This document shows, piece by piece, positions 1 through 64,000 of a stretch of DNA of 64,000 nt (positions are counted from its first letter, which is position 1; every line of letters starts with the position of its first letter). This DNA comes from Streptomyces solincola (GTDB lineage: Bacteria > Actinomycetota > Actinomycetes > Streptomycetales > Streptomycetaceae), in the NCBI RefSeq assembly GCF_002982015.1, contig NZ_PVLV01000071.1:1-64000 (forward strand), given 5' to 3'. Under the pieces are notes generated by a model. It ran no database searches, was not told the origin of the DNA, and saw only the letters and a program-made list of their open reading frames with translations. The position numbers and the translations under genes are program-made.

Positions 1-1008
1 TCGCTCCCCCGTCGCCGCCTGGGCCGCACCGGCCCCGAGGTCTCCGCGCTCGGCCTCGGCTGCATGGGCATGTCCGCGCTGTACGGCGAGAGCGACCGCG
101 GCGAGTCCATCGCCACCGTCCACGCCGCCCTGGCCGCCGGCGTCACCCTGCTGGACACCGGCGACTTCTACGGCATGGGCCACAACGAGCTGCTGATCAA
201 CGAGGCGCTGCGCACCGCGCCCGCCGCCGACCGCGAGAAGGCCCTGGTCAGCGTCAAGTTCGGCGCGCTGCGGGACGTCGAGGGCGGCTTCAACGGCGTG
301 GACGGCCGCCCGGCCGCGGTGAAGAACTTCGCCGCCTACTCCCTCCAGCGCCTGGGCGTCGACCACATCGACGTCTACCGGATCGCCCGCCTCGACCCCG
401 ACGTGCCGATCGAGGAGACCGTCGGCGCGATCGCCGAGCTGGTCCAGGCCGGTCACGTCCGGCACATCGGCCTGTCCGAGATCGGCGCGGAGACGCTGCG
501 CCGGGCCGCCGCCACCGCCCCGATCTCCGACCTCCAGATCGAGTACGCACTGATCACCCGCGGCATCGAGGCGGAGATCCTGCCCACCGCCCGCGAGCTG
601 GGCGTCGGCGTCACCGCGTACGGAGTGCTGTCCCGCGGCCTGATCAGCGGCCACTTCACCCGGGACCGCGAGCTGGGCGCGGGCGACTTCCGCGCCATGA
701 GCCCCCGCTTCCAGGGCGACAACCTCACGCGGAACCTCGACCTGGTGGACAGGCTGCGCGAGATCGCCGACGCCAAGGGCGCCTCGGTCGCCCAGGTCGC
801 CATCGCCTGGGTGCTGGCCCAGGGCGAGGACGTCGTCCCGCTGATCGGCGCCCGCCGGCGCGACCGGCTGACCGAGGCGCTGGGCGCGCTGGACGTCGTG
901 CTGGACGCCGACGACCTGGCCGCCATCGAGAAGGCGGTGCCCGCCGGCTCGGCCTCCGGCGACCGTTACCCGTCGGACCAGATGGCCCATCTGGACAGCG
1001 AGCGATGA
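1..1008 (+). CDS. Aldo/keto reductase, 5' end cut by window edge
   Basis: The reading frame is open from base 1 and ends in TGA at 1006-1008, so about 335 C-terminal residues are visible and the true start lies outside the window. It reads as an NADPH-dependent aldo/keto reductase. The first visible residues (LGRTGPEVSALGLGCMGM) are the family's first strand. The catalytic Asp and Tyr lie in LLDTGDFYG, the Lys in VSVKFG, and the C-terminal cofactor loop in VPLIGARRRDRLTEAL. One oddity is that the segment usually reading HRxDP here reads ARLDP, so the fourth tetrad residue (His) is absent. Some members of this subgroup share that change, so substrate and even activity are open. A TetR-type regulator follows 31 bp downstream on the same strand and may control it. 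Confidence 0.9.
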   Translation, partial: SLPRRRLGRTGPEVSALGLGCMGMSALYGESDRGESIATVHAALAAGVTLLDTGDFYGMGHNELLINEALRTAPAADREKALVSVKFGALRDVEGGFNGVDGRPAAVKNFAAYSLQRLGVDHIDVYRIARLDPDVPIEETVGAIAELVQAGHVRHIGLSEIGAETLRRAAATAPISDLQIEYALITRGIEAEILPTARELGVGVTAYGVLSRGLISGHFTRDRELGAGDFRAMSPRFQGDNLTRNLDLVDRLREIADAKGASVAQVAIAWVLAQGEDVVPLIGARRRDRLTEALGALDVVLDADDLAAIEKAVPAGSASGDRYPSDQMAHLDSER

Positions 1009-1039
1009 GCGCCTCCCCCGCCAGGTACCGTCACTGTCC

Positions 1040-1627
1040 ATGAGCAGTGAAGCGCTGACCCCCGACCGCATCCTCGAAGCCACCGAGGAGGTCCTGCGGC
1101 GCTACGGCCCGGCCAAGGCCACGGTGGTCGACGTGGCGCGGGCGCTCGGCGTGAGCCACGGCAGCGTCTACCGCCACTTCCGCACCAAGGCGGCGCTGCG
1201 CGAGGCGGTCACCCAGCGCTGGCTGGGCCGCACCGAGGAGCTGCTCGCGGAGACCACCGCCGACCCCGGCACGGACCCCGGCCCGGAGAAGCTGCGGGCC
1301 TGGCTGGCGACGCTCTTCGACGCCAAGCGCCACAAGGCGGGCGACGATCCGGAGCTGTTCGCCACCTACAGCGCGCTGATCGACGACAGCAGCACCGTGG
1401 TGGAGCGGCACATCGAGACCCTGCTCGGCCAGGTGGAGCAGATCATCGAGGAGGGTGCGGCGGCCGGCCGCTTCGCCCCGGCCGACCCCGCCCAGGCGGC
1501 CCGCGCCGTCTTCGACGCCACCTCCCGCTTCCACGACCCCGCCTACGCCCCGGTGTGGTCCTCCCCCGCCATCCAGACCGAGTTCACCGCCGTCACCGAC
1601 CTCCTCCTCCGCGGCCTGCGCCCATAG
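1040..1627 (+). CDS. TetR-family transcriptional regulator
   Basis: This 195-residue protein has the TetR layout. An N-terminal helix-turn-helix covers about residues 8-55 (VVDVARALGVSHGSVYRHF is the recognition region), followed by an all-helical ligand-binding and dimerisation domain. The start ATG lies 31 bp after the stop of the aldo/keto reductase, in the same direction. Such regulators are usually autoregulatory repressors of a neighbouring enzyme gene. Here the obvious candidate target is the reductase or its upstream promoter, which is outside the window. No clear palindromic operator is visible in the 31-bp gap. The inducer cannot be predicted. Confidence 0.88.
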   Translation: MSSEALTPDRILEATEEVLRRYGPAKATVVDVARALGVSHGSVYRHFRTKAALREAVTQRWLGRTEELLAETTADPGTDPGPEKLRAWLATLFDAKRHKAGDDPELFATYSALIDDSSTVVERHIETLLGQVEQIIEEGAAAGRFAPADPAQAARAVFDATSRFHDPAYAPVWSSPAIQTEFTAVTDLLLRGLRP

Positions 1628-1695
1628 CTGCAGGCCGCGGAGGACCGCACGGCGGGACACCGCGGCACACGCCCCGAGCAGGACCTGGAGGAAAC

Positions 1696-2200
1696 GTGAA
1701 CCGACCGCTGCTGTTCCTCGACGTGGACGGGCCAGTCAACCCCTATGCAGCCCAGCCGGAGAGGCGTCCCGACGGCTACACCACACTCCGAGCCCCCCCG
1801 GGACAGCGCCCAGGACGACGGCGGCCTGTCCTCCCGACGACGCCCCTTGCGTGTCTGACTCAACCCGGAGCACGGGCGATCCCTGCTCCGGCTCGGCTTC
1901 GAGCCGTACTGGGCCACTCCACGGACGGGCGACGCCAACCGCTGGATCGCACCGGGTCATCGGCCTTCGGAGCTTCCCTTCGTCGACTTCGGCGAGCCCT
2001 CCTCCGGGAGCGCCCTGACGGGTCCACTGGAAGACCGCGCCGCTGGTGGGCTACGCGGGCGGGCGTTCTTTCACTTGGATGGACGACGAGCAGAGCGAGC
2101 TGGACCAGACCTACGTGACGACCCAGCACCAGGGGCTCGCACTCCTCCACCACGTCGACCCGCGCATCGGCCTGCGAGAAAGCGACTTCCGCGCGCCGTG
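1696..2200 (+). pseudogene. Decayed HAD-like conserved hypothetical gene with several frameshifts
   Basis: A GTG at 1696 with a GGAGG-type site just upstream opens a frame reading NRPLLFLDVDGPVNPYAA, with a HAD-like DxDG motif I. That frame loses sense after about 35 codons. A coherent protein can be followed only by changing frame. RSLLRLGFEPYWAT (about 1880-1918) is followed in a second frame by GDANRWIAP, then LPFVDFGEP. A third frame, about 2046-2190, carries YAGGRSFTWMDDEQSELDQ and LLHHVDPRIGLRESDF. Order and spacing match a family of roughly 150-170-residue streptomycete proteins that I recognise but cannot name further. At least three frameshifts separate the pieces, so this is a dead gene. 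It sits between the TetR gene and the decayed toxin region. Confidence 0.75.
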
Positions 2201-2672
2201 TGACGCCCTCCCGTTCCGCGGAGACGCGATCATCGACGAGTGCCGACATCGTCACCGACGCCTTCGACGAAGGCGAGCGCGATCTCCAGCGCATTCCTCA
2301 GGCACCGCCGCGCATCCCCCAAGTCGGCCCTGCCCACGAGGATCGCGAGGAACTCCGCGTCCGGGTATCCGGCAGCCCGCCCCGGCTGGGCGGCGCCGAG
2401 CTGCCTGGTTGGCCGCACTCGCCGCCCCGGCGACTCGCGCCGCCTTACCTCCACCAACCGACATGCGCCTTCGCGGCCTGCGCTCGTAGGACCAGAGAGG
2501 GCGTGGCCCGGCCCGCGGGTTTGCGAGCTGCGGATTGGGCAGCACAGACGACCGCATGCTTGCGTCATTCAGGTCCCTCTGCCCTTAGCGGATCAGTCGG
2601 CTCGCCGTCCGCTGAGACGTGCCGCCAACACCGCCAGGGCTCGCCGACGAGCCGTGCCGGCAGAAGGACGGT
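2201..2672. other. Gene-free, degenerate stretch between pseudogenes
   Basis: About 470 bases hold no coding frame that I trust. Short frames exist on both strands, but their composition looks random for this organism. One minus-strand frame ends with a plausible-looking tail (ADLGDARRCLRNALEIALAF, about 2250-2310), which might be the remnant of a broken gene; I cannot assign a family. The stretch is flanked by a pseudogene on one side and an orphan immunity-like gene on the other, which suits a region that is losing genes. Confidence 0.4.
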
Positions 2673-2673
2673 C

Positions 2674-2940
2674 TCAGCTCGCGCCGAATTCTCCGAGATC
2701 CGCAATCAGACGCTGACGCGCAGCATCCAGGTGCGTCGTGTACGACGCATCGAAGATCGAGGACAACTGTGTTTCCAGTGCTCCATTGATAGAGAGCAGG
2801 GGAGACCACACAGCGCGATCGTCGACGATTGCCGCGAATTCGCTTCGTTGAAGAACCCGACTCATCCAATCGGAGAGTACGAGCGCTTGGTCGTGCGTCA
2901 ATCCGATTTCCACGGAGCCATCCTCAGGTCGAGCTCTCAT
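2674..2940 (-). CDS. Orphan immunity-like protein of a decayed toxin cassette
   Basis: An intact frame of 88 codons runs from the ATG at 2940 (MRARPEDGSVEIGL). A GTG at 3075 in the same frame is an alternative start. The product is a small soluble, acidic, mostly helical protein containing LTHDQALVLSDWMSR and DDRAVWSPLLS. I recall similar small proteins downstream of toxin tips in streptomycete polymorphic-toxin loci but cannot name a domain. It directly follows, in the same orientation, a broken toxin C-terminal fragment that also reads into its frame without a stop. The inference is that it is the immunity gene retained after its toxin was lost or displaced. Such genes can protect against toxins of sister strains. 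The ribosome-binding site before 2940 is weak, so the start is uncertain. Confidence 0.5.
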   Translation of the reverse strand: MRARPEDGSVEIGLTHDQALVLSDWMSRVLQRSEFAAIVDDRAVWSPLLSINGALETQLSSIFDASYTTHLDAARQRLIADLGEFGAS

Positions 2941-3620
2941 GCCGGCACCACGCTGCAATTTACCATCTCGAATGAGGTAGGCGTGTTGATCCCCTTCGCG
3001 CCTCCACCCGCCGACATGCTCTCCGACTTTGGATCCGTCCGCGGCGAACGATGCGTGCAGGCCTGCATCGTCCACAAAACGGAATGCCGGCCACCCTCGG
3101 TACGTTCCCTGAATTCGGTGAGCCGCCGAATTCTTGACGAGTTGTTCAACGGCCCGCAGGAAGGCCTACCCATTCGCCTTGCCATAAGGGCCCTTCACGC
3201 CGAAATCCTCAGCGCGCATGCTCCTTGATTGTTCGTGCTCATGTAGTGATGCGGAAGCTTGTCGGCCGACATCCGGTTCGTCCCGCACCCAGGCCCACTG
3301 TCGTGCACCAGCACCGGTGTGGGACCCGCCGACACGGACGCTCTCAATTGCGCGGGTGGTGCTGTCGCCCATGAGTACGCGGGTCCCGGCGAGGAAAGTC
3401 TCTTTATCTTTCGGAACACAGGGGAGAGGTCACGTCGCCCGAGGCGCGTCGCGTCGACGACCTCCTCCACACCGTTCCAGACTTTCTTCGCCCTGCCGAA
3501 AGGGGTGACGCCGGCGACGGCCATCGCGCATCCGCCCCAGGCGGGTTCCTTATGCACCGCTCTACGTCACCTGCGCCGGAGAACTTCCAGGCCGCCATGC
3601 CGCTCAGATGGAAGCAGAGT
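2941..3620 (-). pseudogene. Decayed toxin C-terminal cassette with Hint domain largely deleted
   Basis: Read on the minus strand from about 3620, this is a broken second copy of the end of the neighbouring toxin gene. WKFSGAGDVERCI (about 3590-3550) changes frame to AMAVAGVTPFGRAKKVWNGV and VEEVVDATRLGR. It then changes again to FLAGTRVLMGDSTTRAIESV, which is the start of the Hint domain. The sequence then jumps straight to TPVLVHDSG, the end of a Hint domain, so about 110 residues are missing. Beyond that point the tip differs from the intact neighbour: EDFGVKGPYGKANG, an in-frame TAG at 3166-3168, then LVKNSAAHRIQGTYRG and AFRFVDDAGLHASF. That style resembles colicin D/EndoU-like tips, a guess only. 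At least three frameshifts, one stop and one deletion make it non-functional. Confidence 0.72.
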
Positions 3621-3712
3621 TCCCTGATATCTACCCCGACCTCTTGACCTTACGCCTGTACAGGCTGCGCGCCAGGCTCGCGACCGCTCCCCCGGGGCCG
3701 GCGGGATCGACG

Positions 3713-4459
3713 TCACTCCATGTCGACCTGCACGCCATATTCGCGCAATACGTCCGCCGCCGCCTCCGGAAAACCGGATGGGAGGAGTCGGCGAGAGATT
3801 CGCGCTTCCCGCCAGACGATTCTCTTAAGATTCCCCTGCCCGCAGTCAGAGGACAGGCAGTCCGCCAGGGCGTCGAGGTTCGACCCGAAGTACCCTCCGG
3901 CCCCGTTCACCGCCTCGCCCAGAGCTACGTAGAACGAGGCCGTGGTGGGCATGCGGCTGCCATCGAGCAGCACGACGTCAGCGGAACCGTACCGGGCCGC
4001 CCTGTGCCCGGTTGCGAACCAGGCGTTCTGCACGACGTGCAACCAAGCGATGTGCCGGTACGCCGACTGCTGCGCCCACTCCCCCTCCTGCAGGGGCCGA
4101 TCCAACACCCACCGCCTCCAGATGTCCTCGGCTTCCGGATACTCACCGCGATCGCCGTGCATTTCGCAGAAGACGGCGGGATGTTCCGCGCCCTGCCCTC
4201 GCGCCTCCGCGGCACGCAGGCGCACCGGACCGATGTAGTACTCGCCAATCGTATCCTCCCGGTGATTTACGATCCGCAATACCGCACTGTCGACTTCTCG
4301 CCTGCCCGCAGCGAATCTACACACATTTCGAAACGTCACCTCCGGCGGTTCGCGGTCGGGCTGGACGAAGAACCCATCCAACTCCGCAGCGGCGATAAGG
4401 GTTTCGCCGGACTCGTCATCCACCAGCACACAGAGGGGGTACGCGTCCACAGCCGTCAC
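3713..4459 (-). CDS. Barstar-type immunity protein with an extra N-terminal domain
   Basis: The 248-residue product has two parts. Residues about 1-155 form an acidic domain (CVLVDDESGETLIAAAEL at its start) of a kind I associate with longer actinobacterial barstar proteins. Residues about 161-248 are a barstar fold: LLDGSRMPTTASFYVALGEA, then GGYFGSNLDALADCL, which aligns with barstar's YYGENLDALWDCL segment that binds the barnase active site. The GTG at 4459 is preferred because AGAGG lies 9-10 bases upstream; a GTG at 4540 is also in frame. It lies 88 bp downstream of the toxin gene and is co-oriented, the usual toxin-then-immunity order. Known barstars block ribonucleases by covering the catalytic site. 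By inference this one neutralises the ribonuclease-like tip encoded upstream, in the cytoplasm. Confidence 0.85.
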   Translation of the reverse strand: MTAVDAYPLCVLVDDESGETLIAAAELDGFFVQPDREPPEVTFRNVCRFAAGRREVDSAVLRIVNHREDTIGEYYIGPVRLRAAEARGQGAEHPAVFCEMHGDRGEYPEAEDIWRRWVLDRPLQEGEWAQQSAYRHIAWLHVVQNAWFATGHRAARYGSADVVLLDGSRMPTTASFYVALGEAVNGAGGYFGSNLDALADCLSSDCGQGNLKRIVWREARISRRLLPSGFPEAAADVLREYGVQVDME

Positions 4460-4547
4460 GAGAAATTTACCTCTATCTACACGATGTTCTGTGGTGGAAG
4501 TCTGGCGGGTGCGGCAGCCAGTCGCCGCACCCACCAGCACACCCTAC

Positions 4548-7500
4548 CTACTTCTTCCACCCCGAGTCAGGGAAGTGCGGTGCACTGAAGCGCTGAATCT
4601 TCCGGTAGTGGGTGGAAGTCCAGCCATACATCTTGATGCCGTTGGGAAGCTCCTTCACCAAAATTCTGTCAGTGTCCGGCCTACCAGGCACTCGATACTC
4701 CTTGGCGCCGGCCCACGACGGATGCTCGCGACCTTGATAAACATTGTGCGAGGTGATCCGCCCCGCCTTCACATCATCATAAGCCGAGGCTATGCGATAG
4801 TTCATCCCCTTCGGTAGCGGGGACGAGAGGTTGCCTACCGGGCAGTCACTGTTGTGGACCAGCACCGGTGTGACGTCCGTGAGGACGTAGTAGGAGTGGA
4901 GGTCGCGCACCGTGAGGTTGTAGGCAGGGCGCAGCCCATTCCAGTGATGAACACCGCTGACCCTCTCAGTGTCACCGTTCGGGGTGCGCAGCCGGTCGCC
5001 GACGACGAGTTCCCCGGCATCCTTCCACGTCTGCTCGCCCTCGACCCAGAAGGGGTGATGATCCGTGGCCGTAAGAGCACCACGGGCAGACGAGTCTGTA
5101 CGAATGTCTGTGAATTCTCGGTCGTCCGGCGTGTATATGGTGGCGTCGACGGAACGAGGGCCGGTTTCGCCGGTCACCGGATCAGTGGCCAGAACTCGGT
5201 CGCCGATGCGAATGTCCTCGATGGGACGAGTGGTAGCGTCCCCCATCAGTACGCGAGTGCCAGCGAGGAAGCTGTGCTTGCCCACCGGAGTGCACGGAGG
5301 GGTGCCGTGTCGGCCGATGCGGGACGCGTCGACGACCTCTTCCACACCGTTCCAGACCTTCTTCGCCTTGCCGAACGGGGTGACGCCGGCGACGGCCATG
5401 GCGCAGCCGCCCCAGGTGGGTTCCTTGATGCACCTCTCGATGTCACCCGCGCCGGAGAACTCCCACGCCACCTTGCCGATGGCCTTGACGAGATCCAGGT
5501 CGGGCCGGGCGAAGATGATCTCGTACTTGCCCCTGTCGGACCCCGTGATCTCCGTCATCATGCAGGGCGGGATGGTGTCCCGGTTCATGGGGACGTAGCA
5601 GGGCTTCTTCTTGCTCTTCTCCGCCTCGATCTTCTTCCGGTGCTCTTCGGCTGCCTGGCGCTTGGCTTCGGCTATCTCGGCTTCACGCTTCTGCCGGGTG
5701 AATTCCCACGCCTGGCTCGCGGCGGCCTCGGCCGCTGCGGCGCTCTCGCCGGCGGCGAGCTTGGACCTCTCGGCGTCCGCCGCTGCCCACACCGCCTCGG
5801 CGGCGGACTCGCGGGCGTAGTCAGCGGAAAACTCGGCTTGGGCTGCGGAGGATTCAGCGGCGTCGGCGTCCTGTTCGGCCGACTTGGCGGCGTTGCGTGC
5901 GACGGTCGCGGACTGCGCAGCCTGGTTGGCACTGGCCGTGGCGGCGTCGGCGGAGTTCTTGGCGTCAGCCGCGTAGCCCTTGGCTGTGTCAGCGGACCTC
6001 TTGGCTTCGGCCGCGGCGGTGCCGGCCTCCGCACTGGCGCCATTGGCGAGAGCAGCCGCTTCGGCCGCGAGCCAGCGGTTGGCCTGGGCATGGGCCGCGA
6101 CGATCTGACCTTCGGCGAGCAGCCTGGCGATCTGGGCGCGGTGGTGGCCGGTCAGGCCGTCCTTGCGGGCAGCCATGTACTGGCCGACGGTGACGAAGTC
6201 GTGCACCGACTGAGCATCACCGGCGAGGGCGGCCTTGGCGGCGGCCTTCAGCTCTGTGCCGCTTGCCGCCTCGTTGTAGATCTGCGAGGCGGTGACGGCT
6301 TCGTCAGCCTGGCGGGCGGAGTGCTGACCGGTCTGGAGGAAGGTTGCCAGTGCCTTGCCGCTGCCGTCGGCCAGGGCTATGCGGGCGGCTTCCTTCACAC
6401 CCGTGTCCGCCGTGTTGTAGATCTTCGACACCGCCACGGACATGTCGGCCTGCCCGACGGTGTACTGGCCGGTGGTGAAGAAGGCGGCCACCTGCTCCGG
6501 GGTGCCCGTGAGCGCGTCAGCGGCGCCCTGCCGCACCGACGGATAGGGGCTGGAAGTGCTCAGTTGAAGGACCTTGTCCCTCGTCTCCTCCAGCTCCGCG
6601 GCCTTCCAACCGGAGCGCAGGTAGTCGAGTACGCCCTCGTCGCTTCCGCTCAGCGCGGCCATGGCGGCGGCCTCGTGCCAGGGACCGCGCATCTCCAGTG
6701 CGTCCATGGCCAGTTCGCGCCCCTTGTCCGCCAGAACGGGGACGTCAGCGCCGGGCTGGACCGCCTCGGCCGCCAGAGCCGCCGCGGTGGCGTCCAGCGA
6801 ACGGGCGTCCCGCGCCACCGTCGCCGCCTCCGAGACCAGGCGGGAGTTGTACTCCTTCTGCGTGCGCGCCTCCTCGACCGCGGCCTCGCCGCGGGCCGTC
6901 AGCTCGGCGGCCTCCACGTCGAGCGCGACCTGGTGCACATTCTTCGCGGTGCTCACCGCCGCGGTCGCCGTTACCGCTGCGGTCTTGGCCGCGTCCGCCC
7001 ACTTGCGTGCGTCGGCGGCCGCGGTAGCGCTCTGCCCGGCGTACTTCGCCGCCAGCTCGGCTGCGTCGGCCGCCTTGTCGGCGTGCGTGGCGGCCGAGGC
7101 CGCCGCGTCGCGCGCCGCATACGCCTGCTCCGCCGACCGCCGCGCCAGCGCGGTGGCGGCGTCAGCCGCGCGGTTGGCCGCGTTGGCGTGCCGGCGCGCG
7201 TCCGCCGCGGCGTTGCGCGCCTCCGAGGAGTGCACCCCGGCCGCCTCCGCGTGCCGGTTGGCCTCCTCTGCCGAGGTCGCGGCGGCCGACGCGTTCGTCC
7301 CGGCGCTCCGCGCTGCGGCGGCGGCCTCCCCGGCCGCCAAAGACGCCTTGGCCGACTGCTCGGCGGCCGCTATCGACGTCCGCACCAGCAGCGCCGCGCC
7401 CCGGGCGGCGGCGGCCTTCTGCTGGGCCTCCTTCGCCTTGCCCGCGTCCTTCGCCGCTGCGGCAGCCGCCCGGTAGGCGTCGTTCGCCGCGTTCGCCGCC

Positions 7501-8486
7501 GCGGCGGCCGCGTTCGCGGTCTGCGCCGCCGCCAGCGACGCCAGCCGCGCGGCGCGGTTGGCCGCGCTCGCCGCCCCGATCGCCTCCTGCGCCGCTCCGG
7601 CCGCCGCCCTCGCGGAATCCGCCGCCTGCTTGGCCTTGTACGCGGCACGGTTGGCGTCGTTGCGAGCCGCCTCCGTCTCGGCCGCCGCCTTTGCCGCGGC
7701 CTCCTTGGCTAGCTGCGAAGCGGCCACCGCCCGCGCGGACGCCTCCTGCGCGTTCTCCGTCGCGGCCTCGGCCTGCTTGCCGGCCTGCTTGGCCTGCTCC
7801 GTCAACTGAGCGACGGTCGCATGCTCCTGATCCCGGTTACGGGCCACGAACTGGCCCACCTCGAGGAACTCCGCGATGTCGTCCGGCGTGCCCCGCAGCG
7901 CCAGCTTCGCCGCCGCCTTGATGTTCGGGCCACCGGTGCTGAACAGCTTGGAGACCTCGACCGCGTTGTCCGCCTCCCGCGCCCGGTACTGCCCCGTCTC
8001 CAGGAACGCCGCGACAGCCTCCGGGCCCTCCTTCAGAGCCGCCTTGCCGGCGTCCTGGACACCCGTGCCCCCCACACTGACGGCCCGCGACGCCTCCACC
8101 GCACGGTCCGCCTCCAGAGGCTTCTGCCATCCGGTGGCCAGGAACCACTGGAGGTCCTCGTGACTGCCTCTCAGGGCTGTCCTGGCCGCCTCCCGCACCG
8201 ACGGACCACCGACGGTGAACAACCGGCTCACGTCCACGGCGTCATCGGCCTGCTGGATGGCCGGCGCCTCGTCGAGAAAGCGTCGGATGTCCTCGTCCGA
8301 ACCGAGCAGCGCCTGCTCGGCTGCCGCCCTGATACCCGCCCCGCCGTCATCCCAGTATGCCGCCGTCATGGCGCGGTTGAACGCGGGGTCGCTTGCGGGT
8401 TGCCCCTCCGCTGTCGCGGGGACGGCCCCGAGGAGGCTGGTGACGAGGACAGTGGGAAGAACGGCGGACAGAAACGACCGCCTCAT
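4548..8486 (-). CDS. Secreted ALF-repeat polymorphic toxin with Hint domain and predicted barnase-like RNase tip
   Basis: This is a 1312-residue protein. The start at 8486 gives a classical signal peptide (MRRSFLSAVLPTVLVTSLLG, then VPATAEG); an in-frame ATG at 8729 would add 81 unlikely residues. ALF repeats (AAxxAL.G...D...FL.TGQ...A..D) fill about 35-235 and 600-790. Very Ala-rich coiled coil fills about 236-595 and 795-955. A pretoxin linker lies around 985-1068. A Hint domain covers about 1071-1212: SFLAGTRVLMGD, TATDHHPFW, terminal VLVHN, with Ser rather than Cys first. The last 100 residues are the toxin tip. E1263 (KEYRV), R1274 (DRILV) and H1293 (THYRK) mimic the Glu-Arg-His triad of barnase/RNase Sa. 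A downstream barstar gene supports a ribonuclease. Release probably follows Hint self-cleavage. No secretion-system gene is adjacent; the signal peptide implies Sec or Tat export. Confidence 0.85.
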   Translation of the reverse strand: MRRSFLSAVLPTVLVTSLLGAVPATAEGQPASDPAFNRAMTAAYWDDGGAGIRAAAEQALLGSDEDIRRFLDEAPAIQQADDAVDVSRLFTVGGPSVREAARTALRGSHEDLQWFLATGWQKPLEADRAVEASRAVSVGGTGVQDAGKAALKEGPEAVAAFLETGQYRAREADNAVEVSKLFSTGGPNIKAAAKLALRGTPDDIAEFLEVGQFVARNRDQEHATVAQLTEQAKQAGKQAEAATENAQEASARAVAASQLAKEAAAKAAAETEAARNDANRAAYKAKQAADSARAAAGAAQEAIGAASAANRAARLASLAAAQTANAAAAAANAANDAYRAAAAAAKDAGKAKEAQQKAAAARGAALLVRTSIAAAEQSAKASLAAGEAAAAARSAGTNASAAATSAEEANRHAEAAGVHSSEARNAAADARRHANAANRAADAATALARRSAEQAYAARDAAASAATHADKAADAAELAAKYAGQSATAAADARKWADAAKTAAVTATAAVSTAKNVHQVALDVEAAELTARGEAAVEEARTQKEYNSRLVSEAATVARDARSLDATAAALAAEAVQPGADVPVLADKGRELAMDALEMRGPWHEAAAMAALSGSDEGVLDYLRSGWKAAELEETRDKVLQLSTSSPYPSVRQGAADALTGTPEQVAAFFTTGQYTVGQADMSVAVSKIYNTADTGVKEAARIALADGSGKALATFLQTGQHSARQADEAVTASQIYNEAASGTELKAAAKAALAGDAQSVHDFVTVGQYMAARKDGLTGHHRAQIARLLAEGQIVAAHAQANRWLAAEAAALANGASAEAGTAAAEAKRSADTAKGYAADAKNSADAATASANQAAQSATVARNAAKSAEQDADAAESSAAQAEFSADYARESAAEAVWAAADAERSKLAAGESAAAAEAAASQAWEFTRQKREAEIAEAKRQAAEEHRKKIEAEKSKKKPCYVPMNRDTIPPCMMTEITGSDRGKYEIIFARPDLDLVKAIGKVAWEFSGAGDIERCIKEPTWGGCAMAVAGVTPFGKAKKVWNGVEEVVDASRIGRHGTPPCTPVGKHSFLAGTRVLMGDATTRPIEDIRIGDRVLATDPVTGETGPRSVDATIYTPDDREFTDIRTDSSARGALTATDHHPFWVEGEQTWKDAGELVVGDRLRTPNGDTERVSGVHHWNGLRPAYNLTVRDLHSYYVLTDVTPVLVHNSDCPVGNLSSPLPKGMNYRIASAYDDVKAGRITSHNVYQGREHPSWAGAKEYRVPGRPDTDRILVKELPNGIKMYGWTSTHYRKIQRFSAPHFPDSGWKK

Positions 8487-8833
8487 GGTCTGCCCCGCTG
8501 GGAGGAGCCGGCCTATCGCCGGCGCCGGCGATGACCGTCCGGTCCACCTTGGCAGGGGCATGCCTCTGAGTCTCACGTGAGTGCTCTCTCTGAACGTCTG
8601 CTGGGAGATCCGGGGCCCTGCCGCACGCCACATCGCGGTACGAGGTCGAGGGGCCGCCTCGGGGATTCGCTTGCGCCCCGAAGGGGGAGCGATCATCGCC
8701 CGCTCGGATCGCACGATCTTTACATGCACTTCACCTTTGCGACGATCTGGGGGCGGAGCAACGTGCTTGTTCTGGCGGGAAACTGCCGTCTGTTCAGTTT
8801 CGGCTTGCCGGCCCTCGCCACTCCCGCAACATG

Positions 8834-8879
8834 CGAAGCCCCCGCCCGCACCGGTCGGTCGGTGCGGGCGGGGGCTTCG
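8834..8879 (-). terminator. Rho-independent terminator after glyS
   Basis: A perfect 20-bp inverted repeat, arms 8834-8853 and 8860-8879 around the loop GTCGGT, lies 15 bp past the glyS stop. Read on the minus strand it is a very stable G+C-rich hairpin without a long U tract, the usual streptomycete form. It separates glyS from the toxin gene, which is transcribed in the same direction about 350 bp further on. Confidence 0.85.
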
Positions 8880-8894
8880 GGCCGGGAGCGGGCG

Positions 8895-10277
8895 TCAGCA
8901 GCCGAGCAGGCGGCTGCCGAGGTAGCCCTGGATCTGGTCGAGGGAGACGCGCTCCTGCTTCATGGAGTCGCGCTCGCGCACGGTGACTGCGTTGTCGTCG
9001 AGGGTGTCGAAGTCGACGGTGACGCAGAACGGCGTGCCGATCTCGTCCTGGCGGCGGTAGCGGCGGCCGATCGCGCCCGCGTCGTCGAACTCGATGTTCC
9101 AGTTCTTGCGCAGGTCGGCGGCCAGGCCCTTGGCCTTCGGCGAGAGCTGCGGGTTGCGGGAGAGCGGCAGCACCGCGGCCTTGACCGGCGCGAGGCGTGG
9201 GTCGAGGCGCATCACGGCGCGCTTCTCCATGACGCCCTTGGCGTTGGGGGCCTCGTCCTCGTTGTACGCGTCGAGGAGGAAGGCCAGCATGGCGCGGCCC
9301 ACGCCCGCCGCCGGCTCGATGACGTAGGGGGTCCAGCGCTCGCCGGCCTCCTGGTCGTAGTACGCCAGGTCGGTGCCGGACGCCTTGGAGTGCGCGGACA
9401 GGTCGTAGTCGGTGCGGTTGGCGACGCCCTCCAGCTCGCCCCACTCGCTGCCGCCGAAGGAGAAGCGGTACTCGATGTCGGCGGTGCGCTTGGAGTAGTG
9501 GGAGAGCTTCTCCGCCGGGTGCTCGTACCAGCGCATGTTCTCCTCACGGAGACCCAGGTCGCGGTACCAGTTCCAGCGCTGCTCCATCCAGTATTCCTGC
9601 CACTGCTCGTCCTCGCCCGGCTTGACGAAGAACTCCATCTCCATCTGCTCGAACTCGCGGGTGCGGAAGATGAAGTTGCCCGGAGTGATCTCGTTCCGGA
9701 AGGACTTGCCCATCTGCGCGATGCCGAACGGCGGCTTCTTGCGCGAAGTCTGCTGCACCTGGGCGAAGTTGGTGAAGATGCCCTGGGCGGTCTCCGGGCG
9801 CAGGTAGGCGACGGAGCCGGAGTCCTGGGTCGGGCCGAGGTGGGTGGAGAGCAGGCCGGAGAACTGCTTGGGCTCGGTGAAGGTGCCCTTGTTGCCGCAG
9901 TTGGGGCAGTTGAGGTCCTTGAGGCCGTTCTCGGGGAGGCGGCCGTGCTTCTCCTCGTACGCCTCCTCGAGGTGGTCGGCGCGGTAGCGCTTGTGGCAGG
10001 AGGTGCACTCGGTGAGCGGGTCGGTGAAGGTGGCGACGTGCCCGGACGCCTCCCACACCTCGGTCGCCAGGATCACCGAGGAGTCGATGCCCACGACGTC
10101 CTCGCGCGAGGTGACCATGTAGCGCCACCACTGGCGCTTGATGTTCTCCTTCAGCTCGACACCCAGCGGTCCGTAGTCCCAGGCGGCGCGCTGCCCGCCG
10201 TAGATCTCGCTGCAGGGGTAGACGAAGCCACGGCGCTTGCTCAGGCTGACGATGGTGTCGATCTTGTCGGCGGCCAC
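8895..10277 (-). CDS. glyS: Glycyl-tRNA synthetase, dimeric class II type
   Basis: The 460-residue protein attaches glycine to tRNA-Gly in the cytoplasm. It is the single-chain alpha2 type used by actinobacteria. The N-terminus [15 protein letters not shown] is characteristic. [19 protein letters not shown] is class II motif 2, and [20 protein letters not shown] is in the motif 3 region with its invariant Arg. A Cys pair pattern (CTSCHKRY and [12 protein letters not shown]) marks the zinc-binding insertion of this type. Length is normal for the family. It is transcribed divergently from znuA, with about 150 bp between the starts, and ends at a strong hairpin. Confidence 0.97.
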
Positions 10278-10389
10278 GGTGCTCTCTTCAGTACGACGGT
10301 CACGAACGGCGCTTGCGAATGATTCAGATTACCGGCGGGCGCACCCCCGGGACCAAATCGGTGGGTGACCCAGCACACGGAAGACCTTG

Positions 10390-10427
10390 TTGACAAACGT
10401 TTTCAATATTGTTGAAAATGACTGTCA
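10390..10427 (+). promoter_or_regulatory. Promoter of znuA with two Zur-like boxes; probably leaderless
   Basis: TTGACA at 10390-10395 and GAAAAT at 10414-10419, 18 bp apart, make a good promoter. It would start RNA within a base or two of the ATG at 10427, so the znuA message is probably leaderless. Two 15-mers of the 7-1-7 Zur form overlap it: TGACAAACGTTTTCA (10391-10405) and TGAAAATGACTGTCA (10413-10427). Against the remembered streptomycete Zur consensus TGAAAATGATTTTCA they match at about 11 and 13 of 15 positions. Their centres are 22 bp apart, two helical turns. By inference, zinc-loaded Zur covers the promoter and start codon and shuts the operon. Confidence 0.7.
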
Positions 10428-11422
10428 TGAGAGTACGCCGTTCGATACCTTCCGCCTCCGTCGCCGCCGCCGTCGCCCTCGGCCTGGTCACCCTGACCGC
10501 CTGCGGCGGCGCCGACTCCTCCCCGGCGGGAGCCGACGGCAAGGTGGACGTCGTCGCGTCCTTCTATCCGATGCAGTTCCTGGCCGAGCGCATCGGCGGC
10601 ACGCACGTCGACGTCACCACTCTGACCCGGCCCGGCACCGAGCCGCACGACCTGGAGCTCAAGCCCCGGCAGATCGGCGAACTGGGCGAGGCCGACTACG
10701 TCCTCTACCTCAAGGGCCTCCAGCCCGCCGTGGACGAGGCCATCGACCAGGCCGAGGTGCGGAACAAGGTCGACGCCGGCTCGCTGACCACCCTGGAGAG
10801 CCACGGCGCGTCCACCGAGGGCCACAGCCATGAGCACGGCGAAGAGGGCCACGGCGAAGAGGGGCACGGCGAAGAGGGCCATGACCACGAGCACGAGGCC
10901 GGCACCGACCCGCACGTCTGGCTGGACCCGGTGAAGTACGCCGAGATCGCCAAGGGCGTCGGCGACTCCCTGGCCAAGGCCGACCCGGACCACGCCGCCG
11001 ACTACGAGAAGAACACCGACGCGCTGGTCAAGGAGCTGACCGCGCTCGACACCGCGTACCGGACGGGCCTGGAGAACACCGCCACCCGCACTTTCATCAC
11101 CACCCACGCCGCCTTCGGCTACCTCGCCGAGCGCTACGGCCTGGACCAGGAGGGCATCTCCGGCGTGAGCCCCGAGTCCGAGCCCAGCCCGGCGCGGATC
11201 AAGGCCCTCCAGTCCATCGCGAGGAAGGACAAGGTGAACACCGTGTTCTTTGAAACGCTCGCCAGCGACCGCACCGCGAAGACCCTGGCCAAGGACACCG
11301 GCCTGAAGACCGACGTGCTTGACCCGCTGGAGGGCATCACCGACCGCAGCAAGGGCGAGGACTACCTCCAGGTCATGCAGGCCAACCTGACCGCCCTGAA
11401 GAAGTCCCTGGGGGCCCGATGA
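10427..11422 (+). CDS. znuA: Zinc ABC transporter substrate-binding lipoprotein
   Basis: A 331-residue cluster A-I metal-binding protein. The signal peptide ends in the lipobox LTAC (Cys around residue 25), so the mature protein is anchored to the outer face of the membrane. FYPMQFLAERIGG begins the first lobe. GTEPHDLELKP carries the first metal-ligand His. A His/Glu-rich loop (GHSHEHGEEGHGEEGHGEEG) followed by DPHVWLDP is typical of zinc rather than manganese receptors. FITTHAAFGYLAERY supplies the next ligand His. The ATG at 10427 fits the promoter; a TTG at 10409 and an ATG at 10418 are in frame but lie inside the promoter elements. The stop overlaps znuC by ATGA, so the genes are translationally coupled. 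Confidence 0.94.
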   Translation: MRVRRSIPSASVAAAVALGLVTLTACGGADSSPAGADGKVDVVASFYPMQFLAERIGGTHVDVTTLTRPGTEPHDLELKPRQIGELGEADYVLYLKGLQPAVDEAIDQAEVRNKVDAGSLTTLESHGASTEGHSHEHGEEGHGEEGHGEEGHDHEHEAGTDPHVWLDPVKYAEIAKGVGDSLAKADPDHAADYEKNTDALVKELTALDTAYRTGLENTATRTFITTHAAFGYLAERYGLDQEGISGVSPESEPSPARIKALQSIARKDKVNTVFFETLASDRTAKTLAKDTGLKTDVLDPLEGITDRSKGEDYLQVMQANLTALKKSLGAR

Positions 11423-12273
11423 CGCAGCCGGCCGAGCGGCGGCCCGCCGGGCGGCCCACCGTCCCGAAAGCGCGCAGCAAGCCGATCGAGGACACCATGG
11501 AATCCGTGGAGAGCACCGAGCCCGTCATAGCCGTCCGCGCCGCCACCGCCACCCTCGGCGCGCGGCCCGTGCTGCGGGGCGTCGACCTCACCGTGAACCG
11601 CGGCGAGGTGGTCGCCCTGCTCGGGGCGAACGGCTCCGGCAAGTCCACCGCCGTCCGCTCGGTCATCGGCCAGGTGCCGCTGACCGGCGGCTCGGTCGCC
11701 CTGTTCGGCACCGGGCTGCGGCGCTTCCGCGACTGGGCCAGGGTCGGCTACGTGCCGCAGCGCACCACCGCCGCCGGCGGGGTGCCCGCCACCGTGCGCG
11801 AGGTCGTCTCCTCCGGCCGGCTCTCCCGGGCGAAGCTGGGCCGGCTCCGCAAGGCCGACCGGGCCGCGGTGGACCGGGCCATCGAGCTGGTGGGCCTGGC
11901 CGACCGGGCGAAGGACTCGGTCAGCGCGCTGTCCGGCGGCCAGCACCAGCGGGTGCTGATCGCCCGCGCGCTGGCCGCCGAACCGGAGCTGCTGATCATG
12001 GACGAGCCGATGGCCGGGGTGGACCTGGCCAGCCAGGAGGTGCTGGCCGACACCCTGCGCGAGCAGGTCGCCGCCGGCGCGACGGTGCTGCTGGTCCTGC
12101 ACGAGCTGGGCCCGCTGGAGCCGCTGATCGACCGCGCGGTCGTGCTGCGGGACGGCTGCGTCGTCCACGACGGGCCGCCGCCCGAGGCCGTCGGGCAGCA
12201 CGCGCTGCCCGGCCACGACCACGTACATCCGCACGCGGCCGACGAGCCGCTTCGCACGGGACTGTTCACCTGA
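11419..12273 (+). CDS. znuC: Zinc ABC transporter ATP-binding protein
   Basis: A 284-residue ATPase that powers zinc import with ZnuA and ZnuB. Walker A is LLGANGSGKST, the Q-loop follows at VGYVPQR, the signature is LSGGQHQR, Walker B is LLIMDEPMAGVD, and the switch His is in LVLHELGPLEP. The start codon overlaps the znuA stop. About 35 extra N-terminal residues precede the fold, so a later in-frame ATG at 11497 (MESVESTEP) could be the true start. A His-containing tail (PGHDHVHPHAADE) is found in several zinc ATPases. Two bases separate its stop from the znuB start. Confidence 0.94.
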   Translation: MTQPAERRPAGRPTVPKARSKPIEDTMESVESTEPVIAVRAATATLGARPVLRGVDLTVNRGEVVALLGANGSGKSTAVRSVIGQVPLTGGSVALFGTGLRRFRDWARVGYVPQRTTAAGGVPATVREVVSSGRLSRAKLGRLRKADRAAVDRAIELVGLADRAKDSVSALSGGQHQRVLIARALAAEPELLIMDEPMAGVDLASQEVLADTLREQVAAGATVLLVLHELGPLEPLIDRAVVLRDGCVVHDGPPPEAVGQHALPGHDHVHPHAADEPLRTGLFT

Positions 12274-12275
12274 CC

Positions 12276-13184
12276 ATGGAATTCCTCCAGTTCGCCTTCA
12301 TGCAGCGGGCACTGCTCGCGGCCGTGCTGGTCGGCGTCACCGCCCCGGCCGTCGGGATCTACCTGGTCCAGCGGCGGCAGGCGCTGATGGGCGACGGCAT
12401 CGGCCATGTCGCCATGACCGGCGTCGGCCTCGGCTTCCTGATGTCCACCAACCCGGTGTGGATGGCCACCCTGGTCGCCGTGCTGGGCGCGGTCGCCATG
12501 GAGCTGATCCGCTCCTACGGCCGCACCCACGGCGACATCGCGCTGGCCCTGCTGTTCTACGGCGGCATGGCCGGCGGCGTGATGCTGATCAACCTCGCCC
12601 CCGGCGGGTCGAACGCCAACCTCACCTCGTACCTCTTCGGCTCGCTGTCCACGGTCTCCGCGGACGACATCGTCTCGATCTGCCTGCTGGCCGCGTTCGT
12701 GATGCTGGTCACCCTCGGCCTGCGCCGGCAGTTGTTCGCGGTCAGCCAGGACGAGGAGTTCGCCCGGGTCACCGGGCTGCCGGTGCGCGCGCTGAACCTG
12801 CTGGTCGCGATCACCGCCGCGGTCACCGTCACCGTCGCCATGCGGGTGGTCGGCCTGCTGCTGGTCAGCGCCCTGATGGTGGTGCCGGTCGCGGCCGCCC
12901 AGCAGCTGGCCCGCAGCTTCCGCGCCACCTTCGTGATCGCCGTGCTCGTCGGCACCGGTGTCACCCTGGCCGGCACGGTCACGTCCTACTACCAGGACGT
13001 GCCGCCCGGCGCGACCATCGTGCTGCTCGCCATCGCGGTGTTCGTGCTGCTCACCGCGCTGGCCGCGCCGCTGTCCCGCCGCCGCGCGCGGGCCGCCGCC
13101 CCGCCCGGCGAGGCCGCCGCCGACACCTGCGACGTGGCCGTCCCCTCCGGCACCGGCACGGGAGGCGACGACGTACGGGTGTGA
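12276..13184 (+). CDS. znuB: Zinc ABC transporter permease
   Basis: A 302-residue integral membrane protein of the ABC-3 family with about eight hydrophobic segments. MEFLQFAFMQRALLAAVLVG begins the first and GDGIGHVAMTGVGLGF follows the first loop. The family region VVGLLLVSALMVVPVAAAQQ lies near residue 195. The C-terminal 35 residues are hydrophilic. It forms the membrane channel of the zinc importer and is the last gene of the znuACB operon; zur starts about 90 bp later with its own ribosome-binding site. Confidence 0.94.
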   Translation: MEFLQFAFMQRALLAAVLVGVTAPAVGIYLVQRRQALMGDGIGHVAMTGVGLGFLMSTNPVWMATLVAVLGAVAMELIRSYGRTHGDIALALLFYGGMAGGVMLINLAPGGSNANLTSYLFGSLSTVSADDIVSICLLAAFVMLVTLGLRRQLFAVSQDEEFARVTGLPVRALNLLVAITAAVTVTVAMRVVGLLLVSALMVVPVAAAQQLARSFRATFVIAVLVGTGVTLAGTVTSYYQDVPPGATIVLLAIAVFVLLTALAAPLSRRRARAAAPPGEAAADTCDVAVPSGTGTGGDDVRV

Positions 13185-13275
13185 CGGGCCCCGCGCCCGG
13201 TCCGGGCCTCCCTCCGGGGGAGCCTGGCAGAATGGCCCGCGTACATATGAGCGGGTCGAGTGTGAGGAGGCACCT

Positions 13276-13701
13276 GTGGCGACTGCTGGACCCCCCGGCG
13301 TGCGCGGCCGGTCGACCCGGCAGCGGGCCGCCGTGTCGGCGGCGCTGAACGAGGTCGACGAGTTCCGCAGCGCGCAGGACCTGCACGACATGCTGAAGCA
13401 CCGGGGCGACTCGGTGGGCCTCACCACCGTCTACCGCACCCTCCAGTCGCTCGCCGAGGCGGGCGAGGTGGACGTGCTGCGCACCAGCGACGGCGAGGCG
13501 GTCTACCGCCGCTGCTCCACCGGCGAGCACCACCACCACCTGGTGTGCCGGGTGTGCGGCAAGGCCGTCGAGGTCGAGGGCCCCGCGGTCGAGCAGTGGG
13601 CGGAGTCCATCGCCGCCCAGCACGGCTTCGTGAACGTCGCCCACACCGTCGAGGTCTTCGGCACCTGCGAGGACTGCGCCAAGGCCGCCGCCGACGCCTG
13701 A
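13276..13701 (+). CDS. zur: Zinc uptake regulator of the Fur family
   Basis: A 141-residue zinc-sensing repressor. GTG at 13276 is preceded by GAGGAGG (13264-13270). The winged helix covers about residues 12-80 (STRQRAAVSAAL, VGLTTVYRTLQSLAEAG). The dimerisation domain has the metal-binding run GEHHHHLVCRVCGKAVEVEG and a second Cys pair in FGTCEDC, giving the structural zinc site. Known Zur proteins repress zinc importers and alternative ribosomal proteins when zinc is plentiful. The Zur-like boxes in front of znuA make local feedback likely. Confidence 0.95.
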   Translation: MATAGPPGVRGRSTRQRAAVSAALNEVDEFRSAQDLHDMLKHRGDSVGLTTVYRTLQSLAEAGEVDVLRTSDGEAVYRRCSTGEHHHHLVCRVCGKAVEVEGPAVEQWAESIAAQHGFVNVAHTVEVFGTCEDCAKAAADA

Positions 13702-13728
13702 GCCGGCCGGAGACGGGAATCGGCCGGC
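13702..13728 (+). terminator. Possible hairpin after zur
   Basis: GCCGGCCG (13702-13709) and CGGCCGGC (13721-13728) form an 8-bp perfect inverted repeat one base past the zur stop. Further G+C-rich complementary sequence follows it. It could end zur transcription before the convergent acetyltransferase gene. The loop of 11 bases is rather large, so this is only a candidate. Confidence 0.45.
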
Positions 13729-13758
13729 AGCCGCCGGCGCCGCCGGGCCCGGAAGCGG

Positions 13759-14436
13759 TCAGGCGTCCACCCACCCCGGCTCCGCGAGCAGCTCCGCCAG
13801 CTCGTTCACCAGGCGGGCCGTGTGGAAGCCGTCCGCGGCGGCGTGGTGGGCCTGGACCGCGAGCGGCATCAGCGTCCGGCCGTCCCGCTCGGCGTACCGG
13901 CCGAGTGTGAAGATCGGCGCGAGGTGGTCCCAGCCGTCGCGGATGTTCAGGGTGAAGCCGGTGAAGGACGCCCACGGCAGGCTGGAGACGTCGAACGCGT
14001 TGGGCGGCGGCGGTCCCTGCGGGAAGAAGTCGACGGCCCGCGCGTGCGCGGCGAGCAGCGGGGCGGCGGCCTCGTGGAACGCCCCGAAGTCGGGGTCGTA
14101 CGGCGTCCACACGCACGCGAAGGTCTCGCGCTCCGGGTTGAGGACGGTGAACGCCGGGTGCACCACCGGCCAGACCGCCGGATCGCCCGCCGCGGTGAGG
14201 CACATCCGGAACTCCTCGTGCCGGTTGACCACCGTGGCCAGGGCCCAGACCTGCGCGAGATAGGTCTTGCGCCGTGATCCGCGCAGCGCCGAGGCGAAGG
14301 CGGTGACGTCGACCTCCACCGTCATCGCGTAGGTGCAGGGCACGGCCCGGCGGTAGTGCGCGAAGTGCTGCCGGCGCGGCCAGGTGTCGAGGTCGACCGG
14401 GGTCGGGGTCGGGAGCGGGGTCGGCGCGGCGTCCAT
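13759..14436 (-). CDS. Chloramphenicol acetyltransferase-family protein
   Basis: A 225-residue protein of the trimeric CAT family, which transfers an acetyl group from acetyl-CoA to chloramphenicol or a related acceptor. The N-terminus WPRRQHFAHYRR matches the family's conserved W.R...F..Y start. The catalytic segment near the C-terminus, QAHHAAADGFHTARL, carries the HHxxxDG motif with the base His, and FTGFTLNI is the conserved mid-protein strand. Length is normal for type A CAT. It stands between zur and uppS, where the core neighbourhood as I remember it has no such gene, so it may be a local acquisition. Whether it acts on chloramphenicol cannot be read from sequence. Confidence 0.88.
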   Translation of the reverse strand: MDAAPTPLPTPTPVDLDTWPRRQHFAHYRRAVPCTYAMTVEVDVTAFASALRGSRRKTYLAQVWALATVVNRHEEFRMCLTAAGDPAVWPVVHPAFTVLNPERETFACVWTPYDPDFGAFHEAAAPLLAAHARAVDFFPQGPPPPNAFDVSSLPWASFTGFTLNIRDGWDHLAPIFTLGRYAERDGRTLMPLAVQAHHAAADGFHTARLVNELAELLAEPGWVDA

Positions 14437-14454
14437 CCGGCCATCATGCCGAGC

Positions 14455-14496
14455 AGGGCGCGCGGCCCGAAACGCATTTCCGGGCCGCCGCGCCCT
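14455..14496 (-). terminator. Terminator of the recO-uppS operon
   Basis: Arms 14455-14469 and 14481-14496 pair over about 15 bp with a single bulged base around an A+T-containing loop. The hairpin begins just beyond the uppS stop (minus strand) and lies upstream of the acetyltransferase start. It is the natural end of the recO-uppS transcript. Confidence 0.7.
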
Positions 14497-14502
14497 CGGC
14501 CG

Positions 14503-15342
14503 CTACGCCTCCGGGCGGCCGTGCGCGTCCGCCGCCGGCTCCTCGTTGGGGATCGCCCCGCCGAAGCGCCGGTCGCGCTGGGCGTACTCCAGGCAGGCCC
14601 GCCACAGGTCGCGCCGGTCGAAGTCCGGCCACAGCACGTCCTGGAAGACCATCTCGGCGTAGCTGGACTGCCAGATCAGGTAGTTGGAGGTGCGCTGCTC
14701 GCCGCTGGGGCGCAGGAAGACGTCCACGTCCGGCATGTCCGGGTAGTAGAGGTACTTCTGGAACGTCTTCTCGTTGACCTTTGCCGGGTCGAGCCGCCCG
14801 GCCGCGACCTCCTCGGCGATCTTCTTCGCCGCGTCCGCGATCTCCGCCCGGCCGCCGTAGTTGACGCAGAAGTACAGCGTCATCCGGTCGTTGTCCTTGG
14901 TCTGCTCCTGGGCGATCTGGAGCTCCTGGACGACCGACTTCCACATCTTGGGCATCCGGCCCACCCAGCGGATGCGGATGCCGAGCGCGTCCATCTCGTC
15001 GCGGCGGCGGCGGATGACGTCCCGGTTGAAGTTCATCAGGAAGCGCACCTCGTCCGGCGAGCGCTTCCAGTTCTCGGTGGAGAAGGCGTACAGCGAGAGG
15101 TTCTTCACGCCCATCTCGATGCAGCCCTTGAGCACGTCCAGCACGACGCCCTCGCCGACCTTGTGCCCCTCGGTGCGCGGCAGGCCCCGCTCCTTGGCCC
15201 AGCGGCCGTTGCCGTCCATCACGCACGCCACGTGCCGGGGCACCAGCTCGGCGGGGATCTTGGGCGGCCGCGCGCCGGACGGGTGCGGCTCGGGGTCCTG
15301 GTAGTCGCGCCGGGACCGCCCCAGGAATCCGCGTCGTGCCAT
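14503..15342 (-). CDS. uppS: Isoprenyl transferase (undecaprenyl/polyprenyl diphosphate synthase)
   Basis: A 279-residue cis-prenyltransferase that extends farnesyl or similar diphosphate with isopentenyl units to make the lipid carrier for cell-wall precursors. It acts on the cytoplasmic face of the membrane. [13 protein letters not shown] is conserved region I with the catalytic Asp. [11 protein letters not shown] follows it, and [14 protein letters not shown] is region V, which binds the diphosphate. The ATG at 15342 ([12 protein letters not shown]) matches family starts; another in-frame ATG at 15375 is possible. It is transcribed after recO, 46 bp downstream, and ends at a hairpin. Confidence 0.93.
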
Positions 15343-15388
15343 GCGGGTCACACACTCCTCGATATCCACTGCCATCGCATTGCTGTCG

Positions 15389-16135
15389 TCACTTCTCCAC
15401 GTAGCGCAGCGAGCGCAGCCCGCGCTCCAGGTGCCAGTGCAGATAGGCCGAGACCAGTCCGCTGCCCTCCCGGACGTGCCGGGGCTCGCACGCGTCGGCC
15501 GTCGCCCAGTCGCCGGTCAGCAGCGCGCTGAGCAGCCCGACGGCCTCCGCAGAGGGTACGACGCTGCCGGGCACCCGGCAGTCGCCGCATATCACCCCGC
15601 CCGCCCCGACCGAGAAGAACCGGTTGGGTCCGGGCAGCCCGCAGCGCGCGCAGTCGTCGAAGGAGGGCGCGTAGCCGTTGACCGCGAGCGAGCGCAGCAG
15701 GAAGGCGTCCAGGATCAGGTGCGGGGCGTGCTCGCCCCTCGACAGCGTCCGCAGGCCGCCCACCAGCAGCAGGTACTGCTGCACGGCCGGCTCGCCCTCG
15801 TGGTCGGTGAACCGCTCGGCCGTCTCCAGCATGGCCGTCCCGGCGGTGTAGCGGGCGTAGTCGGTGACGATCCCGCCGCCGTACGGGGCGATGGTCTCGC
15901 TCTGCGTGCACAGCGGCAGCCCCCGCCCCACCAGCTCGCTGCCGCGCGCGAAGAACTGCACGTCGACATGGCTGAAGGGCTCCAGCCGGGCCCCGAACTT
16001 CGACTTCGTGCGCCGCACCCCGCGCGCCACCGCCCGCACCCGCCCGTGCGCCCGGGTGAGGATCGTGATGATGCGGTCCGCCTCACCCAGCTTCTGGGTG
16101 CGCAGCACGATGCCGTCGTCGCGGAACAGGGTCAT
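15389..16135 (-). CDS. recO: DNA repair protein RecO
   Basis: A 248-residue recombination mediator that helps load RecA onto SSB-coated single-stranded DNA with RecR. The N-terminal OB-fold begins [21 protein letters not shown] helical domain follows, and a zinc site is formed by two Cys pairs (CARCG and ICGDC) near residues 175-200. The start at 16135 is chosen because it coincides with the canonical N-terminus; the frame stays open upstream to 16198. It lies upstream of uppS in one operon, and divergently faces the HEAT/MerR operon across a 90-bp gap. Confidence 0.93.
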
Positions 16136-16177
16136 GCGGTCCATTCTCCCGTACGCCGCCCCGGTCCCCGCCCCCGC

Positions 16178-16208
16178 TTGACCTTGCCACGGTGGCAAGG
16201 TCTTGCCT
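16178..16208 (+). promoter_or_regulatory. MerR-type promoter with a perfect 23-bp palindrome in a 19-bp spacer
   Basis: GACCTTGCCAC (16180-16190), a central G (16191) and GTGGCAAGGTC (16192-16202) form a perfect inverted repeat. TTGACC (16178-16183) fits a -35 element and TTGCCT (16203-16208) a weak -10, separated by exactly 19 bp. That over-long spacer filled with a dyad is the signature of promoters activated by MerR-family proteins, which untwist the DNA. The operon it drives encodes a MerR-family protein as its second gene. Confidence 0.78.
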
Positions 16209-16228
16209 GGGGCCCGGAGGTGGTCCTG

Positions 16229-16894
16229 ATGATCAGGCCGGACGACGACATGGACACGCGGCCGCTGGCGGAGGGCGGTGCTTCGGCACGGCTGCGCGCC
16301 GCGCTGGCGCTCGGCACGTCACCCGACCCGCGCGCGCTCGCCGCGCTGGTCGAGCGGTGCGCGGTCGAACCCGACTTCCCGGTGCGCGAGGCGCTGACCT
16401 GGGCGCTCACCCGCCTTCCGGCGGCGCTCACCGTCCCGGCGCTGGTGGGCGAGCTGGGCTCCGCGACGGCCCAGGCGCGCAGCCAGGCGCTGCACACCCT
16501 GTCCAAGATCGGCGACCGGCGGGCCTGGCCGGCGATCACCCGGGCGCTGCTGACCGACGCCGACGACGAGGTGGCCCGCACCGCCTGGCGTGCGGCGGCC
16601 GCCCTGGCCCCGGAGGACGAGCGGCCCGCGCTCGCGGCCGTCCTGGCGTCCCAACTGGGGCGCGGCGGCCGGGAGACGCAGCGCAGTCTCAGCCGGGCGC
16701 TCGTCGCCGTCGGCGAGGCGGCCGTGCCGGTCCTCCTGCACACCGCCGCCTCCGCCCCCGACCCGGTCGTACGCGAGCACGCGCTGGCCACCGAACGGCT
16801 GCGGCGCGACCCGGACAGCGGGTTCGACTTCGCGATCGAGGAGGCGAGGCGCATCGTGGCCCTGGGCGGCGACGGCCGCCGGCCGGCGGGATGA
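16229..16894 (+). CDS. HEAT-repeat protein
   Basis: This 221-residue protein is almost entirely helical HEAT-like repeats of about 30 residues. One example is EALTWALTRLPAALTVPALV; another is SQALHTLSKIGDRRAWPAIT. Others follow at about residues 30-200. It has no catalytic motif, signal peptide or membrane segment, so it is a cytoplasmic scaffold or binding protein. The ATG at 16229 has GGAGG eight bases upstream. It directly follows the palindromic promoter and lies 13 bp before the MerR-HEAT gene, so the two are one operon. By inference it partners or modulates the regulator through matching repeats. Confidence 0.8.
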   Translation: MIRPDDDMDTRPLAEGGASARLRAALALGTSPDPRALAALVERCAVEPDFPVREALTWALTRLPAALTVPALVGELGSATAQARSQALHTLSKIGDRRAWPAITRALLTDADDEVARTAWRAAAALAPEDERPALAAVLASQLGRGGRETQRSLSRALVAVGEAAVPVLLHTAASAPDPVVREHALATERLRRDPDSGFDFAIEEARRIVALGGDGRRPAG

Positions 16895-16907
16895 AGGGCG
16901 GGCGCGG

Positions 16908-17921
16908 ATGCTGATCGGTGAGGTGGCGCGGCGGTGCGGGGTCAGCGCCCGGATGCTCCGGCACTACGAGACGCTGGGCCTGGTCCGGCCGACCGGCCGC
17001 ACCGGCACCGGGTACCGCGCGTACGCCGAGGACGACCTGCGCCGGATCTTCCATGTGGAGAGCCTGCGGTCCCTGGGTCTCTCGCTGCGCGAGGTCGCGC
17101 GGGCCCTGGACGATCCGGGCTTCAGCCCCGCCGGGCTGGTGGACGACCTGATCCGGCGCACCGGCGAGCGCCTCGCGGCCGAGACGGAGCTGCTCACCCG
17201 CCTGCGCCGCATCGACGCGGCCGGGCCCGCCGACTGGGACGACGTGCTCCAGGCCGTCGCCCTGCTGCGGGCCCTGGGCTCCGCCAGCCCCAGGGCGCGC
17301 CAGCGCGCCGCCCTCGCCTCGGCGACGGAGGCTCCCGCCCCGGTGGACGCCCTGGTGGACGCGGTGCTGGCGGAGCGGGACCCGAACGTCGCGGGCGCCC
17401 TGCGGTGGGCCCTGGCCCGCGCGGGCCAGGACGCGCTCGCCCCGCTGTCCCGGGGGCTCGGCTCCCCCGACGCCGCCGTCCGCCGCCGTGCCGTGCGGGC
17501 CGTCGCCGGTCTTCCGCCCGGCCCGGCGGTGACCGAGGTGCTGCGCGAGGCCCACCGCACCAGCCCCGACGTGGCGGTACGCCGGCACGCGGCGTTGACG
17601 CTCGGGGCGCGGGGCGTGGCCGACGCCGTTCCGACGCTGGTCGACATGGTCGTCGTGGAGGTGAACGACGTGGACGCCGCCGACGCGCTGAGCACCCTGG
17701 CGGCCCGGCCCGCCCCCGCCGAGCGGATCGCCGCCCTGCTCGTCGAGCGGCTCGCTCACCGCGCCACCGGGCCCGCCGCCCGCCGGCGGCTGACCCAGGC
17801 GCTCGCCGGCATCCCGGGCCCCACCGCGACCCGCGCCCTGGCCGACCTGTGCGAGGACGAGGACCGGGCCGTCGCGCTCACCGCGAGCTACGTCCTGGGC
17901 ATGCGCGAGGGCCCCGGCTAG
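16908..17921 (+). CDS. MerR-family regulator fused to a C-terminal HEAT-repeat domain
   Basis: A 337-residue protein. Residues 1-70 are a MerR winged helix: MLIGEVARRCGVSARMLRHY, then the wing GLVRPTGRTGTGYRAY. The linker and dimerisation coil cover about residues 75-125. Beyond that, HEAT-like repeats fill the protein to its end (for example GALRWALARAGQDALAPLSR, and AVRRRAVRAVAGLP). No metal-binding Cys pair of the classic metal-sensing MerR proteins is present. The input is therefore probably a protein or small molecule bound by the repeats. The ribosome-binding site is weak and the gene is probably translated together with the HEAT gene 13 bp upstream. The palindromic promoter of the operon implies autoregulation. 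Confidence 0.85.
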   Translation: MLIGEVARRCGVSARMLRHYETLGLVRPTGRTGTGYRAYAEDDLRRIFHVESLRSLGLSLREVARALDDPGFSPAGLVDDLIRRTGERLAAETELLTRLRRIDAAGPADWDDVLQAVALLRALGSASPRARQRAALASATEAPAPVDALVDAVLAERDPNVAGALRWALARAGQDALAPLSRGLGSPDAAVRRRAVRAVAGLPPGPAVTEVLREAHRTSPDVAVRRHAALTLGARGVADAVPTLVDMVVVEVNDVDAADALSTLAARPAPAERIAALLVERLAHRATGPAARRRLTQALAGIPGPTATRALADLCEDEDRAVALTASYVLGMREGPG

Positions 17922-18001
17922 CCCCGTGCGCCGACCCCCACCCGTGAGGAAGGGGCCCGGTCCACGGGTCCGGCTCCTCCTGCCGGGCGTGTGGGCCGCG
18001 G

Positions 18002-18238
18002 TCAGACCACCTCGCCCCGGCTGCGGGCGTTGACGTACGCCGTCGCGGCGCTGATGCGTTCGGCGTCGGTCGCCCGGCGCACCCCGTCCGGCGGGCAGTC
18101 CCACTCCCGGCCGCCGCCGATGGGCCGCAGCTGGACGTACGGTCCGACCCGGCCCATCAGCCGCGCCACCCGCCCGGTGCGGATCTCCACGACGTACGCC
18201 CCCTCGGGCAGTCGGTCGCCCTCACACGACAGGCTCAC
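18002..18238 (-). CDS. Small conserved hypothetical protein
   Basis: A 78-residue soluble protein whose beta-rich first half (AYVVEIRTGRVARLMGRVGP, then YVQLRPIGG, then EWDCPP) looks like a small barrel or SH3-like module. A helical tail follows. I do not recognise a named domain, though the style is common among short streptomycete proteins encoded beside XRE/DUF397 pairs. It overlaps the end of the neighbouring 82-residue gene by 17 bases, so the two are translationally coupled, and both diverge from the XRE regulator gene. Confidence 0.6.
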   Translation of the reverse strand: MSLSCEGDRLPEGAYVVEIRTGRVARLMGRVGPYVQLRPIGGGREWDCPPDGVRRATDAERISAATAYVNARSRGEVV

Positions 18239-18470
18239 GTTCGGCCCCTTTCCCCGGCAGCGCGGCGGCGAGCAGCAGCGCCGTCTCCGCCGTGCAGCGT
18301 CCCAGTTCCACGAGCGGCCGTCCGTAGGAGGCGGCGGCGGTCACGGGGTCCAGACCCAGCGACGGCAGCGTGATCCCGGCCCTGTGCAGTGCCGCGCGCA
18401 ATTCCGTCACCGCGCCCATCGCCTCCCGGATTCCGGTCTCCTGCGACGCCCACTCGCTTGCCTTCTCCAC
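18222..18470 (-). CDS. Small conserved hypothetical protein, helical
   Basis: An 82-residue, mostly helical protein with a GTG start at 18470 and an AGGG element a few bases upstream. Visible segments are AVTELRAALHRAGITLPSLG and LVELGRCTAETALLLAAALP. There is no signal peptide or convincing membrane span. It is co-transcribed with the overlapping 78-residue gene and divergent from the XRE regulator at 18587. That arrangement suggests the two small proteins belong to the same regulatory cassette. Function unknown. Confidence 0.55.
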   Translation of the reverse strand: MEKASEWASQETGIREAMGAVTELRAALHRAGITLPSLGLDPVTAAASYGRPLVELGRCTAETALLLAAALPGKGAEREPVV

Positions 18471-18586
18471 AACGCTGCCCTTTCGTCGTCCATTTCTCGC
18501 TTACGGCCACCAGAGTGACCCGGATTCCGTAACATCGGCAGACGGTCGGGCACTACAACGGCAGGGCAGGCGAGGGGAGTTAATCC

Positions 18587-19429
18587 ATGGCCAAAGGCGT
18601 GGGGCCGGGACACCGGGCGACCTGGGAGTTCTGGGGCGAGGAACTGCGGGAGCGCCGAATGAAGGCGGGCCTGACGCAGGACGACCTGGGCCGTCGGGTG
18701 TTCGTTTCCGGCGGCTACATCGGCCAGTTCGAACAGGCGATTCGCAAACCGCAGTTGGACGTGGCGGCGCGGATCGACGAGATCCTGCAAAGCGGAGGCT
18801 TTTTCGAGCGGATGTGTCGCAAGCTCATCAACAAGTCGCCGTACGCGGACTATTTCCGCGAGGTGGCGGACCTGGAGGCGCTGGCGACGACGATCTGCGA
18901 GTTCGCGCCGACGGTGGTGCCGGGACTGCTCCAGACGGCGGAGTACGCACGCCAGGTCACCGTCGCGGCCAACCCCTTCGCCGCCGACGAGTACGTCGAG
19001 GAGAAGGTCAGTTCACGGACCGACCGCTCCCGCATCCTGGCGGACGCTACACGACCCGAGTATTGGGTCGTCCTCCATGAGAACGTCCTCCGGGTGCAGG
19101 TCGGCGGCCCGGGGGTGATGGCCGCCCAACTGGAGCACATCGCGGCCCGAGCGCGGGCCAGGGAACTGGTGGTGGCAGTGATCCCGTGCGTAGCTGGTGC
19201 GCACCCCTCCATGATGGGATCGCTGAAGCTCATGGAGTTCGAAGACGCCCCGCCCGTCGGCTACACCGAGACCGCGTTCACCGGCACGCTCCTGGACGAT
19301 CCGGCGGTAGTGAAGAAGGCTCGCCGTGCCTACGATCTACTGAGGGTCGCCGCGTTGTCGCCGGAGGCGTCCCTCGCCCTGATCGAGTCGGCGGCGGAGG
19401 AATTCAGACGATGCGCGCGTACGACCTGA
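18587..19429 (+). CDS. XRE-family regulator with DUF5753-type sensor domain
   Basis: A 280-residue protein. The HTH covers about residues 15-70 (ELRERRMKAGLTQDDLGRRV, then SGGYIGQFEQAIRKP). The rest matches the large streptomycete DUF5753 group (EFAPTVVPGLLQTAEYARQV, then RQxxL-like RTDRSRIL, then EHIAARARAREL and SLKLMEFED). Proteins of this group work with a DUF397 partner encoded next door and influence development or secondary metabolism in the cases studied (WhiJ-type). Here the DUF397 gene overlaps the 3' end by 19 bases. The start ATG follows a GGGGAG site. Confidence 0.9.
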   Translation: MAKGVGPGHRATWEFWGEELRERRMKAGLTQDDLGRRVFVSGGYIGQFEQAIRKPQLDVAARIDEILQSGGFFERMCRKLINKSPYADYFREVADLEALATTICEFAPTVVPGLLQTAEYARQVTVAANPFAADEYVEEKVSSRTDRSRILADATRPEYWVVLHENVLRVQVGGPGVMAAQLEHIAARARARELVVAVIPCVAGAHPSMMGSLKLMEFEDAPPVGYTETAFTGTLLDDPAVVKKARRAYDLLRVAALSPEASLALIESAAEEFRRCARTT

Positions 19430-19695
19430 GCACCGCCCACTGGTTCAAGAGCTCCTACAGCAACGGCTCCGGCGGAAACTGCGTCGAAGTCGCGTACGAC
19501 TTCACCGGGGCCGCCGCCTGGCGCAAGAGCACGTACAGCAACGGCGAAGGCGGCGACTGCCTCGAAGTCCGCGACGACGTCCCCGGGGTCGTCCCCGTCC
19601 GGGACAGCAAGGTGACCGACGGTCCCGTGGTCGTCGTGGGCGCGGCCGCCTGGTCCGCGTTCGTGGGGCTCGCGGCGGCGGACGCCCGTATCTGA
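19411..19695 (+). CDS. DUF397 protein with duplicated motif, partner of the XRE regulator
   Basis: A 94-residue protein of the DUF397 family, small partners of XRE/DUF5753 regulators. The hallmark W.KSSYS.G.GG.CVEV occurs twice: WFKSSYSNGSGGNCVEV at about residues 11-27 and WRKSTYSNGEGGDCLEV at about 38-54. The usual single-motif tail (VRDSK, then W..F) follows. The ATG at 19411 overlaps the regulator gene, so the two are made together. The duplication suggests an internal tandem copy of the first half. Confidence 0.88.
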   Translation: MRAYDLSTAHWFKSSYSNGSGGNCVEVAYDFTGAAAWRKSTYSNGEGGDCLEVRDDVPGVVPVRDSKVTDGPVVVVGAAAWSAFVGLAAADARI

Positions 19696-19706
19696 GGGGG
19701 CCGGGT

Positions 19707-20495
19707 CTACTTCAGTTGCCGTCGGGCGGCCGGTTCGCGCAGGCCCGCGTCCTTGCGCAGGGCGCGGGCCAGCACCACGCCCACGACGATCAGGCCGACG
19801 CTGAAGTAGCGGGGGCCGCCGTCGAAGACCAGGCTGAGGATGCCGGCCGGGATCAGCAGCCCGACGAAGGGCAGCAGGAGATCGCGTACGGGCGGCTCGT
19901 GCTCCCCGGTGCCCATGCGGGAGCGGACGACGGCCGGGTACCACTCGGTGAAGCGGGCCGCCGTGACGAACGCGGCGGCCTGCACCAGCCAGCCCGTCCA
20001 CAGGTTGTCCGGGTTGTGCAGGATGAGGTCGCCGCAGGCGTCGGCCACCGTCGCGGACAGGAAGGCCAGCGCCCAGGCGGCGGTGATGACCCGGTTGGTG
20101 CGCAGGAAGTCCGGTTCCCGCCACAGGTCGCGGTCGCACTTCTGGCGGGCGTAGGGGAGCGTGAGGGGCGCGCGCACGGCGAGCGAGACGAGGCAGAGCA
20201 GCACCACCGTGAGGTTGGTCACTTCGCCCGCGTAGCTTTCCAGCCATCGCACGATGTTTTCCGGCGCGGTGAGGCCGAGGACGCCGAGGGCGGCGAAGAC
20301 CGCGACGGCGGTCGGTTCGGTGACGCCCATGGCGGCGTCCTGGCCGGTGGCGTGCCGCAGGGCGAGCAGCGCGAGGGCCGCGGCGAGCGCGGCGATCACC
20401 CCGTATCCGTACCGCCCGGGGCCGCTTACCAGGGAGAAGACCATCCACGGCAGCATGCCGACGACGGAGTTGTTCAGCAGGCGGGCGGTACGCAT
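19707..20495 (-). CDS. Multi-spanning membrane protein of unknown function
   Basis: This 262-residue protein has about seven hydrophobic segments, including VVGMLPWMVFSLVSGPGRYG and GVIAALAAALALLALRHATG near the N-terminus and PFVGLLIPAGILSLVF late. Between them are a short conserved-looking loop with TEWYPAVVRSRMGTGE and a basic tail. No transporter or enzyme signature is visible. Similar streptomycete proteins are annotated only as integral membrane proteins. It converges on the DUF397 gene, with only 11 bp between the stops, and appears to be a single-gene unit. Confidence 0.7.
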   Translation of the reverse strand: MRTARLLNNSVVGMLPWMVFSLVSGPGRYGYGVIAALAAALALLALRHATGQDAAMGVTEPTAVAVFAALGVLGLTAPENIVRWLESYAGEVTNLTVVLLCLVSLAVRAPLTLPYARQKCDRDLWREPDFLRTNRVITAAWALAFLSATVADACGDLILHNPDNLWTGWLVQAAAFVTAARFTEWYPAVVRSRMGTGEHEPPVRDLLLPFVGLLIPAGILSLVFDGGPRYFSVGLIVVGVVLARALRKDAGLREPAARRQLK

Positions 20496-20599
20496 GGTTC
20501 CAGCGTGGCGCGCGGGGCGCGGTGACGCGAGTGTTGATCGCCCGACCGCCGGTCATCAAGGCGGCTTATGGGGTCATAGGCAGGGGGCGGGTACTGAGG

Positions 20600-20618
20600 T
20601 GAGGGCAGCCTTACTTAG
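20600..20618 (+). promoter_or_regulatory. Candidate iron box upstream of the ferredoxin reductase
   Basis: TGAGGGCAGCCTTACTTAG at 20600-20618 matches the remembered actinobacterial iron box TTAGGTTAGGCTAACCTAA at about 12 of 19 positions. It includes the dyad CAGCCT-TACTT-AGGCTG-like core that continues to 20622. It lies about 60-75 bp before the fprA start, in the promoter region. DmdR/IdeR-type repressors bind such boxes when iron is sufficient. The match is partial, so this is a candidate only. Confidence 0.45.
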
Positions 20619-20674
20619 GCTGGTGCGCGAGCATGTACGTTTCGCGCTCTCTCCTCGCTCGAAGGGAATCCGCC

Positions 20675-22111
20675 ATGCCCCGCCCCCTGCGGGTCGCGAT
20701 CGTCGGTGCCGGCCCCGCCGGGATCTACGCCGCCGACGCCCTGCTGAAGTCCGACACCGCCGCCGACCCCGGTGTGTCGATCGACCTCTTCGAGCGCATG
20801 CCCGCGCCGTTCGGCCTGATCCGCTACGGCGTCGCGCCGGACCACCCGCGGATCAAGGGCATCATCACCGCGCTGCACCAGGTGCTGGACAAGCCGCAGA
20901 TCCGGCTGTTCGGCAACGTGGACTACGGCAAGGACCTCTCGCTGGACGACCTGCGCGCGTTCTACGACGCGGTGATCTTCTCCACCGGTGCGACCGCCGA
21001 CCGCGAGCTGCGGATCCCCGGCGTCGAGCTGGACGGCTCCTACGGCGCGGCGGACTTCGTCTCCTGGTACGACGGGCACCCGGACGTGCCGCGCACCTGG
21101 CCGCTGGAGGCGGAGAAGGTCGCGGTGCTGGGCGTGGGCAACGTGGCGCTGGACATCGCGCGGGTGCTGGCGAAGACGGCGGACGAGCTGCTGCCGACGG
21201 AGATCCCGCCGAACGTCTACGAGGGCCTGAAGCAGAACAAGGCGCTGGAGGTGCACGTCTTCGGGCGGCGCGGCCCGGCGCAGGCGAAGTTCTCCCCGAT
21301 GGAGCTGCGCGAGCTGGACCACTCGCCGAACATCGAGGTCATCGTCAACCCCGAGGACATCGACTACGACGACGGCTCGATCGAGCAGCGCCGGTCGAAC
21401 AAGCAGGTCGACATGGTCGCCAAGACCCTGGAGAACTGGGCGATCCGGGACGTCGGCGACCGGCCGCACAAGCTGTTCCTGCACTTCTTCGAGTCCCCGA
21501 CGGAGATCGTCGGCGAGGACGGCAAGGTCACCGGGCTGCGCACCGAGCGCACCGAGCTGGACGGCACCGGCAACGTGCGCGGCACGGGTCAGTTCACCAC
21601 CTGGGACGTGCAGTCCGTCTACCGGGCGGTCGGCTACCTCTCCGACGAGCTGGTGAAGCTGCCGTGGGACGTGGCCAGCGGCACCGTGCCGGACGCCGGC
21701 GGCCGGGTGATCGAGGAGGGCGGCCAGCCGATGCCGTCCACCTACGTCACCGGCTGGATCCGCCGGGGGCCGGTCGGCCTGATCGGCCACACCAAGGGCG
21801 ACGCCAACGAGACCGTGGGCAACCTGCTGGCGGACTTCGCCGAGGGCAGGCTGCTGACCCCGCGCGCCCCGGAGGAGGACGCGGTGGTCGACTTCCTCGC
21901 GTCCAAGGGCGTGGAGTACACCACCTGGGACGGCTGGTACCGGCTGGACGCGGCCGAGAAGGCGCTGGGCGCGCTCCAGGGCCGGGAGCGGGTCAAGATC
22001 GTCGAGCGTCGCGGCATGCTGGACGCCAGCGCCGACCCGGCGCAGCTCAAGGCCGCCGTCGAGACGGCCGTGGCCGAGGCGATCGTCGCCGAGAGCGGCC
22101 TGGGGAAGTAG
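20675..22111 (+). CDS. fprA: Ferredoxin--NADP+ reductase, adrenodoxin-reductase type
   Basis: A 478-residue FAD enzyme that moves electrons between NADPH and ferredoxin, usually for cytochromes P450 or iron metabolism. RVAIVGAGPAGIYAADAL is the FAD-binding Rossmann motif at the N-terminus. RYGVAPDHPRIKG is diagnostic of the FprA/adrenodoxin reductase family. VAVLGVGNVALDIARVLAK is the NADP site, and GWIRRGPVGLIGHTKGDANE is the conserved C-terminal FAD contact. ATG at 20675 has a GAAGGGA site; upstream in-frame codons lack one. It is monocistronic and ends at a convergent hairpin. A possible iron box lies upstream. Confidence 0.93.
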   Translation: MPRPLRVAIVGAGPAGIYAADALLKSDTAADPGVSIDLFERMPAPFGLIRYGVAPDHPRIKGIITALHQVLDKPQIRLFGNVDYGKDLSLDDLRAFYDAVIFSTGATADRELRIPGVELDGSYGAADFVSWYDGHPDVPRTWPLEAEKVAVLGVGNVALDIARVLAKTADELLPTEIPPNVYEGLKQNKALEVHVFGRRGPAQAKFSPMELRELDHSPNIEVIVNPEDIDYDDGSIEQRRSNKQVDMVAKTLENWAIRDVGDRPHKLFLHFFESPTEIVGEDGKVTGLRTERTELDGTGNVRGTGQFTTWDVQSVYRAVGYLSDELVKLPWDVASGTVPDAGGRVIEEGGQPMPSTYVTGWIRRGPVGLIGHTKGDANETVGNLLADFAEGRLLTPRAPEEDAVVDFLASKGVEYTTWDGWYRLDAAEKALGALQGRERVKIVERRGMLDASADPAQLKAAVETAVAEAIVAESGLGK

Positions 22112-22143
22112 ACGGCAAGGCCCTTGTAGGGCCGCGCGGGTGA

Positions 22144-22189
22144 CGGCGGGGGCCGTACCGGATCTCACCTTCCGGTACAGCCCCCGCCG
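22144..22189. terminator. Bidirectional terminator between fprA and the ATPase gene
   Basis: Arms 22144-22162 and 22171-22189 are complementary at 18 of 19 positions (one G-T type mismatch) around an 8-base loop. It sits between two convergent stops, fprA at 22111 and the ATPase at 22199, and can end both transcripts. Confidence 0.8.
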
Positions 22190-22198
22190 CTTCGCGCG

Positions 22199-25100
22199 CT
22201 ACCCGCCTTCCGCGGCGCGGGTGATGGCGCTCTCCACGGCGGCGACCCGGTCGGCGAGCAGTCCCAGTGCGGCCACCGCGCGGGCCGCGGCGTCGTCGCC
22301 CGCGCCGCCGAGGGCGCGCTCCCGGGCGTGGGCGGCGGTGATCTCGGCCCAGCGGGCGGCCTGCCGGGCGGTCAGCGGCCCGCGCAGCGCGGCCAGCTTC
22401 AGCAGGTCGGCCTCGGCCCCGGCGGCGAGGGTCGCCGCCTGGGCGGTGTAGTGGTCGTCCACCACGGCCGCCAGCTCCGCACCGTCCATCACCGGGGAGA
22501 TCCGGGCGGCGATCCGGTTCATGTCGCGGTAGGAGCCCTGGAGCCGGAACGGCGGCTCGGCGCGGGCCGCGTCACCCTGGGCGGCCGAGGCGAGATAGGC
22601 CGCGTTGACGGCGAGGACGGTGCGGCGGGCGGCCAGCAGGTGGCGCAGCACCGCGAGGACGCGGTCGAGTTCGGCCGGCGGGTAGGGGTGGGCGAGCCGG
22701 TCGCGTGCCGCCGTCGGGTCGCCTTCGGCGAGGCGGACCAGCAGTTCCAGGTCGGCGCGGTCGCGGGCGGCGAGCGGGGCCAGGTCGGGCTGGGAGGTGA
22801 GGGCGTTCTCCACGAAGCTGAGGGCGAAGGCGTCCTCCTTGCCGGTCAGCGCGTCGCCGAGGTTCCACACGTGGGCGCGGTTGGCGAGCATGTCGGGGAC
22901 GCGGAAGCGCCGGCCGGACTCGGTGTAGGGGTTGCCGGCCATGCACACGGCGAACCGCTTGCCGCGCAGGTCGTGGCCGTCCAGGGTGCGGGTGGCGTCG
23001 CACAGCGGGACGAACCGCTGGAGCAGCTCGGGCGAGGTGTGCTGGATGTCGTCCAGGTACAGCAGCACGTTGTCGGCGGCCCGCAGCGCGAAGGCGATCT
23101 TCTCCAGCTCCCGGCGGGCGGAGGCGTCCGGCGCGGCGGCCGGGTCCAGCGAGGTGGTGGCCTGCCCGAGCGCCGGGCCGTCCACCTTCACCAGCAGCAG
23201 GCCCAGGCGCTCGGCGACGTACTCGACCAGCGTGGTCTTGCCGTAGCCCGGCGGGGAGAGCAGGAGCAGCAGGCCGCCGGAGCCGGTGCGCTCGCGGCCC
23301 GCCGTGCCGAGCTGCCCGGCCAGGCTGCCGCCGACCAGCGGCAGGTACACCTCGTCGACCAGGCGGCCGCGGACGAAGCCGGGCAGCGGGCGGGGGCGGT
23401 GGTCCTCCAGCCGCAGCCTGCGGCGCTCGGCCTCCAGCAGCGCGGCGCGGCGGCGCTGGTAGGCGCGGAAGCCGGGGGCGGCGGTCGCCGCGAAGCGCGC
23501 GGTCCGGGCCAGGAACTCGTCCAGTCGGACGGTGAGCGCGCCGCGCTCGATCCTCGGGTGGACGCCGAGCAGGCCGTCGGCGACGGCCACCGGAGCGCCG
23601 CCGGTGCCGGGGTCGTAGCGGGTGAGGTCGGGGCAGACCTCCATCGCCACCGCCTCGGCCAGGTCCCCGGGGGCGGGCGGTTCGGCGCGGGCGGCGGCGT
23701 ACGCGGTGAGCCAGCCCTCCACCAGGCGGCGGCCGCCCGCGAGGTCCCCGGCGGCCAGTCGGTCGCGTACGTCGTGCGCGTACGGGGCCGGGTCCCCGGC
23801 CGCGCGGCGGAAGTCGGTCAGCAGGGCGCGGGCCGCCGGGCCTGCCACGAAGGACTCGCCGGTCGCCAGCTCCTCCACCAGGTAGGCGGCGGCGCCCTCG
23901 TCCAGCCCGCTATCCTCGGCCAGTTCGCGCCGCAGGGCGTCGAGTCCGGGTGCGGTGCCGAAGACGTCCCGGGCGCGGGCGAGGGAGGCGGCCTGGCGGG
24001 CCCTGGCCCGCCGCACCTCCTCCGGCTGCGCCGCCCAGGCCGTCTGGGCGGCGGCCCGGTCGGCGGCCGGGTGCCGCAGCAGGCCCGCCCGCCGGTGCAG
24101 CCGCACCAGAACGTCCAGGATCACCGCCGCGTCGTGGTCGTGCACCCCGCGCTCGTAGCCCTCGTCGTAGGCGGCGGCGGCCGCCCGGCGCACCAGCTCG
24201 GGCAGCCGTGCCGGGTCGGCGGCCAGCGCGGCGGCCCCGTGCTCGGCCAGCAGCCTGGCCGCCAGGTGCTCGCCGCGGTACACCTCGGCGTCCTCGGACG
24301 GCAGGTGCCGGTCCCAGTAGGGGCGGGTGTCGGCGAAGCCGGGGTCCTCGACGGGGGCGCGGTAGTCGGTGCCGGTCAGCGCGAAGACGGGGACGCCGTC
24401 CGGGCCGGGCAGCAGGGTCAGCTCGGGCGGACGGGTGGTGACGGTGAACCGGTGGGCCCCCAGCCGCAGGGTGGCGCCGCCGTCGGCGTACAGCTCGGCC
24501 CGGTCCCTCAGGGTGCGGGCGGTCTCCTCCCGTACGGCGGTGAGCCGCCCTTCGAGCTCCTCGGCCCGCGCGGTGTCGCCGAGGTCGCGCAGCTCGGCGG
24601 CGCTGCGGCGGACCCCCGCCACCATCGGGTCGGCGGCGAACAGGGCGGCGGCGTCGTCCGGTCCGGCCAGGGCGGCGGCCCGCCGGGCGACGGCGGCCAG
24701 CACCCGGTGCGCGGAGGCGGCCAGCCTCTCGGCGCGCCGGACCCGCTCGTCCAGCAGGGACTGCCGGCGGGCGGCGAAGGCGTCCTGCACCTCGGCCCGC
24801 CGGTCGGCGATCTCGGCGAGCCTGCCCTCGTGGCCGGCGAAGCGGGACTCCAGGGCGTCGAGCCGCACCAGCAGCCCGGCCAGCTCGGTGTCGCACGCCT
24901 GCGGGGTGGCGGCGGCGGCGAGCGCCCCGCCGACCGCCTGTGCCAGCAGTCCGCACTCCGCCGCGTAGGCGGCCCGGTCCTCGGCGTCGGTCAGCTCGCG
25001 CCGGCGGGCGGTCAGCACGGCACGGGCCCGGTTGAGCGCGGCCAGCACCTCCGCGATCCGCTCCAGGACGGCGGTGCGCACGGTGGCGTCGCCGGCGTCC

Positions 25101-27076
25101 AGACCGGTGACCGTCTCGGTGAGGGCCCGCAGCCCGGCGGTCTGCTCGTCCAGCTCGTCGGCCAGCGGCCCGGCCCCGGCGGCGGTGGCCAGCGCCCCGG
25201 CCTCGGCGACCAGCTCGGCCGCCCGCTCGTGGTGGCCGGCGAAGGCGTCCGCGCGGCCGAGGAAGTCCACCGCCCGGCGCGCGGTGTCGGCGAGGTGGCC
25301 CCCGGTCCGCTCCGCCAGGGCGTCCACGGCGGCCGTGTCCGCGTACCGCTGCTCGCGCAGCGCGGTCAGCCGCCCCCGGGCGCGGCGCAGCGCGGTGATC
25401 CGGTCGATCCACTCCCCCGCGTCCGCCGCCTCGCCGCGCGCCCGCCGCACCAGGCCCCGCAGGTGCGCGGCCGCCTCGGCGAGCGCGGCGGCCGCCCGGT
25501 CGGCCAGCTCGCGCACGGCGGCCCGCTCGTCCAGCATCCGCTGGGCGGTGGCGCGCACCTGCGCCAGCGGGGTGTCCAGGTCACCGGTGCCCGGCTCGCC
25601 GAGCCAGGGGTGCCGCTCGGCCGCCCGCGCGCAGGCGGCGACCAGCGCCGCGTACGGCTCGCCGGGTCCGTCCCCGGCGGCGTCGGCGGCGTCGGCGGCG
25701 TCGGCGGCCTGGCGGGCCAGGGCGAGGCAGTCGGAGACGCCCCGCACCAGGTCGGCGTTGCCGATCCGGGCGAGCGGGCCGCCGCCGGGCCCGTCGGCGG
25801 CCTCGGCAGCCGTTTCGGCAGCGGCCTCGGCAGCCGCTTCGGTGGCGAAGGGCGTGCGCCAGATCCGCACCGGGTGGCGGCGGCCCGGCTCGCCGTCCTC
25901 CGGGCGCAGCAGGATGAGCCGGCCGTCGTCGGCCAGCGCGTACCCGTGGCAGGGCATCGGGGCGGCGGCCCGCCGGCGTACCGGGTCGTAGGGCAGCAGC
26001 AGCGCGCGGCCCTCGGCGTGCGCGTGGAAGGCGTACAGCACCTGGTCGCCGCCGGGTGAGCGGACGACGCGCTCCAGCCGCAGCCCGTCGGTGCGCGCCG
26101 TGTCGAAGGTGCGCACCTCGCCGGTGGCCAGGCAGTAGCCGCCGGGGAAGACGACGCCCTGGTCGTCGGGGAGCCGGTGGCAGGAGCGTCCGACGGCGTC
26201 CAGCCGGGCCACCGCCCCGGTGGGGGTGTGCACGACGAGGTGGCGGGCCTGCTCCTCCTTGTACGGGCGCACGCGCAGCAGGACCAGCGGGCCGACCACC
26301 GCGTACGCCACCTCGGCGTCCGCGAGGGACTGCAACGGCTCGTCGACCGGCTCCTCGTACACCCCTTCCGCGCGCTCGGTGTCGTCCTCGGTCTTCAGGG
26401 TGAGCGCGCCGCCGGCGGCCGAGACGAACAGCGCGCCGCCGGCCACCGCGATGTGCGGGTGCCGGCCGGGCCGGTGGTCGTCCCGGGTGGTCCCGGTCCA
26501 CGCGAAGTCGTGCGGCTCGGAGACGGTGTGGTCGCGCTCGCCCCGGGCGTCCAGGAACCGCGCCGCGCCGTCCGCGGTGAGGGACCAGCGCAGCACCCGC
26601 AGGTCCTCGGCGCGCTCCCCGGTGCGGAACACCGCGAGCAGCCGGTCCTCGACGCGGCGCAGCCGCACCAGCCGGGCGTCCTTGAAGTAGCGGTGCAGCG
26701 CCTGGTGTTCGCGGACGAAGGCGGGGTCGTCCAGCAGCCCGGGCACCTCGGTGTCCGGCAGCGGCGCCAGGTCCCGGTCGTACAGCGCGAAGACGTCGGC
26801 CGGTGTGCCGGTGCGGTATCCGGCGAGCAGCACCCCGCCGACGGCGATCAGGTCGCCCGGCACGGCGTCGTCCCGGGTGCGCAGGCGCCCGCTGCCGGTC
26901 AGGACGGTCTCCCCGGCGCCGTACGCCGCGACCCGCGCGGCCTCCAGCGCCTCCGCCCGCCGCGCCAGCTCCCCCGCCTGCCGCCGCAGCCGGTCCCGCA
27001 GCACCTCGTGGGCGCCGTGGTCCGCACGGAGCGGTGCGCCGCCGGCCGGACCGGCCTCCTGCGCCGTCATCACCAT
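22199..27076 (-). CDS. Giant AAA ATPase of the 'DNA repair ATPase' (DUF3686-like) family
   Basis: This 1625-residue protein starts at ATG 27076 (MVMTAQEAG; a second ATG at 27070 is possible). Residues about 60-440 read like beta-propeller-style repeats (for example LIAVGGVLLAGYRTGTPADV, and RLILLRPEDG). Residues about 450-900 are long alpha-helical coiled coil. An AAA module lies at about 1260-1600 with Walker A SPPGYGKTTLVEY, Walker B-like VLLYLDDIQHTSPEL, and sensor CMAGNPYTESG. The family is annotated as DNA-repair ATPase, but that name rests on little evidence. It is the last gene of a YqiJ-like/flotillin/ATPase operon. By inference it is a large cytoplasmic machine acting with the membrane flotillin assembly. 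Confidence 0.82.
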   Translation of the reverse strand: MVMTAQEAGPAGGAPLRADHGAHEVLRDRLRRQAGELARRAEALEAARVAAYGAGETVLTGSGRLRTRDDAVPGDLIAVGGVLLAGYRTGTPADVFALYDRDLAPLPDTEVPGLLDDPAFVREHQALHRYFKDARLVRLRRVEDRLLAVFRTGERAEDLRVLRWSLTADGAARFLDARGERDHTVSEPHDFAWTGTTRDDHRPGRHPHIAVAGGALFVSAAGGALTLKTEDDTERAEGVYEEPVDEPLQSLADAEVAYAVVGPLVLLRVRPYKEEQARHLVVHTPTGAVARLDAVGRSCHRLPDDQGVVFPGGYCLATGEVRTFDTARTDGLRLERVVRSPGGDQVLYAFHAHAEGRALLLPYDPVRRRAAAPMPCHGYALADDGRLILLRPEDGEPGRRHPVRIWRTPFATEAAAEAAAETAAEAADGPGGGPLARIGNADLVRGVSDCLALARQAADAADAADAAGDGPGEPYAALVAACARAAERHPWLGEPGTGDLDTPLAQVRATAQRMLDERAAVRELADRAAAALAEAAAHLRGLVRRARGEAADAGEWIDRITALRRARGRLTALREQRYADTAAVDALAERTGGHLADTARRAVDFLGRADAFAGHHERAAELVAEAGALATAAGAGPLADELDEQTAGLRALTETVTGLDAGDATVRTAVLERIAEVLAALNRARAVLTARRRELTDAEDRAAYAAECGLLAQAVGGALAAAATPQACDTELAGLLVRLDALESRFAGHEGRLAEIADRRAEVQDAFAARRQSLLDERVRRAERLAASAHRVLAAVARRAAALAGPDDAAALFAADPMVAGVRRSAAELRDLGDTARAEELEGRLTAVREETARTLRDRAELYADGGATLRLGAHRFTVTTRPPELTLLPGPDGVPVFALTGTDYRAPVEDPGFADTRPYWDRHLPSEDAEVYRGEHLAARLLAEHGAAALAADPARLPELVRRAAAAAYDEGYERGVHDHDAAVILDVLVRLHRRAGLLRHPAADRAAAQTAWAAQPEEVRRARARQAASLARARDVFGTAPGLDALRRELAEDSGLDEGAAAYLVEELATGESFVAGPAARALLTDFRRAAGDPAPYAHDVRDRLAAGDLAGGRRLVEGWLTAYAAARAEPPAPGDLAEAVAMEVCPDLTRYDPGTGGAPVAVADGLLGVHPRIERGALTVRLDEFLARTARFAATAAPGFRAYQRRRAALLEAERRRLRLEDHRPRPLPGFVRGRLVDEVYLPLVGGSLAGQLGTAGRERTGSGGLLLLLSPPGYGKTTLVEYVAERLGLLLVKVDGPALGQATTSLDPAAAPDASARRELEKIAFALRAADNVLLYLDDIQHTSPELLQRFVPLCDATRTLDGHDLRGKRFAVCMAGNPYTESGRRFRVPDMLANRAHVWNLGDALTGKEDAFALSFVENALTSQPDLAPLAARDRADLELLVRLAEGDPTAARDRLAHPYPPAELDRVLAVLRHLLAARRTVLAVNAAYLASAAQGDAARAEPPFRLQGSYRDMNRIAARISPVMDGAELAAVVDDHYTAQAATLAAGAEADLLKLAALRGPLTARQAARWAEITAAHARERALGGAGDDAAARAVAALGLLADRVAAVESAITRAAEGG

Positions 27077-27213
27077 CGCGCTCCCCGCTCTCCCTCTTCG
27101 TCGTGCGTCCTGCGGTCCTGCGGTCGTGTCGCGCCTGCGCACTCCGTACGCAGGGGGGTGTCCCGGAGCTGCCGCCCCCCGCGCGGCAGCTCCGGAAGCC
27201 GGGTGGGACCGGG

Positions 27214-29133
27214 TCACCGGGGCTTGCCGACGGCTTCCCGTCCGCCGGCGCCGGCCAGCTCGGCCACCGGCATGTCGGCCAGGCCCAGTTGCCGGGCCCG
27301 GTCGAGGAGTTCGCCCGCCTGGCCCGCGCCGGCCGCCGGCAGCAGCTTGGTCAGCTTCGTCAGCAGCGCGGACACTGTCAGGTTGCGCACGTCCTCGGTG
27401 GACACCGAGCCGAGCACCTTCGCCAGGTCCTCGGTGAAGGAGGCCGAGCCGTCCAGCCAGGGGCCGGCCAGGGTGCGCGCGGTCTTCGAGCCGTCCATGA
27501 AGCCGTCCACCGCCTTGCCCAGCGAGATCGAGGACACCAGCCGGTCCAGGAAGACCGACTCCCCGCCGACGATGTTGATGTCCGCGCCCTCCAGGCCGGT
27601 GGCGAGCACCGTGGCCTGCGCCTCGGCAACGTGCCGCCGGGCCTCCAGCTCGGCGAGCCGCACGTCCGTGTCCGCGGCCAGCCGCAGCCGGTACTCCTCG
27701 TGGGTGCGCGAGGCGTCGTCCAGCGCGGCCATCGCGGCCGCCTTCTCGGTGAGGCCGGCGGCCTCCGCCTTGAGCTTCTCGCCGATCGCGGCGGCCTCGG
27801 CGAGCGCCTTCTCCCGCAGGCCGGCGGCCTCCGCCCGCAGCCTCGCCTCGACGGCCTGGGCCTCCGCCCGGCCGGCCTTCTCGATGGCGTCGGCCTCCTT
27901 CTCTCGGACCCGCACGGCCGCCAGGCCCTCGGCTGCGGCCTCCGCCTCCAGGCCCTCCGCCGCCCGGGTGCGGGCGCGGGCGTCCAGGTCGGCGGCCTGG
28001 TGGCGGGCCTCCGCCAGGGTCAGCTCCTCGGCGGCGCGGTGCACCGCGGCCTGCTCGGCGGCCTCCGCGGCCTTGATGTCCTTGACCAGCCTCTCCTGGG
28101 CCGCCGCCTCGGCCGCGATGACGACGGTCTGCCGGCCGCGCTCGGCCTCCTCGACCGCGCGCAGGCGCTTGATGGACTCCTCCTGCTCGGCGACCGTGCG
28201 GTCCACCGCCACCCGCTCGCGGATCACCTCGGCGATCTCCCGGCGCTCGGCCTCGACCTCCTTCTCGGCCGCGATGCGGGTCAGCTCGGTCTCCCGGTCG
28301 CGGGCGATGACCTCCAGCAGCCGGTCCTTCTCGATGCGCTCGCTCTCCACCGCGATGACCCGCTCGCGGTTCTTCTGGGCGACGGCGACCTCGCGGGCCT
28401 GGTTCTCCCGCTGGACGCCGAGCTGCTCCTCGGTGCGCAGGAAGGCGCTCTGGGCGCGCAGCCGCTCCTCCTCCACCACCCGGGCGGTCTCGGCCTCCTC
28501 GCGGGCCCGTACGGTCTCGATCTCCCGCTTCTGCTTGATCTCGGCGTCGGCCTGGCGGCGTTCCAGCTCCAGGATGGCCTCGCGGGCGTCGACGTTCTGC
28601 CGGGTGATCTCCTTCTCCTCGGTGCGCTGGTACTCGTTGGTGCGCACGTGCTCCACGGCGGTCAGCTCGGTGATCTTGCGGATGCCCTGGGCGTCGAGGA
28701 TGTTGGCGGCGTCCAACTGCGCCAGCGGGGTCTGCTCCAGGTAGTCGATGGCCGCGTCCTCCAGGCTGTAGCCGTTGAGGTCGGTGCCGATGGCCTGGGC
28801 GACCTTGATGACGTCCTCGGTCGTCTTGTTGACGCGCACGAAGAACGAGATCCGGATGTCGGCGCGGATGTTGTCGCGGCAGATCAGGCCGTCGCGGCCG
28901 GTGCGGCTGATGTCGATGGCCTTGACCGAGATGTCCATCACCTCGGCCTTGTGCAGTACGGGCAGGACCACCTGCCCGGTGAAGGTGACGTCGACGGTGC
29001 GGGTCTTGGAGACGATGAGGGCCTTGCCCTGTTCCACCTTGCGGAACAGCTTGCTGACCACGAGCAGTACGGCGACGACGATGAGCAGGACGACGGCGAC
29101 GAGCACGCCGAGGCCCCAGGAGATGGCGTCCAT
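27214..29133 (-). CDS. Flotillin-family membrane scaffold (YqiK/FloT-like)
   Basis: A 639-residue protein. Residues 8-28 are one membrane anchor (LGVLVAVVLLIVVAVLLVVS). A band-7/PHB domain spans about residues 35-190 (ALIVSKTRTVDVTFTGQVVL, then ICRDNIRADIRISFFVRVN). About 320 residues of highly charged, Ala/Glu-rich coiled coil follow, with the AEA repeats typical of flotillins. A C-terminal segment begins INIVGGESVFLDRL. Flotillins form oligomeric patches that organise membrane proteins. It lies between the YqiJ-like gene (57 bp) and the giant ATPase gene (137 bp), all co-directional. The YqiJ-YqiK pairing is known from other bacteria. Confidence 0.92.
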   Translation of the reverse strand: MDAISWGLGVLVAVVLLIVVAVLLVVSKLFRKVEQGKALIVSKTRTVDVTFTGQVVLPVLHKAEVMDISVKAIDISRTGRDGLICRDNIRADIRISFFVRVNKTTEDVIKVAQAIGTDLNGYSLEDAAIDYLEQTPLAQLDAANILDAQGIRKITELTAVEHVRTNEYQRTEEKEITRQNVDAREAILELERRQADAEIKQKREIETVRAREEAETARVVEEERLRAQSAFLRTEEQLGVQRENQAREVAVAQKNRERVIAVESERIEKDRLLEVIARDRETELTRIAAEKEVEAERREIAEVIRERVAVDRTVAEQEESIKRLRAVEEAERGRQTVVIAAEAAAQERLVKDIKAAEAAEQAAVHRAAEELTLAEARHQAADLDARARTRAAEGLEAEAAAEGLAAVRVREKEADAIEKAGRAEAQAVEARLRAEAAGLREKALAEAAAIGEKLKAEAAGLTEKAAAMAALDDASRTHEEYRLRLAADTDVRLAELEARRHVAEAQATVLATGLEGADINIVGGESVFLDRLVSSISLGKAVDGFMDGSKTARTLAGPWLDGSASFTEDLAKVLGSVSTEDVRNLTVSALLTKLTKLLPAAGAGQAGELLDRARQLGLADMPVAELAGAGGREAVGKPR

Positions 29134-29190
29134 GAGGAATCCCCGGTTCGGGTTCGGATACGGGTGGTGCGGGCGGGAGCGGGAGCCGGG

Positions 29191-29826
29191 TCAGCCGAGG
29201 GGCGGCTGCGGCCGACGGGGGTTCAGGGCCGGGTCGAAGGGCGCGACCCAGAAGAACTCGCCGGCCTCGTCGTAGGCGTACAGCAGCCCCGTGCTGCCGT
29301 GGGCGAGCGGTTCCTCCGGTCCGGCGGGCGGCGCCTGCCGCACCTGTACGAGGGCGGTGGAGCCGTCCCGGGCGGTGACCTCGGCCTGGCCGAAGCCGCC
29401 GTCCACCCGGCCGGTGCGCACCACGCAGGTCAGGCCGGTGAAGTCGTGCCGGGACGGGCCGGGTTCGCCGGGCAGCAGCCGGGCCAGCGGGCGGACCAGC
29501 GCCCGGGTGAGCCGCCATGCGCCGTAGAGGGCGGCGAGCAGCACCGCCACGTCGAGGACGTGGACGGTGCCGGCCGGCCAGCCCGTGCGCGTCGCCAGCA
29601 CCGAGCCGCTGACGGTCAGGAACCAGGCGAGCGCGACGAACAGCGAGCCCGACACCGCGACGGGCGCGCCGCCCAGGTGGAGCGCGTCGGCGTCCAGGTC
29701 GGCGTCGAAGACCTCGGGGTCCGCGGCGCCGGCCAGCACCAGCAGCCAGAAGCCGACGACGACCACCAGGGCGGCGGTGAACAGCACCGCGGGGAAGGTC
29801 CCGGTCGCGTACAGGAACTCGTCCAC
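29191..29826 (-). CDS. YqiJ-like membrane protein with C-terminal OB-fold (NfeD-type)
   Basis: A 211-residue protein. GTG at 29826 is preceded by GGGGGAG, and the upstream extension to 29862 has no such site. Three hydrophobic spans are visible (AVLFTAALVVVVGFWLLVLA, then LFVALAWFLTVSGSVLA, then VLDVAVLLAALYGAWRLT). From about residue 130 to 190 a beta-rich region, FTGLTCVVRTGRVDGGFGQA then TALVQVRQ, looks like the OB domain of YqiJ/NfeD proteins, which pair with flotillins. It is the first gene of the operon and by inference joins the flotillin to form the membrane patch. Confidence 0.8.
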   Translation of the reverse strand: MDEFLYATGTFPAVLFTAALVVVVGFWLLVLAGAADPEVFDADLDADALHLGGAPVAVSGSLFVALAWFLTVSGSVLATRTGWPAGTVHVLDVAVLLAALYGAWRLTRALVRPLARLLPGEPGPSRHDFTGLTCVVRTGRVDGGFGQAEVTARDGSTALVQVRQAPPAGPEEPLAHGSTGLLYAYDEAGEFFWVAPFDPALNPRRPQPPLG

Positions 29827-29993
29827 GGCTCTCCCCCTTCGCCTGACGGCGCACGACGACACTTCCGGAGTCCGGCAGTCATGCCGTACGCCGCCTCCGG
29901 CCGCTCCGATCGTGGCAGACGGGGAGGGGGTCCCACATTGCCGTTCCCCGGCAGTCTTTATGCTTCCTTGATGCCGAGTCCGCGGGAGGGGCG

Positions 29994-31057
29994 ATGACGG
30001 AACCGGGCACGTCCGGGAACGAGTTGGCCGCGTACGCGCGCATCCTCACCGAGGTGTGCGCCACCGGGCGGCGGCTGAGCCGGGACGAGACGGCGACGCT
30101 GCGGGCGCACGGCGAGCGGGCCGCCGAGGCCGGCACGGGGCTGCGGGCGCTGGTGCGGGACCGTCTGGCCGCCGCCGAGGAGGTGCGGGCCGGTCTCGAC
30201 CGGGCGGCCGCCGGCCATCTGCTCACGGCGGTGACCCAGGCGGTGGACGCCTTCGCCGAGGGGCACGAGCGCGCCCAGCGGCTGGCCATCCGGCAGCAGG
30301 AGGCGGCACGGCGGGAGTTCATCGACGACCTGCTGTACGGCCGCAACGACACCGGGCAGCTCGCCGCGCAGGCGGAGCGGTTCGGGCTGCTGCTGTCCCA
30401 CGCGCACGCGGTGGCGGTGGCGGAGGGGCCGAGGCCCTACGAGGACGGTTCGGCCGTGACCCGGGGCGTCGAGGCGGCGCTGATCGCGCGCTTCGGCTAC
30501 CGCCGCATCCTGCTCAGCACCAAGCACGGCCGGCTGATCTGCGTCGCCCCGGGCGACCAGGGCGGGTTCCTGCGGCACTTCGCCAAGCAGGCGTACGCCG
30601 CGACCGACGGCGGCCGGGTGGCCATCGGCCGGGCGCACCCGGGCGTCGGCGGGGTGGTCCAGTCCTACGAGGAGGCGCTCAACGCGCTGGAGGTGGCCGC
30701 CCGGATGGGCCTGGACGGGCCCCGGTGCTGCACGCCGCCGACCTGCTGGTCTATCCGGTGCTGGCCCGCGACCGCACGGCGATGGCCGACCTGGTGCGCT
30801 CGGTGCTGGACCCGCTGCGGCAGGCCCGCGGCGGCGCCCGGCCGCTGCTGGACACCCTCACGGCGTACTTCGACACCGGTTGCGTGGCCGCCGAGGCGGC
30901 CCGCCGGCTGTCGCTGAGCGTCCGCGCGGTGACCTACCGGCTGGAGCGCATCCACCGCCTCACCGGCGCCGACCCGGCCGACCCGGCCGACCGCTACACC
31001 CTCCAGACCGCCGTCATCGGCGCCCGCCTCCTCGACTGGCCGGCACGGCCCCTGTGA
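29994..31057 (+). pseudogene. PucR/CdaR-type regulator split by one frameshift
   Basis: The first frame starts at ATG 29994 with GGGAGGGG upstream and a TATGCT-like -10. It reads well through about 240 codons (RREFIDDLLYGRNDTGQLAA, then VVQSYEEALNALEVAARMGL) and becomes nonsense at about 30720. The frame one base back then continues perfectly with PVLHAADLLVYPVLARDR and a terminal HTH_30 (TYRLERIHRLTG), stopping at 31057. The net change is equivalent to a one-base loss in the run GGGCCCC around 30717-30723. Apart from this the 354-residue regulator is intact, so a sequencing error in a G/C run is as likely as a recent mutation. Target genes unknown. Confidence 0.82.
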
Positions 31058-31066
31058 CCCGCCCGC

Positions 31067-31915
31067 TCACGTGCCGCCGAGGACCGGCAGCAGCGCCTCC
31101 TCCTCGTAGCGCAGATGGGCCTCCAGCTCCTCGGTGAGCCGCTCCACCTCCCGTAGCACCGCCGCCGGTTCGGCGTCCTCGGCGGACACCGTCCGCTCCA
31201 GCTCGGCCAGCAGTGCGGCGACCCGCTCGTGCTCGCGGCCGAGCCGGTCGAGCACGGGCTCCAGGTGCGGGTGCTGCCGGGCGAGGGCCGGGAACATCAT
31301 CCCGTCCTCCCCGGTGTGGTGGGTGTGCAGGCCCCCGCAGAAGGTCAGGCAGTTGATCCGGAGCTGCACGCCCAGGCCGCCGGTCCCCTGCTCGGCGACC
31401 TCCTTGCGGATCAGCTCCAGCTCCCGCCGGAAGCCGTCGTGGATGCCGGTGAACGCCTCGGCGAAGCCGAGCCCGCCGAAGTCCGGCGGTCCGGGCGCCT
31501 CGGTGAGCGCGACCACCGGAATGACCCGGCTGGTCCCGGCCTGGTAGGCGGCCCAGCCCCGGTCGGACTCGACGGCTCGCGCGAAGGCCCGGTCGCGCTC
31601 CTCGCCGGTGAGGACGGCGGCGTCGGCCTGGTAGGTGAAGACGCCGCTCTCCACGGTCACCCGTGGAGTGGCGCGCAGGTTGTGGTACCAGGCGGGGTGG
31701 CGGGGCGAGCCGCCCGCCGAGGCGATCACCAGCACCCGGCCGTCGCCGTCCGGGTAGTAGCCGAGCGGAGTGGTGTGCGGCCTCCCGGAGCGGGCCCCGG
31801 TGGTGGTGAGCAGCAGCAGGCGGGCGCCTGCGAAGTGGCCGCCCACCGTGCCCCGGTTGGCGCGGAACTCCGCGATGACGGAGGCGTTGAAGTCGTGGGG
31901 AACGTCGTGGGTCAC
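31067..31915 (-). CDS. Deazaflavin-dependent nitroreductase-like domain fused to a hemerythrin domain
   Basis: A 282-residue two-domain protein. Residues about 3-135 match the F420/flavin-type nitroreductase (Ddn-like) family: RGTVGGHFAGARLLLLTTTG, RSGRPHTTPLGYY and HPAWYHNLRATPRVTVE. Residues about 150-282 are a hemerythrin HHE domain with ligand-type residues in FTGIHDGFRRELE, LHTHHTGEDGMMFPAL, LGREHERVAALL and LEAHLRYEEEALLPVL. Such domains carry a di-iron site for oxygen or nitric oxide. The start is GTG 31915 (MTHDVPHDFN), with a GAGAAAG-like site upstream. The fusion suggests redox or nitrosative-stress chemistry in the cytoplasm, which is inference. It converges on the PucR gene and stands alone. 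Confidence 0.86.
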   Translation of the reverse strand: MTHDVPHDFNASVIAEFRANRGTVGGHFAGARLLLLTTTGARSGRPHTTPLGYYPDGDGRVLVIASAGGSPRHPAWYHNLRATPRVTVESGVFTYQADAAVLTGEERDRAFARAVESDRGWAAYQAGTSRVIPVVALTEAPGPPDFGGLGFAEAFTGIHDGFRRELELIRKEVAEQGTGGLGVQLRINCLTFCGGLHTHHTGEDGMMFPALARQHPHLEPVLDRLGREHERVAALLAELERTVSAEDAEPAAVLREVERLTEELEAHLRYEEEALLPVLGGT

Positions 31916-32144
31916 ATCGTCGCTTTCTCTTCTGTGGAGGCGAGGGCGTCCCCTGCGGGGAGGTGTCTCGTACGCGAAGGAGAAAGCGGAGGCGGCGGAG
32001 CCCTGGCGGCCCGCCCCGGCGTCACGCCGAGGCCGGGCGACCTGTCTGTGCACGGCCCCTACGGGCCGACCCGGCAGTCATGGCGTCAACTTAGACAAGA
32101 CGCCGCGGCTCGTCAACGGCGCGGCCGGGTGCGGGGGTCGTGGC

Positions 32145-32807
32145 TCAGAGCGGGGCCTGGGCGGCTTCCAGGAGGCGGGCGGTCTCGTCGGTGCACAGGC
32201 GCAGCGCGTTGCCGACGGTGACGAGCACGTCGCGCTCGTCCTCGGTGTACGCGCCGTCGCCGAGCGCGATCCGCGCGCCGGTGAAGAGGATCGACTCGCG
32301 GCCGGTGGGGGCGAGGTGCGGGGTGAGCGGTTCCAGGGCCTCGTGCAGCTCGATGGCGAGGGCCGCCCCGCAGGGGGCCTCCGCGCCGGCGAGGTAGCGG
32401 CCGGTGTCGGCCTCCAGCGCGGCGATCAGCGAGGTGAGGCTGTCGGCGGTGCAGTCCTCGTACCCGGCGGCGCGCACCGCGTGCACGGCGTGGCGCAGCA
32501 CGGCCTCGGAGCCGGTGCCGCCGGCGGCGAGGACGGCGAGGGCGACGGTGTGCACGGCGTCCCGCAGCATGGCGGAGAAGCGGGCGGTGGTGGGGTGGTC
32601 CAGCGCGTCGGTGCCGAAGTGGCCGTGGCAGGCGGCGCATTCGACCACCGGGCCGGTCTCGCCCCGCGACAGGGTGGGGACACCGAAAAGAGTGAGCCGC
32701 CGACGGCCCGTACGCCGCCGGTAGTTGCGGTCGCCGCCGCAGCCGGGGCAGAAGAACTCGCCGTCGCCCACGGTGTTCCACGAGGTCGAGACGGACCAGA
32801 TGTGCAC
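32145..32807 (-). CDS. TerB-like protein with N-terminal zinc ribbon
   Basis: A 220-residue protein. GTG at 32807 begins a conserved-looking N-terminus (SWNTVGDGEFFCPGCGGDRN) containing one CxxC, followed by a second, VECAACHGHFGTDAL. Together these form a zinc ribbon at about residues 17-65. The remaining helical region, with DGAYTEDERDVLVTVGNALR near the end, resembles the TerB domain found in tellurite-resistance proteins and often used in other stress pathways. No ter cluster is nearby, so tellurite resistance is not implied. It lies downstream of leuA on the same strand, with a 214-bp gap that holds no gene. No good ribosome-binding site is visible. Confidence 0.75.
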   Translation of the reverse strand: MHIWSVSTSWNTVGDGEFFCPGCGGDRNYRRRTGRRRLTLFGVPTLSRGETGPVVECAACHGHFGTDALDHPTTARFSAMLRDAVHTVALAVLAAGGTGSEAVLRHAVHAVRAAGYEDCTADSLTSLIAALEADTGRYLAGAEAPCGAALAIELHEALEPLTPHLAPTGRESILFTGARIALGDGAYTEDERDVLVTVGNALRLCTDETARLLEAAQAPL

Positions 32808-33021
32808 TCTGCGCGTGTGTGATCGCGTGTGTGATCCTCGTGCGGGCAGCACGTCGCACCTCCCAGAACCGTCGGCCACTCTGCCGCGTTGGCGTGATGT
32901 TAGCCACATCGATCCGGTGGCGTCAGCACCTCGGCGAGAGATCGCCACCCATAGGCGACGACATTGGCCGAACCTCGCCCTCCGGATCACCGGAAGGCCG
33001 CGGCGGTCGGGGGCGTGCGCG

Positions 33022-34983
<1,962 letters not shown>

Positions 34984-35094
34984 TCAGTATGCGGGATCGA
35001 CGCCGCGGTCCGTCAATCGGTCATATATCACTTTTTATGGCGCACTCTCGTCACCTCCGGTGACACCTCTGCGGCACAGTGTCACGCTCAGTGG

Positions 35095-36171
35095 ATGAAA
35101 CGCATCCACGCGCCCGTGCTGTGCGCCATCGTCCCGCCCCATCTGCTCGACCGACTGGCGAGCGCCGAGGACCCGGACATCGCCCAGGCCGCCCGCCGCA
35201 CCCTCGCCCACGACGCCTCGCTGCGCGCCGCCCGCCGGGCGGGCGTCGCCCCCGGCGTCCCGCCGGCTCTCGCCTCGGCCGAGCCCGCCGCGCCCGAGCC
35301 GCGCCGCACGGTGTACGACGCCGGGCACCGCACCGCCCTGCCCGGCGTCCGGGTGCGCGGCGAGGGCGAGCCCCCGCTGCGGGACGCCACCGTCAACCGC
35401 GCCTACGCCGGCCTGGGCGCCACCCACGACCTGCTCTGGTCGGTCTACGCCCGCGACTCCATCGACGCCGCCGGCCTCCCGCTGAACGCCACGGTCCACT
35501 ACGACCGCGACTACGACAACGCCTTCTGGAACGGCGGCCAGATGGTCTTCGGCGACGGCGACGGCCGGGTCTTCCTCGACTTCACGCTCGCCCTGGACGT
35601 CATCGCCCACGAGCTGGCCCACGGCCTGACCCAGTACACCGCCGACCTCGCCTACCAGGGGCAGTCCGGCGCGCTGAACGAGTCGGTCTCCGACGTCTTC
35701 GGCTCTCTGGTCAAGCAGCGGGCCCTGGGCCAGAGCGCCGAGGAGGCCGACTGGCTGATCGGCGCCGGCATCCTCGCGCCCGGCGTCTCGGGCCGGGCCC
35801 TGCGCTCCCTCAAGGCCCCCGGCACCGCCTACGACGACGACGTCCTGGGCAGGGACCCGCAGCCGGCCCGGATGGCCGACTACGTGCGCACCAGCAGCGA
35901 CAACGGGGGCGTGCACATCAACTCCGGCATCCCCAACCACGCCTTCTACCTCTTCGCCACCGACCTCGGCGGCCGCTCCTGGGAGCGCGCCGGACAGGTC
36001 TGGTACGACACCCTCGCCGGCGGGCGACTGGCCGCGGACGCCGACTTCGCCGACTTCGCCCGCCAGACCGTCGCCTCCGCCCGCGCCCGCTTCGGCCGCG
36101 GCGGCCCGGAGGACGAGGCCCTCGTCAAGGCGTGGTCCACGGTGGGCCTGCCGACCGAGGAGGACGCCTGA
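35095..36171 (+). CDS. M4-family zinc metallopeptidase of protealysin type
   Basis: A 358-residue thermolysin-like peptidase. It starts with a short propeptide of the protealysin kind (IHAPVLCAIVPPHLLDRLA) and has no signal peptide, unlike secreted thermolysins. The active site is VIAHELAHGLTQY (HExxH with two zinc His), and the third ligand and Asp lie in GALNESVSDVFGSL. The catalytic His region is SDNGGVHINSGIPNHAFYL. Known protealysin-like enzymes mature by removing the propeptide and may act inside or leave the cell by unknown means. The inhibitor-like gene 53 bp downstream, in the same direction, is the expected partner. It diverges from leuA. Confidence 0.92.
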   Translation: MKRIHAPVLCAIVPPHLLDRLASAEDPDIAQAARRTLAHDASLRAARRAGVAPGVPPALASAEPAAPEPRRTVYDAGHRTALPGVRVRGEGEPPLRDATVNRAYAGLGATHDLLWSVYARDSIDAAGLPLNATVHYDRDYDNAFWNGGQMVFGDGDGRVFLDFTLALDVIAHELAHGLTQYTADLAYQGQSGALNESVSDVFGSLVKQRALGQSAEEADWLIGAGILAPGVSGRALRSLKAPGTAYDDDVLGRDPQPARMADYVRTSSDNGGVHINSGIPNHAFYLFATDLGGRSWERAGQVWYDTLAGGRLAADADFADFARQTVASARARFGRGGPEDEALVKAWSTVGLPTEEDA

Positions 36172-36223
36172 CCCGCCCTCCGGCGACCTGGACGGCGCGC
36201 CCCGGCCGCCGGAGGATACGACC

Positions 36224-36502
36224 ATGGCGGTGACCATGCGGATCTCGGTGACGCGCGCCGGCGGCTTCGCCGGCATCGAACGGCGGGCGTCGGTGGACAC
36301 CGCGGCCCGCCCGGATGCGGCCGCATGGCACGCCCTGGCGGAGCAGGCCCTCGCGGACGGCCCCCGCACACCCCCCTCGGCCGTCCCCGACGGCTTCACC
36401 TACACCATCGCCGTCGACGGCCGCACCGTGCGCTGCGCCGATCCCGCCCTCACCGACGCCCAGCGCGAACTGGTCAGCCGGGTGCTCGGCGAGGGCGCCT
36501 GA
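36224..36502 (+). CDS. Emfourin-like inhibitor of the adjacent M4 peptidase
   Basis: A 92-residue protein with an alternating beta/alpha pattern: MRISVTRAGGFAGIERRASV, a helix AAAWHALAEQAL, then FTYTIAVDGRTVRCAD and a terminal helix TDAQRELVSRVL. Emfourin, encoded next to protealysin in Serratia, has this size, this GGFAGI-type N-terminus and this genomic position. It is a slow tight-binding inhibitor of its peptidase. ATG at 36224 lies 52 bp past the peptidase stop; an alternative ATG at 36236 gives MRISV. By inference it keeps the intracellular peptidase silent. Confidence 0.78.
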   Translation: MAVTMRISVTRAGGFAGIERRASVDTAARPDAAAWHALAEQALADGPRTPPSAVPDGFTYTIAVDGRTVRCADPALTDAQRELVSRVLGEGA

Positions 36503-36511
36503 GCGGGCCCG

Positions 36512-37177
36512 TCAGCGGAGGCCCCGGAGGAGGAGGGCGACGAGGCGTCGGGGGTCGTAGCGGGGATCGTCGTCGCGGCCGGCGCAGAGGTTGCCGATGC
36601 CGCGCATCAACTCGTACGGCTGGACGCCGGGCCTGATGTCGCCCGCCTCGGCCGCCGCGTCCAGCAGCCGGGCGCAGACCGGCAGCAGCCGGTCCAGGAA
36701 CGCGCCGTGCAGGGCGGCGAAGCGGTCGCTGTCGGACCGCAGCGCGTCGGCCAGGCCGTGCTTGGTGACGAGGAAGTCGACGAACAGGTCGACCCACTGG
36801 CACAGGGCGTCGAACGGGGAGCCGGCGGCGGCCAGCAGCGCGGGCCCGGCTTCGGCGCACGCCTCGATCTGGTGCTGGTACACGGCGGCCACCAGGTCCG
36901 CCCGGGTCGGGAAGTGGCGGTAGACCGTGCCCATGCCGACGCCGGCCTCGGCCGCGATCCGGCGGATCGGCGCGTCGACGCCCGAGGTGACGAACACCGA
37001 GGCCGCGGCGGTGAGCACCGCCTCCCGGTTGCGCTGGGCGTCGGCCCGCCGGCCCCGGGACGGCCCGTCCCCGGCGGGGCCCTCGGCGGGACGCTCGTCG
37101 GGACCAGGGGCCGGACCCTCGGCCGGACCCTCGGCCGGACCCTCGGCCGGGCCTTCGGCAGGACTCTCGGCGACCAT
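36512..37177 (-). CDS. TetR-family repressor with a low-complexity N-terminal tail
   Basis: A 221-residue regulator. Residues about 3-45 are a tail built from EGPA repeats, encoded by a 12-bp tandem repeat. The HTH follows at about residues 48-95 (LTAAASVFVTSGVDAPIRRI, then GVGMGTVYRHF), then a helical ligand domain ending PRRLVALLLRGL. The start ATG is at 37177. It is transcribed away from the hydrolase gene at 37312. A long two-box palindrome fills the gap, so it most likely represses both itself and the hydrolase until a ligand binds. This divergent layout is typical of the family. Confidence 0.88.
   Translation of the reverse strand: MVAESPAEGPAEGPAEGPAEGPAPGPDERPAEGPAGDGPSRGRRADAQRNREAVLTAAASVFVTSGVDAPIRRIAAEAGVGMGTVYRHFPTRADLVAAVYQHQIEACAEAGPALLAAAGSPFDALCQWVDLFVDFLVTKHGLADALRSDSDRFAALHGAFLDRLLPVCARLLDAAAEAGDIRPGVQPYELMRGIGNLCAGRDDDPRYDPRRLVALLLRGLR
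37111..37158. repeat. 12-bp tandem repeat, four copies, inside the TetR gene
   Basis: CCGGACCCTCGG occurs three times in a row (37111-37146), followed by one variant copy, CCGGGCCTTCGG (37147-37158). Read on the minus strand it encodes the EGPA repeats in the N-terminal tail of the TetR repressor. The unit is a multiple of three, so gain or loss of copies by replication slippage keeps the frame. Confidence 0.85.
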
Positions 37178-37202
37178 CGCGCACTCCCTCGACCGACCCT
37201 CA

Positions 37203-37250
37203 TTGACAAACCGGAACACCGCTCCGAATACTAAACGGAGCGACGTTCCG
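37203..37250 (+). promoter_or_regulatory. Promoter and two-part operator between TetR gene and hydrolase gene
   Basis: TTGACA at 37203-37208 and AATACT at 37227-37232, 18 bp apart, face the hydrolase gene. Overlapping them is a large inverted repeat: CGGAACACCGCTCCG (37212-37226) and CGGAGCGACGTTCCG (37236-37250), complementary at 13 of 15 positions around nine A+T-rich bases. Each arm itself contains CGGA and TCCG elements. Repressor bound here would block the hydrolase promoter and, being inside the divergent gap, its own. Confidence 0.78.
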
Positions 37251-37311
37251 ATTGAGTCTAGCCGAAGCGGGCCGCTCCGGTCCGCCCTGTCCTCCCCAGG
37301 AGGGAACCACC

Positions 37312-38295
37312 ATGAACGCATCCGCATCCGCGTCCGCAGCCGCGTCCGCCACCGCCGGCCTCCCGGCCGCGCCCGTGCCGGTCCTGTCCTACAGCCCCGT
37401 GGTCCTGCCCGTGCCCGGACGCCCCGTGGACCTCCGGATACGGGTCTCCGCGCCCGCCACCGGAAGCGGCCTGCCCGTCATCCTGCTCTCCCACGGGCAC
37501 GGCCCCTCGAACCACCTCTCCTCGCTCAACGGCTACGCGCCGCTCGCCGACTTCTGGGCGTCGCACGGCTTCGTGGTCGTCCAGCCCACCCACCTCACCT
37601 CCGCCACCCTGGCGCACCTGGTCGCCGACGCCCCCGGCGCACCCTTCTTCTGGCGCTCCCGGGCCGAGGACATGAGCCGCGTGCTGGACCGGCTCGACGA
37701 CGTCGAGCGGAGCGTGCCGCAGCTCGCCGGGCGGATCGACCACACCAGGATCGGCCTCGCCGGGCACTCGTTGGGCGGCTTCACGGCCTCGCTGCTGCTG
37801 GGCGCTGGGCTCACCGACCCCGACACGGGGAAGCCGGTGCACCTGACCGAGCCGCGTATCGCGGCGGGCGTGCTGCTCGCCTCGCCCGGCCGGGGCGGCG
37901 ACGTCCTCAACGGGCCGATGGCCGAGCGGTGGCCGGTCATCGGGGCCGTCGACTTCTCCACCATGACGGCACCGGCCCTGGTCGTCGCCGGCGACCGGGA
38001 CGACTCACGGCACTTCACCGACCTGGGGCCCGACTGGCACGCCGACCCCTACCACCTCGCCCCGGGCCCCAAGTCCCTGCTCACCCTGTTCGGCGCGGAG
38101 CACGGACTCGGCGGGATCGCCGGGTACGACGCCGCCGAGACCACCGACGAGAACCCGGCGATGGTCGCCGCCCTCGCCCGGCTCACCGCCGCCTACCTGC
38201 ACTCCCGGCTCACCCCCGGCTCCCCCGCCTGGCCGGACGCCCGCGCGGAGCTGACGAGCGGGCCGGGGGCGGTGGGACGCGTGGAGTCCAAGTAG
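37312..38295 (+). CDS. Alpha/beta hydrolase, chlorophyllase/lipase-like
   Basis: A 327-residue serine hydrolase. The oxyanion segment is VILLSHGHGPSNHLSSL, the nucleophile elbow is GLAGHSLGGFTASLLLGAG (Ser in GHSLG), an acid is likely in LVVAGDRDDSRHF, and the His is likely in LFGAEHGLGG. That order is classic for the fold and this subgroup often acts on esters. The N-terminal Ala/Ser-rich 20 residues are not a clear signal peptide. ATG at 37312 has AGGAGG upstream. The natural substrate is unknown but is probably related to the ligand that releases the divergent TetR repressor. Confidence 0.85.
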   Translation: MNASASASAAASATAGLPAAPVPVLSYSPVVLPVPGRPVDLRIRVSAPATGSGLPVILLSHGHGPSNHLSSLNGYAPLADFWASHGFVVVQPTHLTSATLAHLVADAPGAPFFWRSRAEDMSRVLDRLDDVERSVPQLAGRIDHTRIGLAGHSLGGFTASLLLGAGLTDPDTGKPVHLTEPRIAAGVLLASPGRGGDVLNGPMAERWPVIGAVDFSTMTAPALVVAGDRDDSRHFTDLGPDWHADPYHLAPGPKSLLTLFGAEHGLGGIAGYDAAETTDENPAMVAALARLTAAYLHSRLTPGSPAWPDARAELTSGPGAVGRVESK

Positions 38296-38316
38296 CCCCG
38301 GGCCCCCGCCCGGGGG
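38296..38316. terminator. Hairpin between hydrolase and era
   Basis: CCCCGGGC (38296-38303) and GCCCGGGG (38308-38315) form a short strong stem right after the hydrolase stop and just beyond the convergent era stop. It can serve both directions. The loop is only four bases and there is no U tract. Confidence 0.6.
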
Positions 38317-38321
38317 CGGGA

Positions 38322-39278
38322 TCAGAAGCCGAGGCGGCGGAGCTGCTTGGGGTCGCGCTGCCAGTCCTTGGCGACCTTCACATGCAGGTCGAGGAAGACC
38401 GGGGTGCCGAGCAGCGCCTCGATGTGCTTGCGCGACTTGGTGCCGACCTCCTTCAGCCGGGCGCCCTTGGGGCCGATGATGATGCCCTTCTGGCTGGGGC
38501 GCTCGATGTAGACGTTGGCGTGGATGTCCAGCAGCGGCTTGTCGGCGGGGCGGTCCTCGCGGGGGATCATCTCCTCGACGACCACGGCGATGGAGTGCGG
38601 CAGCTCGTCGCGGACGCCCTCCAGCGCGGCCTCGCGGATCAGCTCGGCGACCATGACCTGCTCCGGCTCGTCGGTGAGGTCGCCCTCCGGGTAGAGCGCC
38701 GGGGACTCCGGCAGCAGCGGGACGAGCAGGTCGGCGACCAACTGCACCTGCTTGCCGCCGACCGCCGAGACGGGGATGATCTCGGCCCACTCGAAGCCCA
38801 GCTCGTGGCCGAGCCGGTCGACGGCGATGAGCTGCTCGGCCAGCGTCTTGGAGTCGACCAGGTCGGTCTTGGTGACGATGGCGACCTTCGGCGTCTTGCG
38901 GATCCCGGCCAGCTCCTTGGCGATGTACTTGTCGCCGGGGCCGAGCTTCTGGTCGGCGGGCAGGCAGAAGCCGATCACGTCGACCTCGGCCCAGGTGGTG
39001 CGCACCACGTCGTTGAGCCGCTCGCCGAGCAGGGTGCGGGGCTTGTGCAGTCCGGGGGTGTCCACCAGCACGAGCTGGGCGTCCGGGCGGTGCACGATGC
39101 CGCGCACGGTGTGCCGGGTGGTCTGCGGGCGGTTGGAGGTGATGGCCACCTTCTGCCCGACCAGAGCGTTGGTGAGGGTGGACTTGCCCGCGTTGGGGCG
39201 GCCGACGAAGCAGGCGAAGCCCGCCCGGTGGGCGGCCTCGGAGCCGGGGGTCTCGGAATCAGGGGTGCGCACGCTCAT
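38322..39278 (-). CDS. era: GTPase Era
   Basis: A 318-residue essential GTPase that binds 16S rRNA and helps 30S subunit maturation. G1 is FVGRPNAGKSTL, G2 lies in NRPQTTRHTVRGI, G3 is LVDTPGLHKP, and G4 is IVTKTDLVD. The C-terminal KH domain holds GIIIGPKGARLKEVG, which binds rRNA. ATG at 39278 is chosen; GGGGAG upstream leaves an ATG at 39287 (three residues longer) possible. It is the last gene of a co-directional run phoH, ybeY, CBS protein, YjbR, deaminase-like protein, era, all linked to RNA or ribosome maturation. Confidence 0.95.
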   Translation of the reverse strand: MSVRTPDSETPGSEAAHRAGFACFVGRPNAGKSTLTNALVGQKVAITSNRPQTTRHTVRGIVHRPDAQLVLVDTPGLHKPRTLLGERLNDVVRTTWAEVDVIGFCLPADQKLGPGDKYIAKELAGIRKTPKVAIVTKTDLVDSKTLAEQLIAVDRLGHELGFEWAEIIPVSAVGGKQVQLVADLLVPLLPESPALYPEGDLTDEPEQVMVAELIREAALEGVRDELPHSIAVVVEEMIPREDRPADKPLLDIHANVYIERPSQKGIIIGPKGARLKEVGTKSRKHIEALLGTPVFLDLHVKVAKDWQRDPKQLRRLGF

Positions 39279-39370
39279 GGGGGCCATTCTCCCCGATCCC
39301 GGGCCCCGCCCCGTACCGCTGCCCGGACACCCGTACGAGACGGGGCCCGGGTGGCCGGAGAGCTCGGCGG

Positions 39371-39739
39371 TCAGCCGGCGGTGACGGTGGCGCGCAGGGC
39401 GCCGTCCGGGCCGGCGAGCAGCACGGGGGTGCCGGGGCCGCCGAGGTCGCGGACGGCGGCCCGGTCCTCCTCGGCGGCGGCGTCGGCGGCGGAGACGACG
39501 GCGGCGGCCTCCAGCGAGGTCGCCCCGCTGGCGACGGCCATCGCCACGGCGGTGCGCAGCGCGCTCAGCTCCAGCGAGGGCAGGGCGACCGTGCCCGCGA
39601 CGTAGGTGCGGCCGGTCTCGTCGCGGACGGCCGCGCCCTCGGCCACGCCGTTGCGGGCGCGGGCGCTGCGCGCCAGGGTGATGATCTTGCGGTCCTCGGC
39701 GGAGAGGTCGTCGGAGGAGGGCTGGCTGCTCTGCGTCAT
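39371..39739 (-). CDS. Cytidine deaminase-like protein lacking the zinc-site residues
   Basis: A 122-residue protein with the overall pattern of small cytidine deaminases (IITLARSARARNGVAEGAAV, then GTVALPSLELSALRTAVAMA, then AAVVSAADA). At the positions where active enzymes carry CAE/HAE and PCxxC, this sequence reads SLELSALRTA and has no Cys at all. It therefore cannot bind catalytic zinc in the usual way. It sits 92 bp upstream of era in the same direction. In the core neighbourhood I remember a similar gene there, so the defect is probably an old, conserved feature rather than recent decay. Confidence 0.7.
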   Translation of the reverse strand: MTQSSQPSSDDLSAEDRKIITLARSARARNGVAEGAAVRDETGRTYVAGTVALPSLELSALRTAVAMAVASGATSLEAAAVVSAADAAAEEDRAAVRDLGGPGTPVLLAGPDGALRATVTAG

Positions 39740-39770
39740 GCCCCGAGCATAGGGCGGGCGCGGCCGACGG

Positions 39771-40151
39771 CTACGGCCGGTCCAGGCGCAGTCGCACGGC
39801 CCTGGGCAGTCCGGCCACCACCAGGTCGTAGGAGTCCTCGATCAGCTCGCGGAGCCGGGTGTCGGGCAGGGCGCCGACGGTGACGGTGTTCCAGTGGCGT
39901 TTGTTCATGTGGTAGCCGGGGGCGATGGCGTCCGGGTGCTCGGCGCGCAGCCGGACGGCGTCGTCCGGGTCGCACTTGAGGTTGACCGTCAGCGGTCTGG
40001 CCCCGAGCGCGGAGAGGGCGAAGAGCTTGCCGGCGACCTTGAACACGGAGGTCTCCGGGTTGAACGGGAAGTCCTCCACCGTGTCGTTGAAGGAGAGGCA
40101 GAAGGCGCGCAGTCGCTCCGGGGTCATACGAGGGGTCGTACGAGCGGTCAT
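39771..40151 (-). CDS. MmcQ/YjbR-family DNA-binding-like protein
   Basis: A 126-residue protein of the MmcQ/YjbR fold. The characteristic N-terminal run LRAFCLSFNDTVEDFPFNPE, a central FALSALGARPLTVNLKCDPD, and GYHMNKRHWNTVTV are all visible. Family members are small beta/alpha proteins resembling double-wing DNA-binding folds, but their role is unproven. The ATG at 40151 is preceded by a reasonable purine-rich site; another ATG lies at 40127. It is co-directional with and close to the CBS-domain gene upstream and the deaminase-like gene downstream. Confidence 0.85.
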   Translation of the reverse strand: MTARTTPRMTPERLRAFCLSFNDTVEDFPFNPETSVFKVAGKLFALSALGARPLTVNLKCDPDDAVRLRAEHPDAIAPGYHMNKRHWNTVTVGALPDTRLRELIEDSYDLVVAGLPRAVRLRLDRP

Positions 40152-40173
40152 GCGGGGGCCTCCTGCCTCTCGG

Positions 40174-41460
40174 TCACGCGGCCGGTTCCTTCTCGACCGG
40201 TTCGGCGAGCACGGTGACGATCTTGTTGCGGCGGCCGGCCGGGGACTCGGCGGTCAGCCGCAGTCCGCGCCCGTCGGGCAGCTCCACCTCGGCGGCGGCG
40301 CCGGCGATGGGCACCCGGCCCAGAGCCTTGGCGAGCAGTCCGCCGACGGTCTCCACGTCCTCGTCGTCGTAGGCGTCCAGGCCGAACAGCTCGCCGAGGT
40401 CGCGGATGTCGAGGCGGGCGGTGACCCGGAAGCTGCCGTCGCCGAGCTTCTCGACGGGCGGCAGCTCGCGGTCGTACTCGTCGGTGATCTCGCCGACGAT
40501 CTCCTCCAGGATGTCCTCGATGGTGACGATCCCGGCGGTGGAGCCGTACTCGTCGATGACGACGGCGCAGTGGTTGCGCTCGCGCTGCATCTCGCGCAGC
40601 AGGTCGCCGGCGTTCTTGGTGTCGGGGACGAAGCTGGCGGCCCGCATGGCGGTGGCGACCTGGTCGGACTCGGCCTCGCGGTTGACGTGCGTCTTGCGCA
40701 CCAGGTCCTTGAGGTAGACGATGCCGACGATGTCGTCCTCGCTGTCGCCGGTGACCGGAATGCGGGAGAAGCCGGAGCGCAGCGCGAGGGTGAGGGCCTG
40801 GCGGACGGTCTTGTACCGCTCGATGGAGACCAGGTCGGTGCGCGGCACCATGACCTCCCGGACCAGGGTGTCGCCCAGCTCGAAGACGGAGTGCACCATG
40901 CGGCGCTCCTCGTCCTCGATGAGCGACTCCTGCTCGGCGTAGTCGACCATGGCGCGCAGTTCGGCCTCGGAGGCGAAGGGGCCCTTGCGGAAGCCCTTGC
41001 CGGGGGTCAGCGCGTTGCCGATGAGGATGAGGAGCTGCGGGACGGGGCCGAGGACCCGGGCCAGCGGCAGCAGCACGTACGCGGAGGCGGTGGCGGTGTT
41101 CAGCGGGTGCTGGCGGCCGATGGTGCGGGGGGAGACGCCGACGGCGACGTAGGAGACGAGGACCATCACGCCCACGGCGACCAGCAGGGCGGCCCAGGTC
41201 TCGCGGAACTCCTCCAGGCAGGCATAGGTGACCAGCACGCCGGCGGCCATCTCGCAGGCGACCCGGATCAGCAGCGCGAGGTTGAGGTAGCGGGTGGGGT
41301 CGGAGGTGACCTGGGCGAGCTTGTCGGCGCCGCGCCGGCCGTGCCGGACGGCCTCGGCGGCACGGAAGCTGGAGACGCGGGCGAGCCCGGCCTCGGCGCA
41401 GGCGGCCAGCCAGGCGACCACGAGCAGGGCGACGGCGCCGCCCACGAGGGGGGTGCTCAT
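40174..41460 (-). CDS. CNNM/CorC-type membrane protein with CBS pair (hemolysin family)
   Basis: A 428-residue protein. The N-terminal DUF21/CNNM membrane part covers about residues 1-180 with four hydrophobic spans ([20 protein letters not shown] first). A tandem CBS domain follows at about 200-330 ([20 protein letters not shown], then [20 protein letters not shown]). A CorC-HlyC domain ends the protein. Relatives transport or sense Mg2+ or other divalent metal; the old name hemolysin is misleading. The start ATG overlaps the ybeY stop (ATGA), so synthesis is coupled to the RNA-processing enzyme. Confidence 0.9.
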
Positions 41461-41954
41461 GACACGGTCGGCGCCGGGGAGGGGCCGGTGAGGCCGTGCT
41501 CCGCGCGCCAGCCGTCGACGATCGCCGCCTGGAGGCCGAACATCTCGGCCTTCTCGTCCGCTTCCTCGTGGTCGTAGCCCAGCAGGTGGAGCACGCCGTG
41601 GACGGTGAGGAGCTGGAGCTCCTCGTCCATGGTGTGGCCGGTGGGCGCCTGCTCGCCCTGCTGGGCGGCGACCTCGGGGCAGAGGACGATGTCGCCGAGG
41701 AGCCCCTGCGGGGGCTCCTCCTCGTCCTTGGCCGGCGGACGCAGCTCGTCCATCGGGAAGGACATGACGTCGGTGGGTCCGGGGAGGTCCATCCACTGGA
41801 TGTGGAGCTGCTCCATCGCCTCGGCGTCCACCACGATCACCGACAGCTCGGAGAGCGGGTGGATGCGCATCCGGTTGAGCGCGTACCGGGCGATGTCGAG
41901 GATCGCCTGCTCGTCGACCTCGGTTCCGGACTCGTTGTTGACGTCGATCGACAT
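41457..41954 (-). CDS. ybeY: Endoribonuclease YbeY
   Basis: A 165-residue metal-dependent ribonuclease for rRNA maturation and ribosome quality control. [18 protein letters not shown] carries the HGxLHLxGYDH zinc-binding motif. [10 protein letters not shown] and [10 protein letters not shown] are the other conserved blocks. It overlaps the CBS-protein gene by four bases and follows phoH by 12 bp. The phoH-ybeY pair is conserved widely. Confidence 0.96.
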
Positions 41955-41966
41955 GTGCTGTTCGGT

Positions 41967-42992
41967 CTACTTCCCGCTCTGGCCGTTCTTGGTGTCGTAC
42001 TTCTCGTACGCGTCGACGATACGGCCCACGAGCTTGTGCCGGACCACGTCCTGGGACGTGAGGCGCGAGAAGTGGACGTCCGGTACCCCGTCCAGGATGT
42101 CCTGCACCTGCTTCAGCCCGCTCTTGGTGCCGCCGGGCAGGTCGACCTGGGTCACGTCACCGGTGATGACGATCTTGGAGTCGAACCCGAGCCGGGTCAG
42201 GAACATCTTCATCTGCTCGGGGTTCGTGTTCTGCGCCTCGTCCAGGATGATGAAGGCGTCGTTGAGCGTCCGCCCGCGCATGTACGCCAGCGGCGCGACC
42301 TCGATCGTGCCGGCCGCCATCAGGCGGGGGATGGAGTCGGGGTCGAGCATGTCGTGCAGCGCGTCGTACAGCGGGCGCAGGTAGGGGTCGATCTTCTCGT
42401 AGAGCGTGCCGGGCAGGAAGCCCAGCCGCTCGCCGGCCTCGACGGCGGGCCGGGTCAGGATGATCCGGGTGACCTGCTTGGACTGAAGGGCCTGGACCGC
42501 CTTGGCCATGGCCAGATACGTCTTGCCGGTGCCGGCGGGGCCGATGCCGAAAACGATGGTGTGCTTGTCGATGGCGTCGACGTACCGCTTCTGGTTGAGC
42601 GTCTTGGGGCGGATGGTGCGCCCGCGGCTGGAGAGGATGTTCTGGGTGAGCACCACGGCCGGGGTCTCCTGGCCGGACTCCGCCGTGCCGTCCCCACTCG
42701 CTCTGAGCATGGCGATCGAGCGTTCCACGGCGTCCTCCGTCATCGGCTGCCCGGTGCGGAGCACCAGCATCATCTCGTCGAAGAGGCGCTGGATGAGCGC
42801 CACCTCCGCGCGCGGCCCGACCGCGCTGACCTCGTTGCCCCGGACATGGATGTCGGCGGCCGGGAACGCCTGCTCGATCACGCGCAGCAGGGCGTCGCCG
42901 GATCCGAGAACCGTCACCATGGGGTGCTTGGCGGGGACGGTGAACCGGGCCTGTGCCTGCGGCTGCGTCTGACCTGTGTCTGACTGAGTCAT
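41967..42992 (-). CDS. phoH: PhoH-like ATPase
   Basis: A 341-residue protein of the PhoH/PhoL family, related to the helicase ATPase core. Walker A is [20 protein letters not shown], Walker B is [17 protein letters not shown], and motif III-like [13 protein letters not shown] follows. The N-terminus has a KH-like region ([16 protein letters not shown]). The ATG at 42992 fits the family start; a nearer AGGAGGT lies too close to an ATG at 43016. It acts with YbeY, encoded immediately downstream, probably in RNA metabolism. Confidence 0.93.
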
Positions 42993-43137
42993 GGGCCGGC
43001 CTTCTGGCCTGCGCATACCTCCTGTTGAGCGGTTCTCGCCGATCGACAACCTCTGGCTCTCCAGCGTACGACGTGCCACCGACAACACCGAAGGGATTTG
43101 CGGCCGCAGGGCGGGCGCGGGGGTCGCTTTCCGGACG

Positions 43138-44271
43138 TCAGGCCGAGCGGCCGAAGCCGATGGTGGGCACCGCCCGGCGCAGCGGCCAGGGGCGCAGCGG
43201 CACGGGCAGGAGCGGGACGAGGAAGCCGTAGCGGCGCAGGGCGGCCGGGTCCTGGCCGGCGGCGGACTGCACGAGGTTCCACCAGGCGGCGATCTCCACC
43301 CAGCCGGGGGCGGACAGCGAGCCGCCGAACTCCTGCACGGACAGCGCGGCGGTCAGTCCGGCGAAGGCGAGCCGGTCGGCGAGCGGCCAGTCGGCCAGGG
43401 TGCCGGTGACGAACCCGGCGACGAAGACGTCCCCGGCGCCGGTGGGGTCCAGGGCGGCGACCTCGATGGCGGGGACGACGGCGCTCTCACCGGTGCGCCC
43501 GTCGACGGCGTAGGCGCCCTCCGCGCCGAGGGTGACGACGGCCAGCGGAACCTTCTCGGCCAGCGCGTGGGCGGCGGCGCGCGGGCAGGAGGTGCGGGTG
43601 TAGCGCATCGCCTCCTCGGCGTTGGGCAGGAACGCCTCGCAGTGCGCCAGGTCGTCCAGGGCGGCCAGGTCCCAGCGGCCGGTGTCGTCCCAGCCGACGT
43701 CGGCGAAGATCATCGTGCCCTGGCGGGCGGCCTGGGCGACCCACTCCTCGGGCCGGCCGGGCGCGAGCGACGCGACGGCGGCCCGGGCGCGCGGCGGACG
43801 GGTGGGGCGGGCGCCGTCGGGCGGCGGGGCGGCGTGCCCGTGCGAGACCATCGTGCGCTCGCCCTCGTAGGCCATGGAGACGGTGACCGGGGAGTGCCAG
43901 CCCGCGACGGTGCGGGAGCGGGTCAGGTCGATGCCCTCGCCCTGCTCCAGCGCGTCCCAGCAGTACTCGCCGTAGTGGTCGTCGCCGAACGCGGCGGCCA
44001 GCGAGGTGTGCAGCCCGAGCCGGGCCAGCGCGGTGGCCATGTTGGCGACGCCGCCGGGGCTGGAGCCCATGCCGCGCGCCCAGGTCTCGGTGCCGCGCAC
44101 CGGGGCGGCGTCCAGGCCGGTGAAGATGATGTCCAGGAAGACCGTGCCGGTGAGGAAGACGTCGCATTCGGGGTCGGCGGGGCCGCGTACGGCTTCCAGC
44201 GGGTCGACCCCGGCGGTGTGCTGCTGCCGCGGCGGCTGGTGCGGGTGGTGCTCTCCCCTGGGCGTGGTCAC
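43138..44271 (-). CDS. PfkB-family carbohydrate kinase
   Basis: A 377-residue sugar or nucleoside kinase. FLTGTVFLDIIFTGL opens the fold, SSPGGVANMATALARLG is PfkB signature 1, and LDPTGAGDVFVAGFVTG is signature 2 with the anion hole and catalytic Asp. GTG at 44271 has GAGAG six bases upstream. The first 40 residues (HHPHQPPRQQ) are a variable His/Pro-rich extension. The C-terminal 50 residues (from about 325) also extend past the usual fold. The substrate cannot be assigned. It diverges from the MFS gene across a 363-bp gap holding a Crp-like site. Confidence 0.85.
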   Translation of the reverse strand: MTTPRGEHHPHQPPRQQHTAGVDPLEAVRGPADPECDVFLTGTVFLDIIFTGLDAAPVRGTETWARGMGSSPGGVANMATALARLGLHTSLAAAFGDDHYGEYCWDALEQGEGIDLTRSRTVAGWHSPVTVSMAYEGERTMVSHGHAAPPPDGARPTRPPRARAAVASLAPGRPEEWVAQAARQGTMIFADVGWDDTGRWDLAALDDLAHCEAFLPNAEEAMRYTRTSCPRAAAHALAEKVPLAVVTLGAEGAYAVDGRTGESAVVPAIEVAALDPTGAGDVFVAGFVTGTLADWPLADRLAFAGLTAALSVQEFGGSLSAPGWVEIAAWWNLVQSAAGQDPAALRRYGFLVPLLPVPLRPWPLRRAVPTIGFGRSA

Positions 44272-44479
44272 TGCGCTCTCTCCCTCTCCCCGGATCGCGG
44301 GCGGGTGGCGGTCGGCCGGCGTATGCGTGCCGGCGGGGGTCGGCGCGGCCCCCGGTTCGCGGATCAGGCCAGTCTGCCCGAAAAGCGCGGTCGGCAGGGG
44401 CACCCGGACGGGTGCTGCGGCACCCCGCCGGAGCAGCGGGGGCACAGCCGCTACCCGCTCCTGACGGTACGAAACACTA

Positions 44480-44495
44480 TGTGACGTGGATCACA
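44480..44495. promoter_or_regulatory. Perfect Crp-type palindrome TGTGA-N6-TCACA
   Basis: TGTGACGTGGATCACA at 44480-44495 is an exact TGTGA-N6-TCACA dyad, the classical Crp/Fnr-family operator and compatible with the GTG-N8-CAC half-sites used by streptomycete Crp. It lies 139 bp before the MFS gene start and 208 bp before the PfkB-kinase start in their shared 363-bp divergent gap. The rest of that gap, including a G/C-rich hairpin around 44420-44450 and a C/T-rich stretch near 44580-44620, shows no gene. Confidence 0.6.
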
Positions 44496-44634
44496 TGGCG
44501 TCGACTTCTCCGGGCGCCCGGCGCCTTGATACAAATTGCCCCGCGTTCCCGCGCACGCTTCCGTGCCGATCAGGGCGCCTCCCCCCTTCTGCTTTCCCTC
44601 CCCTCCCCTTCCCTTTTCGTTTCCGGGAACGCCC

Positions 44635-45972
44635 ATGTCCTCGCGCCCGCGCGCCCTGTGGCCGCTCGTCGCCGTGTTCACCGCCGGCTACCTGGCCGCG
44701 TACCTGCTGCCCACCGTCGTCGGGCGGCTCGCCGCCGGCCTCGGCCTCTCCCCCGCCCAGGCCGGGCTGGCCGGTTCGCTGCTGCTGCTCTCCTCGGCCG
44801 CCGCCGGCTTCACCCTCGCCTCCCGCGTCGAGCGGTACGGGCCGCGCCGACTGGCCCGCACCGGGCTGCTGCTGGCGGTGACCGGGTACGGCGCGGCCGC
44901 GCTGGCCTGGTCGGTGCCGCTGGTGGTGGCCGGTGCGATGGTCGGCGGCTTCGGCTCGGGCACCGCGACCGCGGTGGCCGCGGCCGGGATCGCCGGCCGC
45001 ACCGACCCGCACCGGGCCTCCACGCTCGGCCTGCTGTCGGTCTCGGCCACCGCCGGCGTGCTGTACCTGACGCTGCCTCGGCTGAGCGTGCCGGAGTGGC
45101 TCGGCGGCGGCCACGCGCTGCCGTTCGCCTCGATCGCCCTGGTGGCGGCGGCGGTCTGGCCGGCGGCCGGCCGACTGGAGCGCGGGCAGGCAGACACCGG
45201 CGGGCGGGAGCGGGGCGGCAAGCTGCCCCGGCTGCGCTCGGGTCTGGTGCTGGCCGGCGGGATGGCCTGCTGGTCGCTGGCGCAGAACATGCTGTGGGGC
45301 GTCAGCGGCCGCATCGGCCTGACCCAGGCGGGGCTCAGCGAGGTGACCGTGGGCGCGGTGTTCGCGGCCGCGCTGGGCGCCGGGCTGGTCGGGGTGCTGG
45401 GCGCGGGCGCGCTCGGCGGCCGGCTGGGCCGCGCGGCGCCGATCGGCGCGGGCACGGTCCTCATCGCCGGCTGCATCGCGCTCACCTCGGCCGCCGACGG
45501 CCTGGCGTCCTTCGCGGGCGGCGAGATCCTCTGGAACGCCCTCTACCCGGTGGTCCTGTCGTATCTGATCGGTCTGGCCGCCTCGCTGGACCCGCGCGGC
45601 CGCTGGGCCGTGCTGGCCGGCTCGGCGTCCTCGCTGGGCGTGGCCTGCGGGCCGGTGGCCGGCAGCGTGCTCTCCGAGCGGGCCGGGTACGCCGGGATGG
45701 GCCTGGTGCTGGGCGTGCTGCTGGTGCTGCTGGCCGTGCCGCTGACCGCCGTCGCCCTGCACACGGCGGGCCGGCCGCTGGTGCCCGGCGCGATCCGCCG
45801 CCGCGGCGGCGCGCCGGCGGCGGTGGTGGCCGGCACGACGGGCGCGGCGGCGGGCCTGGCCGCCCCGCAGATCGGCGCGCCCGAGCAGGTGGTGGCCGAG
45901 TTCCCGGTCCGCGCGGTGCCGGCCAGGCTGGTGCGCCGCCGCGCCTACCGCCCGGCCGGCCCCGACCGCTGA
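44635..45972 (+). CDS. Major facilitator superfamily transporter
   Basis: A 445-residue membrane protein with about 12 hydrophobic segments in two halves (LVAVFTAGYLAAYLLPTVVG is the first; AGLVGVLGAGALGGRLGRAA lies in the second half). Loop motif A is degenerate (SRVERYGPRRLARTG). A hydrophilic central loop at about residues 180-200 separates the halves. The last 55 residues are cytoplasmic. The substrate is unknown. ATG at 44635; no strong ribosome-binding site is visible, only a C/T-rich upstream tract. The stop is 7 bp from the convergent deaminase gene. Confidence 0.85.
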   Translation: MSSRPRALWPLVAVFTAGYLAAYLLPTVVGRLAAGLGLSPAQAGLAGSLLLLSSAAAGFTLASRVERYGPRRLARTGLLLAVTGYGAAALAWSVPLVVAGAMVGGFGSGTATAVAAAGIAGRTDPHRASTLGLLSVSATAGVLYLTLPRLSVPEWLGGGHALPFASIALVAAAVWPAAGRLERGQADTGGRERGGKLPRLRSGLVLAGGMACWSLAQNMLWGVSGRIGLTQAGLSEVTVGAVFAAALGAGLVGVLGAGALGGRLGRAAPIGAGTVLIAGCIALTSAADGLASFAGGEILWNALYPVVLSYLIGLAASLDPRGRWAVLAGSASSLGVACGPVAGSVLSERAGYAGMGLVLGVLLVLLAVPLTAVALHTAGRPLVPGAIRRRGGAPAAVVAGTTGAAAGLAAPQIGAPEQVVAEFPVRAVPARLVRRRAYRPAGPDR

Positions 45973-45979
45973 CGGCCCC

Positions 45980-46990
45980 TCACGCCCGGGGATCCCGGGG
46001 GTGCGCGGCGACCTCGGCGAGGTAGCGGGCGCGGCGCTCCTCGTCGTCCTCCAGGAACGCCGCCTCGAAGGAGTTGCGGGCCAGGGCGCGCTGCTCCTCG
46101 GGGCCCAGCCCGAGCACCCCGGCCACCGCGTGGAAGTTGTCGCCCACGTAGCCGCCGAAGTAGGCCGGGTCGTCGGAGTTGACGGTGACCAGCAGCCCGG
46201 CGTCCATCATGGCGCGCAGCGGGTGGTCGGCCAGGGTGTCGACCGCGCGCAGCCGCACGTTGGACAGCGGGCACAGGGTGAGCGGCACCCGCTCGCGCAC
46301 CAGCCGCGCCACCAGCTCCGGGTCCTCCATGGCCCGCAGCCCGTGGTCGATCCGCTCGACGCCGAGCACGTCCAGGGCCTCGCGGACGTACTCCGGCGGG
46401 CCCTCCTCGCCCGCGTGCGCGACCCGGCGCAGGCCCAGCTCGGCGGCGGCCGCGAACACCTCGGCGAACTTCGCCGGCGGGTGGCCGACCTCGGCGGAGT
46501 CCAGGCCGACGCCGGTGATCCGGTCCAGGTGGGGCCGGGCCTCCTCCAGGGTGGCCAGGGCCGACTCGGCGGACTGGTCGCGCAGGAAGCACATGATCAG
46601 CCGGGTGGAGACGCCGTGGCGCTCCTCGGCTCCCTCCAGCGCGCGACCGAGGCCCTCGACGACCGTGCCGAACGGCACCCCGCGGGCGGTGTGCGCCTGC
46701 GGGTCGAAGAAGACCTCCGCGTGCCGCACGCCCTGCGCGGCGGCCCGCTCCAGGTAGGCGTCGGCCAGGTCGGCGAAGTCCTGCTCGGTGCGCAGCACGG
46801 CCATCAGCGCGTAGTAGAGGTCGAGGAAGGACTGCAAGTCGGCGAAGTCGTAGGCGGCGCGCAGCTCCTCGGTGTCGGCGAAGGGCAGCGGGACGCCGTT
46901 GCGGGCGGCGAGCGCGAAGGCCAGCTCCGGTTCGAGCGTCCCCTCGATGTGCAGGTGCAGCTCGGCCTTGGGCAGGGCGGGGAGTGCCAT
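45980..46990 (-). CDS. Adenosine/adenine deaminase family protein
   Basis: A 336-residue amidohydrolase that hydrolyses the 6-amino group of a purine. KAELHLHIEGTLEPEL holds the first metal His pair, HAGEEGPPEY the third His and catalytic Glu, and TVNSDDPAYFGGY the Asp pair. Features such as EVFFDPQAHTARGV and DDPAYFGGY resemble adenine deaminases of the Aah1 type at least as much as classical adenosine deaminases, so the common label add is not certain. It acts in purine salvage in the cytoplasm. ATG at 46990. It is downstream of rnz by 86 bp, same strand. Confidence 0.88.
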   Translation of the reverse strand: MALPALPKAELHLHIEGTLEPELAFALAARNGVPLPFADTEELRAAYDFADLQSFLDLYYALMAVLRTEQDFADLADAYLERAAAQGVRHAEVFFDPQAHTARGVPFGTVVEGLGRALEGAEERHGVSTRLIMCFLRDQSAESALATLEEARPHLDRITGVGLDSAEVGHPPAKFAEVFAAAAELGLRRVAHAGEEGPPEYVREALDVLGVERIDHGLRAMEDPELVARLVRERVPLTLCPLSNVRLRAVDTLADHPLRAMMDAGLLVTVNSDDPAYFGGYVGDNFHAVAGVLGLGPEEQRALARNSFEAAFLEDDEERRARYLAEVAAHPRDPRA

Positions 46991-47076
46991 GGGGTGCGGT
47001 CTTTCCTGTGCGGTGGTGCGGTCTTCCGCGTGCGGGCGGTGCGGCCCGGGCCCCGGGGCGCCACGGGCCCGTGGTG

Positions 47077-47985
47077 CTACGGGGAGCGCTTGGGCAGGGG
47101 GACGCGCAGCAGGTCGCGGGCGACGGTGAGTTCGCCGTCGAAGCCGGCGGCGCGGGCCTGCCGGCCGAAGACCTCCGGGTCGGCGTACCGCTGCGAGAAG
47201 TGGGTGAGCACCAGGTGGCGCACGCCGGCGTCCCGGGCGACCGCGCCGGCCTGGCCGGCCGTCAGGTGCCCGTGGTCGGCGGCGAGCGCGGCGTCCTCGT
47301 CGGTGAAGGTGGACTCGATGACCAGCAGGTCGCAGTCCTCGGCCAGCGCGTGGACGCCGTCGCACAGCCGGGTGTCCATGACGAACGCGAACCGCTGGCC
47401 CCGCCGCGCCTCGCTGACCTGCTCCAGGGTGACCCCGCCGAGCGCCCCGTCGCGCTGGAGCCGGCCCACGTCGGGGCCGGCGATGCCGTGCGCGGCGAGC
47501 CGCTCGGGCAGCATCCGGCGGCCGTCGGGCTCGGTGAGCCGGTAGCCGAAGGACTCCACCGGGTGCGAGAGCCGCCGGGCCTCCAGGGTGTAGGCGGAGG
47601 TGGCGGCCAGCACGCCGTCCTCGGCGACCGGGGCCTCGGCGAGCCTGACCGTCTCGCGGTAGGCGGTGGCGTACCGCAGCCGCTCGAAGAAGCGCTGCCC
47701 GCTCGCCGGGTAGTGGGCGGTGACCGGGTACGGGACCTGGTCGAGGTTGATCCGCTGGATCACCCCGGCCAGGCCCAGGCTGTGGTCGCCGTGGAAGTGG
47801 GTGACGCAGATGCGGTCGATGTCGTGGGCGGCGACCCCGGCGCGGAGCATCTGCCGCTGGGTGCCCTCGCCGGGGTCGAAGAGGATGCCCTGCCCGTCCC
47901 AACGCAGCAGGTAGCCGTTGTGGTTGCGGTGCCGGGTGGGCACCTGGCTGGCGGTGCCCAGTACGACCAGTTCGCGGACGGACAT
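47077..47985 (-). CDS. rnz: Ribonuclease Z
   Basis: A 302-residue metallo-beta-lactamase-fold tRNA 3'-processing endonuclease. [20 protein letters not shown] is the N-terminal core strand, [18 protein letters not shown] the zinc-binding HxHxDH motif, and [10 protein letters not shown] and [11 protein letters not shown] the remaining ligands. Length matches the short RNase Z form. It makes the mature 3' end of tRNAs that do not encode CCA. The gene precedes add and lies 22 bp after the HIT-protein gene. Confidence 0.94.
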
Positions 47986-48007
47986 GTCTCTTCCTGTCCT
48001 CGGGCGG

Positions 48008-48367
48008 CTATCCGGGCGGCCAGGTCAGGCCGCGGCCGCCGAGCACGTGGGCGTGCGCGTGGAAGACGGTCTGCCCGGCGCCGGCGCCGGTGTTGAAGAC
48101 GATGCGGTACCCGCCCTCCTCGACCCCCTCCTGCCGGGCGACCTCGCCGGCCTCGCGCAGCACGTCGGCGGCGAGCTGCGGCGCCTCGGCGGCGAGCGCG
48201 GCGGCGTCGGCGTGGTGGGCCTTGGGGATCACCAGCACATGGGTGGGGGCCTGCGGGTTGATGTCGCGGAAGGCGAGGGTGGTCTCCGACGCGCGGACGA
48301 CGGTGGCGGGCACCTCCCCGGCCACGATCTTGCAGAACAGGCAGTCGTCCTGGGGCTCTCCGGCCAT
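48008..48367 (-). CDS. HIT-family nucleotide-binding protein (HinT-like)
   Basis: A 119-residue histidine-triad protein, probably a purine nucleoside phosphoramidase or AMP-lysine hydrolase. [16 protein letters not shown] is the conserved start with the structural Cys pair, and [17 protein letters not shown] holds the HxHxH triad close to the C-terminus. ATG at 48367 is preceded by GAGAGGA; the frame extends to 48430 without a better site. It is a common member of actinobacterial genomes beside rnz. Confidence 0.92.
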
Positions 48368-48431
48368 GCCGCGGTCCTCTCTGAACCTTCGTCGGTACGG
48401 GGATGGATCTTCGTCGTGCGGTACGGGCACT

Positions 48432-49544
48432 CTACGGGCCGGGGGCGGCCCTGCGGCGGTGCGGGGCGCGCCGGGTGAGGGCGGTGCGGCTGGCCCAGTA
48501 GGTGATGACCACCGCCCAGAACAGCGGGGTGCCGAGCCCGCCGACCAGCTCCGCGCCGGCCCGGGGCAGGGCGAGGGTGAGCACCGAGTGCAGGCCCAGC
48601 AGGGCGACCGCGCCGCCCATCCACAGCACCGGCGGGCAGCCGCGGGCGATCAGCAGCAGGGGCCGCCGCAGCCGGGGCGGCACCCGGCGGAGCGTCCACA
48701 GCGCCCACGCCGTCCACAGCGCCACCAGCACGCCGACGCCGACCAGTTCGGCGACCAGCGGGCCCGAGCCGGTGGCGCCGGAGCGCAGCGGGGCGGAGCC
48801 GACGGCGGCGGTCAGGAAGCCGGCCAGCGCCACCCAGCGGGCGCCGGCGGCGGCCCCCCAGGCCATGGTCTCCAGGTTGTAGCGGGCGGCCCGGTCCTCG
48901 GTGTCGAGGGCGGCGGAGTCCACGAACCCGGAGGCGGCCTTCGTCCAGGCGCCGGGCCGCAGCCAGCGGCGGCGCAGGTGCAGCAGCGAGAGGTTGTTGT
49001 GCGCCTCGCTGTTCTCCGGGTTGAGCCGCAGCGCCTGCTCGTAGGCGCGCTGGGCGGTGGCGTGGTCCTTGAGGTGGTAGGCGGCCAGGCCGACCTGGAA
49101 GTGGGTGGTGTCCTCCTCGGGGCCCAGCTCGACGGCTCGCAGCGCGTGCGCGTACGCCTCGGGGTGGCGGGCGCGCTGCCCGGAGGCCAGCAGGACGGAG
49201 CTGAGCACGTGATAGCCGGCCCAGTGCTGCGGGATGAGCGCCAGACCACGCCGGGCGGAGTCCTCGGCCGGCCCGAAGTGGCGGGCGTTGCTGAGCAGTT
49301 CGGCGCGCAGGAGCCAGGCCGACGGCAGCTCGGGGTCGGCGCGCAGCGCCTGGTCGGCGTAGCCCAGGGCCTCGGCGGGGCGGCCGGCGCGGCGCAGGCA
49401 GCGGGCCAGCAGTGCCAGGGCCGCGGCGTCGTCCGGGTGCTCGGCCAGGTGCTGCCCGGCCAGCGCGGCGGCCTGCTCGGGCCGCCCCAGGTCGTACAGC
49501 GCCTCGGCCCGCTCCAGGACGGACGGCTGGTGGGGCGCGGTCAC
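48432..49544 (-). CDS. TPR-repeat protein with a C-terminal membrane domain
   Basis: A 370-residue protein. TPR-like helix pairs fill about residues 8-185 (ALLARCLRRAGRPAEALGYA, then AYEQALRLNPENSEAHNNLS). Hydrophobic segments follow from about 225 to 355 (WVALAGFLTAAVGSAPLR, then VGVGVLVALWTAWALW, then MGGAVALLGLHSVLTLALP). The GTG start at 49544 overlaps the stop of the AAA gene (GTGA), showing coupling. It probably anchors a cytoplasmic TPR platform to the membrane, binding the adjacent ATPase or its clients, which is inference. Confidence 0.78.
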   Translation of the reverse strand: MTAPHQPSVLERAEALYDLGRPEQAAALAGQHLAEHPDDAAALALLARCLRRAGRPAEALGYADQALRADPELPSAWLLRAELLSNARHFGPAEDSARRGLALIPQHWAGYHVLSSVLLASGQRARHPEAYAHALRAVELGPEEDTTHFQVGLAAYHLKDHATAQRAYEQALRLNPENSEAHNNLSLLHLRRRWLRPGAWTKAASGFVDSAALDTEDRAARYNLETMAWGAAAGARWVALAGFLTAAVGSAPLRSGATGSGPLVAELVGVGVLVALWTAWALWTLRRVPPRLRRPLLLIARGCPPVLWMGGAVALLGLHSVLTLALPRAGAELVGGLGTPLFWAVVITYWASRTALTRRAPHRRRAAPGP

Positions 49545-50803
49545 AGCTTGCGCTTCCGCTTGAGGTAGCCGAGCAGGTCGTCGTAGGTGCCGCCGTCGTT
49601 GGCGAAGGTGGCGACGTTCTTGGCGGTGGCGAACCAGGGGCCGGTGGAGGGCCGGATCTGCCGGGCCGCGCCGAGCAGGTCCTTCATGCCGATCATGCGG
49701 ACGGCGCCGGTGCGGGCGGAGTCCAGGAGCGCCGACTCCGCCGCCGTCTCGCACAGGTGGGCGAGGTCCGCGCCGGAGAAGTCCTCGGTGGCCTTGACGA
49801 GCTTGGCCAGGTCGACGTTCTCGATGGGGCGCTCGCGCAGGTGGTAGCGGAGGATCGCCTCCCGGGCGGGCCCGTCCGGCGGCAGCACCAGCAGGGTGCG
49901 GTCCAAGCGGCCGGGGCGGCGCAGGGCGATGTCCACGTCCCAGGGGACGTTGGTGGCGGCGAGCACGAACACGCCCTCGTTGGCGGCGGCGGACACCCCG
50001 TCCAGCTCGGTCAGCAACTGGTTGACGACATTGCGCAGGCCGCTGCTGTGGGTGCGGCTGCGCTTGCCGCCGAGGGCGTCCAGCTCGTCGAGGAAGACCA
50101 CGCAGGGGGCCTGCCGCCGGGCGGTCTCGAAGACGTCGTGGACGTTCTTCTCGGAGGCGCCGATGTAGAGGTCGAGGATGTCGTTGAGCGACACCGACAG
50201 GAAGCCGGCGCCCAGCTCGCCGGCGACGGCGCGGGCGATGAAGGTCTTGCCGCAGCCGGGCGGCCCGTACAGCAGCAGCCCGCCGCGCAGGCTCTTGCCG
50301 TAGAGCCGGCGCAGCTCGGGGTTGCGCATCGGGGCGAGGAACGCGGCCTCCAGCCGGTCCTTGACGTCCTGCATGCCGCCGACGTCCGCGAGCCGGACGG
50401 TGCCGGGGGCGTCCACCTCCCAGGCGTCGGCGTCCCCGGGGCCGTCGCCCGCCCCGTCGGAGGTGAGCGGCGCCTCCGCCCCGCCGCCCTCGGACCCGCC
50501 GGTGGCGAATCTCGGCGGGACGATGCCGTCCACCTCGCGCTCGGCCGCCGACCAGTCGAACCCGGACCCCTCGGCGGCGTCCGGCACCGGGGCGGGCGGT
50601 ATGCCCATGGCGCGGGTCATCAGGGCGCGGGCGTCCGCGTCGCCGGGGGCGTGCTGGAGGGCCGCCGCGGCCTCGGCGACCGCCTCGTCGCCGCGCCCGG
50701 CGGCCAGCAGCAGCTCGGCCAGGTGCAGGCGCAGGGGTACGTCACCGGGCGCGGCCGCCACGGCGGCGCGCAGACTGCGGATCAGAGGCGAGTCGTCGGA
50801 CAT
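49541..50803 (-). CDS. AAA ATPase with N-terminal TPR-like region
   Basis: A 420-residue protein. Residues about 1-65 look like one or two TPR helix pairs (LAELLLAAGRGDEAVAEAAA). A variable linker precedes a single AAA module at about 130-400. Walker A is LLLYGPPGCGKTFIARAVAG, Walker B is CVVFLDELDALGGKRS, sensor 1 is VFVLAATNVPWDVD, arginine fingers lie in RRPGRLDRTL, and the lid has DFSGADLAHLCETAA. That is the classical Cdc48/proteasomal ATPase lineage. It has no protease domain or zinc site. It overlaps the TPR/membrane gene downstream. The start is ATG 50803; a GTG at 50809 is an alternative. Confidence 0.88.
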   Translation of the reverse strand: MSDDSPLIRSLRAAVAAAPGDVPLRLHLAELLLAAGRGDEAVAEAAAALQHAPGDADARALMTRAMGIPPAPVPDAAEGSGFDWSAAEREVDGIVPPRFATGGSEGGGAEAPLTSDGAGDGPGDADAWEVDAPGTVRLADVGGMQDVKDRLEAAFLAPMRNPELRRLYGKSLRGGLLLYGPPGCGKTFIARAVAGELGAGFLSVSLNDILDLYIGASEKNVHDVFETARRQAPCVVFLDELDALGGKRSRTHSSGLRNVVNQLLTELDGVSAAANEGVFVLAATNVPWDVDIALRRPGRLDRTLLVLPPDGPAREAILRYHLRERPIENVDLAKLVKATEDFSGADLAHLCETAAESALLDSARTGAVRMIGMKDLLGAARQIRPSTGPWFATAKNVATFANDGGTYDDLLGYLKRKRKL

Positions 50804-50989
50804 GGCCACACCCTACGGAGCCGCACCGACAGCCCGTCCCGCCGGGGGCGACTGGGCCGGATGGCGGTCCCGCGCGCGGCGGTCCGGCAGCCGGGGGGAG
50901 AACCTGCCTGCGAGGGCCCGTGAGCACGGGCGCCCGCTCCGGCACCGGCGGCGGCCCGGCGCCGGACGGACCAGAAGAGGAGACCAGCC

Positions 50990-51553
50990 ATGGCGACCAC
51001 GACGGGCGGGGCCCGGCCCGGCATCGCACGGCCCGCGAGCATCCGGCTGCCGGGCATCGTGCTCGGCGTGGGGCTGGGCGGGTTCGTGGACGGCATCCTC
51101 CTGCACCAGATCTTGCAGTGGCACCACATGCTCAGCAGCACCGACCAGGACCGCGTCGGCGTGAAGTTCTACAACCCCGACACCGTCCCCGGCCTGGAGA
51201 TGAACACCCTGTGGGACGGCCTGTTCCACACCGTCTGCTGGCTGTCGGTGCTGCTGGGGCTCGCCATTCTGTACGCGCGGGTCACCCACCACCGCCGGCG
51301 GGTGTGGACCTCCCGGGTGCTGTGGGGCTGGATGTTCGTCGGCTGGGGGTTGTTCAACCTGGTCGAGGGCCTCCTGGACCACCAGATCCTCGCCATCCAC
51401 CACGTGTACGCCGGGGACGGCCGGCTCTGGTGGGACCTCGGCTTCCTCGCCCTGGGCGCGCTGTTCGTGGCCGGCGGCTACCTCCTCCAGCGCGGCGGCC
51501 GCCCCTTCGACCCCGACGCCCCGGCCGGGCGGGACCAGGCCCGGCCCGCCTGA
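50990..51553 (+). CDS. DUF2243 integral membrane protein
   Basis: A 187-residue protein with four membrane spans. GVGLGGFVDGILLHQILQWHH and WDGLFHTVCWLSVLLGLAIL are conserved in this family, and FNLVEGLLDHQILAIHHV repeats the HQIL-H pattern of the first half. The paired His residues near the membrane are suggestive of haem or copper binding, though unproven. A GAGGAG-type site precedes ATG 50990. The stop overlaps the start of the CtaG-like gene (TGATG), so they are co-translated. Confidence 0.87.
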   Translation: MATTTGGARPGIARPASIRLPGIVLGVGLGGFVDGILLHQILQWHHMLSSTDQDRVGVKFYNPDTVPGLEMNTLWDGLFHTVCWLSVLLGLAILYARVTHHRRRVWTSRVLWGWMFVGWGLFNLVEGLLDHQILAIHHVYAGDGRLWWDLGFLALGALFVAGGYLLQRGGRPFDPDAPAGRDQARPA

Positions 51554-52389
51554 TGGACCACGGGACGCACGGGCACGGGTCCGCCGCCGGGGCGGGCCTG
51601 CCGGAGTGGCTGCCGCCCGCGCTGCTCCTGCCGGCCGCCGCAGGCGCCTATCTGCTGCTCGTCGGCCGGGCCCGCCGCCGCAACCCGGTGCTCGGCTGGA
51701 GCCGGTGGCGGACGGCCCTGTTCCTCACCGGCGTCGTCCTGCTCGGCGTGGCGCTGCTGCCGCCCGTCGCGCCCTTCGCGCGGGCCGACTTTCGCGGCCA
51801 CATGGTGCAGCACCTCCTCATCGGCATGTACGCGCCGCTGGCGCTGGTGCTGGCCGCGCCCGTCACGCTCCTGCTGCGCACCCTGCCGCCGGCCCGGGGG
51901 CGGCGGCTCACCGCGGTCCTGCACAGCCCGGCGGCCCGGCTGATCGCCCATCCGGTGGTCGCGCTGGCGCTGTCCGCCGGCAGCCTGGTGGCCCTCTACC
52001 TCACCCCGCTGTACGGCGCGGCCACCGGCGGTCCGGTCGGGCACGCGCTGCTGCACGCCCACTTCCTGCTGTCCGGGTGGCTGTTCGCGTACGTCGTCGC
52101 CGGCCCCGATCCCGCGCCCGCCCGGCCGGGCGTACCGGCGCGGCTGGTGTGCCTGGGCGTCGCCATCACGGCGCACGCGGTGGTCTCCCAGCTCGTGTAC
52201 GGCGGCTTCTGGACCGCGATCCACGCCCCGGCCGAACAGGTCCGGGCGGGCGCGGAGATCATGTACTACGGCGGTGACATCGCCGAACTGCTGCTGGCCG
52301 CCGCGCTGGTGGCGAGCTGGCGGCCCGACCGCGGGCGCGCGGTCCCCGCGGTCGGCGCCGGGGTCAGTGTCCGCGCGGCGCGTACATGA
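51553..52389 (+). CDS. CtaG/Caa3-type cytochrome c oxidase assembly-like protein
   Basis: A 278-residue membrane protein with about seven spans. The conserved family segments are [40 protein letters not shown] and [17 protein letters not shown], with His residues near membrane faces as in Bacillus CtaG/YtkA-type proteins that help insert copper into cytochrome caa3 oxidase. The N-terminal DHGTHGHGS is His-rich. It overlaps the DUF2243 gene and its last 26 bases overlap the convergent YnfA gene. The family role is established for some members; copper delivery here is inferred. Confidence 0.86.
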
Positions 52390-52699
52390 TGACCGCCATG
52401 CCGACGAGGCAGACCAGCGCGCCGGCCACGTCGAACCGGTCGGGCCGGTAGCCGTCGGCGACCATGCCCCAGGCGATCGACCCGGCCACGAAGACCCCGC
52501 CGTACGCGGCCAGGATGCGGCCGAAGTTCCCGTCCGACTGGAAGGTGGCCACCACCCCGTACAGGCCGAGCGCGATGACGCCGGCCCCGACCCAGATCCA
52601 GCCCCGGTGCTCGCGGACGCCCTGCCACACCAGCCAGGCCCCTCCGATCTCGAACAGCGCGGCGACGGCGAACAGGGCGACGGAACGGGCGACGATCAC
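52364..52699 (-). CDS. YnfA-family small membrane protein
   Basis: A 111-residue protein with four hydrophobic spans ([20 protein letters not shown], then [15 protein letters not shown], then [20 protein letters not shown] and the last [15 protein letters not shown]). This is the UPF0060/YnfA pattern, related to small multidrug resistance proteins. The family may export drugs or quaternary amines, but evidence is thin. The start is GTG at 52699. The 3' end overlaps the CtaG-like gene on the other strand by 26 bp. Confidence 0.9.
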
Positions 52700-52845
52700 G
52701 GAGCGGACTCTCTCACGAGAGGGGCGCCTGGTGCGTGTCCGCCCTCCGTGCCCGCCGCGTACGCCACCCCGCTGACGCCGTGCACGCCCCGGCCGGTGCC
52801 CGGGGGCCGGCCCCAGCCCCAGGCCGGTACGGGCCGGAGCCGCCC

Positions 52846-53598
52846 TCAGCCCCAGCGGCCGGTGCGGCCCAGGAGCAGGGCGAGCGCCGCGGTACCGGCC
52901 GTGGAGGTGCGCAGCACGCTGCGGCCCAGCAGATACGGCGCCGCGCCCGCCTCCCGGAACGCGGCCAGTTCCTCGGGCGAGACCCCGCCCTCCGGACCGA
53001 CGACCAGCACGATCTCGCCGGTGGCCGGCAGCGGGGCGGTGGCCAGCGAGGCGTCGGCGCTCTCGTGCAGCACGGCGGCGAAGTCGGCGGCGGCCAGCAG
53101 CCGGGCGACCTGCCCGGTGGACGCGGCCTCGGCCACCTCCGGGAAACGGGTGCGGCGGGACTGCTTGCCCGCCTCCCGGGCGGTGGCCCGCCACTTGGCC
53201 AGCGACTTCGCGCCCCGCTCGCCCTTCCACTGGGTGACGCACCGCGAGGCGGTCCACGGGACGATCGCGTCCACGCCGGTCTCGGTCATCGTCTCCACGG
53301 CCAGCTCGCCGCGGTCGCCCTTGGGCAGCGCCTGCACCACGGTGATCCGGGGCTGCTCGGCCGGCTCCTCGCTCACCGACTCCAGGTCCATGACCAGCAG
53401 CCGGTCCTTTCCCTCGGCGCCCTCGACCACACCCTCCGCCCAGCGGCCGAGACCGTCGGTGAGCACCACGTCCTCGCCCGCGCGCAGCCGCTTCACGGAG
53501 ACGGCGTGCCGCCCCTCGGGCCCGTCCAGGACGTACCGCCCCCCGGGGATCGCGCGGCTCAGGACGTCGTCGGGGACGACGAAGACCGGCGCGGTCAC
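52846..53598 (-). CDS. rsmE: 16S rRNA (uracil-1498-N3)-methyltransferase
   Basis: A 250-residue SPOUT-class methyltransferase. The N-terminal PUA-like domain includes [19 protein letters not shown]. The SAM knot includes [39 protein letters not shown] and [20 protein letters not shown]. It modifies 16S rRNA in the small subunit. The start overlaps the stop of the nitronate monooxygenase-like gene (ATGA), and the gene sits in the hrcA-dnaJ region, a common actinobacterial location. Confidence 0.94.
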
Positions 53599-54665
53599 GC
53601 GCCCGCCCCGGACGCGGCGCCGGCGGTCTCGCGCAGCTCGGCGGCGAGCAGCTCGACCAGCTGCCCGGCGGGCAGTTCACGGGCCAGCCGGTGGCCCTGC
53701 CCCGCCCACAGCGCCATGCCCTGCGGGTCGCCTGCCGCGGCGGCCGCCTTGCGCAGGGGGCTGGTCAGGTGGTGCACCTCCGGGTAGGCGGCGGGCGCGT
53801 AGGGGCCGTGCTCGGACATGAACCGGTTGACCAGTCCGCGGGCCGGCCGCCCCGAGAAGGCCCGGGTCACCTCGGTGCGGGTGAACAGCGGGTCGGTCAT
53901 GGCCCGCTTGTGCAGCGCGTTGGCCCCGGACTCGGGGCACACCAGGAACGCGGTGCCGAGCTGCGCGGCCTGCGCGCCGGCGGCCAGTACCGCGGCGATC
54001 TGGCCGCCGCGCATCAGGCCGCCGGCGGCGATCACCGGCAGCGGCACGGCCTCGGTGACCAGCGGGACCAGGGTGAGCAGCCCGGTGCCCGAGCCGTCGG
54101 TCTCCGGGTCGTCCCGGTGGCTGCCCTGGTGGCCGCCGGCCTCGGCGCCCTGCGCGCACACCGCGTCCGCGCCCGCCCGGTGCGCGGCCCGCGCCTCCTC
54201 GACGGAGGTGACGGTGACGACGGTGCGGGTGCCGGCGGCGGCCAGCGCGGCCAGCGTCTCGGCGGCCGGGCAGCCGAAGGTGAACGACACGACCGGCACC
54301 GGCTCGTCCAGCAGCACGGCGAGCTTCGCCTCGTAGGCGTCGTCACGGCCGGATTCCGGGTCGCCGAGCGGGGTGTCGTACCAGGCGGACTCGCCGGCGA
54401 GCTGGTTGCGGTAGACCTCGACGGCGGCCGGGTCGGCCTGGCCGGGCTGCGGCATGAACAGGTTGACGCCGAAGGGCCGCGCCGTGAGCGACCGGAGTTG
54501 CGCGATCTCCTGGTACATGCCGTCGGCCGTCTTGTAGCCGGCGGCCAGGAAGCCGAGGCCGCCCGCGTCGGAGACGGCCGCGGCGAGCGCGGGACGGGAG
54601 GCGCCGCCCGCCATGGGGGCCTGCACGATCGGGTACCGGCAGAGATCGGTCAGTGCGGTGGACAT
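53595..54665 (-). CDS. Nitronate monooxygenase-like flavoprotein
   Basis: A 356-residue TIM-barrel FMN enzyme of the nitronate monooxygenase/2-nitropropane dioxygenase family. The N-terminal [20 protein letters not shown], the FMN site [10 protein letters not shown], and [20 protein letters not shown] with [12 protein letters not shown] are clear. The barrel residue equivalent to a catalytic His lies in AGGHQGSHR. It oxidises nitronates, although many homologues have other roles. It overlaps rsmE by four bases, so both come from one operon. Confidence 0.9.
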
Positions 54666-54780
54666 GCGTGCATCGTGCCACGCCCCCGCCCGGCCCCGAA
54701 GACCCGCCTCCGCCCCGACCGGAACGCCCGGCTCCGCCGCGGCCGGGGCACCCGGTCCCGTCCCGCCCGGCGGGGACGGA

Positions 54781-54818
54781 AAGGGGGGCGGCGACCTCCC
54801 GTGGTCGCCGCCCCCCTT
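54781..54818 (-). terminator. Terminator of the hrcA-dnaJ operon
   Basis: Arms 54781-54795 and 54804-54818 are perfectly complementary over 15 bp around an 8-base loop. Read on the minus strand the stem is followed by TTTCCG, a short U run. It lies 18 bp past the dnaJ stop and before the nitronate monooxygenase-like gene, which is transcribed in the same direction. Confidence 0.85.
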
Positions 54819-54836
54819 CTCGTACCGCTGCCGCCG

Positions 54837-55973
54837 TCACCGGCCGTTGAAGGCGTCCTTCAGCCGGGAGAACAGGCCCTGCTGGCCGGGCTGGAACTGG
54901 CCGGTGGGCCGCTCCTCGCCGCGCAGCTTGGACAGCTCCCGCAGCAGCCGCTCCTGCTCCGGGTCGAGCTTGGTCGGGGTCTGCACCTCGACGTGCACGA
55001 TCAGGTCGCCCCGGCCGCCGCCGCGCAGGTGCGTGACGCCCCGGCCGTGCAGCGGGATGGACTGCCCCGACTGCGTGCCGGGCCGGATGTCGACCTCCTC
55101 GACGCCGTCCAGCGTCTCCAGCGGCACCTTGGTGCCCAGCGCGCCGGCCGTCATCGGGACGGTGACCGTGCAGTGCAGATCGTCGCCGCGCCGCTGGAAC
55201 ATCGCGTGCGGCAGCTCGTGGATCTCCACGTACAGGTCGCCGGCCGGGCCGCCGCCGGGGCCGACCTCGCCCTCGCCGGCCAACTGGATACGGGTGCCGT
55301 TGTCCACACCGGCCGGAATCTTCACCGTCAGCGTGCGGCGGGAGCGGACCCGGCCGTCGCCCGCGCACTCCGGGCACGGGGTCGGCACGACCGTGCCGAA
55401 GCCCTGGCACTGCGGGCAGGGCCGGGAGGTCATGACCTGACCCAGGAAGGACCGGGTGACCTGGGAGACCTCGCCGCGGCCGCGGCACATGTCGCAGGTC
55501 TGCGCCGAGGTGCCGGGGGCCGCGCCCTCACCGGAGCAGGTGGTGCACACCACGGCCGTGTCGACCTGGAGGTCCTTCGTGGTGCCGAAGGCCGCCTCGT
55601 CCAGCTCGATCTCCAGGCGGATCATCGCGTCCTGGCCGCGCCGGGTGCGCGAGCGCGGGCCGCGCTGGGACGCCGTACCGAAGAAGGCGTCCATGATGTC
55701 GCTGAAGTTCCCGAAGCCGCCGGCCCCGAAGCCGCCCGCGCCACCGCCGCCGGCGCTGGACAGCGGGTCTCCGCCGAGGTCGTAGACCTGCTTCTTCTGC
55801 GGGTCCGACAGCACCTCGTAGGCGGCGTTGATCTCCTTGAACCGCTCCTGGGTCTTCGGATCCGGGTTGACGTCCGGGTGCAGCTCGCGGGCGAGCCTGC
55901 GGAACGCCTTCTTGATCTCGTCCTGGGAGGCGTCGCGGCGCACGCCGAGTACGGCGTAGTAGTCCGTGGCCAC
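54837..55973 (-). CDS. dnaJ: Chaperone protein DnaJ
   Basis: A 378-residue type I J-protein. The J-domain occupies residues 1-70 with ELHPDVNPDPK (HPD motif). A Gly-rich region follows (GGGGAGGFGAGGFGNFSD). Four CxxCxGxG zinc-finger repeats lie at about 145-215 (CTTCSGEGAAPG, CDMCRGRGEV, CPQCQGFG, CPECAGDG). The C-terminal substrate-binding domain runs to the end. It stimulates DnaK. GTG at 55973 directly abuts the hrcA stop. This is a second dnaJ type (DnaJ2) if, as in S. coelicolor, another lies with dnaK. Confidence 0.95.
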   Translation of the reverse strand: MATDYYAVLGVRRDASQDEIKKAFRRLARELHPDVNPDPKTQERFKEINAAYEVLSDPQKKQVYDLGGDPLSSAGGGGAGGFGAGGFGNFSDIMDAFFGTASQRGPRSRTRRGQDAMIRLEIELDEAAFGTTKDLQVDTAVVCTTCSGEGAAPGTSAQTCDMCRGRGEVSQVTRSFLGQVMTSRPCPQCQGFGTVVPTPCPECAGDGRVRSRRTLTVKIPAGVDNGTRIQLAGEGEVGPGGGPAGDLYVEIHELPHAMFQRRGDDLHCTVTVPMTAGALGTKVPLETLDGVEEVDIRPGTQSGQSIPLHGRGVTHLRGGGRGDLIVHVEVQTPTKLDPEQERLLRELSKLRGEERPTGQFQPGQQGLFSRLKDAFNGR

Positions 55974-56990
55974 TTACGACTCCGCCAGGATCTGTCCGAC
56001 GTAACGTGCCACTGCGCGTACCGCTCCCATCGTTCCGGGGTAGTCCATGCGGGTCGGTCCGACCACGCCGAGTTTGGCGACGGCCTCGTCGCCCGAACCG
56101 TAGCCGACCGCGACGACGGACGTGGAGTTCAGCCCCTCGTGGGCGTTCTCGTGCCCGATGCGCACGGTCATGGCCGAGTCCTTGGCCTCGCCGAGCAGCT
56201 TGAGGAGCACGACCTGCTCCTCCAGCGCCTCCAGCACCGGCCGGATCACCAGCGGGAAGTCGTGCCCGAAGCGGGTGAGGTTGGCGGTGCCGCCGATGAT
56301 CAGCCGCTCCTCCGTCTCCTCCACCAGGGTCTCCAGCAGGGTGGCCAGCACCGTGGAGACCGTGCCGCGGTCCTCCGTCTCGAAGGACTCCGGCAGGTCC
56401 TGCACCAACTGCGGCACGTCGGTGAAACGGCGTCCCACCACACGGCTGTTCAGCCGCGCCCGCAGATCGGCCAGGGACGCCTCGCCGAACGGCGCCGGGC
56501 AGTCCACCATCCGCTGCTCGACGCGGCCGGTGTCGGTGATCAGCACCAGCATCAGCCGGGCCGGGGCCAGCGAGAGCAGCTCCACGTGCCGGACCGTCGA
56601 GCGGGTCAGCGACGGGTACTGCACGACGGCGACCTGCCGGGTCAACTGGGCCAGCAGCCGCACCGTGCGCCCCACCACGTCGTCCAGGTCGACCGCGCCG
56701 GCCAGGAAGTTCTGGATGGCGCGCCGCTCCGGCGACGACAGCGGCTTGACGCCGGCGAGCTTGTCGACGAAGAGGCGATACCCCTTGTCGGTGGGGATGC
56801 GGCCGGCGCTGGTGTGGGGCTGCGCGATGTAGCCCTCCTCCTCCAGCACCGCCATGTCGTTGCGCACGGTCGCCGGGGAGACGCCGAGCGCGTGCCGCTC
56901 GGTGAGCGCCTTGGAGCCGACCGGCTCCTCGGTGCCGACGTAGTCCTGGACGATGGCGCGCAGCACTTCGAGTCTGCGTTCGCTGAGCAT
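55974..56990 (-). CDS. hrcA: Heat-inducible transcription repressor HrcA
   Basis: A 338-residue repressor of class I heat-shock genes. A winged helix covers residues 1-75 ([20 protein letters not shown], then [20 protein letters not shown], then [18 protein letters not shown]). The dimerisation and inserted domains follow. Activity depends on GroEL. ATG at 56990 has GGAGGTG seven bases upstream. It is the first gene of the hrcA-dnaJ operon and lies below a perfect CIRCE element, so it represses its own operon. Confidence 0.96.
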
Positions 56991-57082
56991 CCGCGCACAC
57001 CTCCAGCTCGTGGGTCCTCGCGCCCGCGCCTGTCGGCAGCGGGCCTGTCCGCCCGGCGGCGGGCTCGTGCTCTCTTCCCTGT

Positions 57083-57109
57083 CTGGCACTCACCTCGTCC
57101 GAGTGCCAG
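57083..57109 (-). promoter_or_regulatory. CIRCE element upstream of hrcA
   Basis: CTGGCACTC (57083-57091), nine bases, then GAGTGCCAG (57101-57109) form a perfect 9-N9-9 palindrome. It matches the HrcA operator TTAGCACTC-N9-GAGTGCTAA at the conserved GCACTC core. It lies about 95 bp before the hrcA start, in the operon promoter. Confidence 0.93.
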
Positions 57110-57249
57110 TGATGTCCCGGCCAGTGTACGGGGCGGGGGTGCGCACCGGGCAAGGGCGGCCGACCAGGCTACCGTGCCCGCCGGCCCGGCCCCGACGGCG
57201 GACGCGGGGCGCTCGCCGCGTCCGCGCGCGGGCGGCTAGCGTCTGCTCC

Positions 57250-58041
57250 ATGGACATCTCCCGGGACGGCGCGGCGGACCTCGACCGGATCGACTGGGCG
57301 GCGGCGGGCTGGGAGCGGCTCGCCGCCGGTGTGGGGCGGCGCCGGCTGCCGGGCTGGGACGCCACCGTGGGACTGGTGGCCGGCACGGACGCCGCGCTGC
57401 TGTTCGACGCCGGCGCCACCCTGCGTGAGGGCGCGGAGCTGCGCGCGCAGACCGAGGCGCTGCTCGGCGGCCGGCGCGTGACGCATCTCGCACTGAGCCA
57501 CCCCCACTTCGACCACGTGCTCGGGGCGTCCGCGTTCGCCGGCGCGGAGGTGTTCGCGGCCGTCGGCCTGGACACCCTGCTGGCCGCCGCCCGGGAGCGG
57601 GACGCCCTGCGGCAGGACGCCGTCCGGCACGGCGTGGCGGAGGAGGAGGCGGCCGAGGCGGTGGACGTCCTGGCGGCGCCCCGGCATCCGGTGTCCGGGG
57701 AGCGGACCCTGGACCTCGGCGGGCGGCAGGTGCTGCTGGCCAACGTCGGCCCCGGGCACACCGCCCACGACCTGGTGCTGCTCGCGCCCCCGCCGCCGGG
57801 GGCCGCGCCCGGTTCCCGCGAGGTGGTGTTCTGCGGGGACCTGGTCGAGGAGTCCGGCGAACCGCAGGCCGGACCGGACGCGGTGCCCGGGCGCTGGCCC
57901 GCCGCGCTGGACCGGCTGCTGGCGCTCGGCGGCGGGGACGCGGTGTACGTGCCGGGGCACGGCGCGGCGGTGGACGCCGCCTTCGTCCGCGCCCAACGCG
58001 ACGCGCTGGCCCGCCGCTTCGGCTGCGCCGAAGACCGATGA
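57250..58041 (+). CDS. Metallo-beta-lactamase-fold hydrolase
   Basis: A 263-residue protein. THLALSHPHFDHVLGASAFA holds the HxHxDH zinc motif, VGPGHTAHDLVLL a third ligand His, VVFCGDLVEESG the bridging Asp and AVYVPGHGAAVD the final His. This arrangement is typical of broad-spectrum MBL-fold hydrolases (glyoxalase II-like, SoxH-type). The substrate is unknown. ATG at 57250 is close to the divergent hrcA promoter region, with no clear ribosome-binding site. Confidence 0.84.
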   Translation: MDISRDGAADLDRIDWAAAGWERLAAGVGRRRLPGWDATVGLVAGTDAALLFDAGATLREGAELRAQTEALLGGRRVTHLALSHPHFDHVLGASAFAGAEVFAAVGLDTLLAAARERDALRQDAVRHGVAEEEAAEAVDVLAAPRHPVSGERTLDLGGRQVLLANVGPGHTAHDLVLLAPPPPGAAPGSREVVFCGDLVEESGEPQAGPDAVPGRWPAALDRLLALGGGDAVYVPGHGAAVDAAFVRAQRDALARRFGCAEDR

Positions 58042-58069
58042 GCGCATGATCATGTCGTAGCGTCGGGCC

Positions 58070-58885
58070 ATGCGCGCATACGACTCTGATCTGACGCCCC
58101 CGTGGAAGCGTTCGGCGCCGGCGCCCGAGGTGGCGGCCGAACCGGACCTGGTGGTGGAGGAGGCCGGCACCGGCTTCTGCGGGGCGGTGATCGGCTGCGA
58201 GGCGGGCACGGTGACCCTGGAGGACCGGTTCGGCAAGCGCCGGGTCTTCCCCCTGGAGCCGCGCGGCTTCCTGCTGGAGGGCCGCCCGGTCACCCTGGTC
58301 CGGCCCGCGGCTGGCCCGGCGCGCCCCTCCCGTACCGCCTCCGGATCGCTGGCCGTGCCGGGCGCGCGGGCCCGGGTGGCGCGGGCCGGGCGGATCTACG
58401 TGGAGGGGCGGCACGACGCCGAGCTGGTCGAGCGCGTCTGGGGCGACGACCTGCGCATCGAGGGCGTGGTCGTGGAGTACCTGGAGGGCATCGACGACCT
58501 GCCCGCCATCGTCGCCGAGTTCGGGCCCGGGCCGGACGCCCGGCTCGGGGTGCTGGTGGACCATCTCGTCCCCGGCTCCAAGGAGTCCCGGATCGCCGCC
58601 GAGGTGTCGGACGCCCACACCCTGATCGTGGGCCACCCCTATGTCGACGTCTGGGCGGCGGTGAAGCCCGCCTCGGTGGGCATCCCGGCCTGGCCGACGG
58701 TGCCGCGCGGCCAGGACTGGAAGACCGGGGTGTGCCGGGCGCTCGGCTGGCCGGAGAACACCGGCGCCGCCTGGCAGCACATCCTCTCCAAGGTCCGCTC
58801 CTACAAGGATCTGGAGCCCTCGCTGCTCGGCGCGGTGGAGCACCTCATCGACCATGTGACGGTCGGGGGCCCGGAGCGGGCCTGA
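58070..58885 (+). CDS. DUF3097 protein
   Basis: A 271-residue protein of the actinobacterial DUF3097 family. Conserved-looking blocks are MRAYDSDLTPPWKRS at the N-terminus, GRIYVEGRHDAELVERVWGD and LGVLVDHLVPGSKESRIA in the middle, and HPYVDVWAAVKPASVGIPAW near the C-terminus. The middle region looks like a Toprim-type fold (EGRHDAELVE and LVDHL acidic motifs), hinting at a nucleic-acid role. It starts 28 bp after the MBL gene and converges on hemW. Confidence 0.88.
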   Translation: MRAYDSDLTPPWKRSAPAPEVAAEPDLVVEEAGTGFCGAVIGCEAGTVTLEDRFGKRRVFPLEPRGFLLEGRPVTLVRPAAGPARPSRTASGSLAVPGARARVARAGRIYVEGRHDAELVERVWGDDLRIEGVVVEYLEGIDDLPAIVAEFGPGPDARLGVLVDHLVPGSKESRIAAEVSDAHTLIVGHPYVDVWAAVKPASVGIPAWPTVPRGQDWKTGVCRALGWPENTGAAWQHILSKVRSYKDLEPSLLGAVEHLIDHVTVGGPERA

Positions 58886-58896
58886 GGCCCGGCGGC

Positions 58897-60138
58897 TCAG
58901 TCCACCAGGTCGCGCACCACCGCGTCGGCCAGCAGCCGGCCGCGCAGGGTGAGGACCGCCCGGCCTCGGCCGTACGCCTCCGGCGCCAGCAGCCCGTCCG
59001 CCACCGCCCGCCCGGCGGCGGCCCGCCCGGCCGGCTTCAGCAGCTCCAGCGGGCAGCCCTCGCGCAGCCGCAGTTCCAGCAGGATCCGCTCCACCCGGCG
59101 GTCCTCCGCCGGCAGCAGCTCCCGCCCGGCGCCCGGGGAGCGCCCGGCGGCCAGCGCGGCGGCGTACGCCCCGGGGTGCTTCACGTTCCACCAGCGCACC
59201 CCGCCGACGTGGCTGTGCGCGCCGGGGCCCGTGCCCCACCAGTCCGCGCCCCGCCAGTACAGCTCGTTGTGCAGGCAGCGGCCCGCCTCGCTGGTGGCCC
59301 AGTTGGACACCTCGTACCAGTCGAACCCGGCGGCCGACAGCATCTCCTCGGCGATCAGGTACCGGTCGGCGTGCACGTCGTCGTCGGTCATCGGCACCTC
59401 GCCGCGCCGGATGCGCCGGGCCAGCCCGGTGCCCTCCTCCACGATCAGCGCGTACGCCGAGACGTGGTCGGGCCCGGCGCCGACGGCCGCCTCCAGCGAG
59501 GCCCGCCAGTCCTCGTCGCTCTCCCCCGGCGTGCCGTAGATCAGATCGAGGTTGACGTGGTCGAACCCGGCCGCCCGGGCCTCGGCCACGCACGCCTCGG
59601 GGCGGCCCGGGGTGTGGGTGCGGTCCAGCACCTTCAGCACGTGCCGGCGGGCGCTCTGCATGCCGAACGAGATCCGGTTGAAGCCTCCGGCGCGCAGCTC
59701 CGCCAGATACGCCGGGTCCACCGACTCCGGGTTGGCCTCGGTCGTCACCTCGGCGTCCTCGGCGAGCCCGAACTCCTCCCGTACGGCGTCCAGCATCCGC
59801 ACCAGGTCGGCGGCGGCCAGCAGCGTCGGCGTGCCGCCCCCGACGAACACCGTGCGCACCGGGCGCGGGTCGTCGCCCAGCACCTTGCGGGCCAGGCGCA
59901 CCTCGTCGGCGAGCGTGGCGGCGTAGTTGTCGCGGGAGGCCAGCACCCCGCCGGAGGAGCGCAGCTCGGTGGCGGTGTAGGTGTTGAAGTCGCAGTAGCC
60001 GCAGCGGGTCGCGCAGTACGGCACGTGCAGATAGAACCCCAGCGGCCGCTCCCCCGCGCCGACCAGGGCGGACGCCGGAAGGGCGCCGTCCTCGGGCACG
60101 GGCTCGCCGTCGGGCAGTACGGAAGGCATGGGGTCCAT
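58897..60138 (-). CDS. hemW: Radical SAM protein HemW (HemN-like, haem chaperone type)
   Basis: A 413-residue radical SAM enzyme. GFYLHVPYCATRCGYCDFNT carries the CxxxCxxC cluster site, TVFVGGGTPTLL follows, and SFGMQSARRHVLKVLDRTHT and FDHVNLDLIYGTPGE are typical of HemW/HemN proteins. Those with the N-terminal CxxxCxxC but lacking HemN's extra residues are HemW-type haem carriers rather than coproporphyrinogen oxidases. The family links to heat-shock regions in Gram-positive bacteria (hemW upstream of hrcA). ATG at 60138 or 60129. Confidence 0.92.
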   Translation of the reverse strand: MDPMPSVLPDGEPVPEDGALPASALVGAGERPLGFYLHVPYCATRCGYCDFNTYTATELRSSGGVLASRDNYAATLADEVRLARKVLGDDPRPVRTVFVGGGTPTLLAAADLVRMLDAVREEFGLAEDAEVTTEANPESVDPAYLAELRAGGFNRISFGMQSARRHVLKVLDRTHTPGRPEACVAEARAAGFDHVNLDLIYGTPGESDEDWRASLEAAVGAGPDHVSAYALIVEEGTGLARRIRRGEVPMTDDDVHADRYLIAEEMLSAAGFDWYEVSNWATSEAGRCLHNELYWRGADWWGTGPGAHSHVGGVRWWNVKHPGAYAAALAAGRSPGAGRELLPAEDRRVERILLELRLREGCPLELLKPAGRAAAGRAVADGLLAPEAYGRGRAVLTLRGRLLADAVVRDLVD

Positions 60139-60181
60139 TGTCCGTCACCCGGACGGCTCCCCGCGCCGCGTGTGCCGCGGG

Positions 60182-62233
60182 TCAGTGGCGGGCGGCCTGC
60201 GCCGGGACCGGCGCGGCCTCCGCCTGGAGGACCAGCAGCGCCAGGTCGTCGCGGACCGGGGCCTCGCCGAAGCCGTGCACCGCGCGTCTGATCCGGTCCG
60301 CGACCTCCCGGGCGGGCAGCCCCGCGCAGCCGGCGAGCGCGGCCGCCAGCCCGTCCCCGTCGTCGAACATCCGCCCGCTGCGCGAGCGCCGCTCGGTGAC
60401 CCCGTCCGTCACGCACAGCAGGGTGTCGCCCGGGGCCAGGTGGAAGGTCTGGCTCTCGTAGCCGACGTCGTCCACGACCCCCAGCAGCACCTGCGGGACG
60501 GCCGCCGGCGCGACCGTGCCGTCGGGCCGCAGCAGCAGCGGCAGCGGATGGCCCGCGCAGGCCAGGGTGCAGCGCGCGCCGCCGCCGTCCTCCGGGGCGA
60601 GCGGCACCAGCTCGCCGTACAGCAGCGACAGGAAGCGCGGCAGCGGGCGCGGCTCCAGCGCCGTCGCCCCGGCCGTCTCCTCCTCCTGCGCGGCGGCCTC
60701 CGCGGCCAGCGGGTCGGCGGCCTCGGCGACCACCTCGGCGACCACCGAGGCCGCCGTCTCGGCCGCCTCGGTGGCGTCGTCCAGCAGCAGCCGGTTCAGC
60801 CGGTCCAGGACGTGGCCCACCTCGTGGTCGGCGTGGTCCTCGCGCGCCAGCAGCCGCAGCCAGGGCCGGGCCAGACCGGTGACCACGGCCGCCTCGGGGC
60901 CGCTGCCCTGGACGTCGCCGAGCATGAAGCACCAGCGGCGCGCCCCCGGCCCGGCCTGGAACACGTCGTAGAAGTCGCCGCCCGCCAGCCCGTCGTCGCT
61001 CGGCTCGTACACCACGCAGCTCCGCACCCCCGGGATCTGGGCGACCTGGCTGGGCAGCAGCCCGCGCTGGAGCACCCGGCTGATGGTGACCTGGCGGGCG
61101 TAGCGGCGGGCCGCGCCGATGGCGAGCGCGACCCGGCGGGCGAAGTCCTCCACCAGGGAGGCGACCGCGTCCGGGACACGGGCGACCCCGCGCCGCCCGA
61201 TCAGCAGCGTGCCCAGTCCGTGGCCGCCCACCACCAGCCGGTACGCGAGCGCGGTGCCGTCGCCCGCGTCCGCCCGCAGGTCGCCCGGCGCGGGCCAGGC
61301 CACGGCGACGGGCCCCGGGCTCGGCGGCTCGGCCATCCGCGGCGGCTCCTTCTCCAGCACCGCCCGCAGCGCCTCCAGCGCCGACTCGTCGGCGTGCCAC
61401 ACCCGGGCCAGCCGCGGCGCGCCGCCGCCCTCCCGCTGGTAGCCGTCCGCGCCGGCCGCGTCCTCCAGCCAGAACGCGCACCAGTCGGCCAGGCGCGGCA
61501 CCAGCAGCTGCCCGGCGAGCGCGGCCACCAGGTCCTCGTCCAACTGCCCGGCCAGCAGGTCGGACGCCTCGGCGAGGAAGGACAGCGCGCCCCGGCCGGT
61601 CCACTCGTCGTCGTCCCGGACCGGGCGGCGCGGCGCGGGGGCCAGCAGCTCGGCGGCGCGCAGCCCGCGCTGGATCGCCGGCTCGCCGCCCGGGACGGGG
61701 CAGGCGTCCCAGCCTTCCAGCGGCAGCCTGGCCCACACCGTCTTGGTGCCGGGGCGGTAGGTGATGCCCCAGCACTCCGCGAGCGCCGCGACGAGCTGGA
61801 GCCCCCGCCCGTACTCGTCCAGGTCCAGGTCGTCGTCGGGCTCGTGGTCGGCCGTCCGCTGCTGCTGCCGCAGGGTGCGGCCGGGATGGTGGTCGGACAC
61901 CTCCAGCACCAGGGCGGCCGGGGCGCCCTGGTCGGGGTCCTCCAGCTTGAACAGCAGCTCGACGTTGGTGCCGGCGTGCACCACCGCGTTGGTGACCAGC
62001 TCCGCCGCGAGCAGCACCGCGTCGTCCGCGGCCCGGTCGGTGATCGTCGCCGCGGCGGGCACCGCGAGACCCGTCCAGTCGGCCAGCGCCGCGCGCACGA
62101 ACCGCCGTGCCGCCCCGGGCGCCAGCGGATTGCCGGGCAGGCTGGTGCGCGCGACCACATGGCCCGGCGCCGACTGGCGGGACGGCGACGGCACGTCGCC
62201 GCTGGTGGCGCGCTGGGTCGGAAGAGGCCCCAT
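60182..62233 (-). CDS. SpoIIE-type serine phosphatase with N-terminal anti-sigma-like ATPase and GAF-like region
   Basis: A 683-residue multidomain regulator. Residues about 40-172 form a HATPase_c domain of the anti-sigma kinase kind (AAELVTNAVVHAGTNVELLF is the N box, DEYGRGLQLVAALAE the G box). A GAF-like sensor lies at about 215-385. A PP2C/SpoIIE domain starts about 400 (SRVLQRGLLPSQVAQIPGVR, GGDFYDVFQ, FMLGDVQGSG, LCVTDGVTERRS, RDDLALLVL). Such streptomycete proteins phosphorylate or dephosphorylate STAS anti-sigma-antagonists. ATG at 62233 has GAGGAG. It is a single-gene unit 43 bp upstream of hemW. Confidence 0.88.
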   Translation of the reverse strand: MGPLPTQRATSGDVPSPSRQSAPGHVVARTSLPGNPLAPGAARRFVRAALADWTGLAVPAAATITDRAADDAVLLAAELVTNAVVHAGTNVELLFKLEDPDQGAPAALVLEVSDHHPGRTLRQQQRTADHEPDDDLDLDEYGRGLQLVAALAECWGITYRPGTKTVWARLPLEGWDACPVPGGEPAIQRGLRAAELLAPAPRRPVRDDDEWTGRGALSFLAEASDLLAGQLDEDLVAALAGQLLVPRLADWCAFWLEDAAGADGYQREGGGAPRLARVWHADESALEALRAVLEKEPPRMAEPPSPGPVAVAWPAPGDLRADAGDGTALAYRLVVGGHGLGTLLIGRRGVARVPDAVASLVEDFARRVALAIGAARRYARQVTISRVLQRGLLPSQVAQIPGVRSCVVYEPSDDGLAGGDFYDVFQAGPGARRWCFMLGDVQGSGPEAAVVTGLARPWLRLLAREDHADHEVGHVLDRLNRLLLDDATEAAETAASVVAEVVAEAADPLAAEAAAQEEETAGATALEPRPLPRFLSLLYGELVPLAPEDGGGARCTLACAGHPLPLLLRPDGTVAPAAVPQVLLGVVDDVGYESQTFHLAPGDTLLCVTDGVTERRSRSGRMFDDGDGLAAALAGCAGLPAREVADRIRRAVHGFGEAPVRDDLALLVLQAEAAPVPAQAARH

Positions 62234-62384
62234 GGACGGCTCCTCGTCGGCTCCTGGTCGTTCCTCGTGACGGACACCGACAGGGTGACAGATGCGGCAC
62301 GCCCATAAGCACGGTGTCACCAAAGTGGCCCATGGTGCCATCCGGGCGAGTGGTGCCGGAGAGCCTCGGAGACGCCGGTCAGGC

Positions 62385-62420
62385 GCGGGGGCGGCGCTTC
62401 GGCCGAGGCGCCGCCCCCGC
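62385..62420 (-). terminator. Terminator of the acyl-CoA synthetase gene
   Basis: Arms GCGGGGGCGGCGC (62385-62397) and GCGCCGCCCCCGC (62408-62420) are perfectly complementary over 13 bp around a ten-base loop. The hairpin begins 12 bp beyond the synthetase stop on the minus strand and lies before the phosphatase gene. Confidence 0.8.
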
Positions 62421-62431
62421 TCCCCGCGCCC

Positions 62432-64000
<1,569 letters not shown>

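Follow-up and report, generated by a model that had tools for sequence, protein, structure and literature searches.

The DNA that we analysed is a stretch of 64,000 nucleotides from Streptomyces solincola (hereafter, the window), in which a promoter and two genes on the same strand lie between the divergent recO gene and a small gene (Table 1). The first gene, whose ATG lies at 16229, encodes a stand-alone HEAT-repeat protein, and the second, which starts with the ATG at 16908 after an intergenic gap of 13 bp, encodes a MerR-type regulator with a HEAT-repeat effector domain (MerR-HEAT). Pfam supports these assignments with matches above the curated cut-offs: HEAT_2 at 54.5 bits in the stand-alone protein, and MerR_1 (PF13411; residues 1-68; 58.4 bits), MerR (PF00376; residues 3-39; 52.9 bits), and HEAT_2 (62.5 bits) in the regulator. 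Both the fusion of a MerR winged helix to HEAT repeats and the HEAT gene placed ahead of it, as proposed in the original prediction, are thus borne out. The N-terminus of the regulator has the winged helix-turn-helix expected of the MerR family, and the AF2 models, each made from 4 input sequences, have a mean pLDDT of 82.1 for the stand-alone protein and 82.6 for the regulator, where the monomer model predicts residues 74-102 as one long helix. Among its relatives, the mean pairwise identity of the regulator is 85% over residues 1-68, 72% over residues 69-104, and 61.5% over residues 105-337. Scans with Pfam and NCBIfam found no domains in the pair beyond HEAT and MerR, and the regulator reached none of the NCBIfam equivalog cut-offs. 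A scan of 15900-18200 found no terminator, and the fold of 17922-17995 was not clearly better than those of shuffles (z -1.26).

Table 1. Features of the two-gene cassette and its edges (positions in the window)
Feature	Position	Strand	Basis or remark
Inserted cassette, inferred extent, from recO to the small gene	16145-18001	+	recO regions of relatives; ends approximate
-35 element TTGACC	16178-16183	+	TTGACC in 111/116 distinct promoters
Operator dyad GACCTTGCCAC-G-GTGGCAAGGTC	16180-16202	+	shuffles, genome search, comparison across the genus
Putative -10 element TTGCCT, 19-bp spacing	16203-16208	+	family form TTCACT
Ribosome-binding site GGAGG of the HEAT gene	16216-16220	+	read from the sequence
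Stand-alone HEAT-repeat protein (P0001), 221 aa	16229-16894	+	HEAT_2; AF2 model
MerR-HEAT regulator (P0002), 337 aa	16908-17921	+	Pfam; AF2 model
MerR winged helix-turn-helix, residues 1-68 of P0002	16908-17111	+	PF13411, PF00376
Predicted MerR dimerisation helix, residues 74-102 of P0002	17127-17213	+	AF2 monomer model
HEAT-repeat effector domain, residues 110-333 of P0002, 14 helices	17235-17906	+	HEAT_2; AF2 model
Small gene at the far edge of the cassette	18002-18238	-	adjoins recO in several relatives

Ahead of the HEAT gene, the sequence reads as a -35 and a putative -10 element separated by a 19-bp spacer (16184-16202), with a perfect 23-bp dyad of 11-bp arms between them. The original prediction had this palindrome filling the spacer: The 19-bp spacing is right, and 19 of the 23 bp lie inside it, but the dyad runs 4 bases into the -35 element and shares the last four bases of the latter. 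At up to three mismatches, the dyad did not occur in 100 dinucleotide shuffles of the window and was unique in the window, and the search for the site elsewhere in the genome, a check that had been proposed at the outset, returned no second copy at this tolerance. The putative -10 element, TTCACT in the family and TTGCCT in the window, is a weak match to TATAAT, and a generic sigma-70 scan of 15900-18200, which admits only spacers of 16-18 bp and requires an A at -10 position 2, returned 0 promoters. In most of the promoters that we inspected by eye, GGAGG stands ahead of the start codon.

We compared the site across 295 genomes of the genus, an even sample of a larger group, using a 27-base pattern at up to three mismatches (a search that looser targets could escape) and thresholds of E 1e-30 for the regulator and E 1e-25 for the HEAT gene. 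The site was present in 131 genomes and the regulator in 133; both were found in 126, the site without the regulator in 5, and the regulator without the site in 7, while the reversed pattern, serving as a control, matched in none of the 295. For 124 of the 133 MerR-HEAT genes, the site lay upstream in the same orientation, at a distance of 712-914 bp, and all of the 151 two-gene loci (several per genome) had a site matching at least 19 of the 23 positions within 400 bp upstream of the HEAT gene. The site is thus conserved upstream of orthologues, a point on which the original prediction had been staked beforehand. Nine of the 133 regulators had no linked match: A diverged site lies immediately 5' of the HEAT gene in G087, G148, G182, G197, G203, and G235, as it does in G179 (L124), and the remaining two are a split case (G219, see below) and a fragment (G322).

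For the promoter statistics, we used 116 distinct promoters that were chosen because they match the consensus at 17 or more of its 23 positions, and they hence lean to good sites. These yielded the operator consensus GACCTTGACAC-n-GTGACAAGGTC and the promoter consensus gcTTGACCTTGACACgGTGacAaGgtcTTcACTg (capitals, >90%; small letters, >60%). At the 19-bp offset, where the dyad lies within a spacer of the 19-20 bp characteristic of the MerR family, the -10 element reads TTCACT in 90 of the 116 promoters and TTGCCT in one, that of the window, with a T at position six in all 116. Counted from the outside, pair eight is a mismatch in 109 of 116 promoters, the column frequencies giving A (92%) opposite A (89%), TTGACAC...GTGACAA, and only one of the 116, the window's own, carries a perfect dyad; the perfect palindrome that had been described is therefore true of the window and not of its relatives. 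Upon comparing 6,656 promoter pairs (pairs >80% alike upstream were left out), we found a pairwise identity of 87% within the 31-bp block from -35 to -10 versus 32% in the 36 bp just upstream, which places the onset of conservation no more than a few bases from the -35 element. Judged by this conservation, the site is real, and the proposed MerR activation geometry is backed by the comparison across the genus, in which TTGACC, the 19-bp offset, and the dyad are all conserved.

The pattern search found 133 sites in the 295 genomes, 9 of which were unlinked to a MerR-HEAT gene. Four of these 9 lay at decayed, split, or orphan copies (G136, G197, G219, and G107), and the other five lay elsewhere, each at three mismatches; those of G048, G117, G131, and G261 adjoin other MerR-family genes, and for that of G310 no explanation was found. 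With so few unlinked sites, the operon seems to have no target but itself.

Broken copies of the cassette were seen in several genomes. Those of G136 and G197 are decayed, and exact or near-exact sites stand before shortened or decaying HEAT genes at L113 5042-5650 and L114 4820-4980, where the regulator was not found, showing, as read from these remains, cassettes lost in the past. G107 carries the full pair and, elsewhere (contig C7; L127 3019-3531), another HEAT paralogue that is shorter, has a diverged site of its own, and lacks an adjacent regulator; it is possibly a target in trans or a remnant. G219 holds two reciprocal half-cassettes (L117 4831-5520 and L118 5751-6755): One contig has an exact site, an intact HEAT gene, and then a few codons resembling the start of the regulator (a remnant recognised by eye), and the other has a full-length regulator, without a linked site, after codons that by eye resemble the last ones of the HEAT gene. 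In this one draft genome, both proteins thus seem to survive the split, as if both were needed and could act in trans. In G256, an 88% complete genome, an exact site and an open regulator accompany a HEAT gene in broken frames (L102 7891-8610), reflecting either decay or sequence errors. Separately, in G131 and G261, genes of a different MerR-type family have a site at up to three mismatches just upstream (L126 105-860, together with L129 3308-4063).

The two genes are inherited together almost without exception. The HEAT gene and the MerR-HEAT gene each occur in 133 of the 295 genus genomes and both occur in 132, each being found alone once (G136, where the copy is decayed, and G322, where it is a fragment). 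Together with the conserved promoter of its own and the few other sites, this agrees with the earlier description of the pair as self-contained, and the pair is probably autoregulated. The gap from stop to start has a median of 3 bp (range, -14 to 204; 151 loci), which would often allow translational coupling, and the pairwise identities of HEAT protein and regulator correlate (rho 0.91, 78 loci, kinship uncorrected). Alignments were made from normal-length, stop-free proteins, namely, 94 unique regulators (156 loci) and 116 unique HEAT proteins (155 loci); several other copies look interrupted, with the regulator in two pieces in G021, G172, G186, and G321 and a stop in G232 and G309. A profile comparison matched the HEAT protein to the effector part of the regulator from the first repeat on, over 191 columns (96.3% probability, E 2e-9), although such matches come easier since HEAT domains are built of repeats; BLASTP between the two domains was weak (E 0.001), and in the HEAT-domain alignment of the window proteins WALTR faces WALAR. 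These alignments suggest that the two HEAT domains are probably homologous and that the stand-alone protein is a sensor-only paralogue.

Such findings could be read as a titration circuit, as suggested in the original prediction, in which the stand-alone protein would be an anti- or co-regulator that controls the regulator by contact with its HEAT domain until an outside protein releases it: The near-perfect co-inheritance, the short gaps, the colinear match of the HEAT domains, and the correlated divergence of the two proteins all suit it, and the HEAT/ARM proteins among the structure matches are mostly protein-binding scaffolds. However, without another target gene, this circuit would have no output unless the HEAT protein acts otherwise, and the conserved HEAT residues of the regulator are often basic and, by eye, not obviously complementary to the basic face of the partner described below. 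We regard this possibility as doubtful.

Which surface of the HEAT protein is conserved can be asked by comparison with alphaRep binders, whose variable repeat positions 18, 19, 22, 23, 26, and 30 are described as a surface essential in complexes (PMC3754942). phmmer aligns the stand-alone protein to alphaReps, and we assigned these positions manually, using the VR-type motif in its six repeats rather than model coordinates. We assume that the positions so placed are the concave side of the solenoid. Among the 116 HEAT protein sequences, L22, F50, W58, R62, Q86, H89, K93, R117, R121, S153, R156, and H184 of this face are 97-100% identical, and the mean entropy is 0.71 at the 36 face positions versus 0.47 in the core and 1.15 in the rest (face versus rest, p 0.009). 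The HEAT part of the regulator has no such excess at the face (entropy 1.11 versus 1.23, p 0.39), even though Q132, L136, G163, A164, W167, R194, D254, A258, R294, L295, and A298 are 95-100% identical there; of these, W167 occupies the same position of the second repeat as W58 of the stand-alone protein. The latter thus seems to have a conserved aromatic/basic face of its own that is mostly absent from the regulator, for which reason it may have a job of its own. From this pattern, we infer that the HEAT protein binds one conserved thing, perhaps anionic.

A precedent for a regulator accompanied by its own sensor is provided by the TipA class (TipAL/TipAS, SkgA), which, as described in PMC7762955, combines a MerR DNA-binding domain with a helical effector domain in a minimal autoregulated design. 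In TipA, one gene gives rise to the full regulator and, through an alternative start, to a sensor-only form, which is the predominant one of the two and sequesters thiopeptides (PMC7762955). The MerR-HEAT pair likewise includes a sensor-only product, but as a separate upstream gene instead of an isoform, with its own conserved face, and both proteins are made of HEAT repeats. By sequence, the regulator has its two best solved-structure matches in SkgA and the TipA N-domain. Pfam nevertheless found no TipAS domain (PF07739) in the regulator at E <=0.001, with HEAT_2 in its place, and because this domain is absent, MerR-HEAT resembles TipA in layout and is not a TipA.

Following TipAL/TipAS (PMC7762955), one might suppose a resistance pair whose two HEAT domains have one toxic small molecule as their common ligand, with the regulator inducing the operon and the HEAT protein soaking the molecule up. 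The probable sensor-only paralogue beside the sensor-regulator, the operon as sole target, and the scattered addresses (see below) would fit. Yet, of the face conserved in the HEAT protein, the regulator shares chiefly one Trp, which weakens the version with a shared ligand; the pair contains no TipAS domain; and no resistance gene is conserved beside it. We consider such a pair doubtful as well.

The cassette is scattered across the genomes that carry it. In the window, it is an inserted stretch of ~1.85 kb in which the gene finder reports the promoter and the two genes and nothing more. Among 17 relatives viewed, the small gene at its far edge lies within ~100 bp of the recO start in L193, L202, L204, and L205 and ~430 bp from it in L195, while most of the others have different genes beside recO; in three of the four relatives with the small gene near recO (G009, G015, and G016), the cassette sits at another place. 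We called genes in 42 neighbourhoods and used 27, leaving out 15 in which the gene finder gave no adjacent intact pair. These 27 intact flanked pairs occupy at least 20 addresses, even if one common immediate neighbour is taken to mean the same place. Each flanking gene family is present in at most 7 of the 42 neighbourhoods, and none of those compared has a conserved neighbour that hints at the signal.

Relatives (E 1e-20) occur on 20 plasmid records, 16 from Streptomyces, 2 from Embleya, and 1 each from Nocardia and Tsukamurella, of which the records of 2.7-5.7 Mb may be chromosome-like; none was found in phages at E 1e-10. The regulator is present in 67 of 394 genomes of the class, across 8 family codes, and all 10 matches among 296 genomes of the phylum fall in the window's class, the out-of-class share of that sample being only partly shown. 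In a protein tree (94 rows, quick method), 10 label changes are needed for the window's family (65 rows) and 8 for another family (f19), well supported branches forcing at least 3 in each. The tree fits transfer between families, and losses could add to the changes; together with the many addresses, it leads us to infer horizontal movement of the cassette. Terminal repeats or a target duplication did not stand out by eye among the many GC-rich chance pairs at its ends. On one Streptomyces plasmid (L190 7630-12266), the pair is flanked by genes for Tn3-family transposases and a recombinase gene.

The patchy distribution, the many addresses, the plasmid records, and the decayed copies would also be expected of a selfish, addiction-like module that maintains itself with no gain to the host. 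We think this improbable, as the scans found HEAT and MerR domains only, PADLOC giving weak matches to the HEAT and MerR parts, and as the copies lacking the regulator (G136, G197, and G107) have a shortened or decayed HEAT gene, with no sign of a kept toxin. That the dyad arose by chance, or is the operator of recO, whose start lies ~34 bp away, can be ruled out, given that the site accompanies the pair to loci without an adjacent recO and that the recO-flanking sequence in the relatives inspected has no site.

We therefore favour, with a probability of roughly three in four, a self-contained, horizontally moving, autoregulated MerR-type switch with the HEAT protein as its output. A MerR-HEAT dimer would bind the dyad between the -35 and -10 elements of its own promoter, which, with its 19-bp spacer, would be poorly used until the regulator acts. 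MerR promoters have spacers of 19-20 bp and are activated by DNA distortion, as described in PMC9909328, and since the 19-bp geometry is conserved, distortion is the most likely mode of activation here too, triggered by a signal received via the HEAT domain. A single transcript would then yield the stand-alone HEAT protein first and the regulator second. With no further target in evidence, the output of the operon would be the HEAT protein, which would most likely capture a specific target by its aromatic/basic face; our guess for this target is either the inducing molecule, which would be sensed and sequestered in the manner of TipAL/TipAS, or a surface of a cellular protein or of the regulator. 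The poised and DNA-bound regulator of this model has alternatives, since in the TipA class the unliganded effector domain is described to block DNA binding (PMC7762955), which by analogy may or may not hold for MerR-HEAT.

More tentatively, and with the odds somewhat against it, the pair could represent a new class of mobile one-operon sensing systems of actinomycetes, in which a MerR switch reads its signal through HEAT repeats and has a HEAT receptor as its sole, dedicated output. The near-invariant Trp/Arg/His/Lys groove of this receptor would then capture, across families, a single conserved molecule of anionic or peptide-like nature. If true, the favoured switch would be a MerR regulator that senses through a solenoid, a type of sensor that we did not meet in the MerR literature searched, within a compact cassette found in 133 of 295 (45%) sampled genus genomes. 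A single apparent target and a single partner would make for an unusually tractable circuit, and the conserved face would give direct access to the ligand, which may be an antibiotic or a common signal of soil actinomycetes.

Compared to known systems, MerR-HEAT shares with MerR, CueR, CadR, BmrR, and Mta (PMC9909328) the winged helix-turn-helix and the dyad in a 19-20 bp spacer, its predicted long helix may correspond to their dimerisation helix, and it differs from them in its HEAT solenoid effector and in having its own operon as sole apparent target. The main text of that review (PMC9909328) does not contain the word HEAT. HEAT_2 repeats and sequence or fold matches, all under the curated NCBIfam cut-offs, link the pair to CpcE/CpcF, NblB, and alphaRep (HEAT-like E-Z repeats), from which it is set apart by the lack of a phycobilisome context and by a partner with its own near-invariant face. 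No chain with a MerR-HEAT fusion appeared among the matches listed by Foldseek and VIA-align (50 each), which were general HEAT/ARM proteins and, for the regulator, also MerR DNA-binding domains, separately. The claim that no MerR of this design had been described holds insofar as no MerR with a HEAT sensor was described among the titles listed by our searches of the open-access literature, but the pair itself is widespread and already annotated in public records, as a HEAT repeat protein and a MerR-family regulator.

Two further observations concern the surroundings. On another Streptomyces plasmid (L133 11287-12996), a gene annotated for thiopeptide-type bacteriocin biosynthesis lies ~4 kb downstream of the pair, a single case. 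In the window itself, the genes at 10418-13701 resemble a set of metal-binding protein, ABC transporter, and Fur-family regulator, which may serve zinc uptake and Zur-like control.
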